A stretch of 64,000 nucleotides of DNA, taken from contig JAHIVW010000003.1 of the NCBI GenBank assembly GCA_018816245.1, positions 1 through 64,000 of the forward strand. The letters are read 5' to 3'. The position numbers and the translations under genes were made by a program. The notes beneath the pieces were generated by a model. The model searched no databases. It worked only from the letters and a program-made list of their open reading frames with translations, and was not told where the DNA came from. This document shows, one piece after another, positions 1 through 64,000 of the stretch (its first letter is position 1; the number at the start of each line of letters is the position of its first letter). This stretch comes from Nanobdellota archaeon. GTDB taxonomy: Archaea > Aenigmatarchaeota > Aenigmatarchaeia > QMZP01.

Positions 1-402
1 CCCACCTTCACCGCGCTCCAGAACGTCATGATTCCCCTGGAACTCCAGGACGTCCCGGTCAAGGACGCAGAACAGCAGGCTAGGAAGCTCCTGGAGGAAG
101 TCGGCCTCGGCGACCGCATTCATCACATGCCATCGCAGCTGTCCGGCGGCCAGCAGCAGCGCGTCGCCATTGCGCGGGCGCTCGCCGGCGACCCGGACGT
201 CATCCTCGCCGACGAGCCCACCGGGAACCTGGACAGCAAGACCGGGGAATACATCCTCGGGTTGCTCTACACCCTGCACAAAACAAAAAAGAAAACCATC
301 ATTCTCGTGACCCACGACCAGAACCTGGTCAAGCATGCGTTTCGCGTCGTCGAAGTGAAAGACGGCAAGATCTTCAAGGAATATAGGAGGAAATCCCCAT
401 GA
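1..402 (+). CDS. ABC transporter ATP-binding protein, MacB/LolD-like (5' truncated by window)
   Basis: Frame open from base 1; [15 protein letters not shown] signature, Walker [14 protein letters not shown]-loop VTHD. Confidence 0.93.
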
Positions 403-1667
403 AAGAAATCCTTTTTGGAATGATTGTGGCGGTGCTGCTGTTCACGCCGACCGCCATGGCAGCGTCTGTTGATATTGATTTTGTCAATCAATTCCCAGAC
501 CCGGCAAAGGCAGGAGGGTCCGTTGACCTTCGCCTGCTCGTGTCCAACACCGGGAGCACGACAGCAAAGAACATTATTGTTGAATTCCTGCCGGCCTTCC
601 CGTTCACGCTTGTGTCGGATCAGAATGCCACGAGAACCATCACCACTCTGCCGGCAGTCCCGGACGAGGCCGCGGAAAAGATCCTGCTCTACACAGTCCT
701 GGTTGACAGCGCAGCACCGGACGGGCTGCACGAGATAAAATACCGGTATACCACGGACAACGGAAACACCTGGTTCAGTTCCACTGCCGATGTCTACGTC
801 GCCACCAAGGAATATGCGCAGATCATCTACATTGACAAGTCCAAGATCACGCCCGGAAAAGAAACCAACCTCACGTTCACCATCACCAACATCGGGAACG
901 CCCCGTTGTCGAACATAGTGTTCTCGTGGACCGAGGCAGCAGACGTGGTCCTTCCAGTGAACACGGACAATACACGCTACATCAGCCACCTCGCTGCCGG
1001 CGCGTCAACAGACCTCGTGTACACGATCATTGCAAACCCCACGGCCGTGCGCGGCCTGTACACCCTGGACCTGACACTCACCTTTGACACGAAGGATGAA
1101 ACCGGCGCTGCATCGAGCGACGAGATTGTCACGAAGGCCGGTGTCCTGGTCGGCGGCGGCACGAACTTCGACATTGCGCTCTCAGAAACCAGCAGCGGAC
1201 AGGTCTCTCTGTCCGTTGCAAACATTGGCGAGAACGATGCAACGTCCGTGACGATGACGATCCCCAAACAAACTGGAGTAACACTGACCGGCGGCTCCTC
1301 GGCAATCATCGGGAATCTCAACACCGGTGACTTCACCATTGCCACCTTCTCCCTGACAACCCAAGGGACTGCAGAGCTGCTCGTTAACATCTCGTATACA
1401 GATTCGTTTGGTGAACGGAACACCGTGCAGAAAACCGTGGTGCTCGAACAAGGCTTCACTGCATTCGGCAATACGACCCAAACAGATACCACAGGAGCCC
1501 AGCGTCTTAACCGGCCCGGAGGCTTGTTCGGCACTGGCCAAACAAACACGTCCGGAATCATGACATCAGTAACCAGCGGCATCGTTGTCCTTGTCGTCGC
1601 CATCGCGATGGTCATCATGTACCGCCGGCGCAAGAAGGGTAAGTGGCCGTTTCGAAAGAAGAAGTAA
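399..1667 (+). CDS. Secreted/membrane-anchored CARDB-like repeat protein (S-layer-like), accessory to ABC exporter
   Basis: N-terminal signal peptide, repeated 'VSNTGSTTAKNI / ITNIGNAPLSNI / VANIGENDATSV' beta-domains, C-terminal TM then KR-rich tail; overlaps ATPase stop by 4 nt. Confidence 0.75.
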   Translation: MKEILFGMIVAVLLFTPTAMAASVDIDFVNQFPDPAKAGGSVDLRLLVSNTGSTTAKNIIVEFLPAFPFTLVSDQNATRTITTLPAVPDEAAEKILLYTVLVDSAAPDGLHEIKYRYTTDNGNTWFSSTADVYVATKEYAQIIYIDKSKITPGKETNLTFTITNIGNAPLSNIVFSWTEAADVVLPVNTDNTRYISHLAAGASTDLVYTIIANPTAVRGLYTLDLTLTFDTKDETGAASSDEIVTKAGVLVGGGTNFDIALSETSSGQVSLSVANIGENDATSVTMTIPKQTGVTLTGGSSAIIGNLNTGDFTIATFSLTTQGTAELLVNISYTDSFGERNTVQKTVVLEQGFTAFGNTTQTDTTGAQRLNRPGGLFGTGQTNTSGIMTSVTSGIVVLVVAIAMVIMYRRRKKGKWPFRKKK

Positions 1668-1673
1668 AAGCCT

Positions 1674-2882
1674 ATGAGAAAGCAAACTGCGTTCAAGATA
1701 GCGGTGAATATCCTGGTGCACAGCAAGATCAGGAGCTGGCTCACCATCATCGGCATCGTGATCGGGGTTGGATCAATCGTGGCGATCGTCTCGCTCGGAA
1801 CCGGCCTTGAGACCAGTATTGAGCAGCAGCTCGGCGGCCTTGGTGCGGACCTGATCACGATCACGCCCGGGTTCTCGGGGGCGCAGGGGTTCGGCGGCTT
1901 TCGTGCAGGCCAGGGCCAGGAAACAGGACAAACAACCCACCTGACCCAAACCGATGTTCAGGTCCTCAAGAGTATCCCCGAGGTTACGGTCATCAATGCC
2001 ATGATTTCAGGATCCGCTGAGCTGTCATTTGTTGGGGAAAAGACCACGGTTATGGTGACCGGGGTTGATCCGCTTGCCTGGTCGCAGCTGCTTACTGAAG
2101 ATATTGTGAGCGGGAGAGTCCTCACGGCCGGTGATTCAAACGCCATTGTCATCTATGAGAACACTGCCGACTTGTTCGACAACAAGATTGTTGTCGGCAA
2201 GCAAGTCACGATTGACGAAAAGGTGTTTCGGATTGTTGGTATTCTGGAAGGACAAGGCAGGTCAGTGTACATGCCCATGTTCGCGGCACGGGGACTGCTT
2301 GACAAGTCAATGAGCGAGTATGATTCGATTACAGTAAAGGTGATCGATGCTGAGCTTGTTGAAGAACTCAGTGCAGAAATCGAACAGAAACTCCTGCTCT
2401 CGCACCATGTGACAGAAGCAAAGAAGGACTTCACGATCACGTCGGCTCAAGCACTCCAGTCACAGATCAGTTCCATTACTGGAACGTTCACCATGTTCCT
2501 TGCCGGGATTGCTGCGGTGTCTCTGCTCGTCGGGGCCGTCGGTATCGCCAACACCATGTTTACGTCAGTGCTGGAAAAAACAAGGGATATAGGCATTCTG
2601 AAAGCCATCGGCGCCCGCAACGCGGACATCTTGTCAATCTTCCTGATCAATGCCGGGCTCGTCGGATTGGTCGGCGGCGGCATCGGCGTTATTCTGGGAT
2701 ACGTAGTATCAGGAATGTTACCGCTGGTGCTTCCGTTTGGAAACGGCGCGGCACCGATTGTGAGTGTGGAAATTGTTTTGCTTGCCTTGGGAGTGTCCTT
2801 CGGTATTGGGATTGTTACTGGTTTGATTCCGGCATACCGCGCGAGCAAAATGAAGCCGGTTGACGCGCTGCGATACGAATGA
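1674..2882 (+). CDS. ABC transporter permease, MacB/FtsX family
   Basis: N-terminal TM, large extracytoplasmic MacB-PCD-like domain, three C-terminal TMs with 'EKTRDIGILKAIGARNADI' and 'GLIPAYRASKMKPVDALRYE'. Confidence 0.93.
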   Translation: MRKQTAFKIAVNILVHSKIRSWLTIIGIVIGVGSIVAIVSLGTGLETSIEQQLGGLGADLITITPGFSGAQGFGGFRAGQGQETGQTTHLTQTDVQVLKSIPEVTVINAMISGSAELSFVGEKTTVMVTGVDPLAWSQLLTEDIVSGRVLTAGDSNAIVIYENTADLFDNKIVVGKQVTIDEKVFRIVGILEGQGRSVYMPMFAARGLLDKSMSEYDSITVKVIDAELVEELSAEIEQKLLLSHHVTEAKKDFTITSAQALQSQISSITGTFTMFLAGIAAVSLLVGAVGIANTMFTSVLEKTRDIGILKAIGARNADILSIFLINAGLVGLVGGGIGVILGYVVSGMLPLVLPFGNGAAPIVSVEIVLLALGVSFGIGIVTGLIPAYRASKMKPVDALRYE

Positions 2883-2936
2883 GGACGTCAATTACGTTTC
2901 ACAACCCTTTGATCTTAAATATGTTCTGCATCAAGA

Positions 2937-3467
2937 ATGATTATGAGAACACGTTCTCAGCACCGAACCAGTAAACCTCTTTTCTTTTTTGCCGCGATTT
3001 TGATCGGCATCGTCGTGTTGTTCTCTGGTCTTCTTCTGTGGGCGCCGTACCAGACGACGACTCAAGCAGCTCCTGTATTAGAAGGCACTGAAGACATTGC
3101 ACGAATGGATCCACCAATTTTGTGCCCAGTGAATATTGTAAACAGAGGACCACGGATTTGTGAAGGTGATATTCTTTGTCAGTGTAATGACGGAACCTTC
3201 CAAATCCCAGAAACAACAGAGCCATTTGTAACCTGTCAGATTGGTTGTAGTCCATACACCGTTCCCCAACAAAGTGAGGAGACATGTTTTGTGTCAGAAA
3301 CCATGCTCGGTCAATCGGGACCACTCGAAACATGCGAGAATCACCCCTGTTGCCAAACACAGTCTACAACCTACGAAAACTGGCGTTACGACGACGATCA
3401 CGATTCCTATACTGAGTGTTGTGAGTACGCCGTAACCTTCTGGTGCGCAGGACAATTGCAGCAATAA
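2937..3467 (+). CDS. Secreted Cys-rich hypothetical protein
   Basis: ORF with N-terminal TM/signal anchor and many Cys in the C-terminal part; TATA-like ttaaata about 25 nt upstream. Confidence 0.6.
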   Translation: MIMRTRSQHRTSKPLFFFAAILIGIVVLFSGLLLWAPYQTTTQAAPVLEGTEDIARMDPPILCPVNIVNRGPRICEGDILCQCNDGTFQIPETTEPFVTCQIGCSPYTVPQQSEETCFVSETMLGQSGPLETCENHPCCQTQSTTYENWRYDDDHDSYTECCEYAVTFWCAGQLQQ

Positions 3468-3474
3468 AAACAGT

Positions 3475-3513
3475 GGGGATCTTGTGTTAGCAAGATTCCG
3501 CCCTTCTTTTTTT
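3475..3513 (+). terminator. Hairpin plus T-run terminator-like element
   Basis: GGATCTTG-tgttag-CAAGATTCC stem-loop followed by cgcccttcTTTTTTT between convergent genes. Confidence 0.55.
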
Positions 3514-3991
3514 ACACGTTCAGCATCCAGATACTGAGGTTCAGCGCGGTCGCGATCGTCACCCATGTAAGGTACGGCACGAGCAGCCAGCCGGCCGCTT
3601 GGTGGGTGTTCCAGAACGACTGCAGCGTGAACGCGACCGCAATCCATAGTACGAGGATCTCCCCGAACGCGATCCCGGGCTGCTGCAGCCCGAAGAAGAG
3701 GATCGACCAGAGCATATTCAAAACAAGCTGGACGCCGAACAGCACGTACGGCACATGGTCCCGTGGGCGTGCCCGCCACACCACCCAGAGCGCGATGCCC
3801 ATGAGCGTGTAAAGCGTTATCCACACCGGCCCGAACGCCCAAGATGGTGGTGTGAAGAACGGCTTCACCAGTCCCGCGTACCAAGTCGAGAGCGGCATCG
3901 TGAACAGCATCCCGAGCACGCCGGCAAGCTGCGACAGTATGATCGCACCGACAAACACAACAACCGAATGGAACCGTCGCCGGGCCTTCAT
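3512..3991 (-). CDS. tspO: TspO/MBR family protein (tryptophan-rich sensory protein)
   Basis: 5 TM; 'WYAGLVKPFFTPPSWAFGPVWITLYTLMGIALW' typical TspO motif. Confidence 0.9.
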   Translation of the reverse strand: MKARRRFHSVVVFVGAIILSQLAGVLGMLFTMPLSTWYAGLVKPFFTPPSWAFGPVWITLYTLMGIALWVVWRARPRDHVPYVLFGVQLVLNMLWSILFFGLQQPGIAFGEILVLWIAVAFTLQSFWNTHQAAGWLLVPYLTWVTIATALNLSIWMLNV

Positions 3992-4055
3992 AGACTCTTC
4001 TTGTTTGATGATCCTAAAAACCGCGTATTAATCGGAGCTCGACCAAAAGAAGGAT

Positions 4056-6431
4056 GTGATAAATAAAATCGCAAATGGAAACGACACCCCCAAGAAGCTC
4101 ACCCAAACCCCGAAGAAGTTCCTCTTTGTCACCATCGACAGCCTGATCGGGGACATTGCGTGGCGGATCGTGCTGGAAGGTCATGAGGTCAAGTACTACG
4201 TCAAGAACCCGGAAGACAAGGAAGTCGGCGCGGGCTTCGTCCCCATGGTCGACGACTGGAAGAAGGAAGTCGATTGGGCAGACATCATTGTGTTCGATGA
4301 TGTGCTTGGCCAAGGAACGATTGCAGAGAAGCTGCGCAAGCAGGGGAAACTCGTTGTCGGCGGCACGCCCTACACGGACAAGCTCGAGGACGACCGGGAT
4401 TTCGGCCAGGACGAACTCAAAAGTCACGGCATCCCGATTCTCATGTCGAAGACGTTCACGAACTTCGACGAGGCGATCCAATTCGTCAAGGACAACCCCG
4501 GCAAGTATGTTCTCAAGCCATGCGGCGAAGCAGCAAACCTGAAAGGATTATTGTTCATCGGCGAGGAGGACGACGGCCGCGACGTGATCCAGGTCTTGAC
4601 TGATTACAGCAAGGCGTGGGCGAAGAAGATCCCGGCGTTCCAGTTGCAGAAACGGATCTACGGCGTGGAGATTGCCGTGGGCGCGTTCTTCAATGGCAAA
4701 CAATTCATTTACCCCATCAATGTGAACTTCGAACACAAGAAGCTGTTCCCCGGGAACCTGGGCCCGAGCACGGGCGAGATGGGCTGTTATGATGACAAGA
4801 CCGAGGTCCTCACAGGACGCGGGTGGCACCTGTTCCAAGACCTCACGACCGACGACACGATCTGCACCCTCCAGTCCCAGACGCACGAGATTGAGTACCA
4901 CAAGCCATACAGCGTCGTCGCGTTCGCCCATCACAAGGAGCTCATTTCGATCAAGAACCAGACGCTCGATATCTGCGTCACGCCGGACCACAACATGTAC
5001 GTCCAGTCACAGCAGGCCGCCCGCAACCACAGGAACCAGTACAGCTTCGTCAAGGCACGGGATTTGGAGCACCAATCCATGATCCCGCGGACCGGGACAT
5101 GGAACCGGGCTGATGTTGCAGTGTTCACGCTCCCCGGCGTTACCATCGGCCACTACGAAGGCTCGCAGGTCGTCTACCAGGAATCACCACCTATCGACAT
5201 CTCCATGGATGCCTGGGCCGCGTTCCTCGGTATCTGGCTTGCCGACGGGTCGGTCTCTGGAAATGACGTCGTTATCTCCCAGAAGGTCCCGGAGAAGACG
5301 GCAAAGATTGAGCAGCTCCTTGCGCAGCTGCCGTTCACTGTGAAACGGTACGAGAATATGTTTGTCATCCACAAGAAACAGCTCGCTTCCTTCATGAAGC
5401 AGTTCGGCAAGGCCGCTACCAAGCACGTTCCTGATTTCATTAAGCAGTTGAGCAAGCGCCAGATCGAGATCTTCCTTGACTGGTTCTGCCTGGGCGACGG
5501 CACGGTGATGCGAAGCGGCCACCGGATTTTCTATACTATCTCAAAGGATCTTGCCGACGACGTGCAGGAACTGCTCCTCAAGATCGGGCGGGTCGGCGTG
5601 GTGAAGCAGCGGGTGCGAACAGGAAAAATCTGGATTGTAGATCATTACGCAAACCGGACGCCGATTAGTTATGAGGTCCACGAGCGCGTGCAGAAGCTGA
5701 ATTCATGGATTGACCGCCGGGACACAAAAACCGTCCCGTACACCGGAAAGGTCTATTGCGCAACTGTGCCGAACCACATCATGTACATCCGGCGGAACGG
5801 CAAGCCCTACTGGTGCGGGAACACACTCATGTTCTGGTCCGGCCCGAACAAGCTCTTCAACCAGACCCTGAAAAAATTCGAACAGAAACTGGCAGACGAA
5901 GGCTATGTCGGCTACATTGACCTGAACTGCATTGTCAACAGCAAAGGAATCTACCCAATTGAGTTCACCAGCCGCTTCGGCTACCCTTGTGTTTTCATCC
6001 AGGAGGAGGGGATGATCTCACCTATGGGTGATTTCCTATACGAACTGGCCCTGGGCGGCCTGCCCAAGCTCAAGGTTCATACGGGCTTCCAGATCGGCGT
6101 CAGGATCGTGGTCCCGCCCTTTCCCTTCAGTGATAAGGAAACCTTTAACGTCAAGTCCAAGGACTCGGTCATCTTTTTCAAGAAACCAGTGAGTGGCGTC
6201 CATATCGAGGACGTGAAGCTCGTGAACGGGGAATGGGTTGTCACCGGAACCGCTGGGGTTGTTCTCACGGTCTGTGGGACCGGGTCGACGTTGAAGCAGG
6301 CCCAAGCCCAGGTATACCAGCGAATCAAGAACATCTCCATTCCGCACATGTACTACCGGGACGATATCGGCGACCGCTGGGTTGATGACAGCGACAAGCT
6401 CCATTCGTGGGGCTATTTGCGAGAGCAGTGA
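4056..6431 (+). CDS. PurD-like phosphoribosylamine--glycine ligase family (ATP-grasp) protein interrupted by an intein
   Basis: ATP-grasp exteins (KYVLKPCGEA, QKRIYGVEIAVGAF, GPSTGEMG|TLMFWSG, IEFTSRFGYP) flanking a 346-aa intein. Confidence 0.85.
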   Translation: MINKIANGNDTPKKLTQTPKKFLFVTIDSLIGDIAWRIVLEGHEVKYYVKNPEDKEVGAGFVPMVDDWKKEVDWADIIVFDDVLGQGTIAEKLRKQGKLVVGGTPYTDKLEDDRDFGQDELKSHGIPILMSKTFTNFDEAIQFVKDNPGKYVLKPCGEAANLKGLLFIGEEDDGRDVIQVLTDYSKAWAKKIPAFQLQKRIYGVEIAVGAFFNGKQFIYPINVNFEHKKLFPGNLGPSTGEMGCYDDKTEVLTGRGWHLFQDLTTDDTICTLQSQTHEIEYHKPYSVVAFAHHKELISIKNQTLDICVTPDHNMYVQSQQAARNHRNQYSFVKARDLEHQSMIPRTGTWNRADVAVFTLPGVTIGHYEGSQVVYQESPPIDISMDAWAAFLGIWLADGSVSGNDVVISQKVPEKTAKIEQLLAQLPFTVKRYENMFVIHKKQLASFMKQFGKAATKHVPDFIKQLSKRQIEIFLDWFCLGDGTVMRSGHRIFYTISKDLADDVQELLLKIGRVGVVKQRVRTGKIWIVDHYANRTPISYEVHERVQKLNSWIDRRDTKTVPYTGKVYCATVPNHIMYIRRNGKPYWCGNTLMFWSGPNKLFNQTLKKFEQKLADEGYVGYIDLNCIVNSKGIYPIEFTSRFGYPCVFIQEEGMISPMGDFLYELALGGLPKLKVHTGFQIGVRIVVPPFPFSDKETFNVKSKDSVIFFKKPVSGVHIEDVKLVNGEWVVTGTAGVVLTVCGTGSTLKQAQAQVYQRIKNISIPHMYYRDDIGDRWVDDSDKLHSWGYLREQ
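4785..5822 (+). mobile_element. Intein with LAGLIDADG homing endonuclease in PurD-like host
   Basis: Starts at Cys in GEMG|CYDDKTEVLTGRGW, ends VPNHIMYIRRNGKPYWCGN|T (+1 Thr); DOD motifs LGIWLADGS and LDWFCLGDGT; in frame (1038 nt). Confidence 0.92.
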
Positions 6432-6480
6432 CCCTGAAGCTTGGAAAACGTATAAATACCTCTTTCCTGTAGACAGAAGC

Positions 6481-7002
6481 ATGTTCAAGACGCCGGTTAT
6501 TGAAGAAGCCACGATGGTCTCCGCCAAAAACACATTCGGTGCAGAACCAGATAATTTTTTTGTGCGTTACAGAACTGTCGAAAAGTTTCTTGAACGTTAC
6601 GGAGCTTCCCAAGGACCACTCTTGGACCTCCCTCAGTATTTCTGTAAAACACCAGTTTATGACAATCCAAAAGTGGTCATGGCACTTGCACTTCATGCTC
6701 TTGAGAATGAAGCCATACACAACGGAAAACACCTCCCAACAGTTACCGAGGATACTCTTGCAGCAATTCAACATGATCTTGAGAAACATGGCAGCAGGGA
6801 ACCGGTACTGACGTTAGGGGACCTTGGTATCCGGTATTTCGCTCAGAGAATCCCCATCGATCATCACATGCAACCCTATTTGGAAAGGCTTCCTGAAGAT
6901 CATCACTATCCAACACAAAAAGCCCTCCTCGTCACCTTGCATGCCCTCGAACGGCAGGCAGAAAGCGACGAGATGAACGCGAGCTTCAGCGAATCTGATT
7001 AG
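6481..7002 (+). CDS. Hypothetical protein
   Basis: ORF 6382..7002; likely start ATG 6481 about 25-30 nt after TATA 'cgtataaatacc'. Confidence 0.6.
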   Translation: MFKTPVIEEATMVSAKNTFGAEPDNFFVRYRTVEKFLERYGASQGPLLDLPQYFCKTPVYDNPKVVMALALHALENEAIHNGKHLPTVTEDTLAAIQHDLEKHGSREPVLTLGDLGIRYFAQRIPIDHHMQPYLERLPEDHHYPTQKALLVTLHALERQAESDEMNASFSESD

Positions 7003-10000
7003 TATCCCGACGCCCACTCCTGCGGCCGCCGCCAGTGGAACTGATTCACCAGAACAAGAACCACAATCAACACACTTACCCCGACCGCTGACCCAACCAG
7101 GATCTTGTCAATAGTTGTTTCCGGGAGCAGGCACGGACCGCAGCTCTCGCCGCAATCAACACCCTCTTCATCAGCGTCCATGATCCCGTTCGAACAGTGG
7201 TCTTCGGTGCACGACTCATCGATCTCGCCGTCACAGTCGTTGTCGACCCCGTCATCACAGGTGTCCGTGGCAGTCGGCCCCACACCGCCCGTGCAGGCTC
7301 CCCAGTTCCCGCCTTCGTCACAGGGACTGATGCCTGCCTCACACGCGCCGACATTGGAGCCGCACGGCTTGGTGTCCCCGAGGTTGCAGAGGCAGGTGAG
7401 GTCGTCAATCTCGCCGTCACAGTCGTTGTCGATCCCGTCGCAGATTTCCGTGTTGGGAATGATCTGCCCCACACAGGAGCCCCAGCTTCCTGCGGAACAG
7501 GTCTGCGTTCCCTCCTGGCAGGCGCCGATCGAGGAGCCGCAGACCCGCGTCTGCCCGGTCTGGCATCCTCCAGACGGACCACCATTGTTGTTATCCGTGT
7601 CATCATCAGTATCCGTGTTATTGTCTGTTGGCGGCGGGCAAACCGCGTCTGTCCCGTCGCAGTTTTCATCAATCCCGTTCCCGCATACGTCTGTTGCTCC
7701 TGGATTGATCGCGTTGTTGTTATCATTGCAGTCGTTTCCTGCAGGACAGGTAAAGGGATCGGCCTCGTCGTAGCCGTCCTGGTCGTTGTCTTCGCACGTT
7801 GCCGGACACGCGAGATCCTCGCCGTTACAGTCCTGGTCAATCCCGTCGCCGCAGATTTCCGTTGTTGGTCCGACCGCGTCACAGTCGGTCCACGCGTCAT
7901 TCACACAGGTCTGCGTTCCCATGCTGCACAGGCCGATATCCGTGCCGCAAGGTTCTGTTTGCCCTTCGGTGCAGAAGCAGGACAGATCCTCGCCGTTACA
8001 GTCTTGGTCAATCCCGTCGCCGCAGATCTCGGTCGCCCCAGGGTGGACGGTCGCGTCCGTGTCGTCGCAGTCGTGGCCGGTCGAGCAGTCCGCAGTCGCT
8101 GCATAGTAGGTGTCGCCATCACTGTCCACGCAACTCGGGGCAAGGAGGACCAAGGATTTCGAATTCGACATCATCAAATCCGGGTTCAGGACCGCAAACG
8201 GATAGGTCCCGGCAGGGACGCTCGCGCCGACAAAGAGATTGATCAACGTCTGATCAACATACGCATACAAATCGAACGGGACAAGGAACCATTGACCTTG
8301 TGTATTGGGGTACACGACGTAGGAGCCGGCGGCAAAGTCGCTTCCTTGGATCGCGATCGTGTATGCCTGCCCGCTGGGAACGTTGTTGGGAACAAAGGCA
8401 TTGATGACCGGATTGGACAAGGTCGTGAAGGTTCGGTCGCTGCTTTCAGTAGGATTCCCGTCACCATCCGCAGACCGGACCTTGAAGTGGTAAAGGGTGT
8501 TTGGTTGCAGGCCGGTTAGGCTGACACTGTGACTGGTAACCAGCGTCGGGGCATACGGCGACTGGCTCCCATATGCTGTGGTGAGTCCATAGAAGACCTG
8601 CGTGTCCGCTGGTTCATTGGTTGTCCAGGTAATCGTTGCCTTGCTCCCGCTTGTTGGGGTTGCCTTGACGTTGCTAATAATCGGTGGATTCGCGTCCCCG
8701 GTGATGGTCACGGTTAACGAGTTCGTTGTTGCGCCTCCGGGAATCTGGAGGTAAATAGAATGAGCACCAATACCCAATGTCGTTGTCGTTGTCGTTGTGT
8801 ACGTCGCGGTAACGGTGTTTTCGTTTTGATATGTTGTTGGCAGGACGATGCCGCCAAGCACCGCCTGGACACCCGGCTGAAACTGCGCACCGAGCAGGGT
8901 GAAGGTCCCGGATGAACCAAGGGCAATGTTCGATGGGATAACACCAGAGATCGAAAATGATGTGGATGCCGCGCAGGTGCAGGCGTCCGCACCTGCGATA
9001 AAGTTGAGGCCGTGGAAAAACGGCGTGATGCACGTGAAGTCAGTACAACCGTTAATTCCTGTGGTTCCGGAGAAAGGATTGACATCGCATTCTTCAGAGA
9101 CGCCGTAGGCGTTCGGATCATTGATCTGGATATTCCCGCACACCCCTCCTGCGAGATTCTGGCAGACCGACTGGTCGAAGCAGGTCGGCTCATAACAATC
9201 GGTCAGCCCGTTTGCGTTGTTGTCGATGAGGTCATTGCATATTTCCGGGACATTCTGCCGGATAGCTGGGTTTGTATCATCGGTTTCCACACAACTTGAA
9301 AACCCGTCGTTGTCGTTATCGGTGCAGGTATTCGGTTCCAGATCATTGGGAATATTCATGGCATACCCAAGACCACAAATGAGAGAGTCAGTGACATAGG
9401 GTAAAGACACCCCCCACTGGGAATAGGAACCAACGCGTGTTTTGTAGACATACACACCTTTGAAAATACGAGTGAACTCTACCAATTGGGCCGGGGCATT
9501 GGGAAGCCCGGTCTGAATAGCGATTTTGAGTGCGTTGCACACGCCTTGATACGTCTGGGACGAAGGATCGAAATCATAACTGTTATAATACACAAGCTTG
9601 TCAGCGTCTTCTGGATATGCTGTCCCTATAGGGTTGCCAAAGGGTGTTGTAATCCCACCAGGACCCTCTTGCACAACGATATTGTTTCCACCGACGTAGC
9701 CGTTCTTCACTTCGTTGTAATCCTTGAACACGAATTCCATGGAAAAGAACAAGCCGTCAGTGAGTATGGTTTTAATTAGTTGGAGCTTGGTAGGATCAGT
9801 AATGACGTCATAATAGGCGACCGCAAGCCCATGAAGCACCTGGTTGTGTTGGAAGTGCTGCACGACACAGTATCGGGTACCAGCTGCATCAATTCGTTGG
9901 CAATCAACATCAGCAACGTACGGCTCATGGTTCAAGTATTTCACTGGGTAAGGATCTCCGGTCACGGGGTGGGTCCCGACATCAGCAATATCCATCTTGT

Positions 10001-11996
10001 TTCGCTGACCATCGATATAATAGAGCCCTTCCGTGACAACAGTCCGGTACCGTTCTTCCCCGGTGATGGAAAACATCTTCGCCAGATTGAGGAGCATCCT
10101 CCCACGTTCCCGTGTCTGGGTGCCCCGGTTGGTTACATATACATTGTGCATGACCATGGACTGGACATCAATCTCTGATTTGGCAAGCGCAAAGGCAACA
10201 TAATCTCCCATGAACATCCAGCGATAGTACTCCCGTCCGAGCGACATGTGCGCTCCGTCCCGAATTGTCCAGCTGTGCCAGAGTCCGTGGTAAACGGCTG
10301 ACTCATAATCATAAAACATATTTCCGGCAGCATCTGTCCGGTGCTCATCGCCGGTGTTCTTGTCAGTTCCAAAACCCAAGCAGTCCGGTGCGTCGTGGTT
10401 GCAGGTCGGCTTCAATATCCCACTATCATACCATTCAAACGTCGGGCCCCGATACGCTCCCGGACTTGCGTCATGGTGTTCATCCGGTTCTACATTGGCC
10501 ATGTGATTCACGATGCTCATGGTCCCATACAAATGGTATCGGATCCCGTCCAGGTATTCCTTCCGGCAGCGGTCATGGCAGGACATGAGGTAGTGCACGA
10601 TCTCGTCCGGTTCCTGGATGTATTCAGGCGCAACACCAGTTGATCCCATGTCCTTGCTGTTATAGGTATAGAGGCCGAATCGATGCCCATACAACGGATT
10701 GGCTACTATGTTTTTGAAACCAGCAAAAAAATTCTGGGCATCAGCAATCCAATCATAATTCGGATTAATTGCATCCGGATTCACTACATCTTCAAAGAAA
10801 TACCCGGTAATCTGGTTGAAGCGTGCAAGTGACTGTCCGCTGTAAATTTTGTTGTCTTCAAACGGATCAAGAAACGTTGGTGCTGCTGTTGTGCCAAGGT
10901 GGATAACGATCCGTGAACCGATCATTTGTCCGGCACCAATATAATTGCTCTGCTGGGGAATCACACTCAACGGCGGCCCATCAAAGTAGGGCGCGTTACT
11001 TAGGAGCTGTTGCCCGTTCACCTGCATTTCCACGACACGTTTGTAGTCGTCTGCAACGTCAACCGTGAGCGTAGGCTTCAGGTACGATCCATCGATCAGA
11101 TGGAGGTAGAGCGGCACGCCGTTCCCCCTGATATCGGCCCAGGCCCGGTCATAGAACACAAACCCGTTCTGGCCCTCGTCGTAGTCATAGCGGTCATAGT
11201 AGCCTCCATTGTCCGGGATCCAGGTGTCTTCGTCCAGGTTCCCAAAGTTCACAGTCATATGGTTGATGTTCACATACGGTTTGCCGCTGACAATCATAAT
11301 GAAGAAGCGGGCAGTGAAAAGATAGGGAAGACACGGCTGCCCCTCATAGGATTCACAATCACCCTGCGGCCGCTGCTTTCGGGTAAACTCGTACACCTTC
11401 GTGACCGGGCCGGCTTCATGGAGAATGGCGGTGTCGAAATCAACGTTTGTCCGGTACGCCCCCCCGAGGATGCTGATCGCGGCGGAACTGATCTGGCCGC
11501 TGTCGATAAGATGTTGCACATCAGGATGCATAACAAAGACAGGTGGTGCAGTGGTTGACGTCACGATGTTGTAGATCCTTTCTTCACCAGGAGCAAGGGA
11601 GACAAGCACTCGGGCAACCGCGGTTCGGACGTAGAAGTTACCACCCTGACCGGTTTTATAATATGACGTGGCGACAAGCTGCGTCGGTAGGAGCGTCCCG
11701 GACGGATCCCGGAGCCGGACTTTCCACAAATCAGCCTCGAGGTACTCCCCTTCCTGGAAGGAGATCGCAACTGTTGCAAGGTCATTATTTAATGCAAAAG
11801 AATTTTCGTTCCGGATAAAGACTTCGTCGAGTTGGAGCGGTGTGGAACCGGCGCTGAATTGACCGGTAATGGGGGTCGGAGGCGATTCGGGGGTAGTAAA
11901 GATGACAAGCAACAAAACGAGCAGCACCGCAAGAGAAAGTATCTTTGCTGTCGGAGAGATGTTCTCTCCTTTAAAGGCCTGAATAGTCCACCCCAC
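6999..11996 (-). CDS. Giant surface protein (1665 aa): N-terminal signal, large N-terminal region possibly carbohydrate-active, IPT/TIG and Fn3-like domains, MopE-like Cys/Asp repeats, C-terminal TM anchor
   Basis: Signal/TM at N-term; 'IPSNIALGSSGTFTLLGAQFQPGVQAVLGG' (TIG), 'PADTQVFYGLTTAYGSQ..GLQPNTLYHFKVRSADGDGN' (Fn3/PAP-N), repeats 'EICGDGIDQDCNGEDL','EICDGIDNDCDGEIDD'; C-term TM. Confidence 0.88.
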   Translation of the reverse strand: MGWTIQAFKGENISPTAKILSLAVLLVLLLVIFTTPESPPTPITGQFSAGSTPLQLDEVFIRNENSFALNNDLATVAISFQEGEYLEADLWKVRLRDPSGTLLPTQLVATSYYKTGQGGNFYVRTAVARVLVSLAPGEERIYNIVTSTTAPPVFVMHPDVQHLIDSGQISSAAISILGGAYRTNVDFDTAILHEAGPVTKVYEFTRKQRPQGDCESYEGQPCLPYLFTARFFIMIVSGKPYVNINHMTVNFGNLDEDTWIPDNGGYYDRYDYDEGQNGFVFYDRAWADIRGNGVPLYLHLIDGSYLKPTLTVDVADDYKRVVEMQVNGQQLLSNAPYFDGPPLSVIPQQSNYIGAGQMIGSRIVIHLGTTAAPTFLDPFEDNKIYSGQSLARFNQITGYFFEDVVNPDAINPNYDWIADAQNFFAGFKNIVANPLYGHRFGLYTYNSKDMGSTGVAPEYIQEPDEIVHYLMSCHDRCRKEYLDGIRYHLYGTMSIVNHMANVEPDEHHDASPGAYRGPTFEWYDSGILKPTCNHDAPDCLGFGTDKNTGDEHRTDAAGNMFYDYESAVYHGLWHSWTIRDGAHMSLGREYYRWMFMGDYVAFALAKSEIDVQSMVMHNVYVTNRGTQTRERGRMLLNLAKMFSITGEERYRTVVTEGLYYIDGQRNKMDIADVGTHPVTGDPYPVKYLNHEPYVADVDCQRIDAAGTRYCVVQHFQHNQVLHGLAVAYYDVITDPTKLQLIKTILTDGLFFSMEFVFKDYNEVKNGYVGGNNIVVQEGPGGITTPFGNPIGTAYPEDADKLVYYNSYDFDPSSQTYQGVCNALKIAIQTGLPNAPAQLVEFTRIFKGVYVYKTRVGSYSQWGVSLPYVTDSLICGLGYAMNIPNDLEPNTCTDNDNDGFSSCVETDDTNPAIRQNVPEICNDLIDNNANGLTDCYEPTCFDQSVCQNLAGGVCGNIQINDPNAYGVSEECDVNPFSGTTGINGCTDFTCITPFFHGLNFIAGADACTCAASTSFSISGVIPSNIALGSSGTFTLLGAQFQPGVQAVLGGIVLPTTYQNENTVTATYTTTTTTTLGIGAHSIYLQIPGGATTNSLTVTITGDANPPIISNVKATPTSGSKATITWTTNEPADTQVFYGLTTAYGSQSPYAPTLVTSHSVSLTGLQPNTLYHFKVRSADGDGNPTESSDRTFTTLSNPVINAFVPNNVPSGQAYTIAIQGSDFAAGSYVVYPNTQGQWFLVPFDLYAYVDQTLINLFVGASVPAGTYPFAVLNPDLMMSNSKSLVLLAPSCVDSDGDTYYAATADCSTGHDCDDTDATVHPGATEICGDGIDQDCNGEDLSCFCTEGQTEPCGTDIGLCSMGTQTCVNDAWTDCDAVGPTTEICGDGIDQDCNGEDLACPATCEDNDQDGYDEADPFTCPAGNDCNDNNNAINPGATDVCGNGIDENCDGTDAVCPPPTDNNTDTDDDTDNNNGGPSGGCQTGQTRVCGSSIGACQEGTQTCSAGSWGSCVGQIIPNTEICDGIDNDCDGEIDDLTCLCNLGDTKPCGSNVGACEAGISPCDEGGNWGACTGGVGPTATDTCDDGVDNDCDGEIDESCTEDHCSNGIMDADEEGVDCGESCGPCLLPETTIDKILVGSAVGVSVLIVVLVLVNQFHWRRPQEWASGY
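7130..8140 (-). repeat. Tandem MopE-like (putative metal-binding) Cys/Asp-rich repeats inside the giant surface protein
   Basis: At least five 'C.DGIDNDCDGE.D..C'-type units alternating with 'C..G.T.PCG...G.C..G.QTC..G.WG.C' units. Confidence 0.85.
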
Positions 11997-12077
11997 AATC
12001 CCTGTTCGGTTTGGTGACTAAAAAGGTGATAAGTCCTCTCTGGCTGAGCATATAAACCCCAAATTGTCATTGCAAGC

Positions 12078-13013
12078 ATGCGTTTCCTCTCACTCACAAG
12101 TCCGGCGATCCTGAGTCCCATGGCTGGGGTGACCGACGTGGCGTTCCGGGCGCTCGCCAAACGCTATGGCGCAGGATTGACGTATACAGAATTCGTCAGC
12201 AGTACGGCGATCGTGCAGCAGAACAAGAAGACCTTGACAATGCTCGTGACCGATCCAGCTGAAATACCGGTTGCTGTGCAACTCTTCGGGAAAAGCATTG
12301 CAGATGTTCTCCGGGCAGCCCAAAATGTTGAAGATCGGTTTGATATTATTGACGTCAACTGCGGCTGCCCGGTCCACAAAGTCATTAAAACCGGGGCAGG
12401 AAGCGCGCTGCTGAAGGATCCTGACAAGATCGCGACCTTTGTCAACAAGCTTGTGTCTGCGGTTGCCACACCAGTCACAGTCAAGATGCGCATCGGGATT
12501 GACAAAAATCACATCAATGCGGTCGCAGTTGCGAAAAAGATCGAAGACGCAGGAGCGTCCGCAGTCGCGGTCCATGGTCGGACACAACAACAGGGGTATG
12601 CAGGCGAAGCGAATTGGGATGTGATCAAACAGGTAAAGGAAGCGGTTTCCATTCCGGTAATCGGCAACGGTGATGTGTTCACGCCGGAAACCTTTAAGGA
12701 GCGGATGAAAACAGGCGTTGACGCGATCATGATCGCACGCGGTGCTGTGGGAAACCCGTTCATCTTCAAACAAATCACGGACTTCCTGAAGACCGGCTCC
12801 TATGAAAAAGAAGACAAACTCGCATTATTCTCAGAGTACCTTGTTCTTGCAAAGAAGTACAACATCCCCTTTGGCCAGATCAAGGGTCACGCCATGACGT
12901 TTACGAAAGCACTGCATGGCAGCAAAACCCTTCGGGCGAAGATCGCCCGGACCAAAACGATCCACGACCTTGCGTCGCACCTTTTTAATCAGGAAACCAA
13001 AAGAAAATCGTGA
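12078..13013 (+). CDS. dus: tRNA-dihydrouridine synthase
   Basis: 'LSPMAGVTDVAFRALAKRYGAGLTYTEFVSS', 'DVNCGCPVHKVIKTGAGSALL', 'AVHGRTQQQGYAGEANWDVI', 'GNGDVFTPE','MIARGAVGNPFIF'; TATA catataaacc upstream. Confidence 0.95.
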   Translation: MRFLSLTSPAILSPMAGVTDVAFRALAKRYGAGLTYTEFVSSTAIVQQNKKTLTMLVTDPAEIPVAVQLFGKSIADVLRAAQNVEDRFDIIDVNCGCPVHKVIKTGAGSALLKDPDKIATFVNKLVSAVATPVTVKMRIGIDKNHINAVAVAKKIEDAGASAVAVHGRTQQQGYAGEANWDVIKQVKEAVSIPVIGNGDVFTPETFKERMKTGVDAIMIARGAVGNPFIFKQITDFLKTGSYEKEDKLALFSEYLVLAKKYNIPFGQIKGHAMTFTKALHGSKTLRAKIARTKTIHDLASHLFNQETKRKS

Positions 13014-14284
13014 TCAAGCGAAAGACCGCGATTCCCGGTCCGAAGTCAGCGAAGGTCATCACCACCTTCCGGAAGGTGTGTGGCGTCTGGAACATTCCCT
13101 ATCCCTTTGTTCATGCTGGTAAAGGCAGCGGCGCATACTATGAAGACCTTGACGGGAACGTGTTTCTCGACTTTGCATCACAAATTACCTCAAACCCGCT
13201 CGGTTATAACCATCCTGAACTGACAGCGGTTGTTCGTTCTTACCAGGATTTCCCCATCAAGTACGCAGGACAGGATTTCCTTGTTCCTGAACACACAGAA
13301 TTGTTAACCTCCCTATTGTCAACAACACCACTCAACGCCGGATTCCTGATCAATTCCGGCGCCGAGGCTGTGGAAAACGCCATGAAGATCTGCACGCGCA
13401 GCAAGCCAGGCAGCACCTTCGGTATTGCGTTCAACAACGCATTCCACGGGCGAACCCTCGGTGCGCTGTCAGCAACACATTCGAAACCAGTGCAGAAGAA
13501 AGGCTACCTGAAGATCCCGATGGTTCATCTCCCGTTTGATGAAAGCGCGCTTGACCGGCTCAAGGAGCTTCTCAAGACACGGGATTCCGGAAAGGTTGGA
13601 TTCATTATCATCGAGTGCGTGCAGGGAGAAGGTGGATATCATGTTGCGCCAAAGAAACTTATTACTGGCTTACGGGCCATGACGAAAACCTACAACATTC
13701 CCTTCATCTGCGATGAGGTGCAGGCAGGGATGGGGCGCACGGGCGAGTGGTGGGCACACAATCATTTCAGGATCACGCCGGACGTCTTCTCCGCAGGAAA
13801 GGCGCTGCAAGTTGCAGCCACGGTTGCCAAGAAGGAACGCTTTCCCAAGGAAGCGGGCGCGATTTCGAGTACGTGGGGCGGCGGACACCGGTTGGATCTC
13901 GCCCTTGGTATCAAGACCATCGAGATCATCAAGAAGCAGAAGCTGCTTGCGCGAAATAAGAGAACAGGGGCCTATCTGCAAACCCGCCTCACAAAGATTT
14001 CTGGAACCCAGAACGTGCGGGGCCTTGGCCTGATGCTCGCGTTTGATTTGACAACACCAAAATTTCGGGATGACGTGATCATCGAGTGTGTCAAGAACGG
14101 ATTGCTGTTGTTGGCCTGCGGGGACCGCGGCATCCGCGTCATCCCGCCGTTCATCATCGAGAAGCATGACATCGACGAAGGACTCGGCGTCCTTGAGCAT
14201 GCGATCAGCACGTGCAGTCGAAAACAATTCAAGCATACAGGAAAGATCTGCCACTTCATGGATTGCGGGTCGCACACATCGTAA
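13010..14284 (+). CDS. Class III (PLP-dependent) aminotransferase, GABA/ornithine aminotransferase-like
   Basis: 'GAEAVENAMKICTRS', 'FHGRTLGALSATHSK', 'IIECVQGEGGYHVAP', 'FICDEVQAGMGRTGEWWA'. Confidence 0.93.
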   Translation: MIKRKTAIPGPKSAKVITTFRKVCGVWNIPYPFVHAGKGSGAYYEDLDGNVFLDFASQITSNPLGYNHPELTAVVRSYQDFPIKYAGQDFLVPEHTELLTSLLSTTPLNAGFLINSGAEAVENAMKICTRSKPGSTFGIAFNNAFHGRTLGALSATHSKPVQKKGYLKIPMVHLPFDESALDRLKELLKTRDSGKVGFIIIECVQGEGGYHVAPKKLITGLRAMTKTYNIPFICDEVQAGMGRTGEWWAHNHFRITPDVFSAGKALQVAATVAKKERFPKEAGAISSTWGGGHRLDLALGIKTIEIIKKQKLLARNKRTGAYLQTRLTKISGTQNVRGLGLMLAFDLTTPKFRDDVIIECVKNGLLLLACGDRGIRVIPPFIIEKHDIDEGLGVLEHAISTCSRKQFKHTGKICHFMDCGSHTS

Positions 14285-14290
14285 GAAGGA

Positions 14291-14595
14291 GGGCGTGCCC
14301 GGCATAGCCCGCGTTCTGTCTTCCCGTTGCCGAAGCAAACCGGGGAGCGCGCATTTGTCTGAGCGCCTTTTCGGCTTGCATCCCGCGTTGCAGGACCGTT
14401 TCAGACCACCAGTGCGTCAGGGCTCGACAGGACGCCTCCGGCAAAGGAGTTGTCCTGATGTCCTCGCTCAGCACTGCGGTTCCGGTTTCTGCTCCCTGCA
14501 CGACCATCTCTGATCCCGCCTCTCGACGGCACGTTCGTGGATGCGCGGAGCTTCCTCAGATCACAAGGATCCGGAGCGCGCTACCGGGCTCGCCC
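14291..14595 (-). ncRNA. rnpB: Archaeal RNase P RNA
   Basis: Minus strand: P1 pairing GGGCGaGCCCGG / CCGGGCaCGCCC closes a 305-nt RNA; CR-I UGAGGAAGCUCCGC, AGAGAUGG..GCAGGGAGCAGAAACCG, CR-V ACAGAACGCGGGCUAUG; TATA (TTATAAA) about 25 bp upstream of the 5' end. Confidence 0.93.
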
Positions 14596-14613
14596 AGTGA
14601 AGGTTCGGCCCGG

Positions 14614-14624
14614 GCTTTATAAGC
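14614..14624. promoter_or_regulatory. Near-palindromic TATA element usable in both directions (rnpB minus, small membrane protein plus)
   Basis: gggcTTTATAAgc reads TTTATAA on + and TTATAAA on -, about 20-25 bp from the rnpB 5' end (14595) and from ATG 14644. Confidence 0.6.
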
Positions 14625-14643
14625 ATGTCCCCAAAGGGTGGCT

Positions 14644-14820
14644 ATGAACAAGCGGCAGTACCAGGGCGCGCTCATTGGCCTGCTCGTCATCGTGCTCGTT
14701 TCGATTGCCATGCAGATCCTGTACTTTGGGTCTGAGGTGGCGTGGGTATTCTTTTTCGTGCTTATTGTTGCGTACGTTGCCAGCAGGGTCCTGCAGAAGA
14801 AGGCAAAATCACTTCGTTGA
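14644..14820 (+). CDS. Small two-TM membrane protein
   Basis: ORF MNKRQYQGALIGLLVIVLVSIAMQILYFGS..; TATA about 25 nt upstream (leaderless). Confidence 0.55.
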   Translation: MNKRQYQGALIGLLVIVLVSIAMQILYFGSEVAWVFFFVLIVAYVASRVLQKKAKSLR

Positions 14821-16098
14821 ATACTTGCTCTTCGGTGTATACTCGCTCTTCACCACGTAGGTGCTGGACGCGCCGAAGCTGTCCGCCACACCTTGGTTCT
14901 CCATCCGGTAGCGATTCTCTTCTTCTGCTGTGGTTTCATATGCAACGGTCTCTGTGGTCTGGAGACCCCTTCGTGGGGGTTCGACGTCGATTGGTGATGG
15001 TGTGCTGATGGCAGCTCGAAAATTCCAAAAGGAGTTTCCTTTGAGGGTGAGGGCATGCACCTTGCACTCGTTCGATGCAAAGATGATCGTTTTCTTGTAG
15101 AAAACAGCTTTCGTATTAATCGGTCCCCTGACAGCATGTTTCCACTGTAATTCCCCGGTCTTTGCATCGAGTGCATAGAAATTGAAGTCGTCTCCTCCGA
15201 AATAAAGGATTCCGTTCTCAATGATCGGTGTCGTAAAGAGAATATCATTTGTAGGGAATTTCCAAATAAGTTGGCCATTCGTGTTCACAGCATAGAGGAC
15301 ACCTTGGCGTGTCACGAAATAAATTGTGTCATTCCAAACAGCCGGTCGTGTTGTCTGAACCTGCACATCGGTAGGGAATTTCCACTTCAGTTTCCCATCA
15401 AGTCCAAGCGCATAAAGGTTGCCATCAAAACATGGGACGTAAATGATGTTGTTCTTGACAACTGGCGAACCGATGATCCCATTCCCAGAGAACCGCCAGA
15501 GAACCGCACCGGTTTTTGCATCGAGTGCGTAGAGATTCTTGTCAAACGAACCGATGAAAATGCGGCCTTGTTCATACCACGGATCCGAGCAGATTGCTCC
15601 TTCCGCCTTAGCGGACCACATCTTTGTTCCGTTTTGATCCACTGCAATGATCTCTCCATCTTGATTTCCAAAGACAATGAGATTATCAGCGATTGCTGGC
15701 ATGGAGTAAATTTTCGAGTTGGTCGAGAACTTCCACACCAGTTTTCCATCCAGTCCTACGGCATAGAGGTTCCCGTCATACGACCCGAAATACAAGACAT
15801 CCTCCCAAAGGCTCGGGGAACCGCAGATTGCATTCTTTGTCGGGAACCGCCAGCGCTCACGGCCTGTGGCCGCATCGAGTGCATAGAAATTCTTGTCGCA
15901 ACAACCAATATAGATCGCGTTGCCATGGAGTAACGGGTGTGAATAGAAAGATCCACCAATACCTACATTGAAGACCTGGCTACGGTCAGTCTGTGCAATA
16001 GCTGCAAGAATACCAACCCATTCCACATCACTGAATGATGAGGTATCGAAGCTTACGTTTCCCACATCCAACTGGGAATCGTTTATATAGGTTGCCAT
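14809..16098 (-). CDS. PQQ-like beta-propeller repeat protein without signal peptide
   Basis: About 9 repeats 'IIYVPCFDGNLYALGLDGKLKWKFPT', 'NFYALDAKTGELQWKH'. Confidence 0.88.
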   Translation of the reverse strand: MATYINDSQLDVGNVSFDTSSFSDVEWVGILAAIAQTDRSQVFNVGIGGSFYSHPLLHGNAIYIGCCDKNFYALDAATGRERWRFPTKNAICGSPSLWEDVLYFGSYDGNLYAVGLDGKLVWKFSTNSKIYSMPAIADNLIVFGNQDGEIIAVDQNGTKMWSAKAEGAICSDPWYEQGRIFIGSFDKNLYALDAKTGAVLWRFSGNGIIGSPVVKNNIIYVPCFDGNLYALGLDGKLKWKFPTDVQVQTTRPAVWNDTIYFVTRQGVLYAVNTNGQLIWKFPTNDILFTTPIIENGILYFGGDDFNFYALDAKTGELQWKHAVRGPINTKAVFYKKTIIFASNECKVHALTLKGNSFWNFRAAISTPSPIDVEPPRRGLQTTETVAYETTAEEENRYRMENQGVADSFGASSTYVVKSEYTPKSKYSTK

Positions 16099-16120
16099 AA
16101 TGCTGCTCTTACAAGCAAAC

Positions 16121-17296
16121 TTATATTATTGCTTCCTGCTCCTCGGGAAGAATCTTGAGTGTTCCAAGAATATCCTGTTTTTGCTGAATAACTCGCAGGT
16201 ACGGAAGCACATCCCGGAGTACCCGGCGCTTGGAACAATGGAGACGTGCCCCGATCTTTGCTGCTGCAGCATCGCGGAGTGCGCGCTGCATTCGTGTCCG
16301 CCCCAACTGCATTATCCGGTTCGGCGGCTGGTACGCAACGTAATGGTGGCTCTCACCCTTGAATGCAGAAATCCCTGCCAGCAAATCAGTCATGTACGCC
16401 TTGAAGCGGTAGTTCTGCTGGCGGATCACTAGGCTGCGAAGCTGATCAGCTTTTGCCAAGATCGTGTACGCATGTGCAAGCTGGGTTCCTGAAAATTCTG
16501 CAGGAACGTTGTGCGCCACCCACAAAAACACTTCATCTGCGTCCTTGTCACCATCGTAGATGAGTTTCCGCGCAGCAGACAGGTGCGACCGGAAGATTGC
16601 AGGCAGGACCGTGTAGATCTGCGCCTGGCGTTCGCGAAAGCCGAGCGCCTCAAGGTCATGGTCGGTCAACGTTGTCTTGCCGGCTGCTGCGAGCTGTAAG
16701 TCCGTAATGGCGGACCGGAGATCGCCGTTTGAAAAGCGTGCTAGATTTTTCAGTGTCGTTTCATCCGCAGTGATCCCCTCTTGTTTGCAGATCTCACGCA
16801 ATCGTTTCTGGATTGAGGGGGTTGGAACACGATTCACCTTCACGATTTTGCACGCCGCGCGGAGCGGTTGGAGTTTCTGCAGGTACGCGTCGTTTGCAAT
16901 GACAATAGCAGGATGTTGTGATTGTTTGATAAGTTTGGCAAGTGCACTCGCTGCGCCACGATCAGACCGACCGGATAAGCCGTCGACCTCGTCAATCAGC
17001 AGCACCTTTCCTTTGTCGAAGAGGGACTTCGTTGTTGAAGTTACGAAGAAAGTTTCAATCGCTGCGGTGTTTCGTTCATCGCTGGCGTTCATGTGAAGCA
17101 AGGTCAACCCAAGATCAGCAGCAACTGCTTCAACCACAGCGGTTTTCCCGATACCTGGCGGGCCGTGCAACCATAAGCCCTTTCCCTTCGCAGGCTGTGA
17201 TAAAAAAGAAGTCACCTGCTCAACGAGTTTTCCTTGGCCAACAATCGCTGCTCCTGATCGGGGCCGGTATGTGTCAATCCACAATGCAGTTACCAT
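16121..17296 (-). CDS. rfcL: Replication factor C large subunit (clamp loader)
   Basis: 'WIDTYRPRSGAAIVGQGKLVEQV', Walker A GPPGIGKTA, 'LIDEVDGLSGRSDRGAASALAKLI', RFC C-terminal region. Confidence 0.94.
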   Translation of the reverse strand: MVTALWIDTYRPRSGAAIVGQGKLVEQVTSFLSQPAKGKGLWLHGPPGIGKTAVVEAVAADLGLTLLHMNASDERNTAAIETFFVTSTTKSLFDKGKVLLIDEVDGLSGRSDRGAASALAKLIKQSQHPAIVIANDAYLQKLQPLRAACKIVKVNRVPTPSIQKRLREICKQEGITADETTLKNLARFSNGDLRSAITDLQLAAAGKTTLTDHDLEALGFRERQAQIYTVLPAIFRSHLSAARKLIYDGDKDADEVFLWVAHNVPAEFSGTQLAHAYTILAKADQLRSLVIRQQNYRFKAYMTDLLAGISAFKGESHHYVAYQPPNRIMQLGRTRMQRALRDAAAAKIGARLHCSKRRVLRDVLPYLRVIQQKQDILGTLKILPEEQEAII

Positions 17297-17967
17297 ACGA
17301 ATATCCGGAAGTGGAGTTCACTTTCGTCTTCCTCTAGTGCCCCACGCCGTTCAGTGACGTAGACGTTGCTGAGGGGTGGCGGTTCTGGACCAAACGCCGT
17401 GATCGTTCCGCTGAGATTGAACTCGACTTTGAAGTTGCGATTTATATTATGCTCGGTCCGGAAGGCACCCAAGCTCATGTTCGTCATGGTGTTGATCTGG
17501 GCAATCGAGAACATGGTCTTGGTTTCTGCGGCGCCGACATCGACCTGGGTCGTGTTCCCGAAGATTAGGACCTGAGCATTACAGTGTTGTGGGACGCTTT
17601 TGTCCGCAAACCGGAGCGTGTAGTGGGTCGTCCCGTAGTAGAGGTAGTCGTTCCACTGGACCGTGTCTCCGAAGAACTGGCACGGAACTGAGGTCCCGCC
17701 AACGAGGATTTTGGTACTGTTCCGGGCATTCTGGCTCGGGAAGAAGTAGGACAGCCGGAGGATCTTGATCTCTTCGAGCGTGGTGGTCGCGGCAACAGGA
17801 AGGTCGGTCACCTCAATCGAGATGTTCTCGATCACGGTGTTCGCGACCCCTTCCATGGCGGTTCGGAGGTCCTCGCTGGGCGGTTCGAATAAGCTGGCGT
17901 AGAAGACCAGTCCCCAGATGATGAAGACAAGGAAGGTAATGAAGGAGATGGGCCAGTCGATGTCCAT
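17290..17967 (-). CDS. Membrane-anchored secreted hypothetical protein (single N-terminal TM)
   Basis: Start MDIDWPISFITFLVFIIWGLVFYASLF; overlaps rfcL start by 7 nt. Confidence 0.6.
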   Translation of the reverse strand: MDIDWPISFITFLVFIIWGLVFYASLFEPPSEDLRTAMEGVANTVIENISIEVTDLPVAATTTLEEIKILRLSYFFPSQNARNSTKILVGGTSVPCQFFGDTVQWNDYLYYGTTHYTLRFADKSVPQHCNAQVLIFGNTTQVDVGAAETKTMFSIAQINTMTNMSLGAFRTEHNINRNFKVEFNLSGTITAFGPEPPPLSNVYVTERRGALEEDESELHFRIFVW

Positions 17968-18002
17968 GACGTTTACTAGGCCGGACGATACAAAAAGGGA
18001 GT

Positions 18003-18341
18003 ATGAAGCAGGTGATCGTGCTCCGGGCGGACCTGAAGCTGGGAAAGGGAAAACTGGTTGCTCAGGGTTCCCATGCGTCGCTGGAAGCGTACAAGAAAGC
18101 AAGCCCTTCGCAGCGGCAGGAATGGGAGCGCGACGGCTGCAAGAAGATCGTGGCCAAGGTGGAAAGCCTTGCTGACCTCAAGGCGCTGCACCGGCAGGCG
18201 CTCGCAGCAAAGTTGCCGGTTGCCCTGATTACGGACGCTGGGCACACGCAGGTGTCGCCGGGAACCGTGACCGCGCTGGGCATCGGGCCGGCAGCGGACG
18301 GGAAGCTGGATCCGTTTACCCGGAAATTGAAATTACTGTAA
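18003..18341 (+). CDS. pth2: Peptidyl-tRNA hydrolase, archaeal/eukaryotic type
   Basis: MKQVIVLRADLKLGKGKLVAQGSHASLEAYKKA ... VALITDAGHTQVSPGTVTALGIGP. Confidence 0.96.
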   Translation: MKQVIVLRADLKLGKGKLVAQGSHASLEAYKKASPSQRQEWERDGCKKIVAKVESLADLKALHRQALAAKLPVALITDAGHTQVSPGTVTALGIGPAADGKLDPFTRKLKLL

Positions 18342-18342
18342 T

Positions 18343-18357
18343 CATAACATTGTTATA
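18343..18357. repeat. Palindrome CATAAC-ATT-GTTATA
   Basis: 5-bp perfect arms ATAAC/GTTAT, 1 nt after pth2 stop and upstream of the pfdA TATA. Confidence 0.7.
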
Positions 18358-18394
18358 ACTCTTCTTATAAATCCCACGACCAATCACCTCCTCT

Positions 18395-18814
18395 ATGAAA
18401 AATGAAGACATCCAGCAAGCCATTGTCTTGTACCAAGTGCTCCAACAGCATGCACAGGGACTGGAACAGCAAATCACGGCGTACAGCCAGCGCCAGTTCG
18501 AAATGCAGTCCAGCAAGGAAGCGATCACTGATCTGGAAAAGGCCAAGGCCAACAACGAGATCCTCGTCACCTTGGGAAGCGGCTTCTACGTAACAGGATC
18601 AGTCAAAGACAAGACATCCTTACACACCACCATCGGTGCCGGGTATGTTACCAAGAAACCTGTGAAAGACGCGATTGCCTTGATCGAAACCCAGCTGAAA
18701 ACCGTGGACGAGTTTCTGGAAAAAGCGAACGCTGAATTCGAGCAGACAACCACCAAAATCCAGGAAATGACACCGGTCATCCAGATGGCGTTGCAGACAA
18801 TGCAGAAGGAATAA
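18395..18814 (+). CDS. pfdA: Prefoldin alpha subunit
   Basis: Coiled coil-beta hairpin-coiled coil: 'LVTLGSGFYVTGSVKDKTSLHTTIGAGYVTKKPVKDAIALIETQL'; TATA cttataaat 25 nt upstream. Confidence 0.92.
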   Translation: MKNEDIQQAIVLYQVLQQHAQGLEQQITAYSQRQFEMQSSKEAITDLEKAKANNEILVTLGSGFYVTGSVKDKTSLHTTIGAGYVTKKPVKDAIALIETQLKTVDEFLEKANAEFEQTTTKIQEMTPVIQMALQTMQKE

Positions 18815-18936
18815 CCCAAAAGAAACCTTCTGTGTGTGACATCAACCCTGCCTATTTCTGGCCTCATGAAAAGGGATCGTAATTAGGCCGGATGCCCGGA
18901 CCTGAATCTTATAAGTCTTAAAAATAAGAAGAGGGG

Positions 18937-19185
18937 ATGACCTTGAAAGAAGTGAAAACCGTCACTATCACAGAACGCGGTCAAATCGCGCTTCCCAAGA
19001 ACATCCGGGCACAGAGCGGGTTTCAGGAGGGATCGAAAATCGCCATCCTCGCGTTTGACGACCACATCGAGCTCAGACCCTTGCAGGAACTCAGTCACCG
19101 CATGATTCCCGCCCTGCTGAGCGAACGGTCGCTTGCCAAGCAGTGGCTCCGCGTGGAGGAAGACAATGCATGGAATGATCTCTAA
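18937..19185 (+). CDS. AbrB/MazE-type antitoxin
   Basis: 'VTITERGQIALPKNIRAQSGFQEGSKIAILAFDDHIELRP' SpoVT/AbrB fold. Confidence 0.85.
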   Translation: MTLKEVKTVTITERGQIALPKNIRAQSGFQEGSKIAILAFDDHIELRPLQELSHRMIPALLSERSLAKQWLRVEEDNAWNDL

Positions 19186-19498
19186 GGGCGATGTCGTGGT
19201 CATTCCTTTCCCGTTTTCAGACCTGAGCACCACAAAACGGCGGCCAGCGCTTGTTGCCGCAACTACCAAGACAGACATCGTTCTCTGCCAGATCACCAGT
19301 GATGCGCGGAAGGACAGCTCTGCGATACCACTATCTCCAAAAGAATTCAGGACAGGCGGCCTGCGAGTCCCGAGCCTGATCCGGCCAACCAAATTATTCA
19401 CTGCTGACCGCTCATTGATCTTGTACAAAGCAGGGTCGCTCACACACAAGAAAGTACAGGAAGTGGAAAACGTGTTTGTTCAGCTGTTCAAGAAATAG
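19166..19498 (+). CDS. MazF/PemK-like endoribonuclease toxin
   Basis: 'KGDVVVIPFPFSDLSTTKRRPALVAATT..DIVLCQITSDARKDSSAIPL' PemK/MazF fold; overlaps antitoxin. Confidence 0.87.
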   Translation: MHGMISKGDVVVIPFPFSDLSTTKRRPALVAATTKTDIVLCQITSDARKDSSAIPLSPKEFRTGGLRVPSLIRPTKLFTADRSLILYKAGSLTHKKVQEVENVFVQLFKK

Positions 19499-19499
19499 C

Positions 19500-19835
19500 T
19501 TACTTGTGCTCGTACTTTTCCTTCATCTCAATGTCGATCTTCACACCTTCAGGAATCGGAATGCGCACGATCTGCCGCAATGCACGCTCATTGGAACCAA
19601 TGTCAACCAGCCGCCGGTGAATCCGCATCTCGAATCGATCCCAGGTTGCGTTCCCGTGTCCGGTCCCGTCGCCGCACGGCGTTCGAAGCGCAACGACCTT
19701 GAGCTTCTTGGTTGGCAAGGGGATTGGCCCGCGGACAGACACGCCGTACTTCTTGGCAATGTCCCTGATCTCATTCGTAATGTTCTGAAGTTCCTCGATT
19801 TTCCGTCCTGCGAGTTTGATTCGTGCGATTTCCAT
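19500..19835 (-). CDS. rps10: 30S ribosomal protein S10
   Basis: 'IKLAGRKIEELQNITNEI..GVSVRGPIPLPTKKLKVVALRTPCG..ATWDRFEMRIHRRLVDIGSNERALRQIVRIPIPEGVKIDI'. Confidence 0.95.
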   Translation of the reverse strand: MEIARIKLAGRKIEELQNITNEIRDIAKKYGVSVRGPIPLPTKKLKVVALRTPCGDGTGHGNATWDRFEMRIHRRLVDIGSNERALRQIVRIPIPEGVKIDIEMKEKYEHK

Positions 19836-19840
19836 ACCAA

Positions 19841-20266
19841 TCACCGTTTCGAGCGCTGCTTGTAGCGGCGCGGCCCTTGTGACGAGCGAGGCGGCTTGTG
19901 CGGCTCGGTCCGTCGAGCATCATACACTAACAAGTTCCGGTCATAGGACAGGAACACTTTCTTTGCTTCATCACCAAGTTGTGCAACCAGACTACGGGCA
20001 ATCGCTTGTCGTGCAGCGTCTGCCTGACCGAGCTGGCCACCACCAGTCGCATTGACCGTGATGTTGAACTTCTTGTACGCATCACCAACGAGCAACAATG
20101 GCTCCAACACCCGGAGCCGGATCAGCTCGTTCTGGATCAGGTCAACAGGAACAGCATTGATCTTGACAATCCCTGTGCCAGGTTCAATCCGCGCCCGTGC
20201 CACTGCACGGCGCCGCTTTCCAGTATACATAGGAGGTGTGTCGGGTTTCTTCTTTTTCTTTGCCAT
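19841..20266 (-). CDS. rps9: 30S ribosomal protein S9
   Basis: 'YTGKRRRAVARARIEPGTGIVKINAVPVDLI...GGGQLGQADAARQAIARSLV... EPHKPPRSSQGPRRYKQRSKR'. Confidence 0.97.
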   Translation of the reverse strand: MAKKKKKPDTPPMYTGKRRRAVARARIEPGTGIVKINAVPVDLIQNELIRLRVLEPLLLVGDAYKKFNITVNATGGGQLGQADAARQAIARSLVAQLGDEAKKVFLSYDRNLLVYDARRTEPHKPPRSSQGPRRYKQRSKR

Positions 20267-20267
20267 A

Positions 20268-20687
20268 TTACCATCTCTTGTGTGCGCCTAGGCGCACGGT
20301 CACCTTGTCAATGGTCAGGAACTTGGTTTCAAGCCTGTTCTCTGCTTTTCCAAAACGTTTCAATTTTTTATCAGCAAGATCTTCAGGAACTCCCGTGTAT
20401 ACACGAAGTCGCTGGTAGGCGCGCTTCCCGCGATCTTTGTGGTGGGGAAGCATCCCGCGGATGATGCGGCGCAACATGCGTTCTGGTGTCCGGGGATAGA
20501 ACGGCCCCTTTCGCGGATGGCCGCGGTCAACCTTTTCTTTGAAGAGCTTGTGTGTGTACGATGGGTTGCCACTAATTACGGCTTTCTCTGCGTTGACAAT
20601 ACAAACCGCTTCACCAGTGAGCAATTCCTGAGCAACATAACTGGCAAGACGGCCAGCAATCGCATTGGACGCATCAATATATTTCAT
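20268..20687 (-). CDS. rpl13: 50S ribosomal protein L13
   Basis: 'IDASNAIAGRLASYVAQELLTGEAVCIVNAEKAVISGNP..RGHPRKGPFYPRTPERMLRRIIRGMLPHHKDRGKRAYQRLRVYTGVPEDL'. Confidence 0.96.
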   Translation of the reverse strand: MKYIDASNAIAGRLASYVAQELLTGEAVCIVNAEKAVISGNPSYTHKLFKEKVDRGHPRKGPFYPRTPERMLRRIIRGMLPHHKDRGKRAYQRLRVYTGVPEDLADKKLKRFGKAENRLETKFLTIDKVTVRLGAHKRW

Positions 20688-20690
20688 AGC

Positions 20691-21050
20691 CTACCCAAGG
20701 ATCCGGACGCCTTTCCCGTCCGGGTGATTCTTGAAGACGTCCTCAATGGACATGCACGTGCCACCTGCTTTCGTAATTTTTTCCTGGGCACGTTTCGAGA
20801 ACTTGATTGCGGCAACAGGGATAGCCTTCGTGACCTCGCCGGTGCCGAGCACAGTACCAGGGACAATAATAATCTCCTTGTCCTTGGCGAACTTGGAAAG
20901 ATGATAGAGCGTGACTTCGTGGCGAACCCGCCGCGGCTTGTTAAGCAACTTGGCGACTGCCGTGTAAATAGGGGCAACCTCTTCGCATCTTGTGGTCACC
21001 AGCTCCGTGATGAGGCCCTTCAGGAGCGGGTTCTTGTCCCGGATGTTCAT
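20691..21050 (-). CDS. rpl18e: 50S ribosomal protein L18e
   Basis: 'MNIRDKNPLLKGLITEL..KLLNKPRRVRHEVTLYHLSKFAKDKEIIIVPGTVLGTGEVTKAIPVAAIKFSKRAQEKITKAGGTCMSIEDVFKNHPDGKGVRIL'. Confidence 0.93.
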   Translation of the reverse strand: MNIRDKNPLLKGLITELVTTRCEEVAPIYTAVAKLLNKPRRVRHEVTLYHLSKFAKDKEIIIVPGTVLGTGEVTKAIPVAAIKFSKRAQEKITKAGGTCMSIEDVFKNHPDGKGVRILG

Positions 21051-21114
21051 GGTAATCGGTAAGCGATGTCTTCCATAGAAGGGACAGGTATTTAAAGGTT
21101 CGAAAAGGGGGGAT

Positions 21115-21234
21115 GCGGGAGGCCGGATTCGAACCGACGAAAGCACTAAGCTACAGGATGGCTCAGATCACTGCCCGAAGGCTCATCACTCAATCCCTTG
21201 AGTCCTGCCCCGTTAACCGCTTGGGTACTCCCGC
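21115..21234 (-). tRNA. tRNA-Leu(CAA) with 37-nt BHB intron (intron 21160..21196)
   Basis: Acceptor GCGGGAG/CTCCCGC, T-arm CGGTTCGAATCCG, anticodon loop CTCAAGA after removal of intron at 37/38; BHB = CAGGA-CTCA-[AGG]-GAT...ATC-TGAG-[CCA]-TCCTG; TATAAA promoter upstream. Confidence 0.95.
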
Positions 21235-21265
21235 AGGTAACGAACTTTATACAGGAGCGTTTAAA

Positions 21266-21838
21266 TCAGCGTTTCTTCATTGGCTTGAGCTGCTGGTCGA
21301 CCTTCTCGACCTGGTCATAGACCTGCTTTACATAGTGTTCGATATCGTCGTCGTGTGCAGGCGGCAAGTCGTCCGGGGAGTGAGACTCATCGACCCGGGC
21401 AAGACTCGCATCCAGCCCGGTCAGGATCTCAGAAAAATTATCAATCACTTTCCCAATCGCATCCATGCCAGATCCCAGTTGTCGCTGGAGCTCGTGCATT
21501 GCATCCACGACATCCCTGAGGTGCACACTTTGTGCCTTCAAGCCGTCAATTGTATCCAGTACATCCTGGTACCGGTCGACCTTGATGAACAACGGTGCTG
21601 TCTTGTGTGGAATACGTTGTGGTCGTTTTCGTGGGAGTGGTGTCAGTGTTGGCATTGTTCGCGTCGGAGCACGCGGTTCTTCACCAGGAAGCGGAATATC
21701 AAGATCATCCAAAACAGGCAGTTTCGTGAGCAACGATGTTGGCGATCGCGGTGGCGCTTGCTCAGGAACCGGTGGTTGTGGCACCACAGTCAGTGGAGAA
21801 GGAGACACTGGCTGATCCTTCTTCTTTCGGCCGAACAT
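21266..21838 (-). CDS. Hypothetical cytoplasmic coiled-coil protein with Pro-rich N-terminus
   Basis: ORF with 'LPVLDDLDIPLPGEE' motif and heptad-like C-terminal half. Confidence 0.65.
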   Translation of the reverse strand: MFGRKKKDQPVSPSPLTVVPQPPVPEQAPPRSPTSLLTKLPVLDDLDIPLPGEEPRAPTRTMPTLTPLPRKRPQRIPHKTAPLFIKVDRYQDVLDTIDGLKAQSVHLRDVVDAMHELQRQLGSGMDAIGKVIDNFSEILTGLDASLARVDESHSPDDLPPAHDDDIEHYVKQVYDQVEKVDQQLKPMKKR

Positions 21839-21873
21839 TATCCTTACCTTGGTGAAGATTTTTTATAAGGTTT

Positions 21874-22242
21874 CTAGCAGGCGCAGGAAATGTCCCCGGG
21901 CCCAAAACACGGCTCATACGTCCCAGTAGGGAGTGCAGGAAGGGGAATACATTCGTCAGTGCACGTAGATCCAGAACAACTCTTATAACAGCCGTACACC
22001 GGTTCCCCACAGGACCCGCCGGTGCATCCAGCTGACCCACCAGGGACAGGATCCCCGCTTGTTGTGCTAGGAAGATTCCCCTGTGAGAACACCTGCCGGT
22101 CCTCAATTCCCTGATCTGCGGCAAACATTCCGGCAACAGCGTTCTTGCCCTCGAACCCAAGCTCAATCCCGACCGAGAACGCTCCAAGCAGAACAAGCAA
22201 CCCTATCAAAGGATAGAGAATCTCCCGTTCCCGGCGGTCCAT
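21874..22242 (-). CDS. Small membrane-anchored Cys-rich secreted protein
   Basis: N-terminal TM 'ILYPLIGLLVLLGAFSVGIELGF' and about 10 Cys in the C-terminal half. Confidence 0.6.
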   Translation of the reverse strand: MDRREREILYPLIGLLVLLGAFSVGIELGFEGKNAVAGMFAADQGIEDRQVFSQGNLPSTTSGDPVPGGSAGCTGGSCGEPVYGCYKSCSGSTCTDECIPLPALPTGTYEPCFGPGDISCAC

Positions 22243-22341
22243 GCTCCTCTTCTAGAAAAGGGACATAAAAACGTGCTGGTTTCACCACTCCGAGAAGATT
22301 TATATACGTCTGCTCCCAATAGCTAGTCACGAGGCATCTCT

Positions 22342-22911
22342 ATGGTCCTGTCTATGCTTTTTCAGGGGAGCATCTTCCCGAATATTATTTCAAACATGAG
22401 CAACTGGGGATTCTTCCTCTACCTCTTCCCCTTCCTCCTCGCGCTCGCCATCTTCTACGGCGTCCTGTCCTTTGCAGCAAAGGACCAGCTCCCGAAGTCG
22501 GCACGAGGACTCATCTCCGTCATCTTTGCCTTCTTTGTCATGTTGTATGCGAGTGCGAACCCCGGGATCGTGCAATTCTTTGCAAGTCTGACGGGGACAG
22601 GATTAATCGTTGCAACCGGCCTCCTGTTCATTATTATCCTGCTCGGGGTTGCGGGTGTTCCTATTACCCATCTCGTCTGGGGAGACAAGAGCAACGCCTT
22701 CGTGAAGTGGGGCATCATCCTGATATTGATCCTAATCGGCATCATCCTCTTCACTGGCGCGAACGTGGGCGGATTCATCCAGTTGCCTACCTGGATCAGC
22801 TCCAGTGAGTTCTTCACGGTGCTGTTCTTCATCTTCATCATCGCCATCGCGGTGTGGTGGCTTGGCAACGAGGGTGAAGCAGCACCAAAGGTCAAAGAAG
22901 AGAAAAAGTAA
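22342..22911 (+). CDS. Polytopic membrane protein (about 5 TM)
   Basis: Hydrophobic ORF with charged K/E tail; TATA 'tttatatac' upstream. Confidence 0.7.
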   Translation: MVLSMLFQGSIFPNIISNMSNWGFFLYLFPFLLALAIFYGVLSFAAKDQLPKSARGLISVIFAFFVMLYASANPGIVQFFASLTGTGLIVATGLLFIIILLGVAGVPITHLVWGDKSNAFVKWGIILILILIGIILFTGANVGGFIQLPTWISSSEFFTVLFFIFIIAIAVWWLGNEGEAAPKVKEEKK

Positions 22912-22927
22912 TTTACTCCCACTTGAC

Positions 22928-23776
22928 TCATTTCTTGTCTTTCATTGACTTGATTGCTTCAGAAAGCGATCGCATGGTCTGCATCATGGGTGTCAAGCTG
23001 TCCTTGACCGCGCGTTCCATGCCTTCGAGACGGGTATTCACTTCAGTGATCGATTCCCGGTAAGCGTCCAAGCGGGTAGTAATATCCGCTGACTCGCCAC
23101 CCCGTCCTGATTTGACGTTTTCGATTGCTCGTTCCAGGTTGGCGACCTTTTCCTGCAACCGGGTAAAATCATCACGAAGGTTCTTGACCTCATCTTCGAA
23201 ATCATCCCATTTTTCTTCAACAACACCTTCTGCCATCTCTGCGAGCTCGCTCTCTTTTTTCAAGTTCGCGTGGCGAGATCGATGCTGGAGAGGAACTGGT
23301 TCAATATCATCAAGGTTGTCCTCGGTAATCGGAGGACGGGAAGATTGCCGCTGTTCAATATGTTGTGGTGATTGTTGTAGGGTTCCTGGAAGAGCAGGGA
23401 AATCAAGCTCTCCGGGAAGTGGTGCCTCAACATCATCCATATCTTCAAGCGCCGGCAGCTGGTTTCGCGGTGCTTGTTGTTGAGGTGGTTGGTACGGACC
23501 TCCTGGTTGCATGACCGCAGGCGTCTCAGGACCCGGTTGCTGTGACATCCCTCCTGTTGCGAACTGTTCTTTTGGTGGCAAGCGCAGAGGGGTTCCGCCT
23601 GCTGCGCCTTTCAGCGCAGTTCGCATGGCCATATCCACCTCTTTGGGTGAATAGCCTTCCCTCCGGAGCGTATTGATGATTTCAGGATCAGAAAGACCTT
23701 GTCCTGAAAGCTGGCTCACCCGTTGCGTCGGCGGGGTGAGATTCTTTGGTTTGCTCTTGCCCAGAAACGAAAACAT
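22928..23776 (-). CDS. Coiled-coil protein with UBA-like N-terminal helix bundle
   Basis: 'LSDPEIINTLRREGYSPKEVDMAMRTAL' then Pro-rich linker with 'LPALEDMDDVEAPLPGE' and long coiled coil. Confidence 0.65.
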   Translation of the reverse strand: MFSFLGKSKPKNLTPPTQRVSQLSGQGLSDPEIINTLRREGYSPKEVDMAMRTALKGAAGGTPLRLPPKEQFATGGMSQQPGPETPAVMQPGGPYQPPQQQAPRNQLPALEDMDDVEAPLPGELDFPALPGTLQQSPQHIEQRQSSRPPITEDNLDDIEPVPLQHRSRHANLKKESELAEMAEGVVEEKWDDFEDEVKNLRDDFTRLQEKVANLERAIENVKSGRGGESADITTRLDAYRESITEVNTRLEGMERAVKDSLTPMMQTMRSLSEAIKSMKDKK

Positions 23777-23815
23777 ACCCCTTCCTCCTTGTATTGGGGT
23801 TGGGCGCTTTAAAAG

Positions 23816-24202
23816 CTAGCGTCCAGTCCGGTCATCGATGGCCCGCTCTACCTCTTCGCGTGTCATAAACTCGGATTTGAGCGGGTTGTACATGTCCATC
23901 AGGGCCTCGAGTTCCTTAATCTGACTCATGGTGGCGAGCTTCTTCATTTGCGCAATCACTTCTTTCAGGACGTGTTCTGTTTCCTGCAGCTGTTTTTCAT
24001 ATCGGTTCAGCCGCTTTTCGAGATCAGCAACCGCTGTGCGCGCGAGCTTGCTCTGGTTGAATGATTCTGTCTCGACCGAGTCCAGCCGGGAACGGAGAAC
24101 ATTGTTGTCTTGTTCCAGGACGCGGATTCGCCGCATCAAACTATTGACTCGTTCAATCAGCTTGTTGAGGACCACACCAACAGAGCGTCTCTGAGGAGGC
24201 AT
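23816..24202 (-). CDS. Coiled-coil protein (archaellum FlaC/D/E-like by architecture)
   Basis: Long coiled coil ending 'LEALMDMYNPLKSEFMTREEVERAI'. Confidence 0.55.
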   Translation of the reverse strand: MPPQRRSVGVVLNKLIERVNSLMRRIRVLEQDNNVLRSRLDSVETESFNQSKLARTAVADLEKRLNRYEKQLQETEHVLKEVIAQMKKLATMSQIKELEALMDMYNPLKSEFMTREEVERAIDDRTGR

Positions 24203-24265
24203 ACTATTCCATTGGTGAGGCCGGGTTATTAGGCTTTAATGGTCTTTCTGCTAATAGGAACATAC

Positions 24266-26563
24266 ATGGCACTCGACTACACCTACGACGACGCAAACGC
24301 CAAAGTCCGTATCAACTGTCTCGGCTACTTGTATGGAGCCTCGCTTGAGGACTTTGAAGAGGCCATGCAGCGGACCATTGACGTGCTGCTCGAAGCAAAG
24401 AAGGTGGAGAGCATCGTGCTCGTGAAGGAGCGGGAATACGAGTACGACTATGAACAAACCAAGCTCCTGACAGAGATCGCCTCGGTGATCGACCAGGTAC
24501 TCCGGGAACGCATCATTGCCGACACCTCGATCGGTGAGGGACCGTGCAAGAAATTCTTCCCGGAGTGGAACAGGAAGCTCCAGTACATTGTCCTCGAACT
24601 CCTGCGCAAAGACCCTATCGGCGCCTATGTCGAACTCATCCGGGAGATGCGCGATGTCCGCCACAAACTTCGCCATGCAGTTACCCCAAAATATGATGCC
24701 TGTTACCGGAACTACTACACTAAGGCACTTGCACCTGTCTATCGGCATCTCAGCAACACCAAACTGATCATGATGGTGAAAGACAAACTGGACAGCTATC
24801 ATGTAGGCAACCGCGACCTGTACCGGCAGATCTTCATGCCATCTGTCCGACCGAACTTCATGCTCACCAAATACCGCATCATTCCTCCAAAAGGAACATC
24901 CGTCGACCGCTACACCGTTGGCGATATCCAAATTGAGATATTCAAACTTGCTGACAGTACAGAATACTTCTACTATGTCCTGCCGCCAGAATTCCGGTTG
25001 TCTGATAAGTTGTACACCGTTCTTGATGCAGCACGACACTACATGGCAACACACAAACCAACCACCCCCGAGTTCGTCCGTTCCAAGAACATGCGCGACC
25101 TATTCATGAATATTGGGCGGGATGTCATCCGGTCCACAACGCAACGACTGCGCATCCATCTCACGGGCGAGCAGGTCGATCAATTGGCGACCATCCTTAC
25201 CCGGTACACAGCAGGATTGGGAATCTTGGAAGTGCTTCTCCAAGATCAACGGATCCAGGACATCTATGTGAATTCGCCCATTGAACGGCAGCCTGTGTTG
25301 ATCTTCCACAGTGAATATGAAGAATGTAAAACAAACCTCATTCCGACCATCGAAGATGCAGAAGGTTGGGCAACCCGGCTCCGCATCGAGTCAGGACGAC
25401 CGCTTGATGAAGCCAACCCAGTGTTGGACGTGAACATCGGTGTTCCGGGAGGTAGAGCCCGTTTCGCGGTCATCACTCGCACGCTTTCTCCGAGCGGGCT
25501 CGGTTTTGCTATCAGACGGCACCGTGACAAACCATGGACCCTTCCCCTCTTCATTAAGAACAAGATGCTCAATCCGCTTGCAGCTGGACTACTCTCCTTC
25601 CTGATCGACGGATCTGTGTCTATACTTGTTGCCGGCGGCCGGGGATCAGGGAAAACATCAATCCTCGGTGCGCTTATGCTGGAATTGTTACCAAAGGTGC
25701 GTATCATCACCTTGGAGGACACGCTCGAGCTTCCTGTTGAAACCCTCCGTGAACTCAATTACAACATCGAGCGGCTGAAAAGCCGTTCGGTGATCACGCA
25801 TGTGGAAACAGAAATGCCTGCTGACGAAGCGCTCCGCACGGCGTTGCGTCTCGGTGATTCTGCCCTGATTGTTGGCGAGGTCCGTTCCGTAGAAGCCAAG
25901 GCACTGTACGAAGCCATGCGGGTCGGCGCACTCTCGAATATTGTGGCAGGAACGATTCATGGTGAATCAGCCTACGGTGTGTTTGATCGTGTGGTAAACG
26001 ATCTCGGTGTCCCGGCAACCAGTTTCAAAGCAACGGATATCCTGCCCATTGCCAAGATGCTGCGTTCTGCAGACGGGCTCCACCGATACCGGCGACTCAC
26101 CGAAATCACCGAGATAAGGAAGGAATGGAATGTGGATCCCATGAAAGAGGGCGGGTTCATTAACCTCATGGAGTACTCCGGAAAAGAAGACACCCTCAAA
26201 CCAACCGATACCCTCGTGAACGGCGAATCAGAAGTCCTGAACCGAATCTCGAGTTATGTCAAAGAGTGGTCTGGCAACTGGGAAGCGGTCTGGGAGAACA
26301 TCAAGCTCCGTGGCCGAATGAAGCAGAAGATGATCGATTTGGCAGATGAGACAAAACGACCGGAACTCCTGGAAGCAGACTGGATTGTTGCCAGCAACAA
26401 CAAGTTCCACCTCCTCTCAGAACAAATTCGCAAGGAGGTCGGTGTAGCAGAACCGCATCGAATCTATAATGAATGGCTGGCTTGGTTCAAACTTGCCGCG
26501 AAGCTGCAGAGCAAAGCTCCGGTGACATATGTTCCTGTTTCTATTGTGAAGCCAGCAGAATAG
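24266..26563 (+). CDS. Type II/IV secretion system ATPase (VirB11/TadA/FlaI-like)
   Basis: 'ILVAGGRGSGKTSILGALMLELLPKVRIITLEDTLELPV' Walker A/Asp box, 'DEALRTALRLGDSALIVGEVRSVEAKALYEAMRVGALSNIVAGTIHGESAYGVFDRVVNDLGV' Walker B/His box. Confidence 0.95.
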   Translation: MALDYTYDDANAKVRINCLGYLYGASLEDFEEAMQRTIDVLLEAKKVESIVLVKEREYEYDYEQTKLLTEIASVIDQVLRERIIADTSIGEGPCKKFFPEWNRKLQYIVLELLRKDPIGAYVELIREMRDVRHKLRHAVTPKYDACYRNYYTKALAPVYRHLSNTKLIMMVKDKLDSYHVGNRDLYRQIFMPSVRPNFMLTKYRIIPPKGTSVDRYTVGDIQIEIFKLADSTEYFYYVLPPEFRLSDKLYTVLDAARHYMATHKPTTPEFVRSKNMRDLFMNIGRDVIRSTTQRLRIHLTGEQVDQLATILTRYTAGLGILEVLLQDQRIQDIYVNSPIERQPVLIFHSEYEECKTNLIPTIEDAEGWATRLRIESGRPLDEANPVLDVNIGVPGGRARFAVITRTLSPSGLGFAIRRHRDKPWTLPLFIKNKMLNPLAAGLLSFLIDGSVSILVAGGRGSGKTSILGALMLELLPKVRIITLEDTLELPVETLRELNYNIERLKSRSVITHVETEMPADEALRTALRLGDSALIVGEVRSVEAKALYEAMRVGALSNIVAGTIHGESAYGVFDRVVNDLGVPATSFKATDILPIAKMLRSADGLHRYRRLTEITEIRKEWNVDPMKEGGFINLMEYSGKEDTLKPTDTLVNGESEVLNRISSYVKEWSGNWEAVWENIKLRGRMKQKMIDLADETKRPELLEADWIVASNNKFHLLSEQIRKEVGVAEPHRIYNEWLAWFKLAAKLQSKAPVTYVPVSIVKPAE

Positions 26564-26595
26564 GGTATATATGGTTCCCCAGCCAACCAAGGACT

Positions 26596-27843
26596 ATGTC
26601 CCCCTTGTTTGTGATCCTGAACTACACTGCATGGTTCATCTTTGTATATATCGCGGTCGTCTGGCTGCTCGTGCTGCTGCAGCGGCGGCCTGAGCTCTAT
26701 GACCGGCCAGACGAACCAACTCCCCTTCCAGGAGTCACGGTCCTGATCCCTGCGTATAATGAGGAGCACCACCTTGCAGACACCATCCGTTCGGTCCTCT
26801 CACTTGACTACCCAAAGAAATCACTGAGCGTGATCGTCATCAACGACTGTTCAACGGACACGACAGGAAAGATTGCAGAGGAATTTGTGAAGACCGGCCG
26901 TGTTACCGTTCTCCATAACAAGACGAACAAAGGAAAGGCAGCCTCCCTGAATTATGGAATTGAGCAGGTGACGACGGAATTACTCGTCTGCATTGATGCT
27001 GATTCAACCGTTGATTCCAAGGCCTTGCGAGTCATGGTTGGTCACTTTCGAGATTCCACGGTCGGATCAGTGACCCCGGCACTCAATGTAATGAACAAAA
27101 AAAATCTTCTAGAAAAAATCCAACATGCAGAATACATCTTAAACGCATTCATGAGGAAAATGCTCGCCTTCTTGGATGCGGTTCATGTCACCCCTGGTGT
27201 CTTTTCTGTGTACCGAACTGATGCGATCAGGAAGATCGGCGGGTTTGCGGAACACAATCTCACCGAAGACATGGAGATTGCACTCCGATTGCATGATAAC
27301 GGCTACAAGATCACCAATGAGTTTTCCGCCTGTTCGTATACCGTGTGCCCATCGCGGTGGAGCGAACTCTTCCGGCAACGTATCCGCTGGTACCGCGGTG
27401 CGATCCGCAACTCGATCCAGTATCGCCGGATGTTCTTCAATCCCCGGTACGGGAACTTAGGAATGTTTATGATGCCGCTCAATTTCCTCTCAATCTTGGC
27501 GGTTTTTGGGCTTCTCGGAACACTCCTCTGGAACATTACTACTGACAGCATTCAGGCCATCTGGCACCTTTCCCTGGTGAACTGGGATATCTGGAATATG
27601 CTCTTTAATCCCAACCTCGAACTCATGTTGTTCTCCCTGTACTCAACGCCGCTCCTCTTCGGTGCGCTTGGTGTCGGCCTTGCTGCCTACCTTCTTCGGA
27701 CAAGCTTTCATATCACTAACAAGCGGCAGCTGGTCTCCCGGCCGATCTACCTCATCTACCTTGTTCTCTTCCCCCTTATCCTGATGGTCTTCTGGGCTGT
27801 TGCACTCATGCTCGAGCTTCTTCGAGCACCAGCCCGATGGTAG
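26596..27843 (+). CDS. Family 2 glycosyltransferase, processive membrane type
   Basis: 'VTVLIPAYNEEHHLADTIRSVLSLDYP', 'DADSTVD', 'TEDMEIALRL', 'RQRIRWYRG' (Q/RxxRW), flanking TMs. Confidence 0.92.
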   Translation: MSPLFVILNYTAWFIFVYIAVVWLLVLLQRRPELYDRPDEPTPLPGVTVLIPAYNEEHHLADTIRSVLSLDYPKKSLSVIVINDCSTDTTGKIAEEFVKTGRVTVLHNKTNKGKAASLNYGIEQVTTELLVCIDADSTVDSKALRVMVGHFRDSTVGSVTPALNVMNKKNLLEKIQHAEYILNAFMRKMLAFLDAVHVTPGVFSVYRTDAIRKIGGFAEHNLTEDMEIALRLHDNGYKITNEFSACSYTVCPSRWSELFRQRIRWYRGAIRNSIQYRRMFFNPRYGNLGMFMMPLNFLSILAVFGLLGTLLWNITTDSIQAIWHLSLVNWDIWNMLFNPNLELMLFSLYSTPLLFGALGVGLAAYLLRTSFHITNKRQLVSRPIYLIYLVLFPLILMVFWAVALMLELLRAPARW

Positions 27844-27873
27844 GTTTAAAACCTCTCGAGGCAGGATGTGTGT

Positions 27874-28536
27874 ATGCAGCGAGAGAAACAACTGAATGCA
27901 CGGTTACTCGTGACGGCGCTCATTATTGCCGCCCTCCTCTTTGGCGCCGGCCTTGTTGCTGGTTTCACCATCAGCAGGGAACGCGTTTCTGACCTGGAGG
28001 AAGACGTCCGGGACGTAATCCGCGATGTGCAAAACTTCCAGCTGCAATTCCTGTTCTTCGATGTACTTGGTGATAATGCGACATGCCCGCTGCTCGCTGA
28101 CACGATCCTGAGCATTAACCAGAAATCCTTCCAAATCAGCGAGAAACTTGCGGTCTTTGAAAGCGGCAGCGAAATCAAGGACGAAGCAACGTACACTACC
28201 TTGAAACAGGATTACTCGAGGCTTCTCATTGGCTACTGGCTCTTGGCGAACAAACTGCAGCAGGCCTGCCATTCCGACGTCAAAACAGTGATTTACTTCT
28301 ACGAGAATACGTGTGACTTATGTGCTGACCAGGCGTTTGTGCTGAACTACCTCAAGCAGGAGTACCCTGATACGGTCCTCATCTTTACCCTCGATGGACG
28401 GCTTGAGGAAGCCTCAGTGAAGACCATCAAGGAATACTATCATGTTGACTCCTTCCCGACATTGATTATCGACGGCGTTCCCTATCCCGGCTTCCAGTCA
28501 CTGGAAACCCTGAAAGAAACGATCGGATTGGAATAA
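27874..28536 (+). CDS. Membrane-anchored thioredoxin-like protein
   Basis: N-term TM; 'TVIYFYENTCDLCADQAFVLNYLKQEYPD...YYHVDSFPTLIIDGVPYPGFQS' with CxxC and cis-Pro. Confidence 0.8.
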   Translation: MQREKQLNARLLVTALIIAALLFGAGLVAGFTISRERVSDLEEDVRDVIRDVQNFQLQFLFFDVLGDNATCPLLADTILSINQKSFQISEKLAVFESGSEIKDEATYTTLKQDYSRLLIGYWLLANKLQQACHSDVKTVIYFYENTCDLCADQAFVLNYLKQEYPDTVLIFTLDGRLEEASVKTIKEYYHVDSFPTLIIDGVPYPGFQSLETLKETIGLE

Positions 28537-28575
28537 TCCCATTGTTTTAAAGGCTTGCCGTCCAAAGAGCTGAAA

Positions 28576-30027
28576 ATGGGTACCTACTACATCACCACGG
28601 CCATCGACTATGTTAATGCCAAGCCGCACCTCGGTCACGCATACGAGAAGATCGCTGCGGACTGTCTTGCCCGCTACCAGCGGTTGCGCGGAAACGACGT
28701 GTTCTTTCTCACCGGAACAGACGAGAATGCCCAGAAGAACGTGCAGGCAGCACGGGAGGCAAAAAAAGACGTGAGAACCTTTGTTGACGAGATGGCAGAG
28801 AATTTCAAGCAGCTCTGCAAGGCGTATGCGATTTCCTATGACAAGTTCATCAGAACAACAGATCCTGAACACCATCGAATTGCACAACTCATCTTCAAAC
28901 GATTGCAGGATGCCGGGGACATCTACAAAGATAAGTACACAGGACTGTATTGCACGGGATGCGAAGCCTTCTACACGGAAAAGGATCTCGTGGCCGGGAA
29001 ATGTCCAGAACACCAAACCAAACCACAGGAAATCTCCGAGGAGAATTACTTCTTCCGGCTTTCAAAATACCGAGATTGGGTGAAACAGCACATCGAATCG
29101 TATCCTGAGTTCATTCAACCAGAAACCCGGCGACGGGAAATCCTATCGCGGCTTGCTGATGAGGTGAAGGACGTTTCCGTGAGTCGTGCCCAACGAGACT
29201 GGGGCGTTGTTGTTCCTGGTGATCCTCAGCACCGAATTTACGTGTGGGTAGAGGCATTGATGAACTATGTGACCGCGCTCACCTTTCCGGAAGGTGATTA
29301 CAAGACCTTCTGGCCTGCTGATGTGCATTTGATTGGGACCGGGATCAACTGGTTCCACACCGTGATCTGGCCAGCGATCCTCCTGTCCGCAAAGATCCCG
29401 TTGCCCAAACATGTTTTTGTTCACGGGTACCTGACTGCAGACGGGCAAAAGATGTCCAAATCCATCGGGAATGTTGTCGATCCAATGGACCTCGTTACCC
29501 GTTATCCTGCTGATGCACTTCGATACTACTTGCTTCGGCGTGTGCCCTTCGGCGAAGACGGTGATTTTTCTGAGAGCGACCTCAAGAATGCAATCAATGG
29601 AGAGCTGCTTGCAGGACTTGGAAACCTTCTGAACAGGGCAGTAACGCTTGCAGAGCAATACAAGGGAACCTTCACCGGCTCTCTGACACTTCCACAAAAA
29701 CTCGATGTCACAAAAATCGAATTCCATATGGACCGGTTTGAATTACATCACACCCTTGAAACCATCTTCCAGTTCATTGGTGACTGTAACAAGTACGTTG
29801 ATGAAACAAAACCGTGGAAACTCACGGGCACCGAACTTGGGACAGTGTTGAACAATCTTCTCGAAAGCCTGCGCTTCCTTACTATCGTACTCGCGCCGTT
29901 CATTCCTCGAACCACTGACACCATACTCTTGCAACTTGGGGTGAAACGCGGCATGTGGAAGGATCTGCAGCCAACACCGTTCACCGGAAAACCGAAGAAA
30001 GGAACGCACCTCTTCTCCCGGGTCTGA
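28576..30027 (+). CDS. metG: Methionyl-tRNA synthetase, short bacterial-like form
   Basis: 'YYITTAIDYVNAKPHLGHAYEKIAADCLARY', 'YCTGCEAFYTEKDL', 'KMSKSIGNVVDPMDL', 'RYYLLRRVPFGEDGDFSE'. Confidence 0.93.
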   Translation: MGTYYITTAIDYVNAKPHLGHAYEKIAADCLARYQRLRGNDVFFLTGTDENAQKNVQAAREAKKDVRTFVDEMAENFKQLCKAYAISYDKFIRTTDPEHHRIAQLIFKRLQDAGDIYKDKYTGLYCTGCEAFYTEKDLVAGKCPEHQTKPQEISEENYFFRLSKYRDWVKQHIESYPEFIQPETRRREILSRLADEVKDVSVSRAQRDWGVVVPGDPQHRIYVWVEALMNYVTALTFPEGDYKTFWPADVHLIGTGINWFHTVIWPAILLSAKIPLPKHVFVHGYLTADGQKMSKSIGNVVDPMDLVTRYPADALRYYLLRRVPFGEDGDFSESDLKNAINGELLAGLGNLLNRAVTLAEQYKGTFTGSLTLPQKLDVTKIEFHMDRFELHHTLETIFQFIGDCNKYVDETKPWKLTGTELGTVLNNLLESLRFLTIVLAPFIPRTTDTILLQLGVKRGMWKDLQPTPFTGKPKKGTHLFSRV

Positions 30028-30078
30028 CGGCCCGTTCACCCCCACACCTATAAAAAGTGTCCAACCAAAGTGCCTGCT

Positions 30079-31281
30079 ATGCTGTACTCCCATTCACGGC
30101 TCGCGGCCTTCGAGCAGTGCCAGCTCAAGTTCAAGTACCGGTACCTCGATCAGGAGAAGGCAGCGCTGCAGTCGGTTGAGGCTTTCTTGGGACAGCTTGT
30201 TCATAAGACACTGGAAAAACTCTACCGGGATGTTCAGCACCAGAAACACGAAACCCTCGAGGAGCTGCTCGTCTGGTATGCTCACCAATGGGAGAAGCAG
30301 TGGGAACCGACGATCCTCATCGTCCGGAAGGACTACACTGCCGAGAACTACAAGAAGATGGGCGAAGAGTTCATCCGGCGCTACTGGGAGCGGCACCACC
30401 CGTTCAACAGCACGTACACGATCGGTTTGGAAAGCCGAGTGACCCTTGCCCTTGATTCCGCAGGTGAGTACCAACTACAGGGCTACATTGACCGGATTGC
30501 CACAACAGATGACGGGGTGTACGAAATTCATGATTACAAAACAGGAGGCCATATCCCTATCGTCGATGCCCTGAAACAGGATCGCCAGCTCGCCTTGTAC
30601 GCGCTCGCCATCAAGACCAACTACCAGGACGTGAAAGAGATCAAGCTGGTGTGGCATTACCTTGCGTTCAACAAGGACATTGTACTCACAAAAACCGATG
30701 ACGAACTCGACCAGTTGCGCACAGAAACAATTGATCTTATTAAGCGGATTGAAGCGACGAACAAATTCCCACCAAAGGTGTCCGCGCTCTGCGATTGGTG
30801 CGAGTTTCGGCCGATCTGTCCGACGTGGAAGCACGAGTATAAAACAGAACAGCTTGAACCAAATGAATTTCTTCAGGAGGACGGGGTTTCGCTCGTCAAC
30901 AAGTACATCGAACTTTCAGAAAAGAAGCGTCTGCTCACGGAAGATATCAACGGAGATCTCGAGAAACTGAAAGAGGCAATCCTCGAGTATGCGCGACGGG
31001 AAGGAATGACCACCCTTCGCGGCTCTGACCACCGGGTCAAGATCTGGGAAAAGGATGTCTGGTCATTTCCCGCTCGTGATGATCCGCGAAGACAGGAACT
31101 CGAACAACTTCTGAAGCGTCTTGGTATCTGGAACGACGTTGCCGCCCTTGATTCGTTTGCCCTGTCACGGGCAATTGACGAAGGAAAATGGCCGAAGGAA
31201 TTGATCGACAAGATCACTGCCTTTGGCGCCTTGGAACATAAAGAGCGGCTGTATCCGAGAAAAGTCGACTTTATGACGTAA
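30079..31281 (+). CDS. PD-(D/E)XK superfamily nuclease (RecB/Cas4-like) with Cys cluster
   Basis: 'SHSRLAAFEQCQLKFKYRYLD', 'YEIHDYKTGG', 'ALCDWCEFRPICP'. Confidence 0.85.
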   Translation: MLYSHSRLAAFEQCQLKFKYRYLDQEKAALQSVEAFLGQLVHKTLEKLYRDVQHQKHETLEELLVWYAHQWEKQWEPTILIVRKDYTAENYKKMGEEFIRRYWERHHPFNSTYTIGLESRVTLALDSAGEYQLQGYIDRIATTDDGVYEIHDYKTGGHIPIVDALKQDRQLALYALAIKTNYQDVKEIKLVWHYLAFNKDIVLTKTDDELDQLRTETIDLIKRIEATNKFPPKVSALCDWCEFRPICPTWKHEYKTEQLEPNEFLQEDGVSLVNKYIELSEKKRLLTEDINGDLEKLKEAILEYARREGMTTLRGSDHRVKIWEKDVWSFPARDDPRRQELEQLLKRLGIWNDVAALDSFALSRAIDEGKWPKELIDKITAFGALEHKERLYPRKVDFMT

Positions 31282-31468
31282 TCACGGTTTCGTTGCCCTC
31301 GTCAAGCTCAACCGTGATCGCCTTTGGCCGGCAGCTGCGGCACATGGTGTGTTCTTCTGAATAACATTTCGGGCAGCAAAGGCTCTGACACTTGAGGCAG
31401 AACGCGAATTTCGAGGTAATCGTCCCGCAGTGAAAACACTTCAATCCCGGCCGCTCGCCCCCGTCCAT
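31271..31468 (-). CDS. Small Zn-ribbon/treble-clef protein (65 aa)
   Basis: 'MDGGERPGLKCFHCGTITSKFAFCLKCQSLCCPKCYSEEHTMCRSCRPKAITVELDEGNETVITS'; multiple CxxC. Confidence 0.65.
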   Translation of the reverse strand: MDGGERPGLKCFHCGTITSKFAFCLKCQSLCCPKCYSEEHTMCRSCRPKAITVELDEGNETVITS

Positions 31469-31519
31469 CGAGCGGGTGTTGGATCCAAGATTTATAAAGA
31501 GCAGGCCACGAGGTTCTTC

Positions 31520-32710
31520 ATGCTCATCGGTGTTGTCGGAAAACCGTCTGCAGGGAAGAGCACGTTCTTCAAAGCGAGCACGCTTGCAGACGTTGAAATC
31601 GCGAACTATCCATTCACCACCATCAAACCGAATCATGCGATTGGGTTTGTCCGCATTGATTGTGTCGACACCTTCTTCAAGACGCAGTGCACCCCGCGGA
31701 CCGGTTCCTGTGTGCACCACCAACGGTTTGTCCCTGTTGAACTCTTGGACGTTGCTGGATTGGTTCCTGATGCACACAAAGGGGAAGGCCTTGGGCTGCA
31801 GTTCCTGAACGACCTGAACCAGGCAGATGCGCTTCTCCATGTTGTCGATGCGTCTGGAGCAACGGACGCCAAAGGAAACGAGGTGGAAGCAGGAACGCAC
31901 GACCCGCTCGGGGACATCCGGTTCCTGGAACACGAACTTGACCATTGGTATCTCACCATCCTGAACCGAGGATGGGACAAGCTGACGCGGGCAGCGCAGG
32001 CAACCCATGAAGACGCATTCAAGGTCATCGCAAAACAACTGTCCGGACTGGGAGTATCCGAAGACATAGCCAAGGACGCAATGAAAACCTGCAAGCTGAC
32101 AAAGGCACTGACCCAATGGACCGAAGAAGACTTGTTTTCCTTGGCACGCACCTTGCGGAAACGAACCAAACCTATGTTGATTGTGGCAAACAAAGTGGAC
32201 AAGCCCCACGCTGCAGAAAACGTTGCGAGGATGAAAGAAACATTTCCCCAACTGCTCATTGTTCCGTGTTCCTCAGAAGCAGAGCTCGCCCTGAAGGAAG
32301 CGGCAAAGCATGGTTTGATTGAGTATCTTTCTGGAGACGATCACTACGAACCAAAAGAAGAGATGACCGCAGAACAGCAGAAGGCACTTGCATTTGTCAA
32401 GAAGACTGTGCTTGATCCCTTCAAGGGAACCGGAGTCCAACAGGCACTAAACATGGCGGTGTTCGACCTGCTGAAGTACAAGGCCGTGTTCCCGGGAGGG
32501 GTGAACAACCTCAAGGACAGCGAGGGCCGGACCCTGCCAGACTGCTTCCTGCTGCCAGAAAAGGCGACAGCGCTGGATTTCGCGTACCGGGTGCACACGG
32601 ACTTCGGGAAGAACTTTATCAAGGCGATTGACGTGAAGAAGAAGATGCCGATCGGGAAGGATATAGTCCTCAAGCACAGGGACGTGATCGAGATCATGGC
32701 GCGGGCGTAA
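31520..32710 (+). CDS. YchF/Obg-family GTPase/ATPase
   Basis: 'MLIGVVGKPSAGKSTFFKASTLADVEIANYPFTTIKPN', 'VELLDVAGLVPDAHKGEGLGLQFLNDLNQADALLHVVDASG', 'VANKVD', C-term TGS; TATA 'tttataaag' upstream. Confidence 0.94.
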   Translation: MLIGVVGKPSAGKSTFFKASTLADVEIANYPFTTIKPNHAIGFVRIDCVDTFFKTQCTPRTGSCVHHQRFVPVELLDVAGLVPDAHKGEGLGLQFLNDLNQADALLHVVDASGATDAKGNEVEAGTHDPLGDIRFLEHELDHWYLTILNRGWDKLTRAAQATHEDAFKVIAKQLSGLGVSEDIAKDAMKTCKLTKALTQWTEEDLFSLARTLRKRTKPMLIVANKVDKPHAAENVARMKETFPQLLIVPCSSEAELALKEAAKHGLIEYLSGDDHYEPKEEMTAEQQKALAFVKKTVLDPFKGTGVQQALNMAVFDLLKYKAVFPGGVNNLKDSEGRTLPDCFLLPEKATALDFAYRVHTDFGKNFIKAIDVKKKMPIGKDIVLKHRDVIEIMARA

Positions 32711-32718
32711 AGAAGAAA

Positions 32719-32733
32719 TATAACAATGTTATA
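32719..32733. repeat. Perfect palindrome TATAAC-AAT-GTTATA
   Basis: 6-bp arms, 9 nt after YchF-like stop, upstream of MFS gene. Confidence 0.75.
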
Positions 32734-32766
32734 CATCTAAGAGGAAATAATATTATTCACGAGAAA

Positions 32767-33879
32767 GTGATAACTATTTACTCGATCGGCCTCAACATGG
32801 TCTACCGGATCTTTCCGGCATTTCTGAAAACCTTTATCACCAGCTCCTTCCTCATCGGCCTGGTTCCGGCAGCCTACGGAACCGCAAAGGCACTCGCCCT
32901 CCCCCTTGGCTACCTATCTGACCGAATCGGTCACCAAAAAGCCGTGACCCTTGCCTTTGGCGCTCTCATTCTCACGACCCTTGGGCTGTCGTTCGCGAAC
33001 GGGATTGTCTGGTACATCCTGTTCTTCTTTATTGTTGGCCTGATCAGCAATTTCTTCTACAGTTCGATCAGCGCCCTGGTCGGGCGGTCAGCGAAGGCAA
33101 CGCAGTCCTTTTTCCGCATGGAAAGCGCGTACCAACTCGGCCTCTTCCTCGGGCCGATCATCGGCGGCATCATCGCCTTCCAGTATTCCATGACCCTTGC
33201 CATCCAGGTCTGGGTGCTGCTTGCGGTCATCGGCTTCGTGGCGAGCAGCCGCTTCCTCCGGTACCCGGTGGAACGAAGAACATCGTCACTGAAACTCCTC
33301 GAGGTGCTCCGGAACCGGCCGCGGAAGATCCTGGCGCCGCTGCTGAGCTCCGGGTTCGTCACCGGGTTTCTCCTCGCGGGCATGGACCTCGCCATTCCGC
33401 TGTATGCTGTCTCCCTCGGCTACAACCTCGTCGAAGTGGGATCGTTGCTCGGCTTCGCGGCGCTGATCAATGTGGCAGGTTCGTATACCCTCAGTGCCCG
33501 CATCCAGCGGCGCTCGTACCGGACAGGGATCCTGATCGCCTTCTTCTTCTGCGGGCTGTCGTTTTTCTCGCTCCTCTTTGTGACCGATCTCGTGTTGCTC
33601 ATCATCGCCGCCGGCCTGTTCTCGATCGGGCGGACGTCGGCCCTGAATGTTGGCCGTGGCCTGCTCGTCACAACGGTGACCGAGCGGAACCGCGCGACAA
33701 CCCTGTCGCTTCTGGAAAGCACGGAAAGTGTCGGCAGGATTGCAGGACCGTTGCTCATCGGCCTGCTCATCGATGCAACAACCTTTGCAGCAGTCTTCCA
33801 GCTGTTACTTGGGATTGTCATTGTCGCCACGATCGGCGTTGTCGTGTTCGGAAAAACTATTTCGTCAGCTGCGCGATGA
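32767..33879 (+). CDS. MFS transporter
   Basis: 12-TM pattern; 'GYLSDRIGHQKAVTLAFGALI' MFS loop 2-3 motif. Confidence 0.88.
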   Translation: MITIYSIGLNMVYRIFPAFLKTFITSSFLIGLVPAAYGTAKALALPLGYLSDRIGHQKAVTLAFGALILTTLGLSFANGIVWYILFFFIVGLISNFFYSSISALVGRSAKATQSFFRMESAYQLGLFLGPIIGGIIAFQYSMTLAIQVWVLLAVIGFVASSRFLRYPVERRTSSLKLLEVLRNRPRKILAPLLSSGFVTGFLLAGMDLAIPLYAVSLGYNLVEVGSLLGFAALINVAGSYTLSARIQRRSYRTGILIAFFFCGLSFFSLLFVTDLVLLIIAAGLFSIGRTSALNVGRGLLVTTVTERNRATTLSLLESTESVGRIAGPLLIGLLIDATTFAAVFQLLLGIVIVATIGVVVFGKTISSAAR

Positions 33880-34219
33880 ACGCCTCAGGAGCAAGAACCT
33901 TGTTGACCACGGCACGCGCTGAAAGCTCCTGCAGCTCTTCTGACGCAATCACTGGCTTTTCCATGGCATACGCGTACGCCAGCTCCATGGCAACGGTCCG
34001 GCCGACATAGCCGCCCTTCGCGATCACGTAGACGACCGATGCCTTGTCGATCCACTCGAACGCGCGGAAGAGGGCGTCCCGCTCGCTTTCGAACGTGTCT
34101 TCCTCGTCGAGGATCTTTCCCGCGGTCTGCGTCGGGATGCCGTGTTCCGTACACAATCTGATGAACGCCTGCGTGTCGTCCTTGAACTTCCTGCTCGCGG
34201 CAATGAACACCGGCTTCAT
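33857..34219 (-). CDS. Nucleoside 2-deoxyribosyltransferase-like protein
   Basis: 'VFIAASRKFKDDTQAFIRL..FEWIDKASVVYVIAKGGYVGRTVAMELAYAYAMEKPVIAS'. Confidence 0.7.
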   Translation of the reverse strand: MKPVFIAASRKFKDDTQAFIRLCTEHGIPTQTAGKILDEEDTFESERDALFRAFEWIDKASVVYVIAKGGYVGRTVAMELAYAYAMEKPVIASEELQELSARAVVNKVLAPEAFIAQLTK

Positions 34220-34254
34220 AGCAATCCTTGTCGGAAATTCATTAATATGGTTTC

Positions 34255-35178
34255 ATGGTAAGCCAAACCATGACCTTTCCCAAACCCTTCATCGAGCGCT
34301 ACAACTCATTGGTCGACGATCCTGAGGCGTTCTTCCGGGCGCTCGAAACACCGCTTCCAAAGTCATTCCGGGTCAATCCGTTGAAGGGGAACCGGAACCA
34401 AATCCGGACGCAGTTCGAGCAGTACGGATTCGGGATAACATCCGTTCCCTGGTACGAGGACGCGTTCGTGTCCGACACACCAAACATTGGTGCGACCATC
34501 GAGCACTTCACTGGGCAGATCTATATCCAGGAGCTTGCGAGCATGCTTCCGCCGCTCGCGATCAGGAACGACCTGAAATACGGCAAGCTGCTCGATCTTG
34601 CGGCTGCACCGGGATCGAAAACGACCCAGGCAGCGTGTCTCATGAATAACAGGGGCGTCATTCTTGCGAACGACAGCGATTACCTCCGGACGAGCGCGCT
34701 CCGGTTCAACATCGAGAAACAGGGCGTGGTCAACACCGTGGTCACGAATTTCGATGCCCGCACGCTGCGGCTCCCGGAACCGTTCCCGGTTGTGTTACTT
34801 GACGCGCCGTGCAGCTCGGAAGGGACCATCAGGAAAAACCCGGCAGTCCTTCGGCAGTGGTCAGAACGCCTGATTCAAACTGTTTCTACATTACAGAAAC
34901 AGCTCATCACCAACGCCTACAACCTGACTGCACCGGGAGGCGTTCTCCTGTACTCCACATGTACCTTTGCACCCGAAGAGAACGAAGGTGTGGTGCAGCA
35001 GCTCTTGGACACGACCGAGGCGACCCTTGAACGAGTTCGTTTTCAATCACTGCAAACGTCACCTGGAATCGAGGCGTGGCGCGGCACGCCGTTTCCCGGC
35101 CTCAAGCACGCGATCAGGGTGTGGCCGCACCGCACCAACACTGACGGCTTCTTCCTCGCGAAGATTCGGAAACCATGA
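34255..35178 (+). CDS. NOL1/NOP2/Sun-family RNA cytosine-C5 methyltransferase
   Basis: 'LLDLAAAPGSKTTQAACLM', 'LLDAPCSSEGTIRKNP', 'LLYSTCTFAPEENEGVV'. Confidence 0.94.
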   Translation: MVSQTMTFPKPFIERYNSLVDDPEAFFRALETPLPKSFRVNPLKGNRNQIRTQFEQYGFGITSVPWYEDAFVSDTPNIGATIEHFTGQIYIQELASMLPPLAIRNDLKYGKLLDLAAAPGSKTTQAACLMNNRGVILANDSDYLRTSALRFNIEKQGVVNTVVTNFDARTLRLPEPFPVVLLDAPCSSEGTIRKNPAVLRQWSERLIQTVSTLQKQLITNAYNLTAPGGVLLYSTCTFAPEENEGVVQQLLDTTEATLERVRFQSLQTSPGIEAWRGTPFPGLKHAIRVWPHRTNTDGFFLAKIRKP

Positions 35179-35630
35179 ACAGCACCCTCCTCTCCAAAAC
35201 CGAGAAGCAGGACCTCCTTACCCAGCTGCGCGAGCGCTTCGGGATTCCGGCAGCGGCGTTCCATAATAAGGAATTCATGAAAGCGTCGAAAGGACGGATC
35301 TTCCTCGTGAGCGAAGAAAGCGTTCCGTTCATCGACTCCTTGAATCCACGGGCTGCCGGCTTCCTTGCAGCGAGAATGCACAAGACCCTGAAACCGAGCA
35401 CGAACCTGCTGCAGTTTGTCGGAAACACCATTACCACAAATAAGATCGCGCTCACCGAAGCACAGTTCCAGGACCTGAACAAGTGGGCAGAAACAGAAAG
35501 TACAGAAGCGACGGACGGGTATGTTGCCTTGTTCTACCGGGACATCTGCATTGGCTGCGGGCTCAAGAAGGGAACAAGCATCAAAACCATGGTCCCGAAA
35601 GGAAAGCGGATCCCGGTCACGTTCCTTTAG
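35175..35630 (+). CDS. PUA-like RNA-binding partner protein
   Basis: 4-nt overlap with upstream m5C methyltransferase; '...GYVALFYRDICIGCGLKKGTSIKTMVPKGKRIPV' resembles PUA domain. Confidence 0.65.
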   Translation: MNSTLLSKTEKQDLLTQLRERFGIPAAAFHNKEFMKASKGRIFLVSEESVPFIDSLNPRAAGFLAARMHKTLKPSTNLLQFVGNTITTNKIALTEAQFQDLNKWAETESTEATDGYVALFYRDICIGCGLKKGTSIKTMVPKGKRIPVTFL

Positions 35631-36075
35631 TGTTTTTCAACCGTTTCAACTCTTCCTCAAAGGATGTGATATCTTCATATTCTTGGTACACAGAAGCATA
35701 CCGGATGTAGGCAACATTGTCAATGCGCCGGAGCTTGCGCATCACCATGTTTCCAATAAGGTTCCCTTTGATCTCAACTGCATCTTTCCGGCGGAGCGCA
35801 TCTTCAATATCGTTCACAGTTTTCTCGATGATGTCTTGGCCGATTGGTCGTTTTTCGCAAGCCTTCATCAGGCCGGTGCGGAGCTTGTTGCGGTCAAAGG
35901 GCTCCCGCCGCCCGTCCTTTTTCACAACAATAACGGGTTGCGTTTCCACGCGCTCGTATGTTGTGAACCGTTTTTCGCATTTCTGGCATTCCCGCCGGCG
36001 CCGGGTCACGCGCCCGTCATTAGCTGCTCGCTTGTCCACGACGCGCGTGTCCGCAGCACAGAAGGTACATTTCAT
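35617..36075 (-). CDS. nrdR: NrdR transcriptional repressor (Zn ribbon + ATP-cone)
   Basis: 'MKCTFCAADTRVVDKRAANDGRVTRRRRECQKCEKRFTTYERVE..VVKKDGRREPFDRNKLRTGLMKACEKRPI'. Confidence 0.96.
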   Translation of the reverse strand: MKCTFCAADTRVVDKRAANDGRVTRRRRECQKCEKRFTTYERVETQPVIVVKKDGRREPFDRNKLRTGLMKACEKRPIGQDIIEKTVNDIEDALRRKDAVEIKGNLIGNMVMRKLRRIDNVAYIRYASVYQEYEDITSFEEELKRLKNTKGT

Positions 36076-36611
36076 TCGGTCGCCTCCCACACCACTTCTG
36101 GTTCCTTTTCGCGGATATTCTCCATCCGGGCAACCGAAAAGAGCAGGTCAGAGAGCCGGTTGAGGTAGCGAAGAATCTCGGGATTGACTGCCCGGGCAAA
36201 GTGTGCGGTGGTGAGCCGGCGTTCAGCTCGTCGGCAAATGGTTCTCGCCAAATGCAGCGCCGCCCCTGCAGGACTGCCCGAAGCAAACACGAACTTTGTC
36301 AACGGGGGAAGCCGTTCTTCGTGTGCCTGCATGAGCTGTTCCATTTCTTCAACATGCTGCTTCAGGAGCCGCGGCACCTTGTGGCTGGTTGGAGCAACAA
36401 GATCCGCATTCAAACGGAACAAATCTCGCTGGATCTTCCGAATGAGGTCTGTGGTTTCTTCATGTTTCGAGAAGGTTGCGGCAAACCCAAGAAACGCAGA
36501 GAGTTCATCGATCGTGCCGACGGTTTCCGGAATGGGATCGTCCTTCCGGATCCGTTCTCCGGTGAGCAACCGGGTGTGCCCTCGATCGAATTCCTCTTTG
36601 TACTGTTTCAC
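36072..36611 (-). CDS. pduO: PduO-type cob(I)alamin adenosyltransferase
   Basis: 'DRGHTRLLTGERIRKDDPIPETVGTIDELSAFLGFA', 'GSPAGAALHLARTICRRAERRL', 'YLNRLSDLLFSVAR'; ATGA overlap with nrdR. Confidence 0.94.
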   Translation of the reverse strand: MKQYKEEFDRGHTRLLTGERIRKDDPIPETVGTIDELSAFLGFAATFSKHEETTDLIRKIQRDLFRLNADLVAPTSHKVPRLLKQHVEEMEQLMQAHEERLPPLTKFVFASGSPAGAALHLARTICRRAERRLTTAHFARAVNPEILRYLNRLSDLLFSVARMENIREKEPEVVWEATE

Positions 36612-36621
36612 GATTCTCTCC

Positions 36622-39165
36622 TTAGTTGGAGGAACACAGTCCCCAACCGCATTCCGGGCAGCTTGCGCACCCTTCCTGGTAGGTCAATTTAATTTCACAG
36701 GTGGGGCAGAGTGTTTCTGTTTTTGCTGCCGTGAGTTGTGGTTGTTTGGTTTGCATGGCAACTGGTTCTTCGGGTATGATGAAGGCTGGTTTGTACTCTT
36801 CTTGTTCTGGTTCCTGTTCAGCCTTGGGAGCCACCAGTACCTGGGCTTTGATTGACGAATCGCGGAACACGGTCACATCCTTGCACCCGAGTTTGTGGGC
36901 CAGGAGGTAGGTCTCGCGCATCTGTTCAACCGTTGCATCTGCCGGGAAGTTTGTTGTCTTGCTGATGCTGGAGTCAGTCCACCGTTGAAACGCAGCGAGC
37001 GCGCGGATGTGATCCTCGGGAGTAATATCCATTGCCGTGGCAAAGACTTTCTTTAAATTGCTTGGGATGTACTTGATCCCTTTCAAGGTACCACGGTTCA
37101 CCGCGATCTGGCGCATCAGGTCATCATCGTACAACCCTTCGCGTCGCATGATCCGTTCGAATACCGGATCAACATAAAAGAAAGAACCGACTTTTACATT
37201 CTTCTCGTAGACCAGGGTGTACACTGGTTCAATCCCGCTGGAACACCCACCGATCATGGAAATGGACCCTGTTGGTGCGAGCACCGTCGTGAAGCTGTTC
37301 CGGATGCCGTGCTGTTTGACCTTTTCCCGGAGCTCGTTCCAGTCGAAATTCCACAATTTCTTGTTTCTTTCTTCTGCTCCAGCAAACGGCAGCCTCCCCT
37401 GGGTATAGAAGCTTTTCTCATAGAAGCGGAACACGCCGCGCGCTTTAGCCAATTCAATTGACTCAATCTTGGAATGGTAATTGACAAATTCCATGAGCCG
37501 TTCCATGAACTGCCGAGCTTCCTTGCTGTTATAGGACATGCGAAGTTCGTACAAGAGGTCACCGATTCCCATAATTCCCAATCCGATCTTGCGGGTATTC
37601 AGGGTCATCTCTTCGATCTGGCTGATTGGAAATTTGTTAACGTCGATGACATTGTCGAGGAAGCGGGTACCAACATGAACAGCCTCTTTCAATCCGTCCC
37701 AGTCAAAGGACACCGTACCGTCTTCATCTTCATGGGCAAATGCCCAGACGTTGATCGATCCGAGGTTACAACTCTCGTAGGGATAGAGCAAAACTTCGCC
37801 ACATGGGTTGGTGCTCACAATCGGTCCGAGGTGCTCAAGGAACGGGTTATACTCGTTCACGCGATCATAGAAGATAACCCCAGGCTCTGCGCTTTCCCAC
37901 GCCTGGTATACAATCATGTCAAAGAGGCGGCGGGCATCAACCGTGCGGATGGTTTCTCCGGTTCGCGGGTTTTTCAGGTCGTACGGTTTGTTATTTTCAT
38001 ACGCATCCCAGAACTCAGGTTTAATGAGAACAGAAATGTTGAAGTTGCGCAGCGCCTGATTGCCTTCCTTGGCTTTCACAAACTGTTCAATATCAGGATG
38101 GTCGCTGTTCAGGATCCCCATATTGGCACCGCGGCGGATCCCGCCTTGCTTGATCACTTCGGTCATCGTGTCAAAGAGTTTCATGAAGGTCAGGGGACCA
38201 GACGCTGTCCCACAAGTGGTGCTGACAAAGTCGCCCTCAGGCCGGAGCTTGGAGAAGTTGTAGCCCATACCACCACCGGACTTAAACACAATCGCGGTTT
38301 GTTTCAGGGTTTCCATGATCCCGTCAATGGAATCCTCAATATCCATGACAAAGCAGGCAGAACCCAGGCCAAGCGGATTACCAAAGTTGGCGATTGCTGG
38401 GGTGTTTGGCATGAACCTCCGCTTTGTCATGGCAGTAAAGAATGAGGTAATTTGCTGTTCGTGGTGATCGAATTTTCCTTTCTTGAGGAGATCGAGGAAC
38501 TCGTCCCAGGTCACCTTCATGGTCATGTTCTTGGTTGCCCGTTTGTAGAGCCGGTACACTGCTTCAAGGTGATACTGGTTGAGTGAGTACGTGCCAAGTG
38601 AGAACTTGTTCTTCTGTTTCCGGTAATCAAACTCCGGGACATCGTGTTGGGGTTGTGCTGCTTCTTTGTCAAATATCTGTTCATCGTAAAACAGGTCGGG
38701 AATGGTTGTGTGAATTGCAATACGGGTAAAGAGTTGCTTGGGAGTTTCGATCAACTTCCCCTTGGCGTCCTTTCGGAGATACCTGCTCTTGAGGACGCGG
38801 AGGGCGTTGAGATCAAAACGTTTGTCAACATCATCAATCTCTTCCTTTTCCAGGACAGCGGCTTTTTCCTTCCGAAGCTGTTGCCGTTCCTGGCGCCAGA
38901 GGATGTAGAGCTTCCCAGTGCGGGCATGTTTGTTTTCGATGAGGGTTTTTTCAACAATGTCTTGGACACCCTCGACTGTTGGGATCGCGCCTTCGGGAAT
39001 GGTTTCTGCAAGATTCTTCATCACAAGCTCTGCTAACTGTTCTGCCACTGCGCGATCCTTCCCACCAGCTGCTTTTGCTGCTCTGAAGATCGCGTCAGCA
39101 ATTTTCTTTTTTTCAAACGGCACCATGCGGCCGTCTCGTTTTCGAATCCTTATGATCGACGTCAT
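36622..39165 (-). CDS. nrdJ: Adenosylcobalamin-dependent (class II) ribonucleotide reductase
   Basis: N-term ATP-cone, 'FMPNTPAIANFGNPLGLGSACFVMDIEDSIDGIMETLKQTAIVFKSGGGMGYNFSKLRP', 'NPCGEVLLYPYESCNLGSIN', C-term CxxC cluster. Confidence 0.96.
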   Translation of the reverse strand: MTSIIRIRKRDGRMVPFEKKKIADAIFRAAKAAGGKDRAVAEQLAELVMKNLAETIPEGAIPTVEGVQDIVEKTLIENKHARTGKLYILWRQERQQLRKEKAAVLEKEEIDDVDKRFDLNALRVLKSRYLRKDAKGKLIETPKQLFTRIAIHTTIPDLFYDEQIFDKEAAQPQHDVPEFDYRKQKNKFSLGTYSLNQYHLEAVYRLYKRATKNMTMKVTWDEFLDLLKKGKFDHHEQQITSFFTAMTKRRFMPNTPAIANFGNPLGLGSACFVMDIEDSIDGIMETLKQTAIVFKSGGGMGYNFSKLRPEGDFVSTTCGTASGPLTFMKLFDTMTEVIKQGGIRRGANMGILNSDHPDIEQFVKAKEGNQALRNFNISVLIKPEFWDAYENNKPYDLKNPRTGETIRTVDARRLFDMIVYQAWESAEPGVIFYDRVNEYNPFLEHLGPIVSTNPCGEVLLYPYESCNLGSINVWAFAHEDEDGTVSFDWDGLKEAVHVGTRFLDNVIDVNKFPISQIEEMTLNTRKIGLGIMGIGDLLYELRMSYNSKEARQFMERLMEFVNYHSKIESIELAKARGVFRFYEKSFYTQGRLPFAGAEERNKKLWNFDWNELREKVKQHGIRNSFTTVLAPTGSISMIGGCSSGIEPVYTLVYEKNVKVGSFFYVDPVFERIMRREGLYDDDLMRQIAVNRGTLKGIKYIPSNLKKVFATAMDITPEDHIRALAAFQRWTDSSISKTTNFPADATVEQMRETYLLAHKLGCKDVTVFRDSSIKAQVLVAPKAEQEPEQEEYKPAFIIPEEPVAMQTKQPQLTAAKTETLCPTCEIKLTYQEGCASCPECGWGLCSSN

Positions 39166-39188
39166 GCCCACATCCCCCCTCCTGGAAA

Positions 39189-39204
39189 ACACTATATATT
39201 GTGT
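39189..39204. promoter_or_regulatory. NrdR box 1, overlapping the nrdJ TATA element
   Basis: acactatatattgtgt, 16-bp near-palindrome resembling the bacterial NrdR consensus acaCwAtATaTwGtgt; contains AATATATAG about 25 bp upstream of the nrdJ start region. Confidence 0.8.
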
Positions 39205-39220
39205 TTGTCAAGATTCAAAG

Positions 39221-39236
39221 ACACAATCCATTGTGT
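39221..39236. promoter_or_regulatory. NrdR box 2
   Basis: acacaatccattgtgt, 32 bp centre-to-centre from box 1. Confidence 0.75.
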
Positions 39237-39387
39237 AGGTAACTATCTGGTCGCTCTCTTAATATAGGATTTCGGTGATGGGGCATATTCGATTGGGTAG
39301 CTATATTCGAATGTTTGTTATCACAGACTTATTTCGTCAAACTGTGACAGATAAAACTGTGGGAAGGGAAGCGGGCCGAAAACGTTG

Positions 39388-39867
39388 TTATATCTTCGGA
39401 ATACCCAGCACCACAATTCGTTTGTTTTTATAGAAATTGTTCGCATCTTGCGTCTTGGAAAACTTGATATTAATTGCAGCGTTATTGTCGGCGTACGGGA
39501 AGATTCCTGTAAGCGGGCTGTGTGCATTGATTCCATCAATATGGAATCGCGGATCTTGATCGACTCCCTCGATACTGAGAAGTTCATTTGGTGCTGCTCC
39601 GTGGGGTTCAACACTCACGAAAATAAAGAGCTTTTCAAAACTCGTTCCATCAACGATGGCAACAGCATTCTCCCCTTTCGTTGGTTCAAAGGCAACGCCG
39701 TTGGGAACAAGTTGCACAAAGCGAACAGGTTGCTCCTCGGTTGCGCTGTTCACGTAGGCGTTTTCTTGATGGGTTTGTTCGGTCATGTACGCAGCTGCGG
39801 TTAATCCAGCAAAGGCGATCAACAACAGGCAGGTGACCGCAACGTGGCGAAGAGGATGCAGGTTCAT
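39388..39867 (-). CDS. Secreted protein with one copy of a novel about 90-aa module
   Basis: N-term TM; 'LFIFVSVEPHGAAPNELLSIEG...NAHSPLTGIFPYADNNAAINIKFSKTQD..YKNKRIVVLGIPKI'. Confidence 0.7.
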   Translation of the reverse strand: MNLHPLRHVAVTCLLLIAFAGLTAAAYMTEQTHQENAYVNSATEEQPVRFVQLVPNGVAFEPTKGENAVAIVDGTSFEKLFIFVSVEPHGAAPNELLSIEGVDQDPRFHIDGINAHSPLTGIFPYADNNAAINIKFSKTQDANNFYKNKRIVVLGIPKI

Positions 39868-39868
39868 G

Positions 39869-40774
39869 TTATGCTCCATTCGGGACACCAAACACGAAGA
39901 GGGACCGCTGATCAAACTTTGGTGTGTATGGGAACTCAACGTTCACGTTCCCGTTTTCACTCGTGAGGTCAACATAATAGACCCCGCCAATCGGGCTGTT
40001 CTTCGCGTCCCCTCCACTCGTATCCGGTACCCGGACATATGGATAAGATGAGATGGTATGTACAACACCGTTGATCTCAATGGTAATAGCATCTCCCGGG
40101 GCACTATCTGTTGGGTGCACGTTCACGAACACAAGAGCACCTTCAAGATATGCTCCGTCGAAGGTGACCGTGACATCAGAGGTATCAGTCGTGTGAGCTT
40201 CTCCCATGAACTGGAGATAGGAGCTTCCTAATGATCCTCCTTGATGGAGAATTTCACTTGTTGTGTGGTACTGGTTGGGAAGTGTATCAGCTTCTCGTGC
40301 ACCAAGAACGAGCAGGTACCGGTTATCAAATGCCGGATCAGATGGGAGACTGATTGTCTTTTTTCCTGTTTTACTTGAAACATCAATTGCGTACAATCCC
40401 GTCAGTGGTGAATTAACAGTATTGGAATTTCGGACCGAAAAACAGGGGGACCACGGCTGCAGCTCGTCAATCTTCTGGCCGTTGTATTTCAGGCAAAGTG
40501 TTTTCCCTCCTGCCTGGGCATCTCCATCACCATCAATTGGTCTGACGGCGACAAAGGCAAACAACCAGTCAAGCCCACCAACATTTACATCGACACTCAG
40601 TTCTCCGTATCCTGAAATCTGCTTCTCGGCAAGGTAGACAACTGCAGGAAGTGACTGAGTTGGGTTATTCGGATCTTGAATTTGTGAAATTGGGTGGTGT
40701 TGCTGACTGGCAACTGAGTGGACACTGATCAATGCTGCAATGGTCACAATGAGGAAGAGAACGAGGATCCGCAT
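39869..40774 (-). CDS. Secreted protein with two copies of the same module
   Basis: 'LFAFVAVRPIDGDGD...NSPLTGLYAIDVSSKTGKKTISLPSDPAFDNRYLLVLGAR' and 'LVFVNVHPTDSAPGDAITIEING...NSPIGGVYYVDLTSENGNVNVEFPYTPKFDQRSLFVFGVPNGA'. Confidence 0.75.
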   Translation of the reverse strand: MRILVLFLIVTIAALISVHSVASQQHHPISQIQDPNNPTQSLPAVVYLAEKQISGYGELSVDVNVGGLDWLFAFVAVRPIDGDGDAQAGGKTLCLKYNGQKIDELQPWSPCFSVRNSNTVNSPLTGLYAIDVSSKTGKKTISLPSDPAFDNRYLLVLGAREADTLPNQYHTTSEILHQGGSLGSSYLQFMGEAHTTDTSDVTVTFDGAYLEGALVFVNVHPTDSAPGDAITIEINGVVHTISSYPYVRVPDTSGGDAKNSPIGGVYYVDLTSENGNVNVEFPYTPKFDQRSLFVFGVPNGA

Positions 40775-40845
40775 GTACACCCAGAACCCTATTAGTCAGG
40801 GACCTTAAAAACGGTGTTTTTATCGTCGCGTCACAAAGGAGGTAT

Positions 40846-41127
40846 ATGTTGCACCGTATGCGGAAGCGGTCCCGCGTGACGCATGAAGAAATTATCGCTG
40901 ATCTTGTGTTCGTTGGAGTATCGGGGATCATTTCCTTCCTGATCACCTTTCTCTTCGATGTGCACCACAGTTTCTATAATTGGCCGATTTTCCCTCTGAA
41001 ATATATTTTTCAGAACCCGCTCCCCTACGTCATTTTCACGCTTCTCGGTGCACTGTTCGGGTTCTTCATCATCAAGGTGATGGTGTTCGGGATTCATGAG
41101 GGAGAACGGAAACGAAGGAAAAGATAA
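40846..41127 (+). CDS. Small membrane protein (2 TM)
   Basis: Two hydrophobic segments, basic termini. Confidence 0.55.
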   Translation: MLHRMRKRSRVTHEEIIADLVFVGVSGIISFLITFLFDVHHSFYNWPIFPLKYIFQNPLPYVIFTLLGALFGFFIIKVMVFGIHEGERKRRKR

Positions 41128-41138
41128 CGCTGTTATCT
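41122..41138. repeat. Perfect palindrome AGATAAC-GCT-GTTATCT
   Basis: 7-bp arms; overlaps the stop codon of the upstream ORF. Confidence 0.75.
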
Positions 41139-41210
41139 ATCGGCCATACCGGTTGTCCCCTTCCCATAACCCCTTATGAGTCCTCGACCAGACGGTTGTA
41201 TGGGCAACCT

Positions 41211-41744
41211 ATGGACACGATTGGTCTTGAAAAACAGCTTCGGCTTGCGCAGCGGCACCGGGACTTTCCTCAGTCCTTGGCAGACATGGTCGAACATCAA
41301 CTCCCCAGAACCGCGGAAGAATCTCAGTGCCTTTTTCACTTAGCAGACGAGGTCACGGCTGAGATCAAGGGTATGACAACCTACCTGCGCTTCCAGATCA
41401 ATCCTCACGGCATCTTTTTCGCTTCGTGCGACCCCCTCCATGCCATTGAGGAGCTTGTCCTCGATCATTTCCTACGCCGTTTTACGGGCGTCTTCGTTGC
41501 CCTCGAGACTCCTCGAGGCAGCTTCCTTGGTAGGGATGGTGTCATTGAGCAGTTCTCAGAGCCGCTTCCCCACCTCCTTGGCGAGCTGGAACAGGTGCTT
41601 CCCCTCCACCCGATCCTCTCTCGCCTCACCTCCGGGGATCCTGTGATCTGGGCCTCGTTCTCACAAGCTCAGAATATTCCTCTTGCTGAATGCTCGAGAA
41701 ACCTTCCTCAGGGGCTCACAATACCGACAAAAACGTTATTTTGA
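41211..41744 (+). CDS. Hypothetical protein
   Basis: ORF MDTIGLEKQLRLAQRHRDFP... Confidence 0.5.
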   Translation: MDTIGLEKQLRLAQRHRDFPQSLADMVEHQLPRTAEESQCLFHLADEVTAEIKGMTTYLRFQINPHGIFFASCDPLHAIEELVLDHFLRRFTGVFVALETPRGSFLGRDGVIEQFSEPLPHLLGELEQVLPLHPILSRLTSGDPVIWASFSQAQNIPLAECSRNLPQGLTIPTKTLF

Positions 41745-41848
41745 CTCCCTATCAATCATATATACATAGGGGCAGGCCCATAATATGGTTCGTGTAGAGG
41801 GTATTTTGGAGTAATTAAACGATACTGGGGAGAGGTAAATGGTGAGTT

Positions 41849-42733
41849 ATGTACGATATGCTTATCCGCAAGAAAGCAATCAAAATTCAAGAGCGGCTCG
41901 GGATGCGCCTTGGGGTCGTCGACGGCACCAGCAGCCGGCCAATTGTCAAGAATTTGAGTGACGTGACCGTTGCCTTGAATGACCTGTATCGTGTCGGCCT
42001 CCGTGCCTTTGTCCTTCCCAAGGAACTGTTTGAGGGAATCGCCAATCATCAGGACATTTACACGACCCACTACAGCAACCTCCTCAAGATCCGGGACATG
42101 GCCAAGAAGTTCAACATCGAGCTCTCGATCCGGCATGACCAACTCACTGACCAGCCGGATGATATGCTCAAGACGATCGCGAATGTGGCCAATATCATGG
42201 ATTGCCGAAATTACATTATCAATCCATCATTTTACTCAAAAATCATGCCTCCTGACCAGGCACTCCGTCTGGCAGTCTACAAGATCAATGAGATGACCAC
42301 CCACCTGCGAGTCAAAGTTAAGATGGGCGTTGAAGTGACCCCCATGCGGAACGAGGTGGGAAGCTTCGATGACATCATTGACATTGTCAAGCGGACGCAC
42401 GGCACGGAGCCGGTCATCAACTGGGGCCATGCCCATGCACGTGAAGGCGGAGCATACGAGACACAGAAGGACTTCAACCTTGCCATCACCAAGATGCGGC
42501 AGAGCCTGGGAATGGAATGGATGAAACGGGCCTACTTCATTTTTAGTGGGGTGCAGTACAACCGGGACGGCCTGGTGAAATACCTCCCGCTTCGAAAGTC
42601 GAACATGAAACTCGACTACTTGATCCGCGAAATCATGTCCTATGATATGAAAGGAACGCTTGTGATCCAGGACCCGGAACGAGAGAACTTCATTGCGGAC
42701 ATGCTGGAAGAGCTTGCGGATATGGTTCGTTAG
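41849..42733 (+). CDS. Endonuclease IV-like TIM-barrel protein
   Basis: 'RLGVVDGTS..GLRAFVLPKELFE...VEVTPMRNEVGSFDDIIDIVKRTHGTEPVINWGHAHARE'. Confidence 0.65.
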   Translation: MYDMLIRKKAIKIQERLGMRLGVVDGTSSRPIVKNLSDVTVALNDLYRVGLRAFVLPKELFEGIANHQDIYTTHYSNLLKIRDMAKKFNIELSIRHDQLTDQPDDMLKTIANVANIMDCRNYIINPSFYSKIMPPDQALRLAVYKINEMTTHLRVKVKMGVEVTPMRNEVGSFDDIIDIVKRTHGTEPVINWGHAHAREGGAYETQKDFNLAITKMRQSLGMEWMKRAYFIFSGVQYNRDGLVKYLPLRKSNMKLDYLIREIMSYDMKGTLVIQDPERENFIADMLEELADMVR

Positions 42734-43401
42734 AAGGTCTGGTTGCACAATTTTCTCAAAAAACAGGTACCGCAAGCCGGTTTTGGTGTACAATACTGTT
42801 TCGCGTGCTCCACCAACAACGCATGGAACTCATTATACGCCTTTACAACCGGTTTCAGTGTTCTATGAACAAGGTCCTGAATCTCATCATACGTCGCGTC
42901 TTGTGCGACAAAGCCGTACCGGGAGAAGATCCGTTTCGTGTACGCGTCAACCACAAAGACCGGCTCTTTCTTTGCGTATAATAAAATAGAGTCAGCCGTC
43001 TCCGGGCCGATTCCTTTTAGTGATAAGAGTTGTTCTCGATGTGTTTTCTCAAGAAACGCGCCAATGCCACCTGCTTGATGGACAGTCTGCGCAAACAGCT
43101 GCAATCGCTCTGCTTTCTGGTTGAAGTAACCGGACGGACGAATGTGTCTCGCAAGCACCGATCGCTTCATTGTTGCAAGCGCGGCGGCATCAATGCCGCG
43201 AAGGGTGGCAAGCGCCTTCTCCACGTTCTTCCATGATGTGTTCTGGGTCAGGATCGCCCCGGCACACACCTCGAACGCCTGCTCCGCGGTCTTTGGATAG
43301 GAATAGTCTCCCGGATGGTACCTTATCATTCCCTGTTCCATGACAGGCCACCATCCCTGGGGGCCGTACACGTGCATGAATCTCTGGAAGAGTCGTTTCA
43401 T
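42730..43401 (-). CDS. Endonuclease III-like HhH-GPD DNA glycosylase with Fe-S Cys cluster
   Basis: 'LSLKGIGPETADSILLYAKKEPVFVVDAYTKRIFSR' (HhH-GPD), 'YCTPKPACGTCFLRKLC'. Confidence 0.92.
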   Translation of the reverse strand: MKRLFQRFMHVYGPQGWWPVMEQGMIRYHPGDYSYPKTAEQAFEVCAGAILTQNTSWKNVEKALATLRGIDAAALATMKRSVLARHIRPSGYFNQKAERLQLFAQTVHQAGGIGAFLEKTHREQLLSLKGIGPETADSILLYAKKEPVFVVDAYTKRIFSRYGFVAQDATYDEIQDLVHRTLKPVVKAYNEFHALLVEHAKQYCTPKPACGTCFLRKLCNQTF

Positions 43402-44846
43402 TACCCAAAGAATGAGAACGGAGACTTTTCAGCGTCTTCCTCTTGGGATTTGTAGTTATACTCACGCGTCTCCTCTTCCTTCAGCCGGTGGAGCGCTACC
43501 TTTCTCGCGAACAGGAGGAAGATCGGGAAGAGTTCGAGCCGCCCGATCACCATCTGGACAATCAACAGAATCTTTCCCGCGTCATGCACACCAGCAATCG
43601 GATTCACACTCATGGCGGTATTCGTCTGCGCGGCAACGGCAGTAAATGAAGCCTCAAACGGTCCTAGTCCCAACAACGTGTACAAGATAATCGAGATAAT
43701 CAGAATCAACAGAAACAAGACCGAGAACAGGGCAATCGTTGCAATCTCGGGATCACCCAAGGTTGTCCTGCCAGCACGCACATCATGCGAGCTCTCGACC
43801 GGCTGCGTTGCCCGCCGCGCCAGCCAGGGAATTCCCCTGACCAAGATCAGCATGCGGATGAGTTTCAGTCCGCCACCAAGTGATCCGGACTGCGCGCCAA
43901 TCAGCATGGCAATTAAAAGCAATGCTGCAGACGACCCCACAATTGGAGCAATGGTTATCCCCGACGTGGTTAGTGCAGAAATGGCATGGAAGATGCCAGT
44001 TGACAATGCGTCTGGAGATGATACAATAGAAAGCGTGACAAGAACAGAGAACACCACGGCGAGGAACACAAACAGCCGGAGCTCAGACGAGTACAGATAC
44101 GCGCGCACATTCCGGTACAAGACCTTTTCATGCAAGAAGAACGAGGTCGCTCCAAGAATCATCAAGATAACAAGAATGACATTCACCCCCGCGCTTCCAG
44201 GAATCCCGTTGTCAAATCCGCCAAGTGAGATGGCAGTCATGGATTGCAATAATGCTGCAAACGGTGACAAGCCAGCTGCAGCGAGCAGGACGATCCCAAG
44301 TGCAGTGAATCCAAAGAACAAAAATAACATGTTCCGCAACCGGACCAGCGGACTCTTGTTGCCGACAACATCATAGCCCCGTCGGTAGAGGTAGTGTGCT
44401 GACAGGACAGGTGAATCCAGCAAGAGAAAGATTGCCGCAAGCAATCCGATTCCACCAAGCCATTGCAGGAAGGTTCGCCAGAAGATGAGTGATGCCGGAA
44501 GCGCGGTTACTTCAAGGGCAGACAACCCGGTTGCCGTGATTCCCGAGAATGCTTCGAGGATCGCATTCACCGGCGACGTAACGAAGAAGAAAGGGATACT
44601 TGCAAGCACCCCGCAGACGAGAAGCGACAGCGTGGCAATCGTCACGGTCGTCTGGATGGTGAGCACGTCTTTCTTGAATGCCCGCTCAAGGAGTGTTCCC
44701 CCAACAAAGGATCCAATCGCCATCGCAATGAACCACACCGCCATGCCGTCAGCAGCGAGCCACGAGACAAAGACAGGAAGCAAACTCGCGATACCAAACA
44801 CTTCTAAAACACGGCCAAGATAGGAAAGCGCAGGCTGGAGATCCAC
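43401..44846 (-). CDS. TrkH/KtrB-family potassium uptake channel subunit (start uncertain)
   Basis: 'LEAFSGITATGLSAL', 'SMTAISLGGFDN', 'ISALTTSGITI', 'TAVAAQTNTAMS' pore loops. Confidence 0.88.
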   Translation of the reverse strand: MDLQPALSYLGRVLEVFGIASLLPVFVSWLAADGMAVWFIAMAIGSFVGGTLLERAFKKDVLTIQTTVTIATLSLLVCGVLASIPFFFVTSPVNAILEAFSGITATGLSALEVTALPASLIFWRTFLQWLGGIGLLAAIFLLLDSPVLSAHYLYRRGYDVVGNKSPLVRLRNMLFLFFGFTALGIVLLAAAGLSPFAALLQSMTAISLGGFDNGIPGSAGVNVILVILMILGATSFFLHEKVLYRNVRAYLYSSELRLFVFLAVVFSVLVTLSIVSSPDALSTGIFHAISALTTSGITIAPIVGSSAALLLIAMLIGAQSGSLGGGLKLIRMLILVRGIPWLARRATQPVESSHDVRAGRTTLGDPEIATIALFSVLFLLILIISIILYTLLGLGPFEASFTAVAAQTNTAMSVNPIAGVHDAGKILLIVQMVIGRLELFPIFLLFARKVALHRLKEEETREYNYKSQEEDAEKSPFSFFG

Positions 44847-44907
44847 ACTCCTTATGTAGATTGGACACCTTTTAAGCCACAAAACAAGAGGAACAGAGGG
44901 TGATGGT

Positions 44908-45291
44908 GTGCGCGGCTTCTGGCATACAGTTGAAGCGGTTCTTGCAGGATCCTTGCTCATCACCTTCCTGATTGTTGTCTCGCAGCCGGTGTTTAGCGAT
45001 CCCCAGCCAAAAGATCAGCAGCTCCTCGCCTACGAACTCCTCCATGACCTTGATCTGCAAGGAGTCCTTCGAAACGACGCCTTCTTCGGGAACGCAACGG
45101 CAATCAACAGCAGAATCCAGATCGGCCATAGCAACCACTCTGTTCAGGTCTGCACGGCTTCAGTAATATGCAACGGAACCGCACCTGAAGCGCGGAACGT
45201 ATGGATCGGCTCGTACATGCTTGCAGGGGACGATCTCGATCAGAATGGGGAATACCGTCCTCTGGAAGTCAAACTCTACATTTGGGAGTAA
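44908..45291 (+). CDS. Small secreted/pilin-like protein with N-terminal hydrophobic helix
   Basis: GTG start; 'MRGFWHTVEAVLAGSLLITFLIVVSQPVF'. Confidence 0.55.
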   Translation: MRGFWHTVEAVLAGSLLITFLIVVSQPVFSDPQPKDQQLLAYELLHDLDLQGVLRNDAFFGNATAINSRIQIGHSNHSVQVCTASVICNGTAPEARNVWIGSYMLAGDDLDQNGEYRPLEVKLYIWE

Positions 45292-45294
45292 AAT

Positions 45295-45840
45295 ATGAAA
45301 GGACAATTCTACGTACTCGGTGCCCTGGTGTTGATCGTCATCCTCTTTGCTGGCATTCCTCTGGAGCGGCCTGTCCTTGTTCAGCAGTCCAAGGATCTTG
45401 ACTACCTGCTCACAAACATCAAACAAGAGTTTCCCCGGGCAGTCAACCTTGGCAGAAACCAGAGCACGGCTCTTTCTGTGCTCGAACATTTCACGAGCTT
45501 TACAACAAGCCGGCTTGCAGAGAAAGCAATCACCTTCAACACCTTCTGGATGCTTGTCCAGAACACGAGCGGAAGCGACGTCACGATTGATATTGGCAAC
45601 TATTTAGGAACACCCCTTTCGGTTGTCCTCACCTTTCCGAGTGAGACACAGATCATCGTGGTGCCGGCAAACACGACCAATGAGACAACGTATACCGTGA
45701 GCAGCGACCCGTACAATCTCACCATCAACTTCACAATCGCGAACAAGACCGTGCGGTGGTACGAGGACAAAACCAACTTCTATGGGTATTTCCGCCTCCA
45801 ACGAGGAGAGAATATCGTGGTTGACGACATTGAAGCGTAG
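45295..45840 (+). CDS. Secreted/membrane-anchored protein co-transcribed with the previous pilin-like ORF
   Basis: 'MKGQFYVLGALVLIVILFAGIPL' N-terminal helix; 3-nt gap to upstream ORF; beta-rich C-term. Confidence 0.6.
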   Translation: MKGQFYVLGALVLIVILFAGIPLERPVLVQQSKDLDYLLTNIKQEFPRAVNLGRNQSTALSVLEHFTSFTTSRLAEKAITFNTFWMLVQNTSGSDVTIDIGNYLGTPLSVVLTFPSETQIIVVPANTTNETTYTVSSDPYNLTINFTIANKTVRWYEDKTNFYGYFRLQRGENIVVDDIEA

Positions 45841-45896
45841 AATCAGAGGTGTAGGGCGTACGAGGCCACCCTACCCCGTTGAACCTGATTCAATGA

Positions 45897-46019
45897 TTAG
45901 ACAGCAACGAGGCGGGGACCCCGTTGCAATTCGTACAGCGCCTGCAGTTCAATATAGTCATCCTCTTGGTTCCGCAGCATCTTTGGTGTCTGCAACACGA
46001 CCTTTGCTTTTCCGAACAT
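45897..46019 (-). CDS. Unlisted 40-aa small ORF
   Basis: GGAGGTGTGCCCT-ATG; MFGKAKVVLQTPKMLRNQEDDYIELQALYELQRGPRLVAV*; strong SD, 9-10 nt spacing. Confidence 0.5.
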   Translation of the reverse strand: MFGKAKVVLQTPKMLRNQEDDYIELQALYELQRGPRLVAV

Positions 46020-46092
46020 AGGGCACACCTCCAAGAAGACGATCGTTGTGCATTGGCTTTAAGTTAAGCGAGGCAGCGTGCCGGCTGGGCCG

Positions 46093-46456
46093 TTATTCTT
46101 TCTTCTCCTTGACTTCCTTCTTCACCACGACCTCCCGTTTCCCGCCGAGCAGCATGTTGAGGAAGCGGTAGACCATAGAGAGGATTGCATAGAGAATGAA
46201 GAGCCCGACGGCCATGGTTGCGAACCAGATCATGCTCGAGATGGTCACCGGAAGATCCCAGCCAAGAAACCAGTTCGCCCCGATCGGGAACAGTGCTGCA
46301 ACAAGCCCAATCGTGACCACGCGCATGGCGAACTGGAACATCCGGAAGGCAACGAACACGAAGACCCCGAAGACAATGAGGAGGAGAATGGGATTGACAT
46401 TGGAAATGAAGCCGAGTCCGCCAGTGACAATATCAGTCAGGAACTCAAGAACCATA
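46093..46456 (-). CDS. Membrane protein (3-4 TM) with KE-rich tail
   Basis: Hydrophobic ORF MVLEFLTDIVTGGLGFISNVNPILLLIVFGVFVFV...KREVVVKKEVKEKKE. Confidence 0.6.
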
Positions 46457-46519
46457 CCTCCCTTTTGGGGAGGCATCCTTATACTGGTTTTTAAGCTTCT
46501 CGAGCCAATTTCCTTTCAC

Positions 46520-46627
46520 GCCTCCGTAGCTCAATTGGTAGAGCATCTGACTTGTACCTGATCTATGGAGCTTCGGCTGTGACAGCAGGAGATCAGAAGG
46601 TTCTGGGTTCGATTCCCAGCGGGGGCT
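46520..46627 (+). tRNA. tRNA-Thr(TGT) with 35-nt BHB intron (intron 46557..46591)
   Basis: Acceptor GCCTCCG/CGGGGGC, loop CT-TGT-AA after splicing; BHB TCTGA-CTTG-[TAC]-CTG...CAG-CAGG-[AGA]-TCAGA; T-arm CTGGGTTCGATTCCCAG; upstream TATA tttttaag. Confidence 0.95.
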
Positions 46628-46628
46628 T

Positions 46629-47033
46629 ATGAAACAGTTCGGTCCGCACCTCATGATCGATGCATCCAAGTGCAACCAAGAAACGCTGCGCGATCAGGAT
46701 CTCGTCCGCCGTGTCCTCAGAGAACTCCCTGAACAACTTGGCATGACGATCATTTATCCACCAACAGTCGTTGAATGGACCGACAAATGGGCAACGGTTC
46801 CTGGATATTCAGGCTTCGTCATGATCGCCGAAAGCCACATCAGCATCCATACGTTCCCGGACAACGACTACGTCTTCATGGACATTTTTTCGTGCCGCCC
46901 GTTCGATATTGAGACAGCAAAAAAGTACTTACTCGCTGCGTTTGATGCCAAGCAAGCAACAGTCTCCCTCGCCAAACGGGGTCAGGGCTTTGTAAAATCT
47001 CCCCATCAGATCGCTTCTGCAGCAATGCGGTAA
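46629..47033 (+). CDS. speD: S-adenosylmethionine decarboxylase proenzyme
   Basis: 'MKQFGPHLMIDASKCNQE...VMIAESHISIHTFPDNDYVFMDIFSCRPFD' with ESH processing site. Confidence 0.95.
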   Translation: MKQFGPHLMIDASKCNQETLRDQDLVRRVLRELPEQLGMTIIYPPTVVEWTDKWATVPGYSGFVMIAESHISIHTFPDNDYVFMDIFSCRPFDIETAKKYLLAAFDAKQATVSLAKRGQGFVKSPHQIASAAMR

Positions 47034-47632
47034 TGGACGATATCCCTCACCGTTCCCACGGGAACAAGTTCGAATAGGGCGTATGCACCAGCAGGCACAC
47101 TACCAACCAACGTCACTCCGACAGCAACAAGATCGCCTGCAGCATCAAAGAACGCGCCTGCTACCTGGACGGTTGCTGCTGTTGCTTGGGTGTTCTGGAC
47201 AAACCCTTCAAGTACTGCTCCGTTCCGAACCACGACGACAGGAAGCGTCACCATAGAATGTTCGCTTGTCGTTGCCTGAACCGACAACGTCAGCTTTGTC
47301 GGATTCTTGATGTTCGGGAGAAACACACGGAACGGCACCTGCTCACCGGACGCAAGGCGCTCACGCACAGCAGCGCCGGTTGCGTAGGAGATGAGGTCAT
47401 CTGCACCTGTGGCAACAACAAGAACATTGACATCTTCAACAACACGACCGCCGTTGTTCGTGACATAGCCGAGAATCAAACTTCCGCCGTCGAGGGAAAG
47501 TACACGATAGCCATCAACGACAGCAGGGCCCTGGTCTGCAATAACATACGCTGTTGCCGGGAGATGCAGGACGACGAATATTCCAAGAACAATCAATAGA
47601 AACACTCCAGTAGCAATCTGGCGGGCAGCCAT
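47006..47632 (-). CDS. Secreted hypothetical protein
   Basis: N-terminal TM 'IATGVFLLIVLGIFVVLHLPATAYV' and beta-rich body; convergent 28-bp overlap with speD. Confidence 0.6.
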   Translation of the reverse strand: MAARQIATGVFLLIVLGIFVVLHLPATAYVIADQGPAVVDGYRVLSLDGGSLILGYVTNNGGRVVEDVNVLVVATGADDLISYATGAAVRERLASGEQVPFRVFLPNIKNPTKLTLSVQATTSEHSMVTLPVVVVRNGAVLEGFVQNTQATAATVQVAGAFFDAAGDLVAVGVTLVGSVPAGAYALFELVPVGTVRDIVHYRIAAEAI

Positions 47633-47656
47633 ACTCTTCACTTTCTTTCAGGTTAT

Positions 47657-48337
47657 TTAAGCTGGCTTTGCTTGCAGATGCGCCCGCTTTACGAGGTAGG
47701 TCCCTGTCTCCCCGTCCCAGGTTGTTGCTGCGTCATCAATCACCAGCTGTTTCTTGAATACTGGACAATCAAGGACAAGTGATTCGTATTCCCCACCCTC
47801 ACCTGCTGGATGGAAGCGGAACTTTTTGCTCAAGGCAAGCAATGCATCGATTGTTGTCTTGTCAATTGTTTTCCCAAGCCATTCCTTCCCGAGGCCCTCG
47901 CAGGCGACCTTGGTCAGACAGTAGACAAACCCTTCGTCACCAAGTGTGCGGACATACGCTTCTGGGTCCTGCTGCCAGACAGGAGCATAGACAGCGAGCC
48001 CAAGCTTCTTGCAGATCATTGTCACACGATCGTGTTGATATCGTGATGCCAGTGCTCCGGCAGCGACACCATCAATTCCTTTGAGGATTCGAAGTGCCTG
48101 TTCCAAATCCTGTAGTTCGTGCTCTTTCTTCCCAGCAGTTGGGACCACCGTTTGTGGGATGGTCAATGCTTGCGCGAGCAGGTTCGTGAGGTGAATGTTT
48201 GGATGGTGGAACATGTATGAATCAGGATTCTTCGGCGCGAAGCTGATCAAGCGAACAACATCATGGCCGTCCTGAAGCGCTCGATGTACAACGTACGTGC
48301 TGTCCTTTCCGCCGGAAAAGAGTGCTGCAAGCTTCAT
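47657..48337 (-). CDS. dph6: Diphthine--ammonia ligase (ATP-pyrophosphatase)
   Basis: 'AALFSGGKDSTYVVHRAL', 'LKGIDGVAAGALASRYQHDRVTMICKKLGLAVYAPVW', 'GEGGEYESLVLDCPVF'. Confidence 0.93.
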   Translation of the reverse strand: MKLAALFSGGKDSTYVVHRALQDGHDVVRLISFAPKNPDSYMFHHPNIHLTNLLAQALTIPQTVVPTAGKKEHELQDLEQALRILKGIDGVAAGALASRYQHDRVTMICKKLGLAVYAPVWQQDPEAYVRTLGDEGFVYCLTKVACEGLGKEWLGKTIDKTTIDALLALSKKFRFHPAGEGGEYESLVLDCPVFKKQLVIDDAATTWDGETGTYLVKRAHLQAKPA

Positions 48338-48365
48338 GCATTCCCATGTGCAGGGAGCTTAAAAA

Positions 48366-49415
48366 CTAGCGCTTGCGCCGCTTTGTTGGTTTCCGCTTCA
48401 CAACCCGCTTGCTCACATATCGTTTCCGGACTGGCCGTCTTTTCGTCAACCGTTTTCGCATCTTCTTCTGAACAGGCTTTCGGTGTGGTTTCCTTCGTGC
48501 CACCCACGTCTTTCTGACTCGTTTTCTTCGGATTGCCTTCTTCACTGCTTTCTTTCGGACAACCTTCTTCCGTTTGTGTACCTTCTTTTCGACCTGTGCG
48601 TCAAGGCACACCTTCCACTGCCGCGGTCCATATGGCAGCACCTTTCTAACTGTTACAGCAACAAGCTTGTAGCCTGCCTTCTTGCAGGCATCCTTGAGTG
48701 TTCGCTTTGCGCCAGCGAAGGACGTGCTTTCCCGTTCAACGGTGTAAAAATGAACCCATCCTCGGTGTCTCAAGGAACGGATTGCATCCTCAAGGAACAG
48801 ATGACCTTCCTTCGGGAGCGGCATAATAACCCGATGGTACTTACCATGATGTTTCTGTTCCGCAAGAACGTGTTTCGCATCACCGAGAATCGGTGTTACT
48901 TGCTTGTCGACTTTGTTGAGCATGGCGTTCTGGCAGAGGTAGTAGAACCCATGCGGATTGATTTCAACAGCAACGATTTTCACCTTCGGTTGTTTTTTTG
49001 CAATAGCAATTGCGTACGGACCGACTCCAGCAAACAAGAGCAGGACCTGTTCTTTCTTCTTCACAGCACTGGCAACCCGTTGCCGCTCCTCTCCTTCCCG
49101 AGGAGAAAAGTACACGGTTGCGACATCCATAAACAAACGGTAGCCGTATTCAATGTGCGTTGTTTCCGTTGTGCCGCCGTAAATCACTTCAAAGGTCCGG
49201 AGCCGGTGCGGGCCGCTTCGTTCCCCTGTTTTCACCAGAATGGTTTGCAATCGCGGGTGGGTTTCGAGAATGGTTTTCACAATCCATTTGCTCCAGCGCA
49301 GCAACTCAGAGGGAATATCCAGAATGGCGATGTCCCCGATGATGTCAAAACTTTTCGGTAGGTTGGCGAGCTGGTTGGGGGGAATCTTTCCTATAAGCGC
49401 CTCGCGAAGGTTCAT
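48366..49415 (-). CDS. trm5: tRNA (guanine37-N1)-methyltransferase (Trm5) with about 80-aa Lys/Arg-rich C-terminal tail
   Basis: 'FDIIGDIAILDIP', 'GYRLFMDVATVYFSPREGEER', 'LLLFAGVGPYAIAIAK', 'VAVEINPHGFYYL', 'VIMPLPKEGHLFLEDA'; KR-rich tail. Confidence 0.9.
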   Translation of the reverse strand: MNLREALIGKIPPNQLANLPKSFDIIGDIAILDIPSELLRWSKWIVKTILETHPRLQTILVKTGERSGPHRLRTFEVIYGGTTETTHIEYGYRLFMDVATVYFSPREGEERQRVASAVKKKEQVLLLFAGVGPYAIAIAKKQPKVKIVAVEINPHGFYYLCQNAMLNKVDKQVTPILGDAKHVLAEQKHHGKYHRVIMPLPKEGHLFLEDAIRSLRHRGWVHFYTVERESTSFAGAKRTLKDACKKAGYKLVAVTVRKVLPYGPRQWKVCLDAQVEKKVHKRKKVVRKKAVKKAIRRKRVRKTWVARRKPHRKPVQKKMRKRLTKRRPVRKRYVSKRVVKRKPTKRRKR

Positions 49416-50005
49416 TCTATCTCCTTTTTGGTGTCAGGAGCATAAAACAGTTGCGACGGTTTCCTGAGGGGGATCACTGCAACATCCCGATACACCGCCC
49501 CACCTGGACGCAGCTTACTTTCTTTTAGTTTGATCTCGGTCACGCCGAAGAAGCCAAGCGACGATTTCTTTGCACGAATCGCATCAAGGAGTGCCTCCTT
49601 CCCTCGCGGGCCGAATACCCGGCCAATGGTCAGATGGGGAACAGGGGGCAATCCTGTTTCTGTTTTGATCGGCAGTGTCGTGTTGCATGCCTTCATCAAA
49701 GCTGCGATTTCCTCCTTTCCTTGAGTCGGGCCAATCCAGATCACATGGATAAACCGATCGTTCCCAAAGAACCCGAACTGGTCCAAATCAGCCGTGAACG
49801 GCGGCCGTGCCGCGATTTCCTGAAGCTTCTGCTGCAATGACGGAACAGCAGCTTCAGCGATTTCACCGAGAAACGTGAGAGTGAAATGGAGGTTCTCTGG
49901 AGCAACCCACCGGACTTGGGCGTTTGTCTTCTGGAACTCGACGATGACGTTTGAGATTGCTTCCCGGAGGGGCTGAGGAAGATCGATCGCGACGAAGAGC
50001 CTCAT
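49412..50005 (-). CDS. thpR: RNA 2',3'-cyclic phosphodiesterase (2H family)
   Basis: 'MRLFVAIDLPQPLREAI', HFTLTF and HLTIGR (two HxTx motifs). Confidence 0.93.
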   Translation of the reverse strand: MRLFVAIDLPQPLREAISNVIVEFQKTNAQVRWVAPENLHFTLTFLGEIAEAAVPSLQQKLQEIAARPPFTADLDQFGFFGNDRFIHVIWIGPTQGKEEIAALMKACNTTLPIKTETGLPPVPHLTIGRVFGPRGKEALLDAIRAKKSSLGFFGVTEIKLKESKLRPGGAVYRDVAVIPLRKPSQLFYAPDTKKEIE

Positions 50006-50035
50006 AAAGAAGAATTGATTCAAGGGTTAAAATAT

Positions 50036-50197
50036 CTTCACATGAAACTTCACACGACCTTCACAAGAAGAAATAGGAAACGACCTTTTAATGGAAACCT
50101 TCATCACAGCTTCACCGAAACCCTTTCTTCATATAAAAATCACAGCTTTATTCACAGAACCTTCATAACAGCGTTTTTTCTTCACACCATCTTCACA
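50036..50197 (+). repeat. Array of short direct repeats TTCA(C/T)
   Basis: TTCAY at 50037, 50049, 50060, 50100, 50111, 50128, 50151, 50162, 50181, 50192; all on one strand; recurrent 11-12 bp spacing. Confidence 0.75.
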
Positions 50198-50234
50198 TAT
50201 TTAAATCTAGAACACACCTTCTCCTAGGACCACT

Positions 50235-51290
50235 ATGAACGAAAACCGCTTCTCCCTTTTTAATTGGTCACAAAACCCTTTTACCTTCACTATTTTCCCG
50301 AAATTATTCGTGAACCACGAAAAAGAGTTCGGTGCTCTGTTCAACTCTCTCAATGGCGGTGATAAGTTTTCTATCCTTTTTGGTCCGACAGGATCAGGAA
50401 AGACAACCATGCTTCGTTCGCTCCAAGAACGGTTCGACGGCCACCGCGATGTCCTCTACTTGGCGAAACCACCGAACACCCCTGAAGATTGGGTAACGGT
50501 CTTCCGGCGCATTATCCAAGGTCGGCTTTCCTTCCTCTCCCGGAAACAAATTGATTTATATTCCCTTACCGACGCATTGAACCAGAAACTCAAAACAAAG
50601 CGGCTTCTCCTGTTCGTTGATGAAGCACATGAAGCAACACGCGAAAGTCTTGAATGGCTCCGCGTGATTGTCGACCAGGTTGCCAACCTGTACATTGTCA
50701 TGGCAGCGCTTCCAACCTTTGAGCGGACCCTCAAAGAAAACCTTGAAACCTTCCTGAAACGAATCAACACAAAAGTCGAGCTCGGCAGCCTGAACCGTTC
50801 TGAAACGCGCGAACTCATCAAGCGGAGAATCGAACGAGTTGGTGGATCGGACATCAACCCGTTTACCAGCGAAGCAATCGAGTGCGTGTTCCAGCAAACC
50901 GGCGGCTTCCCCCGGGAAGTCCTTCGCATCTGCAATGATGTTGCAACCCAGGCGCTTGACAAACAACTCACCACTATTCATATTGATTTCTTCAAGGATG
51001 TTTCTGAACCCAAAGAACCAGAACGCATCACTCCAGAAACCCTTGAGGAATTACCGGAACGGCAGCGGAAGCTTCTGGAAGTGCTCGCCCAAAAAGGAAC
51101 TGCATCCCCAGCCCAGATTGTAAAAGCCCTCGCCGCAGAAGGCTACAAGAATCGGGACAATGCTGTTCGGTCAATCAACAACCTCCTGAAGCGCCTGATG
51201 ACGCAAGGATTTGTCGAGCGCCAGAAACGAGGGAAGACGTACAAATACCAGGTTTCTCCGAAGTATCAAAGCATGTTAGTAACAGCTTAA
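50235..51290 (+). CDS. AAA+ ATPase with C-terminal winged helix (ExeA/Orc1-Cdc6-like)
   Basis: 'ILFGPTGSGKTTMLRSL', 'RLLLFVDEAHEA', C-term 'LLEVLAQKGTASPAQIVKALAAEGYKNRDNAVRSINNLLKRLMTQGFVERQKRGKTYKYQVS' wHTH. Confidence 0.85.
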   Translation: MNENRFSLFNWSQNPFTFTIFPKLFVNHEKEFGALFNSLNGGDKFSILFGPTGSGKTTMLRSLQERFDGHRDVLYLAKPPNTPEDWVTVFRRIIQGRLSFLSRKQIDLYSLTDALNQKLKTKRLLLFVDEAHEATRESLEWLRVIVDQVANLYIVMAALPTFERTLKENLETFLKRINTKVELGSLNRSETRELIKRRIERVGGSDINPFTSEAIECVFQQTGGFPREVLRICNDVATQALDKQLTTIHIDFFKDVSEPKEPERITPETLEELPERQRKLLEVLAQKGTASPAQIVKALAAEGYKNRDNAVRSINNLLKRLMTQGFVERQKRGKTYKYQVSPKYQSMLVTA

Positions 51291-51958
51291 CGAAACAGCG
51301 CTTCAAATTCAAGACCAGTTTCTTCCTTAATTCCATTCAGCAGATACCAGAAAATCAGCCCAAGGACAGCAATCATTGGGAGAGCGATCACCGGAAAACT
51401 CAATGCAGTCATGTACCCAAGTTCATTGTTGAATGCAACTGTTCCTGGCGGGCTTACAACAATAATTTTTGCAAGCATGTAGTTCAGTGCTGCAGACAAG
51501 AAGAAGGATGCACCAAAGAAATATGAGGCGTGTGAGAACCGGCGATCAAATGCGTCCCGTGTTCCTTGGTGGTGAAGTGCTGCAGTGATCTTCTCCATGG
51601 CCAATACCTTCTCAAAGAGTTTCCGGACAATAGAAAACCGCGTTTTCTCAGAAATAATAATGATCAGGCCGATCGTCAATGGAACTCCTGCTTCTTTAAT
51701 TGCAACAAGTTCAGGATCGAGATGCAGGATGCCGATACTGCCAGTCAATCCCACCCCAATGATGCCAATAATCGAGAGCAGGTTCACGTTCCCTGCAGCT
51801 GCCAGATCATAGATACCGTAGCCAATGGGGAAGGCGATCGCAAGAAGCAATCCGTACAGCGGCCCAAGATATGTTGGTCCGCTGAAGCGGAGGAGGATAA
51901 TCACGGGAATGACAATGTTGATAAGGAGACTGATCAAAACCGCTTTTCCTTCTGCCAT
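51287..51958 (-). CDS. VC0807-like polytopic membrane protein
   Basis: 5-6 TM, 'RFSHASYFFGASFFLSAALNYMLAK'. Confidence 0.6.
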   Translation of the reverse strand: MAEGKAVLISLLINIVIPVIILLRFSGPTYLGPLYGLLLAIAFPIGYGIYDLAAAGNVNLLSIIGIIGVGLTGSIGILHLDPELVAIKEAGVPLTIGLIIIISEKTRFSIVRKLFEKVLAMEKITAALHHQGTRDAFDRRFSHASYFFGASFFLSAALNYMLAKIIVVSPPGTVAFNNELGYMTALSFPVIALPMIAVLGLIFWYLLNGIKEETGLEFEALFR

Positions 51959-52007
51959 ATGCTTGCCTAGATTTCTCGTTAATAAATCAGCAATTGTATC
52001 AGAACAC

Positions 52008-52718
52008 ATGAAGCTGCTGGTGGCACTGATACTTGTGGCACTGGTTGCAGGCTGCACGCAGGGAGGTGGAACCGTGAGCGAGCAAGTACAGTTTCAGACA
52101 CTCGATGGTTTCGAGATCCATGGTACCTTTTATGCAAATCCCGAAAAACCAGGACTCATCCTCTTGCCTATGCTCGGAGAGACCCAGTCGAGTTGGAACC
52201 AGTTCGTTCCCTACCTCACGAACGATTTTCAGGTGCTCGTGATCGATCTGCGCGGTCATGGAAAGAGCACCAAGCAGAACGGCCAGGGAAAGAGCTGGAA
52301 CCTCTTTCTGGAAAACGATTTTAAGAACATGGTATTCGATGTCGCAGCTGCAAAACAATTCCTCCAGCAGCGCGGCGTGACCTCCATAGGTATCATGGGA
52401 GCGAGCATTGGCGCGAATGTCGCCTTGAACGAGGTTACTAATGTCGATGCTCTTGTTCTTCTGTCACCGGGTCTGGACTACAAAGGTGTAAAGACGCTCG
52501 AGGCAGTGAAGCTGTATACCAAACCACTTCTGATCATTGCCAGTGAGGACGATCCTTCCTCCGCAGCGGCGTCGCGGCAACTCTACAACGCTTCACCACT
52601 TTCCCCTGAACAGAAGGAGCTCGTGGTCATGCAGGCAGCCGGGCACGGGACAGCCATGCTGTTCAAGGAGACGACGAATCAGGTGATCCTGAGCTGGCTG
52701 AAGAATGAGTTCGGTTGA
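52008..52718 (+). CDS. Alpha/beta hydrolase, predicted lipoprotein
   Basis: '[13 protein letters not shown]' lipobox; '[14 protein letters not shown]', '[14 protein letters not shown]', 'AAGHGTAML'. Confidence 0.87.
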
Positions 52719-52852
52719 TTTTTCTCTTCTCCCAGGTTGTTCTTGTTCTCAACCGCAGGTACTTCTGGTCTCCAGAAAAGCAGGACATGCTTGCGGCCCA
52801 ATCGGCCCTTCCCCACCGGGAACCTTTAAAAAAGTCAGGAGTTAAGACAAGC

Positions 52853-55066
52853 ATGTCACAAATGCGCACCGTCGTTGTTATGGATAGCCCTACAGCATTC
52901 CGGGTTGAGGATCTGCCTGGTGTCGGAGAGAAGATTGCCGAGAAACTCAGGGCCGCAGGCTATATTGATGTTATGGCACTCGCTGCAGCAAGTGCTGGCG
53001 AGCTCATGGAAGCGACCTCCATTGGTGAGGAGACCGCGAACAAGATTATCAACGCCTGTCGCAGGAAATTGAACATGGGATTCGAACCAGCGACTGCTGC
53101 CATGGAACGGCGGTTGCAGATCGGCAAGATTACGACTGGTTCAAAGAAACTGGACGAACTTCTTGGTGGTGGTGTCGAGACGCAGGCGATCACTGAGGCG
53201 CATGGGGCCTTCGGATGCCTTACCGGTGATACCAAGATCACCCTTTCAAACGGACAAATGGTTCCTATTGGCTCGCTTGCACGAGGCTACCAAGCTGGAG
53301 TTCATCCGTTTTCACTTTCTCTTCTCAGCATGTCCGGAAACGCGCTTATTCGTGCACGTACTTCAAATCTTCACGTTTACGATTGTCCGGAGGTCCTAAA
53401 GGTCACACTTGGAAATGGGATGAACGTTTCCGTTACTCCCAATCACCCACTAATGACCCCGGGCGGTTGGAAGGAGGCAGGGGCTCTCACATCCAAAGAC
53501 ACTATCAAAATCGTTCGTGACGATAATTTCTCTGAGAAGCAGGTTATTCTGAATACGAACGTTTCTGTGAGTAAATATGCTCCGAACACAGAGCGGTTTA
53601 TTCTTCCTAAAAAACTTTCCTCTGAGCTTGCTGAGATTCTCGCCTATGTCCTCGGAGAGGGATGGAACGAACGCTGGAGGCCCCACTTACGCGTTTCCCG
53701 CATTTGTTTCACAAATACGAACAAGAAAATGCTTGATAAGTTTGCCGAGAATGTAAATACAGTCTTCAAAAAAGATGTGAACATCCGCTATCGACGAGAA
53801 AATATTACAGCATATTCAATTGATTCCGTCTGTATTGGCGAATTTTTTGAGCAGTTCCAAGGACTTTATCATCATGCAAAAGAGAAATATGTTCCTGCTC
53901 AGATATTCAGTTCACCCAAAGACGTTGTTACACGATTCCTTGCGGCATTCTATGACTGTGAGGGACACGTGAAGCATGATATTGAGAAAAAACGCGACAA
54001 AATGGTGTCATGGAAACTGAAGGACGGAACAGAGCAATCGAAAGCCTATTCAGTGGCAAGCTTTGGTCGGGATATTGACCTCAGAAGCGCCAGCAGGAAA
54101 CTTCTTAACGGTATTCAGATTCTCCTCACAAAACTTGGCATTGACACTTGGATTAACGAGGATGTGAGGACACTTGATAGGAAGACTTTTACTGGTTACA
54201 AACTCCATGTCACCGGTAAATACAATATCCAGAAATTTTACGAAGAAGTTGGTATTCATACAATTCGACTTCGTGATAAAATCGAAGCCTGCCTTGAAAG
54301 CTACAGGCGATCTGTCAGAAAACGGACTTCCGACTTCCTTGGTGTTCGTGACATTCGGCGCATAGCGACACCTGACGGCAAAGTCTATGATCTTGAAGTC
54401 CCACAATTCCATAATTTCCTTGCAGATAATATCCTCTCTCATAATTCAGGCAAATCCCAGATCGCACATCAACTAGCTGTTACAGTTCAGTTACCGAAAG
54501 AACGTGGAGGCCTAGATGGGAATGCAATCCTGATAGATACAGAACAAACTTTCAGGCCCGAGCGAATAGTCGACATGGCGAAGGCACTGGACCTTGATTC
54601 TGACCAGGCACTCGAGCGGATCTTCATGGCACGTGCGTACAATTCTGATCACCAGATGTTACTTGTTGAGAAGGCAGAGGAGCTGATCAAGGAGAACAAT
54701 GTGAAGATAATTATCGTCGACTCGTTGACCGCGGCGTTCCGGAGCGATTACACCGGGCGGGGAACCCTTGCCAACCGGCAGCAAAAACTGAATCGACATT
54801 TACACAAGCTGCAGCGGCTGGCGGATGTGTACAACGTTGCGATCTATGTCACCAATCAAGTCATGAGCAGGCCTGATATTCTCTTTGGCGATCCCACAGC
54901 CCCGATTGGCGGGCATATTGTTGGCCATCAGGCAACCTATCGGCTCTACCTTCGGAAAAGCAAAGGCGAGAAGCGGGTTGCGAAGATGATCGACTCGCCG
55001 AACCTGCCGGAGGCGGAGTGTGTGTTCGGCGTCGGGCTGGCCGGGATCAGGGATATGGACGAGTGA
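52853..55066 (+). CDS. radA: DNA repair/recombination protein RadA interrupted by an intein
   Basis: '[30 protein letters not shown]', '[41 protein letters not shown]', '[33 protein letters not shown]'. Confidence 0.97.
53216..54445 (+). mobile_element. Intein (410 aa) with LAGLIDADG endonuclease in RadA Walker A
   Basis: [21 protein letters not shown] ... [25 protein letters not shown] motifs LAYVLGEGW and LAAFYDCEG. Confidence 0.95.
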
Positions 55067-55080
55067 GCGAACCTTTATAA

Positions 55081-55098
55081 ACTATAGTTCTCTATAGT
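55081..55098. promoter_or_regulatory. Inverted-repeat operator ACTATAG-TTCT-CTATAGT of RelBE-like TA operon
   Basis: Perfect 7-bp arms between TATA (cctttataa) and the antitoxin ATG at 55104. Confidence 0.65.
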
Positions 55099-55103
55099 AC
55101 ACT

Positions 55104-55322
55104 ATGGTGACAACAATCCAAATCAGTGAACAGCTCCAAAAGGAGCTGACTAAACAGAAATTTGTGCAAAACGAGACGTACGAAGAGGTCATCTGGGACC
55201 TTCTTGAAGATATACGCGAGCTGAGCGAAGAAACGAAGCGGGATCTTGCCCTTGCTCGTACCGAAGTGAAACAAGGAAAAATAAAGACATTTGAACAAAT
55301 TAAAAAGGAACTCAGTCTGTAA
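55104..55322 (+). CDS. RelB-like antitoxin
   Basis: 'TTIQISEQLQKELTKQKFVQNETYEEVIWDLLEDI' RHH-like N-term; 1-nt overlap with toxin. Confidence 0.8.
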   Translation: MVTTIQISEQLQKELTKQKFVQNETYEEVIWDLLEDIRELSEETKRDLALARTEVKQGKIKTFEQIKKELSL

Positions 55323-55570
55323 TGTATACCATCCTTTTCTCTCTCGTTGCAAATCGCCAGCTCAAAACATTGCCAAAACACATTCAAACGAGAATCATGA
55401 GCGTCCTTGAGCGGATACGGATCAGACCGGAACAACATGTTCGCAAACTTGTTGGAGATCCGGGGTACAGACTTCGCGTTGGTGATTACCGGGTCATTCT
55501 CGATATTGAGAGACGAGAACTTCAGATTCTTGTAATTACGATAGCACATCGAAGAAATATTTACAAATAA
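55322..55570 (+). CDS. RelE/ParE-like toxin
   Basis: 'LVANRQLKTLPKHIQTRIMSVLERI..VRKLVGDPGYRLRVGDYRVILDIERRELQILVITIAHRRNIY'. Confidence 0.92.
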   Translation: MYTILFSLVANRQLKTLPKHIQTRIMSVLERIRIRPEQHVRKLVGDPGYRLRVGDYRVILDIERRELQILVITIAHRRNIYK

Positions 55571-56125
55571 CTATCGCTTCCGGAATTCTAACACATCAGA
55601 ACGAGACACAATCCCCGAAATCGTTCCTTTCGTTGACACAACCACCGCTGGATGGTCCTTCAATGTTGGCAACACCGCTGTGACTAGTGTTGTGTCCGGT
55701 ACCATGGGTAATGGCCGTTCCATCACTTCATTCACCGGTACATCCTTGAATTCTTCCTGGTTCATCCCGTAAATCAGTTTCTCAAGAATCGCGACTTCAG
55801 TAATCGTCCCGACAATCTTTCCGTTCTCAATCACTGGCGCTTGGGAAATGTTGTTTGTCTTCAAGAGTTTCGCGGCTTTGGACAGCAGTTCCTGGGCATT
55901 GACCAAGATCACATCGTGCGTCATGATATCCCGAACGCGAATAGCAACCTTCTCTTCCAAACGATCCAGTGCTTGGTAGATTCGTGCCAGATCCACTTCT
56001 ACATGCGGATTCCCTGCTTCCAGCTCCTTGAGCATTTCCCGGGAGACGCCAGCCTCTTGCGCAAGCTCGGGCATGGAGATGCCGAGGGCCTTTCGTCGCT
56101 TGGCAATGTCAAGGGGAGACACCAT
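55571..56125 (-). CDS. XRE-family HTH + CBS-pair transcriptional regulator
   Basis: 'RRKALGISMPELAQEAGVSREMLKELEAG' HTH followed by two CBS motifs 'VRDIMTHDVILVNAQELLSKAAKLLKTNNISQAPVIENGKIVGTITE'. Confidence 0.9.
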   Translation of the reverse strand: MVSPLDIAKRRKALGISMPELAQEAGVSREMLKELEAGNPHVEVDLARIYQALDRLEEKVAIRVRDIMTHDVILVNAQELLSKAAKLLKTNNISQAPVIENGKIVGTITEVAILEKLIYGMNQEEFKDVPVNEVMERPLPMVPDTTLVTAVLPTLKDHPAVVVSTKGTISGIVSRSDVLEFRKR

Positions 56126-56213
56126 AGAGAAAGATTCAACAGAAAATCTTAAATTCGAAAGAAAAGCGCAGCATCGGGCACGGGCCGTCATAGCAGCGGA
56201 ATTGGGGGTGTTT

Positions 56214-56441
56214 TTAGACCTCTTTAATCCATTTTGCAATAAAGTCCTTGATCTCCGCTTCGTCCGGGATGGCGATCGACTTCTTGAAACGACGTGCTCC
56301 GTCGGGTAGGAAAAACCCTCGGGAGATCGCAACGAACTCGTTCTCGCCTTCCTCGGCAACGGCTTTCTTTCGGGCAACTTCCAAGAAGTTGTTCTTCCCG
56401 AACTTCATTTCTTCAGCTTTCATTACCTGGAATTCTACCAT
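56214..56441 (-). CDS. Small protein, possibly PC4-like
   Basis: 'MVEFQVMKAEEMKFGKNNFLEVARKKAV...FVAISRGFFLPDGARRFKKSIAIPDEAEIKDFIAKWIKEV'. Confidence 0.5.
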   Translation of the reverse strand: MVEFQVMKAEEMKFGKNNFLEVARKKAVAEEGENEFVAISRGFFLPDGARRFKKSIAIPDEAEIKDFIAKWIKEV

Positions 56442-56593
56442 TGGTACCACTCCTTTTTGAGGCACGGTCTTACAAAAACAGCCAGTGCCGGTACTGTGGA
56501 TTTCGAAGTATGGGTAGGAGGGTATATAAAGGTTGCGAGTTCGACACCCAGTTAAAGGGTCAAAGGGCAGGCTTTTAAGCTCCCCCCGCTATA

Positions 56594-56607
56594 CCTCCCT
56601 CAGGAGG
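56594..56607 (+). promoter_or_regulatory. SD-sequestering hairpin in glutaredoxin leader
   Basis: CCTCC-CTCA-GGAGG, SD strand 11 nt upstream of ATG 56619. Confidence 0.45.
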
Positions 56608-56618
56608 CGATTGACGCT

Positions 56619-56858
56619 ATGGATGTGAAAGTGTATTCAACCCCGACCTGCCCGTTCTGTCACCAAGAGAAGGCATGGTTGAGTGACCATAAGGTCAAAT
56701 TCCAAGACATCAACGTGGCTGTGGATCAGAAGGCAGCAGAGGAAATGATCGAGAAGAGCGGTCAGATGGGTGTTCCTGTGACAATTATTGACGGCAAGAC
56801 TGTCATTGTCGGTTTTGACAAAGCGCGGCTCCAGAAGGAGCTCGGACTCAAAAGCTAG
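56619..56858 (+). CDS. Glutaredoxin-like protein
   Basis: 'VKVYSTPTCPFCHQEKAWLSDHKVKFQDINVAVDQKAAEEMIEKSGQMGVPVTIIDGKTVIVGFDKARL'. Confidence 0.94.
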   Translation: MDVKVYSTPTCPFCHQEKAWLSDHKVKFQDINVAVDQKAAEEMIEKSGQMGVPVTIIDGKTVIVGFDKARLQKELGLKS

Positions 56859-56928
56859 CAGGTTTAAATACCTTCGCTTCAATACAAAGAGGAAGCGATT
56901 GCGCTTTTGATGTACTGGGGTGCATGCT

Positions 56929-57192
56929 ATGGCTGAAGACCGTGTTCGAAGCAAGAAACTCGTTGGAAAGATTCTGATTTCCGAGGAAACTGGAAAAAAA
57001 TTCGGTGTAATCGGTGATATAGACTATATCACCGAGTCAGGCGAATTGATCAATCTGGTCCTTTCTGAGAATACACCACATACCCAAACCCTCAACCTCC
57101 AGCAGGACGAGAAGGGTCGGCTGCTTGTTCCGTTCTCCGCTGTCAAGAGTGTCGGGGACTTTGTGATTGTATCCGAAAAAGATATTGTGTAA
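56929..57192 (+). CDS. PRC-barrel domain protein
   Basis: 'RSKKLVGKILISEETGKKFGVIGDIDYITESGELINLVL...LLVPFSAVKSVGDFVIVSE'. Confidence 0.8.
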   Translation: MAEDRVRSKKLVGKILISEETGKKFGVIGDIDYITESGELINLVLSENTPHTQTLNLQQDEKGRLLVPFSAVKSVGDFVIVSEKDIV

Positions 57193-57199
57193 TGTTCAT

Positions 57200-58894
57200 A
57201 TGGGGGACCTGAAACTCCTGCGCAAATACACACTCCAGAACGCGGTTTTTTACGAAGGGAAAGCGAATCTCAAGGCAGTCCTTGGAAAGATGCTTGCGAA
57301 CGAGCCTGCATTCCGGAAACATGCGACAGAACTCGAAAAAGAACTCCTTCCTGTTGTTGCGGAAGTAAATGCACTTTCGTTGGAGGAACAGCGTGCTGAA
57401 CTTGAGCAGCTTGCCCCTGAATTGTTAGTAAAGGAAGAAAAGCAGCAGGACGAGCTGCCGCCGTTGAAGAACGCGATCGACGGAAAGGTGGTGACACGGT
57501 TTGCGCCTGCACCGACCGGGCCCTTGCATTTGCCGCACGTGTTGCGGGCCGCTATGCTGTCCATGTTGTACGCGAAGAAGTACAACGGGACGTTCATCGT
57601 CCGACTGGAAGACACGGATCCCAAGAAGGTGGAAGCACCGTTCTACGAGTGGATTCAGGAAGACCTGAAGAACGCGGGAATGACGTGGGACAAACTGTAC
57701 ATAGAGTCTGATGACATGCCGCTGTACTACGAGTATGCGGAGAAGTTGCTGTCGCAAGACGTTGCGTACGTCTGTACGTGTTTACAAGAACAGTTTCAGG
57801 AATTCAAGAAACGGAAACAATCCTGTCCCTGCCGGAACAACGGGCCGGACAAGCAGCTTGAGCGCTGGGAATACATGCGGTCAGGTAAGTATCAGGAAGG
57901 CCGTGCTGTTGTCCGGTTGAAAATCGGGATGGACCGGCCAAACCCTGCGATCCGGGATCCGGCCTTGTTGCGGATTGCGCAAGCGAACCACCCGCGGCGG
58001 AAGGACAAGGTCTGGCCGTTGTACAACTTTGCGAACGTGATCGAGGATCACACACAAGGCGTGACGCACGTGTTCCGTGGGAAAGAACACCAGCACAATA
58101 CTGAGATTCAGGAATTTGTATACAAGGAACTGGGATGGATGCCACCAACCGTGGTGAACTTCGGGATGATCATTCTCACAACAAAGGATCCCACAACAAA
58201 ACAAGCGAAAGATGTTGTGCTGCACACGCGGGACATGAAGAAAGGGATCGCTGAAGGAGCCTTCGACGCGTGGGACGACATCCGGCTGCCGACCGTGCGC
58301 GCGTATCTGCGGCGCGGGTACCAGCCGGAAACGTTCCGGCGGTTCGCACTCACCTGCGGCCTGTCGAAAACCGACATCCGAATTGATCATGAAAATCTTG
58401 ACGCACTCAACCGGCAGGAACTTGATCCGGCTGCCGACCGGTTCATGGTTGTCATCGATCCCGTGAAACTGCAGATGGATGAGGTGCTCAAGAAAGCCGG
58501 GATCAAAAAAACCGTTCGCGTCAAAGTGCATCCGGAAAAAGAAACCTACCGGGATGTTGTAGTGTCCGGGACGATTTTTATTACAAAGGACGATTTCGAG
58601 CGTCTCGAGAATAAGCACGTCCGGTTGATTGACTTGTGTAATGTTCGTCTTGAAAAGAAGCCAATCTACACTGAGGATCAGGACTTCGACGCGCGGACGA
58701 AGAAGATTCAGTGGGTTGCTGAGAAACACGTGAAGGTGACGATCGTGACGCCGGACGGAGAACATCATGGAATCGGCGAACTCGCGCTGAAGAAACTTCC
58801 GGTTGGAACCGTGATCCAGATGCTGCGAATTGGGTTTGGGCGGATCGACAGTAAGACGAACGATTCAGTTACCATCTGGTGGGCGCACAAGTAG
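57200..58894 (+). CDS. gltX: Glutamyl-tRNA synthetase (archaeal type)
   Basis: 'VVTRFAPAPTGPLHLPHVLRAAMLSMLYAKKYNGTFIVRLEDTDPKKVEAPFYEWI', 'LYNFANVIEDHTQGVTHVFRGKEH'. Confidence 0.95.
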   Translation: MGDLKLLRKYTLQNAVFYEGKANLKAVLGKMLANEPAFRKHATELEKELLPVVAEVNALSLEEQRAELEQLAPELLVKEEKQQDELPPLKNAIDGKVVTRFAPAPTGPLHLPHVLRAAMLSMLYAKKYNGTFIVRLEDTDPKKVEAPFYEWIQEDLKNAGMTWDKLYIESDDMPLYYEYAEKLLSQDVAYVCTCLQEQFQEFKKRKQSCPCRNNGPDKQLERWEYMRSGKYQEGRAVVRLKIGMDRPNPAIRDPALLRIAQANHPRRKDKVWPLYNFANVIEDHTQGVTHVFRGKEHQHNTEIQEFVYKELGWMPPTVVNFGMIILTTKDPTTKQAKDVVLHTRDMKKGIAEGAFDAWDDIRLPTVRAYLRRGYQPETFRRFALTCGLSKTDIRIDHENLDALNRQELDPAADRFMVVIDPVKLQMDEVLKKAGIKKTVRVKVHPEKETYRDVVVSGTIFITKDDFERLENKHVRLIDLCNVRLEKKPIYTEDQDFDARTKKIQWVAEKHVKVTIVTPDGEHHGIGELALKKLPVGTVIQMLRIGFGRIDSKTNDSVTIWWAHK

Positions 58895-58948
58895 CTCCGT
58901 TCTTCCCTGGTCAAGTGGTTTTAAACTATTGCTTACAAGAGAGGGGGT

Positions 58949-60190
58949 ATGCTTCCACTTGAGAAGAAACTGCTCTCCCGGACCATCGCTCCCGGTCTGC
59001 TCATGCCGTCGTACGAGGGCTACTGCATTGCCAATATCATGGCCTCAATTCTCCAGCAGTTCGGGGCCAAGCAGCAGGGAACGCCCCTGGCAGACGGCCT
59101 CCTCCCCGAGGATGCAACTGAGGCAGAAAAAGTGGTTCTCTTCGTTGCAGACGGCCTCGGCTACGACCAGTTGCAGACAGAGATTGCCCGGCGAAACGCT
59201 CCGGGGTTGAAGTCTTTTGCTGGATCCGTGATTCCCCTCACTGCCTGCGCCCCCACGGCCACCACCGCAAACCTGTGTTCCTTCGTGACCGGTGTCCCGC
59301 CAGGAATCCACGGCTTCCTCGGCTACAAGTCAGAGTTGCTCCTTCGGTCACTGGATCCTGCTGCCTTCAAGCTTGGACCAGGAGGCGCTGGCCAGAGACT
59401 TGCTGATATTGATTTACACGCAGCGGACATCCGGGAAGTGCCGCTTGCAACACAACTGTTGATGGACGCAGGCATCCAGGTGGTGCAGTACAACCGCCGG
59501 GACTACTTGCGGACGCCGTTAAGCGAGATCTTGTACACCAACATGAAGGTGCATGATTACGTTGACCGGGAAGATCTGCTCGTGCATGCACGCAAGCATC
59601 TCATGACAACAAAAGGGAAACTGTTTGCCTGGTTGTACTGGGACATGATTGACGGGATTTCTCATGTTCACGGCGCCTTGTCAGACTTCCATGCCGCCGA
59701 GGTGCGCGCGCTCGATGCAGGAATCATTACCGAACTACTTGAGCCGTTGGAAGGGAGTAATACACTCTTCATCTTTACTGCAGACCATGGCCATATCAAC
59801 CGGAACGAAGAGCGGGTCGTGGATCTGACCGAAGACGCAGGATTGATGAAGCTGTTGCAGTTCGCACCGCAAGGGGATGTTCGTGAAGGGCGGTTGAACT
59901 TTTTCTATACAAAGAAGGGCAAGGCGAACGCGACGTTGCAGCACCTGCAGCAGCATTACAGTCAGGACTCCATTGCCATGCTGTCCGATGACGCGCTGAA
60001 GCTGGGATTGTTCGGGACGACGAAGATGACGCCGACGGTTCGGAAGCGGATTGGCGATGTGGTGATGATCGCGAAGGACGACGCGTTGCTCGGGTCGCGA
60101 CCGATTGAGGAAATGCTCCGGTTGTACGGGTATCATGGCGGGCTGACGCGGCAGGAAGTGCTGGTGCCGTTTATTGCGAAGGTGCTTTGA
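58949..60190 (+). CDS. Alkaline phosphatase superfamily / type I phosphodiesterase-nucleotide pyrophosphatase
   Basis: 'VVLFVADGLGYDQL', 'TACAPTATTANLCSFVTGVPPGIHGFLGY', 'LFIFTADHGHIN'. Confidence 0.88.
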   Translation: MLPLEKKLLSRTIAPGLLMPSYEGYCIANIMASILQQFGAKQQGTPLADGLLPEDATEAEKVVLFVADGLGYDQLQTEIARRNAPGLKSFAGSVIPLTACAPTATTANLCSFVTGVPPGIHGFLGYKSELLLRSLDPAAFKLGPGGAGQRLADIDLHAADIREVPLATQLLMDAGIQVVQYNRRDYLRTPLSEILYTNMKVHDYVDREDLLVHARKHLMTTKGKLFAWLYWDMIDGISHVHGALSDFHAAEVRALDAGIITELLEPLEGSNTLFIFTADHGHINRNEERVVDLTEDAGLMKLLQFAPQGDVREGRLNFFYTKKGKANATLQHLQQHYSQDSIAMLSDDALKLGLFGTTKMTPTVRKRIGDVVMIAKDDALLGSRPIEEMLRLYGYHGGLTRQEVLVPFIAKVL

Positions 60191-61496
60191 GCTTCTCGTA
60201 CTCTTTCTGGCTGCATGCGTACACATCAAATCCTAAGGTCCGCCAGCGTGCGGCAACGTGTTTTGACTCGACGCCGATCGGGCAGACAATACAGTATTGC
60301 TTCCCTTTCTTCAGGTACGGAGCAAGATCGTACTTTGCTGCGGCAATGGGAATGATCTCCATGCCGGTGAGTGATTTGGGTCGATAGTCTTGTGCGGGAA
60401 GGGTTGCTGACAGTGGCATGGTTTGGATTGTGTCAAAAGAGAACGCCGGTTCAACGACCCGTACTTCTTCGAGGGTCGCCTTGTCTGTTGCGTGTTGCTG
60501 GGTGATGTTGCAGAACTCTTTCACCTTTTCGCTTGCGTCGTGCGTGCCGATCTCCCGTGCTGCATGAATAATCTCGGTCTTGTCGAACGCGAGCAGCGGC
60601 CGGTGGACGGGGAGCGTGATCGCCTCCTCGATCACCGCGAGGTTGGTCATGGTTTGCGTCGAGACTTGGCCGAGCGACTCACCGGTGCCGATGGCAACGC
60701 AGTGTTCTTGATTTGCAACAGCTTCGGCAATCCGGTACAACGCACGCTTGAACACGACCTGTTTCAGTCGGTCAGGGACGGTTTTCTCGATATGCTTTGT
60801 GATGTCCTGTCCGTCGACCATGAGGAGCTTCGTGTTCGGGAAGTGCCACTTCGTAATTAATTCACGATACACCGCGACCACGTCTTCGGTCAGCGCCGGG
60901 CCAATTGGGTTGTAGAAGAGGAACGTGAGTTCGCAGCCGCGCTTTGCCAGACGCCAGGCAGCAACAGGCGAATCGAAGCCGCCGGAAAAGAGCATAAGCA
61001 CCTTGCCTTGGGTACCAGCGGGGAGGCCGCCGACACCGGGAGCAATATTGGTGAACACGTACGCATTCTTGTCGCGGACTTCGATGTGGATCGTGGTGTC
61101 AGGTTTGGAGAGATTGACCGTGAGGTTTGTGTTCTTGACAACTGCGGCACCGAGTTGCTTGTCGAGTTCCTGCGACGTGAGTGGATAGGACTTCATGCGC
61201 CGGGAGCGGACGGCGAAGGTTCCTTTGAGTTCCTTTGCGGATGCGAGGACAGTTTGTTCAATGGTTGCGTACTCATTCGAGATTTTTTGAACGATACTTG
61301 CGGAAACAACACCGAAGGTTTTTGTTACTGGAGTAAGATCATCCACGTTTTCAATGAAGATGCGGCCGGGCTCTTTCCGGAACGTGGCGGTTGCTGGGAG
61401 AACCGCTTTCAGGTTGCGGATCAGGACGTTCTCCATGCTGGCGCGGACACGGGGGCCCTTGAGGGCGATTTCGCCGTAGCGGACGAGGATGGTCAT
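60171..61496 (-). CDS. thiI: tRNA 4-thiouridine synthase ThiI with C-terminal rhodanese-like domain
   Basis: 'MTILVRYGEIALKGPRVRASMENVLIRNL' (THUMP region), 'VLMLFSGGFDSPVAAWRLAKRGCELTFLFYNP', 'CVAIGTGESLGQVSTQTMTNLAVIEEAI', 'QYCIVCPIGVESKHVAARWRTLGFDVYA'. Confidence 0.94.
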   Translation of the reverse strand: MTILVRYGEIALKGPRVRASMENVLIRNLKAVLPATATFRKEPGRIFIENVDDLTPVTKTFGVVSASIVQKISNEYATIEQTVLASAKELKGTFAVRSRRMKSYPLTSQELDKQLGAAVVKNTNLTVNLSKPDTTIHIEVRDKNAYVFTNIAPGVGGLPAGTQGKVLMLFSGGFDSPVAAWRLAKRGCELTFLFYNPIGPALTEDVVAVYRELITKWHFPNTKLLMVDGQDITKHIEKTVPDRLKQVVFKRALYRIAEAVANQEHCVAIGTGESLGQVSTQTMTNLAVIEEAITLPVHRPLLAFDKTEIIHAAREIGTHDASEKVKEFCNITQQHATDKATLEEVRVVEPAFSFDTIQTMPLSATLPAQDYRPKSLTGMEIIPIAAAKYDLAPYLKKGKQYCIVCPIGVESKHVAARWRTLGFDVYACSQKEYEKLKAPSQ

Positions 61497-61602
61497 GAAA
61501 TAAGAGTCGGTGGTTTGTTTATAAAACAATCGGAAGAGAGCCTCACGTTCTCGAAAGGTATAGCCCGATAAGCATATAGTTCATCCTAATCTATAGCTCA
61601 TA

Positions 61603-62073
61603 GTGATCAGTGTCGTCCCCTTTCGGAAGAACTACCAGAAGGATGCAAAAACGCTTATTCTCTCGATCTTGAATAAGGAGTTTGGCCATATACGGGTCCC
61701 TCGACCCGATCTCGATAACATTGCCAAAACATACCAAAGTAATGAAAGAAGTAATTTCTGGATTGCTCTAGACAAAAGAAAAATTATTGGTACCGTTGGT
61801 CTTCTGGAGATTGATCACCCAGACGCCGTTCTCAAAAGACTTTGTGTTATAGAGAAATATCGCAGAAGAGGTGCTGGCAAAAAACTTATGCAAACACTAC
61901 TCCAATTCGCCAAAGACAGAGGCTATAGTAACATCTTCCTGCAAACAACAACTGAAATGAAGATCGCAAATAGTGTTTACGAATCATATAGTTTCAAGAA
62001 AACAAGGCGGCCAAAGAAAATGGGTGAGATAACGATATACCCGACAAGTATTTTTTACAAGTTAAAACTTTGA
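61603..62073 (+). CDS. GNAT-family N-acetyltransferase
   Basis: GTG start; 'VLKRLCVIEKYRRRGAGKKLMQTLLQFAKDRGYSNIFLQTTTEM'. Confidence 0.9.
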   Translation: MISVVPFRKNYQKDAKTLILSILNKEFGHIRVPRPDLDNIAKTYQSNERSNFWIALDKRKIIGTVGLLEIDHPDAVLKRLCVIEKYRRRGAGKKLMQTLLQFAKDRGYSNIFLQTTTEMKIANSVYESYSFKKTRRPKKMGEITIYPTSIFYKLKL

Positions 62074-62134
62074 GATCCTCTTCTACGATTGGGGAGAAAT
62101 CCACTCATTAGCCAAAGCCTCGTGGATAAGCATT

Positions 62135-63358
62135 CTATTCCAAATCCTTCTTCGCCAGCACCGTGATCGGCGTGTTGAACGAGTCCTTGTCCATCCCGAC
62201 CAGGAACTCAACACCCTTCCGGCGCGCAATCGAGTTCAGGCTGTAGTTCACTTTCCCGTCGAACACAACCGCACGCGGCTTGTCGAGCGTTTTGAGCGTG
62301 TTCTCGAGCTCAGCAACCGGCACCTTCCCGAGCAGCTCGTTGTTGGCGTCGAAGATGCACGCTGCCCGCGATCCAACGAGATCAGTCAGCGTCTTCTTGA
62401 ACAATTCCTTGTCCTCGTCCTTGATTCGGAGAGCACGAGGCTTGTCATCACGTCGTTCCCGGACAGGGCGCCGTTCCGGCAGGGGCGGGCGACCATTGTT
62501 GCTCTCGTAGCGCCGGTAGTTGCCGTTGTCGCCCTTGTGTTCGGACAGAAACTGCTGCGGCGTCACCTTGTCGCGAAGCGCCTTGAACAGTTCCTTCTTG
62601 ACCAGTTCCTCGACTTCGCGGCCGCTCGGCGCCTGGGCAACGAAATCAATCTCCGTCCGTTGCATCAGTTCCTTGACGATGAGCTCGCCGCCGCGGTCGC
62701 CGTCCACGAGCGCGGTCGCGGTCTTCTCGCGGCAGATCCGGTCGATCACCTGGGGAACGGATGTCCCGCCGATGGCGACAGTGTTCCTGATTCCGTACTT
62801 CAAGAGGTTCAGGATGTCTGCCCGGCCCTCGACGATGATGACCTCGTCGCTCTCCGCGACCGTCGGCCCAGCTGGCAAGCCTTCGTAAACACTAATCTCC
62901 TCGATCCGGATGGTTTCCTTGATTTTGTCGCTCAGCTCAGCCGAGCTGGGAACACTGGACTCCACCAGCTTCCGAAGAATCTCCTTGGCCCGGTCGATAA
63001 CATAGTCCCGTTTCAAAGAACGGGTGTCCTCGACCTTGTCGAGCTTGATCTCTGCAGTGCAGGGACCGACCCGCTCGATGGTTTCGAGGGTCGCGGCGAT
63101 GAGCGCGGTCTCGGTCGCATCCAGCGAGGACGGAATGATGATGTCGCCATCAGAACTGCCGCCGCTCGAATGAAGGTTCACTTCGATCCGGCCAATCCGC
63201 CCGGTTTCTTGTAATTCCCTGAGGTCAAGATCCGAGCCAAGCAACCCTTCGGTTTGCCCAAACACTGCTCCGATAACGTCGTGTTTTTCGATAACTCCTT
63301 TTGCCTTGATTCGTGCTTTTACGAGATATTTTATTGATGTTGGCGCTAATTTCGCCAT
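62135..63358 (-). CDS. dnaG: Archaeal DnaG-type primase (TOPRIM)
   Basis: 'KYLVKARIKAKGVIEKHDVIGAVFGQTEGLLGSDLDLRELQETGRIGRIEVNL', 'VIIVEGRADILNLLKYGIRNTVAIGGTSVPQ', 'ALVDGDRGGELI'. Confidence 0.96.
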   Translation of the reverse strand: MAKLAPTSIKYLVKARIKAKGVIEKHDVIGAVFGQTEGLLGSDLDLRELQETGRIGRIEVNLHSSGGSSDGDIIIPSSLDATETALIAATLETIERVGPCTAEIKLDKVEDTRSLKRDYVIDRAKEILRKLVESSVPSSAELSDKIKETIRIEEISVYEGLPAGPTVAESDEVIIVEGRADILNLLKYGIRNTVAIGGTSVPQVIDRICREKTATALVDGDRGGELIVKELMQRTEIDFVAQAPSGREVEELVKKELFKALRDKVTPQQFLSEHKGDNGNYRRYESNNGRPPLPERRPVRERRDDKPRALRIKDEDKELFKKTLTDLVGSRAACIFDANNELLGKVPVAELENTLKTLDKPRAVVFDGKVNYSLNSIARRKGVEFLVGMDKDSFNTPITVLAKKDLE

Positions 63359-63788
63359 AAGTATCAGCCTCCTTCAGACTGTCTAATTCCTCGATCGTTG
63401 TCCGCCCGAATGAGCGGACCAGCTGCCGCAACCGGTTGTTGCTTTCGATTTTGTACATGTGCATCATACGCTCCAATTGTTGTGCAAGCTTTCGACCTTC
63501 CCGGTCGAAGTCAGTGAGTATCACGACTTCCCTGATCCCCCGCGAGGCAAGCGCCTCGACCACGGTGATCAGCGGCTTACTGTTGATCGGTAGAATATCC
63601 GGTATCCCCAGGGTTTTTAAAGCCCCCTCATCGTGCTTCCCCTCGACAATCACCGGGTAGTCGGCGACTTCCGCGAGGACGCGCTCAATGTGCTCGGGGC
63701 TTGGGTCTCGAATAGCGACCCCTCCTTCGGGCCCTCTGCTGAGGGTGATCGAGCCGATAACGGTGTTTCTGGGCAGTATAGCCTTCAT
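63225..63788 (-). CDS. TOPRIM-domain protein; 3' end overlaps dnaG start (start codon uncertain)
   Basis: 'YPVIVEGKHDEGALKTLGI..EVVILTDFDREGRKLAQQLERMM' TOPRIM. Confidence 0.8.
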   Translation of the reverse strand: MKAILPRNTVIGSITLSRGPEGGVAIRDPSPEHIERVLAEVADYPVIVEGKHDEGALKTLGIPDILPINSKPLITVVEALASRGIREVVILTDFDREGRKLAQQLERMMHMYKIESNNRLRQLVRSFGRTTIEELDSLKEADTYGEISANINKISRKSTNQGKRSYRKTRRYRSSVWANRRVAWLGS

Positions 63789-64000
63789 CCCATTCACGCT
63801 GGGGATCAGGCCAGGGACGTTCCCTGAGAGGCGGGGCGTACCGGCCATGTTCTCGTGTCCAGATTCGCTCCACGACGGGATGGTCTACACTCTGGAGGAC
63901 CGCTTCAGCAATATCTGTTGTGGTCAAGATTCCTTGGAGCGCTGCCTCGTCCGTCACGGCCACACCGTCCAGATGATTGGAACGCATCTGATGAGCAGCA
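63685..64000 (-). CDS. CBS-domain protein (truncated by window end)
   Basis: 'QMRSNHLDGVAVTDEAALQGILTTTDIAEAVLQ' CBS C-terminal half; frame open to window end. Confidence 0.7.
   Translation of the reverse strand, partial: AAHQMRSNHLDGVAVTDEAALQGILTTTDIAEAVLQSVDHPVVERIWTREHGRYAPPLRERPWPDPQREWDEGYTAQKHRYRLDHPQQRARRRGRYSRPKPRAH

Follow-up and report, generated by a model that had tools for sequence, protein, structure and literature searches.

The mechanistic studies of NrdR that we found were all carried out on bacterial proteins (PMC9110341, PMC12176259, PMC12051234), and NrdR has been called rare in archaea (PMC9110341, PMC12176259). With dATP and ATP, bacterial NrdR forms a tetramer whose two Zn-ribbon pairs sit on two DNA boxes about three helical turns apart, each of which is kinked; in the S. 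coelicolor protein, residues R12, D15, R17, R26-29 and R37 contact the DNA (PMC9110341). The gap between the boxes is normally 15-16 bp in bacteria (PMC12051234), and the published NrdR box profile was built to cover bacterial phyla. In S. coelicolor (PMC9110341; PDB 7p37, 7p3f, 7p3q), nrdR stands in the operon of its target, a class II ribonucleotide reductase (RNR), behind a bacterial sigma promoter with two boxes about three turns apart that overlap the transcription start. E. coli NrdR (PMC12176259; PDB 9fvr and others) controls three RNR operons, again in a bacterial promoter context and with a 15-16-bp gap between boxes. The haloarchaeal nrdR is found in class I nrdAB operons and has been linked to transfer from bacteria, and the passages on NrdR in that source describe no operator (PMC3019208). 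Two repressors of unrelated protein families that are not nucleotide sensors, Pyrococcus LrpA and Archaeoglobus MDR1, stop recruitment of RNA polymerase and do not displace TBP/TFB, LrpA acting from a site that adjoins the downstream edge of the TATA box (PMC2995911).

The window analysed here, a DNA stretch of 64,000 nucleotides, comes from a host placed in Aenigmatarchaeota, a DPANN phylum. It was found to carry an operon on the minus strand in the order nrdJ, adenosyltransferase, nrdR. The first gene (36622..39165, with an alternative GTG start at 39171) encodes a class II, AdoCbl-dependent RNR with its own ATP-cone (TIGR02504, 709 bits). It is followed after a 10-nt gap by the gene of a PduO-type cob(I)alamin adenosyltransferase (36072..36611), identified by family and domain searches, which supplies the NrdJ cofactor, and then, through an ATGA overlap, by nrdR (35617..36075), encoding a Zn-ribbon and ATP-cone repressor. 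The operon thus resembles that of S. coelicolor in repressor family, RNR class, the presence of nrdR, and two boxes at similar spacing over the predicted start; it differs in its archaeal BRE/TATA promoter and in the cobalamin adenosyltransferase gene. As in haloarchaea, an archaeal nrdR lies beside an RNR gene. Searches of the genome gave one match to the RNR large subunit and one to NrdR; NrdD was not found in them, and nrdJ is the only RNR that they returned. The same three-gene layout with box pairs also occurs in two relatives (L123 and L103), whose RNR proteins share only 43% and 22% identity with that of the window, which suggests that the RNR gene has been replaced under the same control. 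Many RNR genes of the host phylum have frames of more than 1000 amino acids with split domain matches (L168, L128 and others) and look intein-interrupted.

Membership of the window protein in the NrdR family was judged by a whole-protein match to TIGR00244, which it matched with 194 bits against a cut-off of 124.65. Its architecture is that of NrdR, a Zn-ribbon with two CxxC motifs followed by one ATP-cone (PF22811, PF03477), with the four zinc cysteines aligned and all kept. End-to-end alignment to solved proteins revealed E. coli NrdR as the closest sequence (E 9e-42), followed by that of S. coelicolor (E 3e-32). Comparison with structure 7p37 showed that every DNA-contact residue of the S. 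coelicolor protein, including all the arginines and D15, is kept in the window NrdR. R17, R27-29 and R37, like the cysteines, show essentially no variation across 80 archaeal sequences; the S. coelicolor sequence set beside them is consistent with the alignment to the PDB entry.

Upstream of nrdJ, direct reading of the window found the proximal NrdR box ACACTATATATTGTGT at 39189-39204 and the distal box ACACAATCCATTGTGT at 39221-39236, exactly the letters and coordinates given by the sequence-only reading. On the gene strand the region runs CCGAAATC-CTATATTAA-(22 nt)-ACACAATGGATTGTGT-(16 nt)-ACACAATATATAGTGT-TTTCC-AGGAGG-GGGGAT-GTGGGCATG, where ACACAATGGATTGTGT (39221..39236, minus strand) is the distal box, predicted to cover +1 to +16, and ACACAATATATAGTGT (39189..39204, minus strand) the proximal box, predicted to be part of the 5′ leader; both were located by pattern search and motif scoring. 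The boxes are 16-bp palindromes of the type acaCwAtATaTwGtgt with C and G kept at positions 4 and 13, the distal one deviating at its centre, where GG replaces AT. Their centres are 32 bp apart and the gap between them is 16 bp, or about three helical turns, within the bacterial norm of 31-32 bp centre to centre. The claim of a bacterial-type phased spacing was thus borne out, and 31 and 32 bp proved to be the enriched spacings phylum-wide. Exact matches to the pattern ACACWATNNATTGTGT in the 886,365-bp genome were confined to the nrdJ box pair; with 2 mismatches allowed there were 11+10 matches, compared with 3+3 for a reversed control pattern, and no paired sites were found among these other matches genome-wide. 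With the pair lying ahead of the RNR operon and NrdR encoded in the same genome, the two palindromes are, as judged from the sequence, an operator of an archaeal NrdR regulon to which NrdR would bind.

To examine conservation, we compared the loci of 80 relatives with nrdR or a fused or partial form of it, using as control 30 RNR loci from relatives that lack NrdR. An untrained consensus scan found pairs spaced 31 bp apart in 10 loci and 32 bp apart in 18, and 0-4 loci for each of the other spacings between 17 and 60 bp. A matrix was then built from these pairs and applied with a pair threshold of score ≥ 20. The sequence-only reading had called for a scan of related archaeal genomes for paired boxes before RNR genes, and had named lack of conservation in nrdR-bearing relatives as grounds against it; the matrix scan found a pair in 47/80 nrdR or fused loci, 0/30 NrdR-lacking RNR loci and 0/80 reversed sequences. 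Fisher's test of 47/80 against 0/30 gives p 1.5e-9, with the reservation that the relatives are not independent and that the control loci span about 4 kb compared with about 10 kb. Most of the 33 loci with no 31-33-bp pair at score ≥ 20 have a single strong box, located 20-120 bp upstream of nrdR. Conservation was likewise evident in a held-out second DPANN phylum, that of a Woesearchaeota record, where a box lies upstream of nrdR in 24/30 loci, with a 31-33-bp partner in 16/30. Among 30 named archaeal genomes, the fetched RNR locus has a pair in 6 of the 13 with NrdR and in none of the 17 without, and Clostridial and other bacterial nrdD loci, taken as a positive control, also gave box pairs.

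Several further loci are of interest in themselves. The Woesearchaeota record (L179:254-301) has an nrdJ 62% identical to that of the window with its own box pair, and its nrdR is elsewhere in the genome (G162:C47). In the phylum of a Micrarchaeota record, a recognisable box was found upstream of nrdR in only 2/12 loci (L306-L317); the boxes there may lie at unlinked RNR genes or may have diverged. Three loci in the phylum of a Methanoperedens record (L318, L319, L321) have a diverged box, CACCAGATrTTGCGG, 54-60 bp before nrdR, possibly a variant operator.

Ungapped alignment of the promoters on the box gave no sharp TATA column. De novo EM motif finding was chosen because the TATA-to-box distance varies and blurs such a box-anchored alignment, and was run on the 70 bp preceding the distal box in each of 49 promoters. 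The motif obtained, AcagAAAtgtTTATA, is a BRE plus TATA, with a log-likelihood of 199 versus 45-51 for shuffles. The first training had included the window, and the motif was retrained on the set without the window and the two relatives of the same layout. The retrained motif scores highest in the window at CGAAATCCTATATTA, upstream of the distal box, with 5.3 bits, where about 0.01 such sites are expected by chance in that stretch. It comprises a predicted TATA element CTATATTAA (39259..39267) and a predicted BRE CCGAAATC (39268..39275), both on the minus strand, matching the upstream motif conserved in 46 of the 49 promoters. Among the L092-L171 promoters, the TATA-to-distal-box distances form about three clusters, with motif starts near -27, -34 and -43.

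Archaeal transcription usually starts at a distance of about 26-27 bp from the centre of the TATA element. By this distance, the window start is predicted at 39236..39237 on the minus strand. Numbered from the distal box's first base, the predicted start has a median of +6 over the loci and is +1 in the window (about 39236). A Shine-Dalgarno sequence, AGGAGG (39178..39183, minus strand), agrees in position with a start at about 39236. Since it sits 6 nt before GTG 39171, this GTG may be the real start codon of nrdJ rather than the ATG at 39165, which the sequence-only reading had taken and which is used as the gene start here.

We favour, with a probability of about 0.75, the reading that the palindromes serve an archaeal NrdR regulon as its operator, and that a tetramer lying over the start and leader blocks RNA polymerase and not TBP/TFB. 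NrdR, the product of the last gene of the operon, would sense nucleotides through its ATP-cone and, when dATP is plentiful, would assemble into a DNA-binding tetramer. Because contact residues and spacing are the same, the archaeal protein should bind as bacterial NrdR does, its two Zn-ribbon pairs gripping the two boxes at their separation of three helical turns. The bound tetramer would then cover the transcription start with the distal box and the leader with the proximal one. The BRE/TATA at 39259-39275 lies upstream of it, which would leave the TBP/TFB sites free, so the step most likely blocked is recruitment or escape of RNA polymerase. In sparing TBP/TFB this would resemble repression by LrpA and MDR1. 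The outcome would be feedback control of the only RNR found in the genome, of the cobalamin adenosyltransferase and of NrdR itself.

A minor chance is left to a different step, in which bound NrdR acts as an elongation roadblock in the leader, or keeps the TBP/TFB/polymerase complex from forming by bending the DNA. In favour of this are the predicted place of the proximal box, about +33 to +48, and the kink of nearly 90 degrees that NrdR puts into each box (PMC9110341); however, a distal box at the start site suffices for simple occlusion.

Somewhat less probable again is repression through competition with TBP for a working TATA element inside the proximal box, as the sequence-only reading proposed. 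The string it pointed to, AATATATAG, is indeed present at 35-27 bp before the ATG, and the second-best BRE/TATA score of the region, 3.5 bits, is in that box. The contrast of 5.3 versus 3.5 bits within the window is modest, and it is the comparative evidence that decides: a BRE/TATA that ranks within the top 0.1% for its locus lies upstream in 46/49 promoters, against 5/49 with one inside the boxes, and the two same-layout relatives score 7.9 and 6.2 upstream but -8.3 and -4.3 within the proximal box. Furthermore, a TATA at 39192-39200 would place the start at about 39169, downstream of the Shine-Dalgarno sequence, which would then fall outside the mRNA. A TATA match within an NrdR box in any case means little, because the box core AATATATT is TATA-like by nature; the overlap is best read as a by-product of this core, which every NrdR box has. 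A TATA-superimposed operator was accordingly rejected as the main promoter, and competition with TBP found no support, as the distal box has the conserved BRE/TATA on its upstream side.

It is very improbable that the palindromes, AT-rich as they are, are chance inverted repeats or sites of another regulator, given their uniqueness in the genome, their spacing, their conservation and their co-occurrence with NrdR. More improbable still, and rejected, is bacterial contamination, which would make this an unremarkable bacterial NrdR operon of the kind that dominates the literature: an archaeal RNase P gene lies on the same window and a TBP gene in the genome, marking the host as archaeal, and dozens of independent genomes of archaea have the same system with BRE/TATA promoters.

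In DPANN, NrdR proved to be common rather than rare. Whole-genome searches found it above the cut-off in 74/160 Aenigmatarchaeota genomes, and in 202/287 and 57/117 genomes of the phyla of the Woesearchaeota and Micrarchaeota records, respectively, whereas only 4/199 genomes in the phylum of the Methanoperedens record had it. No paper joining NrdR with DPANN, Aenigmarchaeota or Woesearchaeota was found among the open-licence papers searched, and earlier reports are possible. Repressor and operator belong to a known kind; neither their setting in an archaeal promoter nor a regulon spanning DPANN appears to have been described in the literature searched.

Several relatives were found to encode NrdR and the anaerobic RNR (NrdD) as a single protein, fused at the N-terminus of NrdD. 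In one type (A), a complete NrdR is joined to NrdD in the order Zn-ribbon, NrdR ATP-cone, RNR ATP-cone, NrdD (L099:384-2396, L130:3-1229, L135:2982-5441, L137:2-1156, L138:2077-4554, L143:1-2025, L147:5001-7568), and a 31-32-bp box pair lies upstream of the fused gene in L099, L135, L137, L143 and L147. In the other (B), the NrdR Zn-ribbon sits directly on the single ATP-cone of NrdD (Pfam PF22811+PF03477+PF13597; L166:1-1983, L167:4243-5715, L168:1107-5435, L169:3-1847, L170:5001-7292, L171:3126-5402), and each fused gene (L166-L171) is preceded by a box pair. Taking both types together, most fusions have paired boxes, 31-32 bp apart, upstream. The fusions keep the DNA-contact residues of NrdR, and the NrdR family search found no separate NrdR in the genomes that have them. 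The prediction, for both types, that NrdD itself is the repressor of its own gene in several relatives we regard as evenly balanced. Further long open frames of the fusion kind in two other DPANN phyla (G225, G312, G341, G397, G550, G570, G581) are candidates, and in L155:3005-4555 NrdR is fused to a DHH/DHHA1 phosphoesterase domain.

In DPANN, where NrdR is widespread, a conserved operator covers the predicted start site of archaeal BRE/TATA promoters. How a dNTP sensor of bacterial type controls a promoter served by TBP/TFB can be studied here in a defined, testable case, in lineages whose genomes are tiny. Should the fusions bind their boxes, the enzyme would be the repressor of its own gene, and in type B one nucleotide-sensing ATP-cone would set both enzyme activity and transcription; the operon of the window would then be an unfused relative of this self-repressing design. 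Whether a metabolic enzyme can act as its own nucleotide-sensing repressor could be tested directly with the fused NrdR-NrdD proteins.
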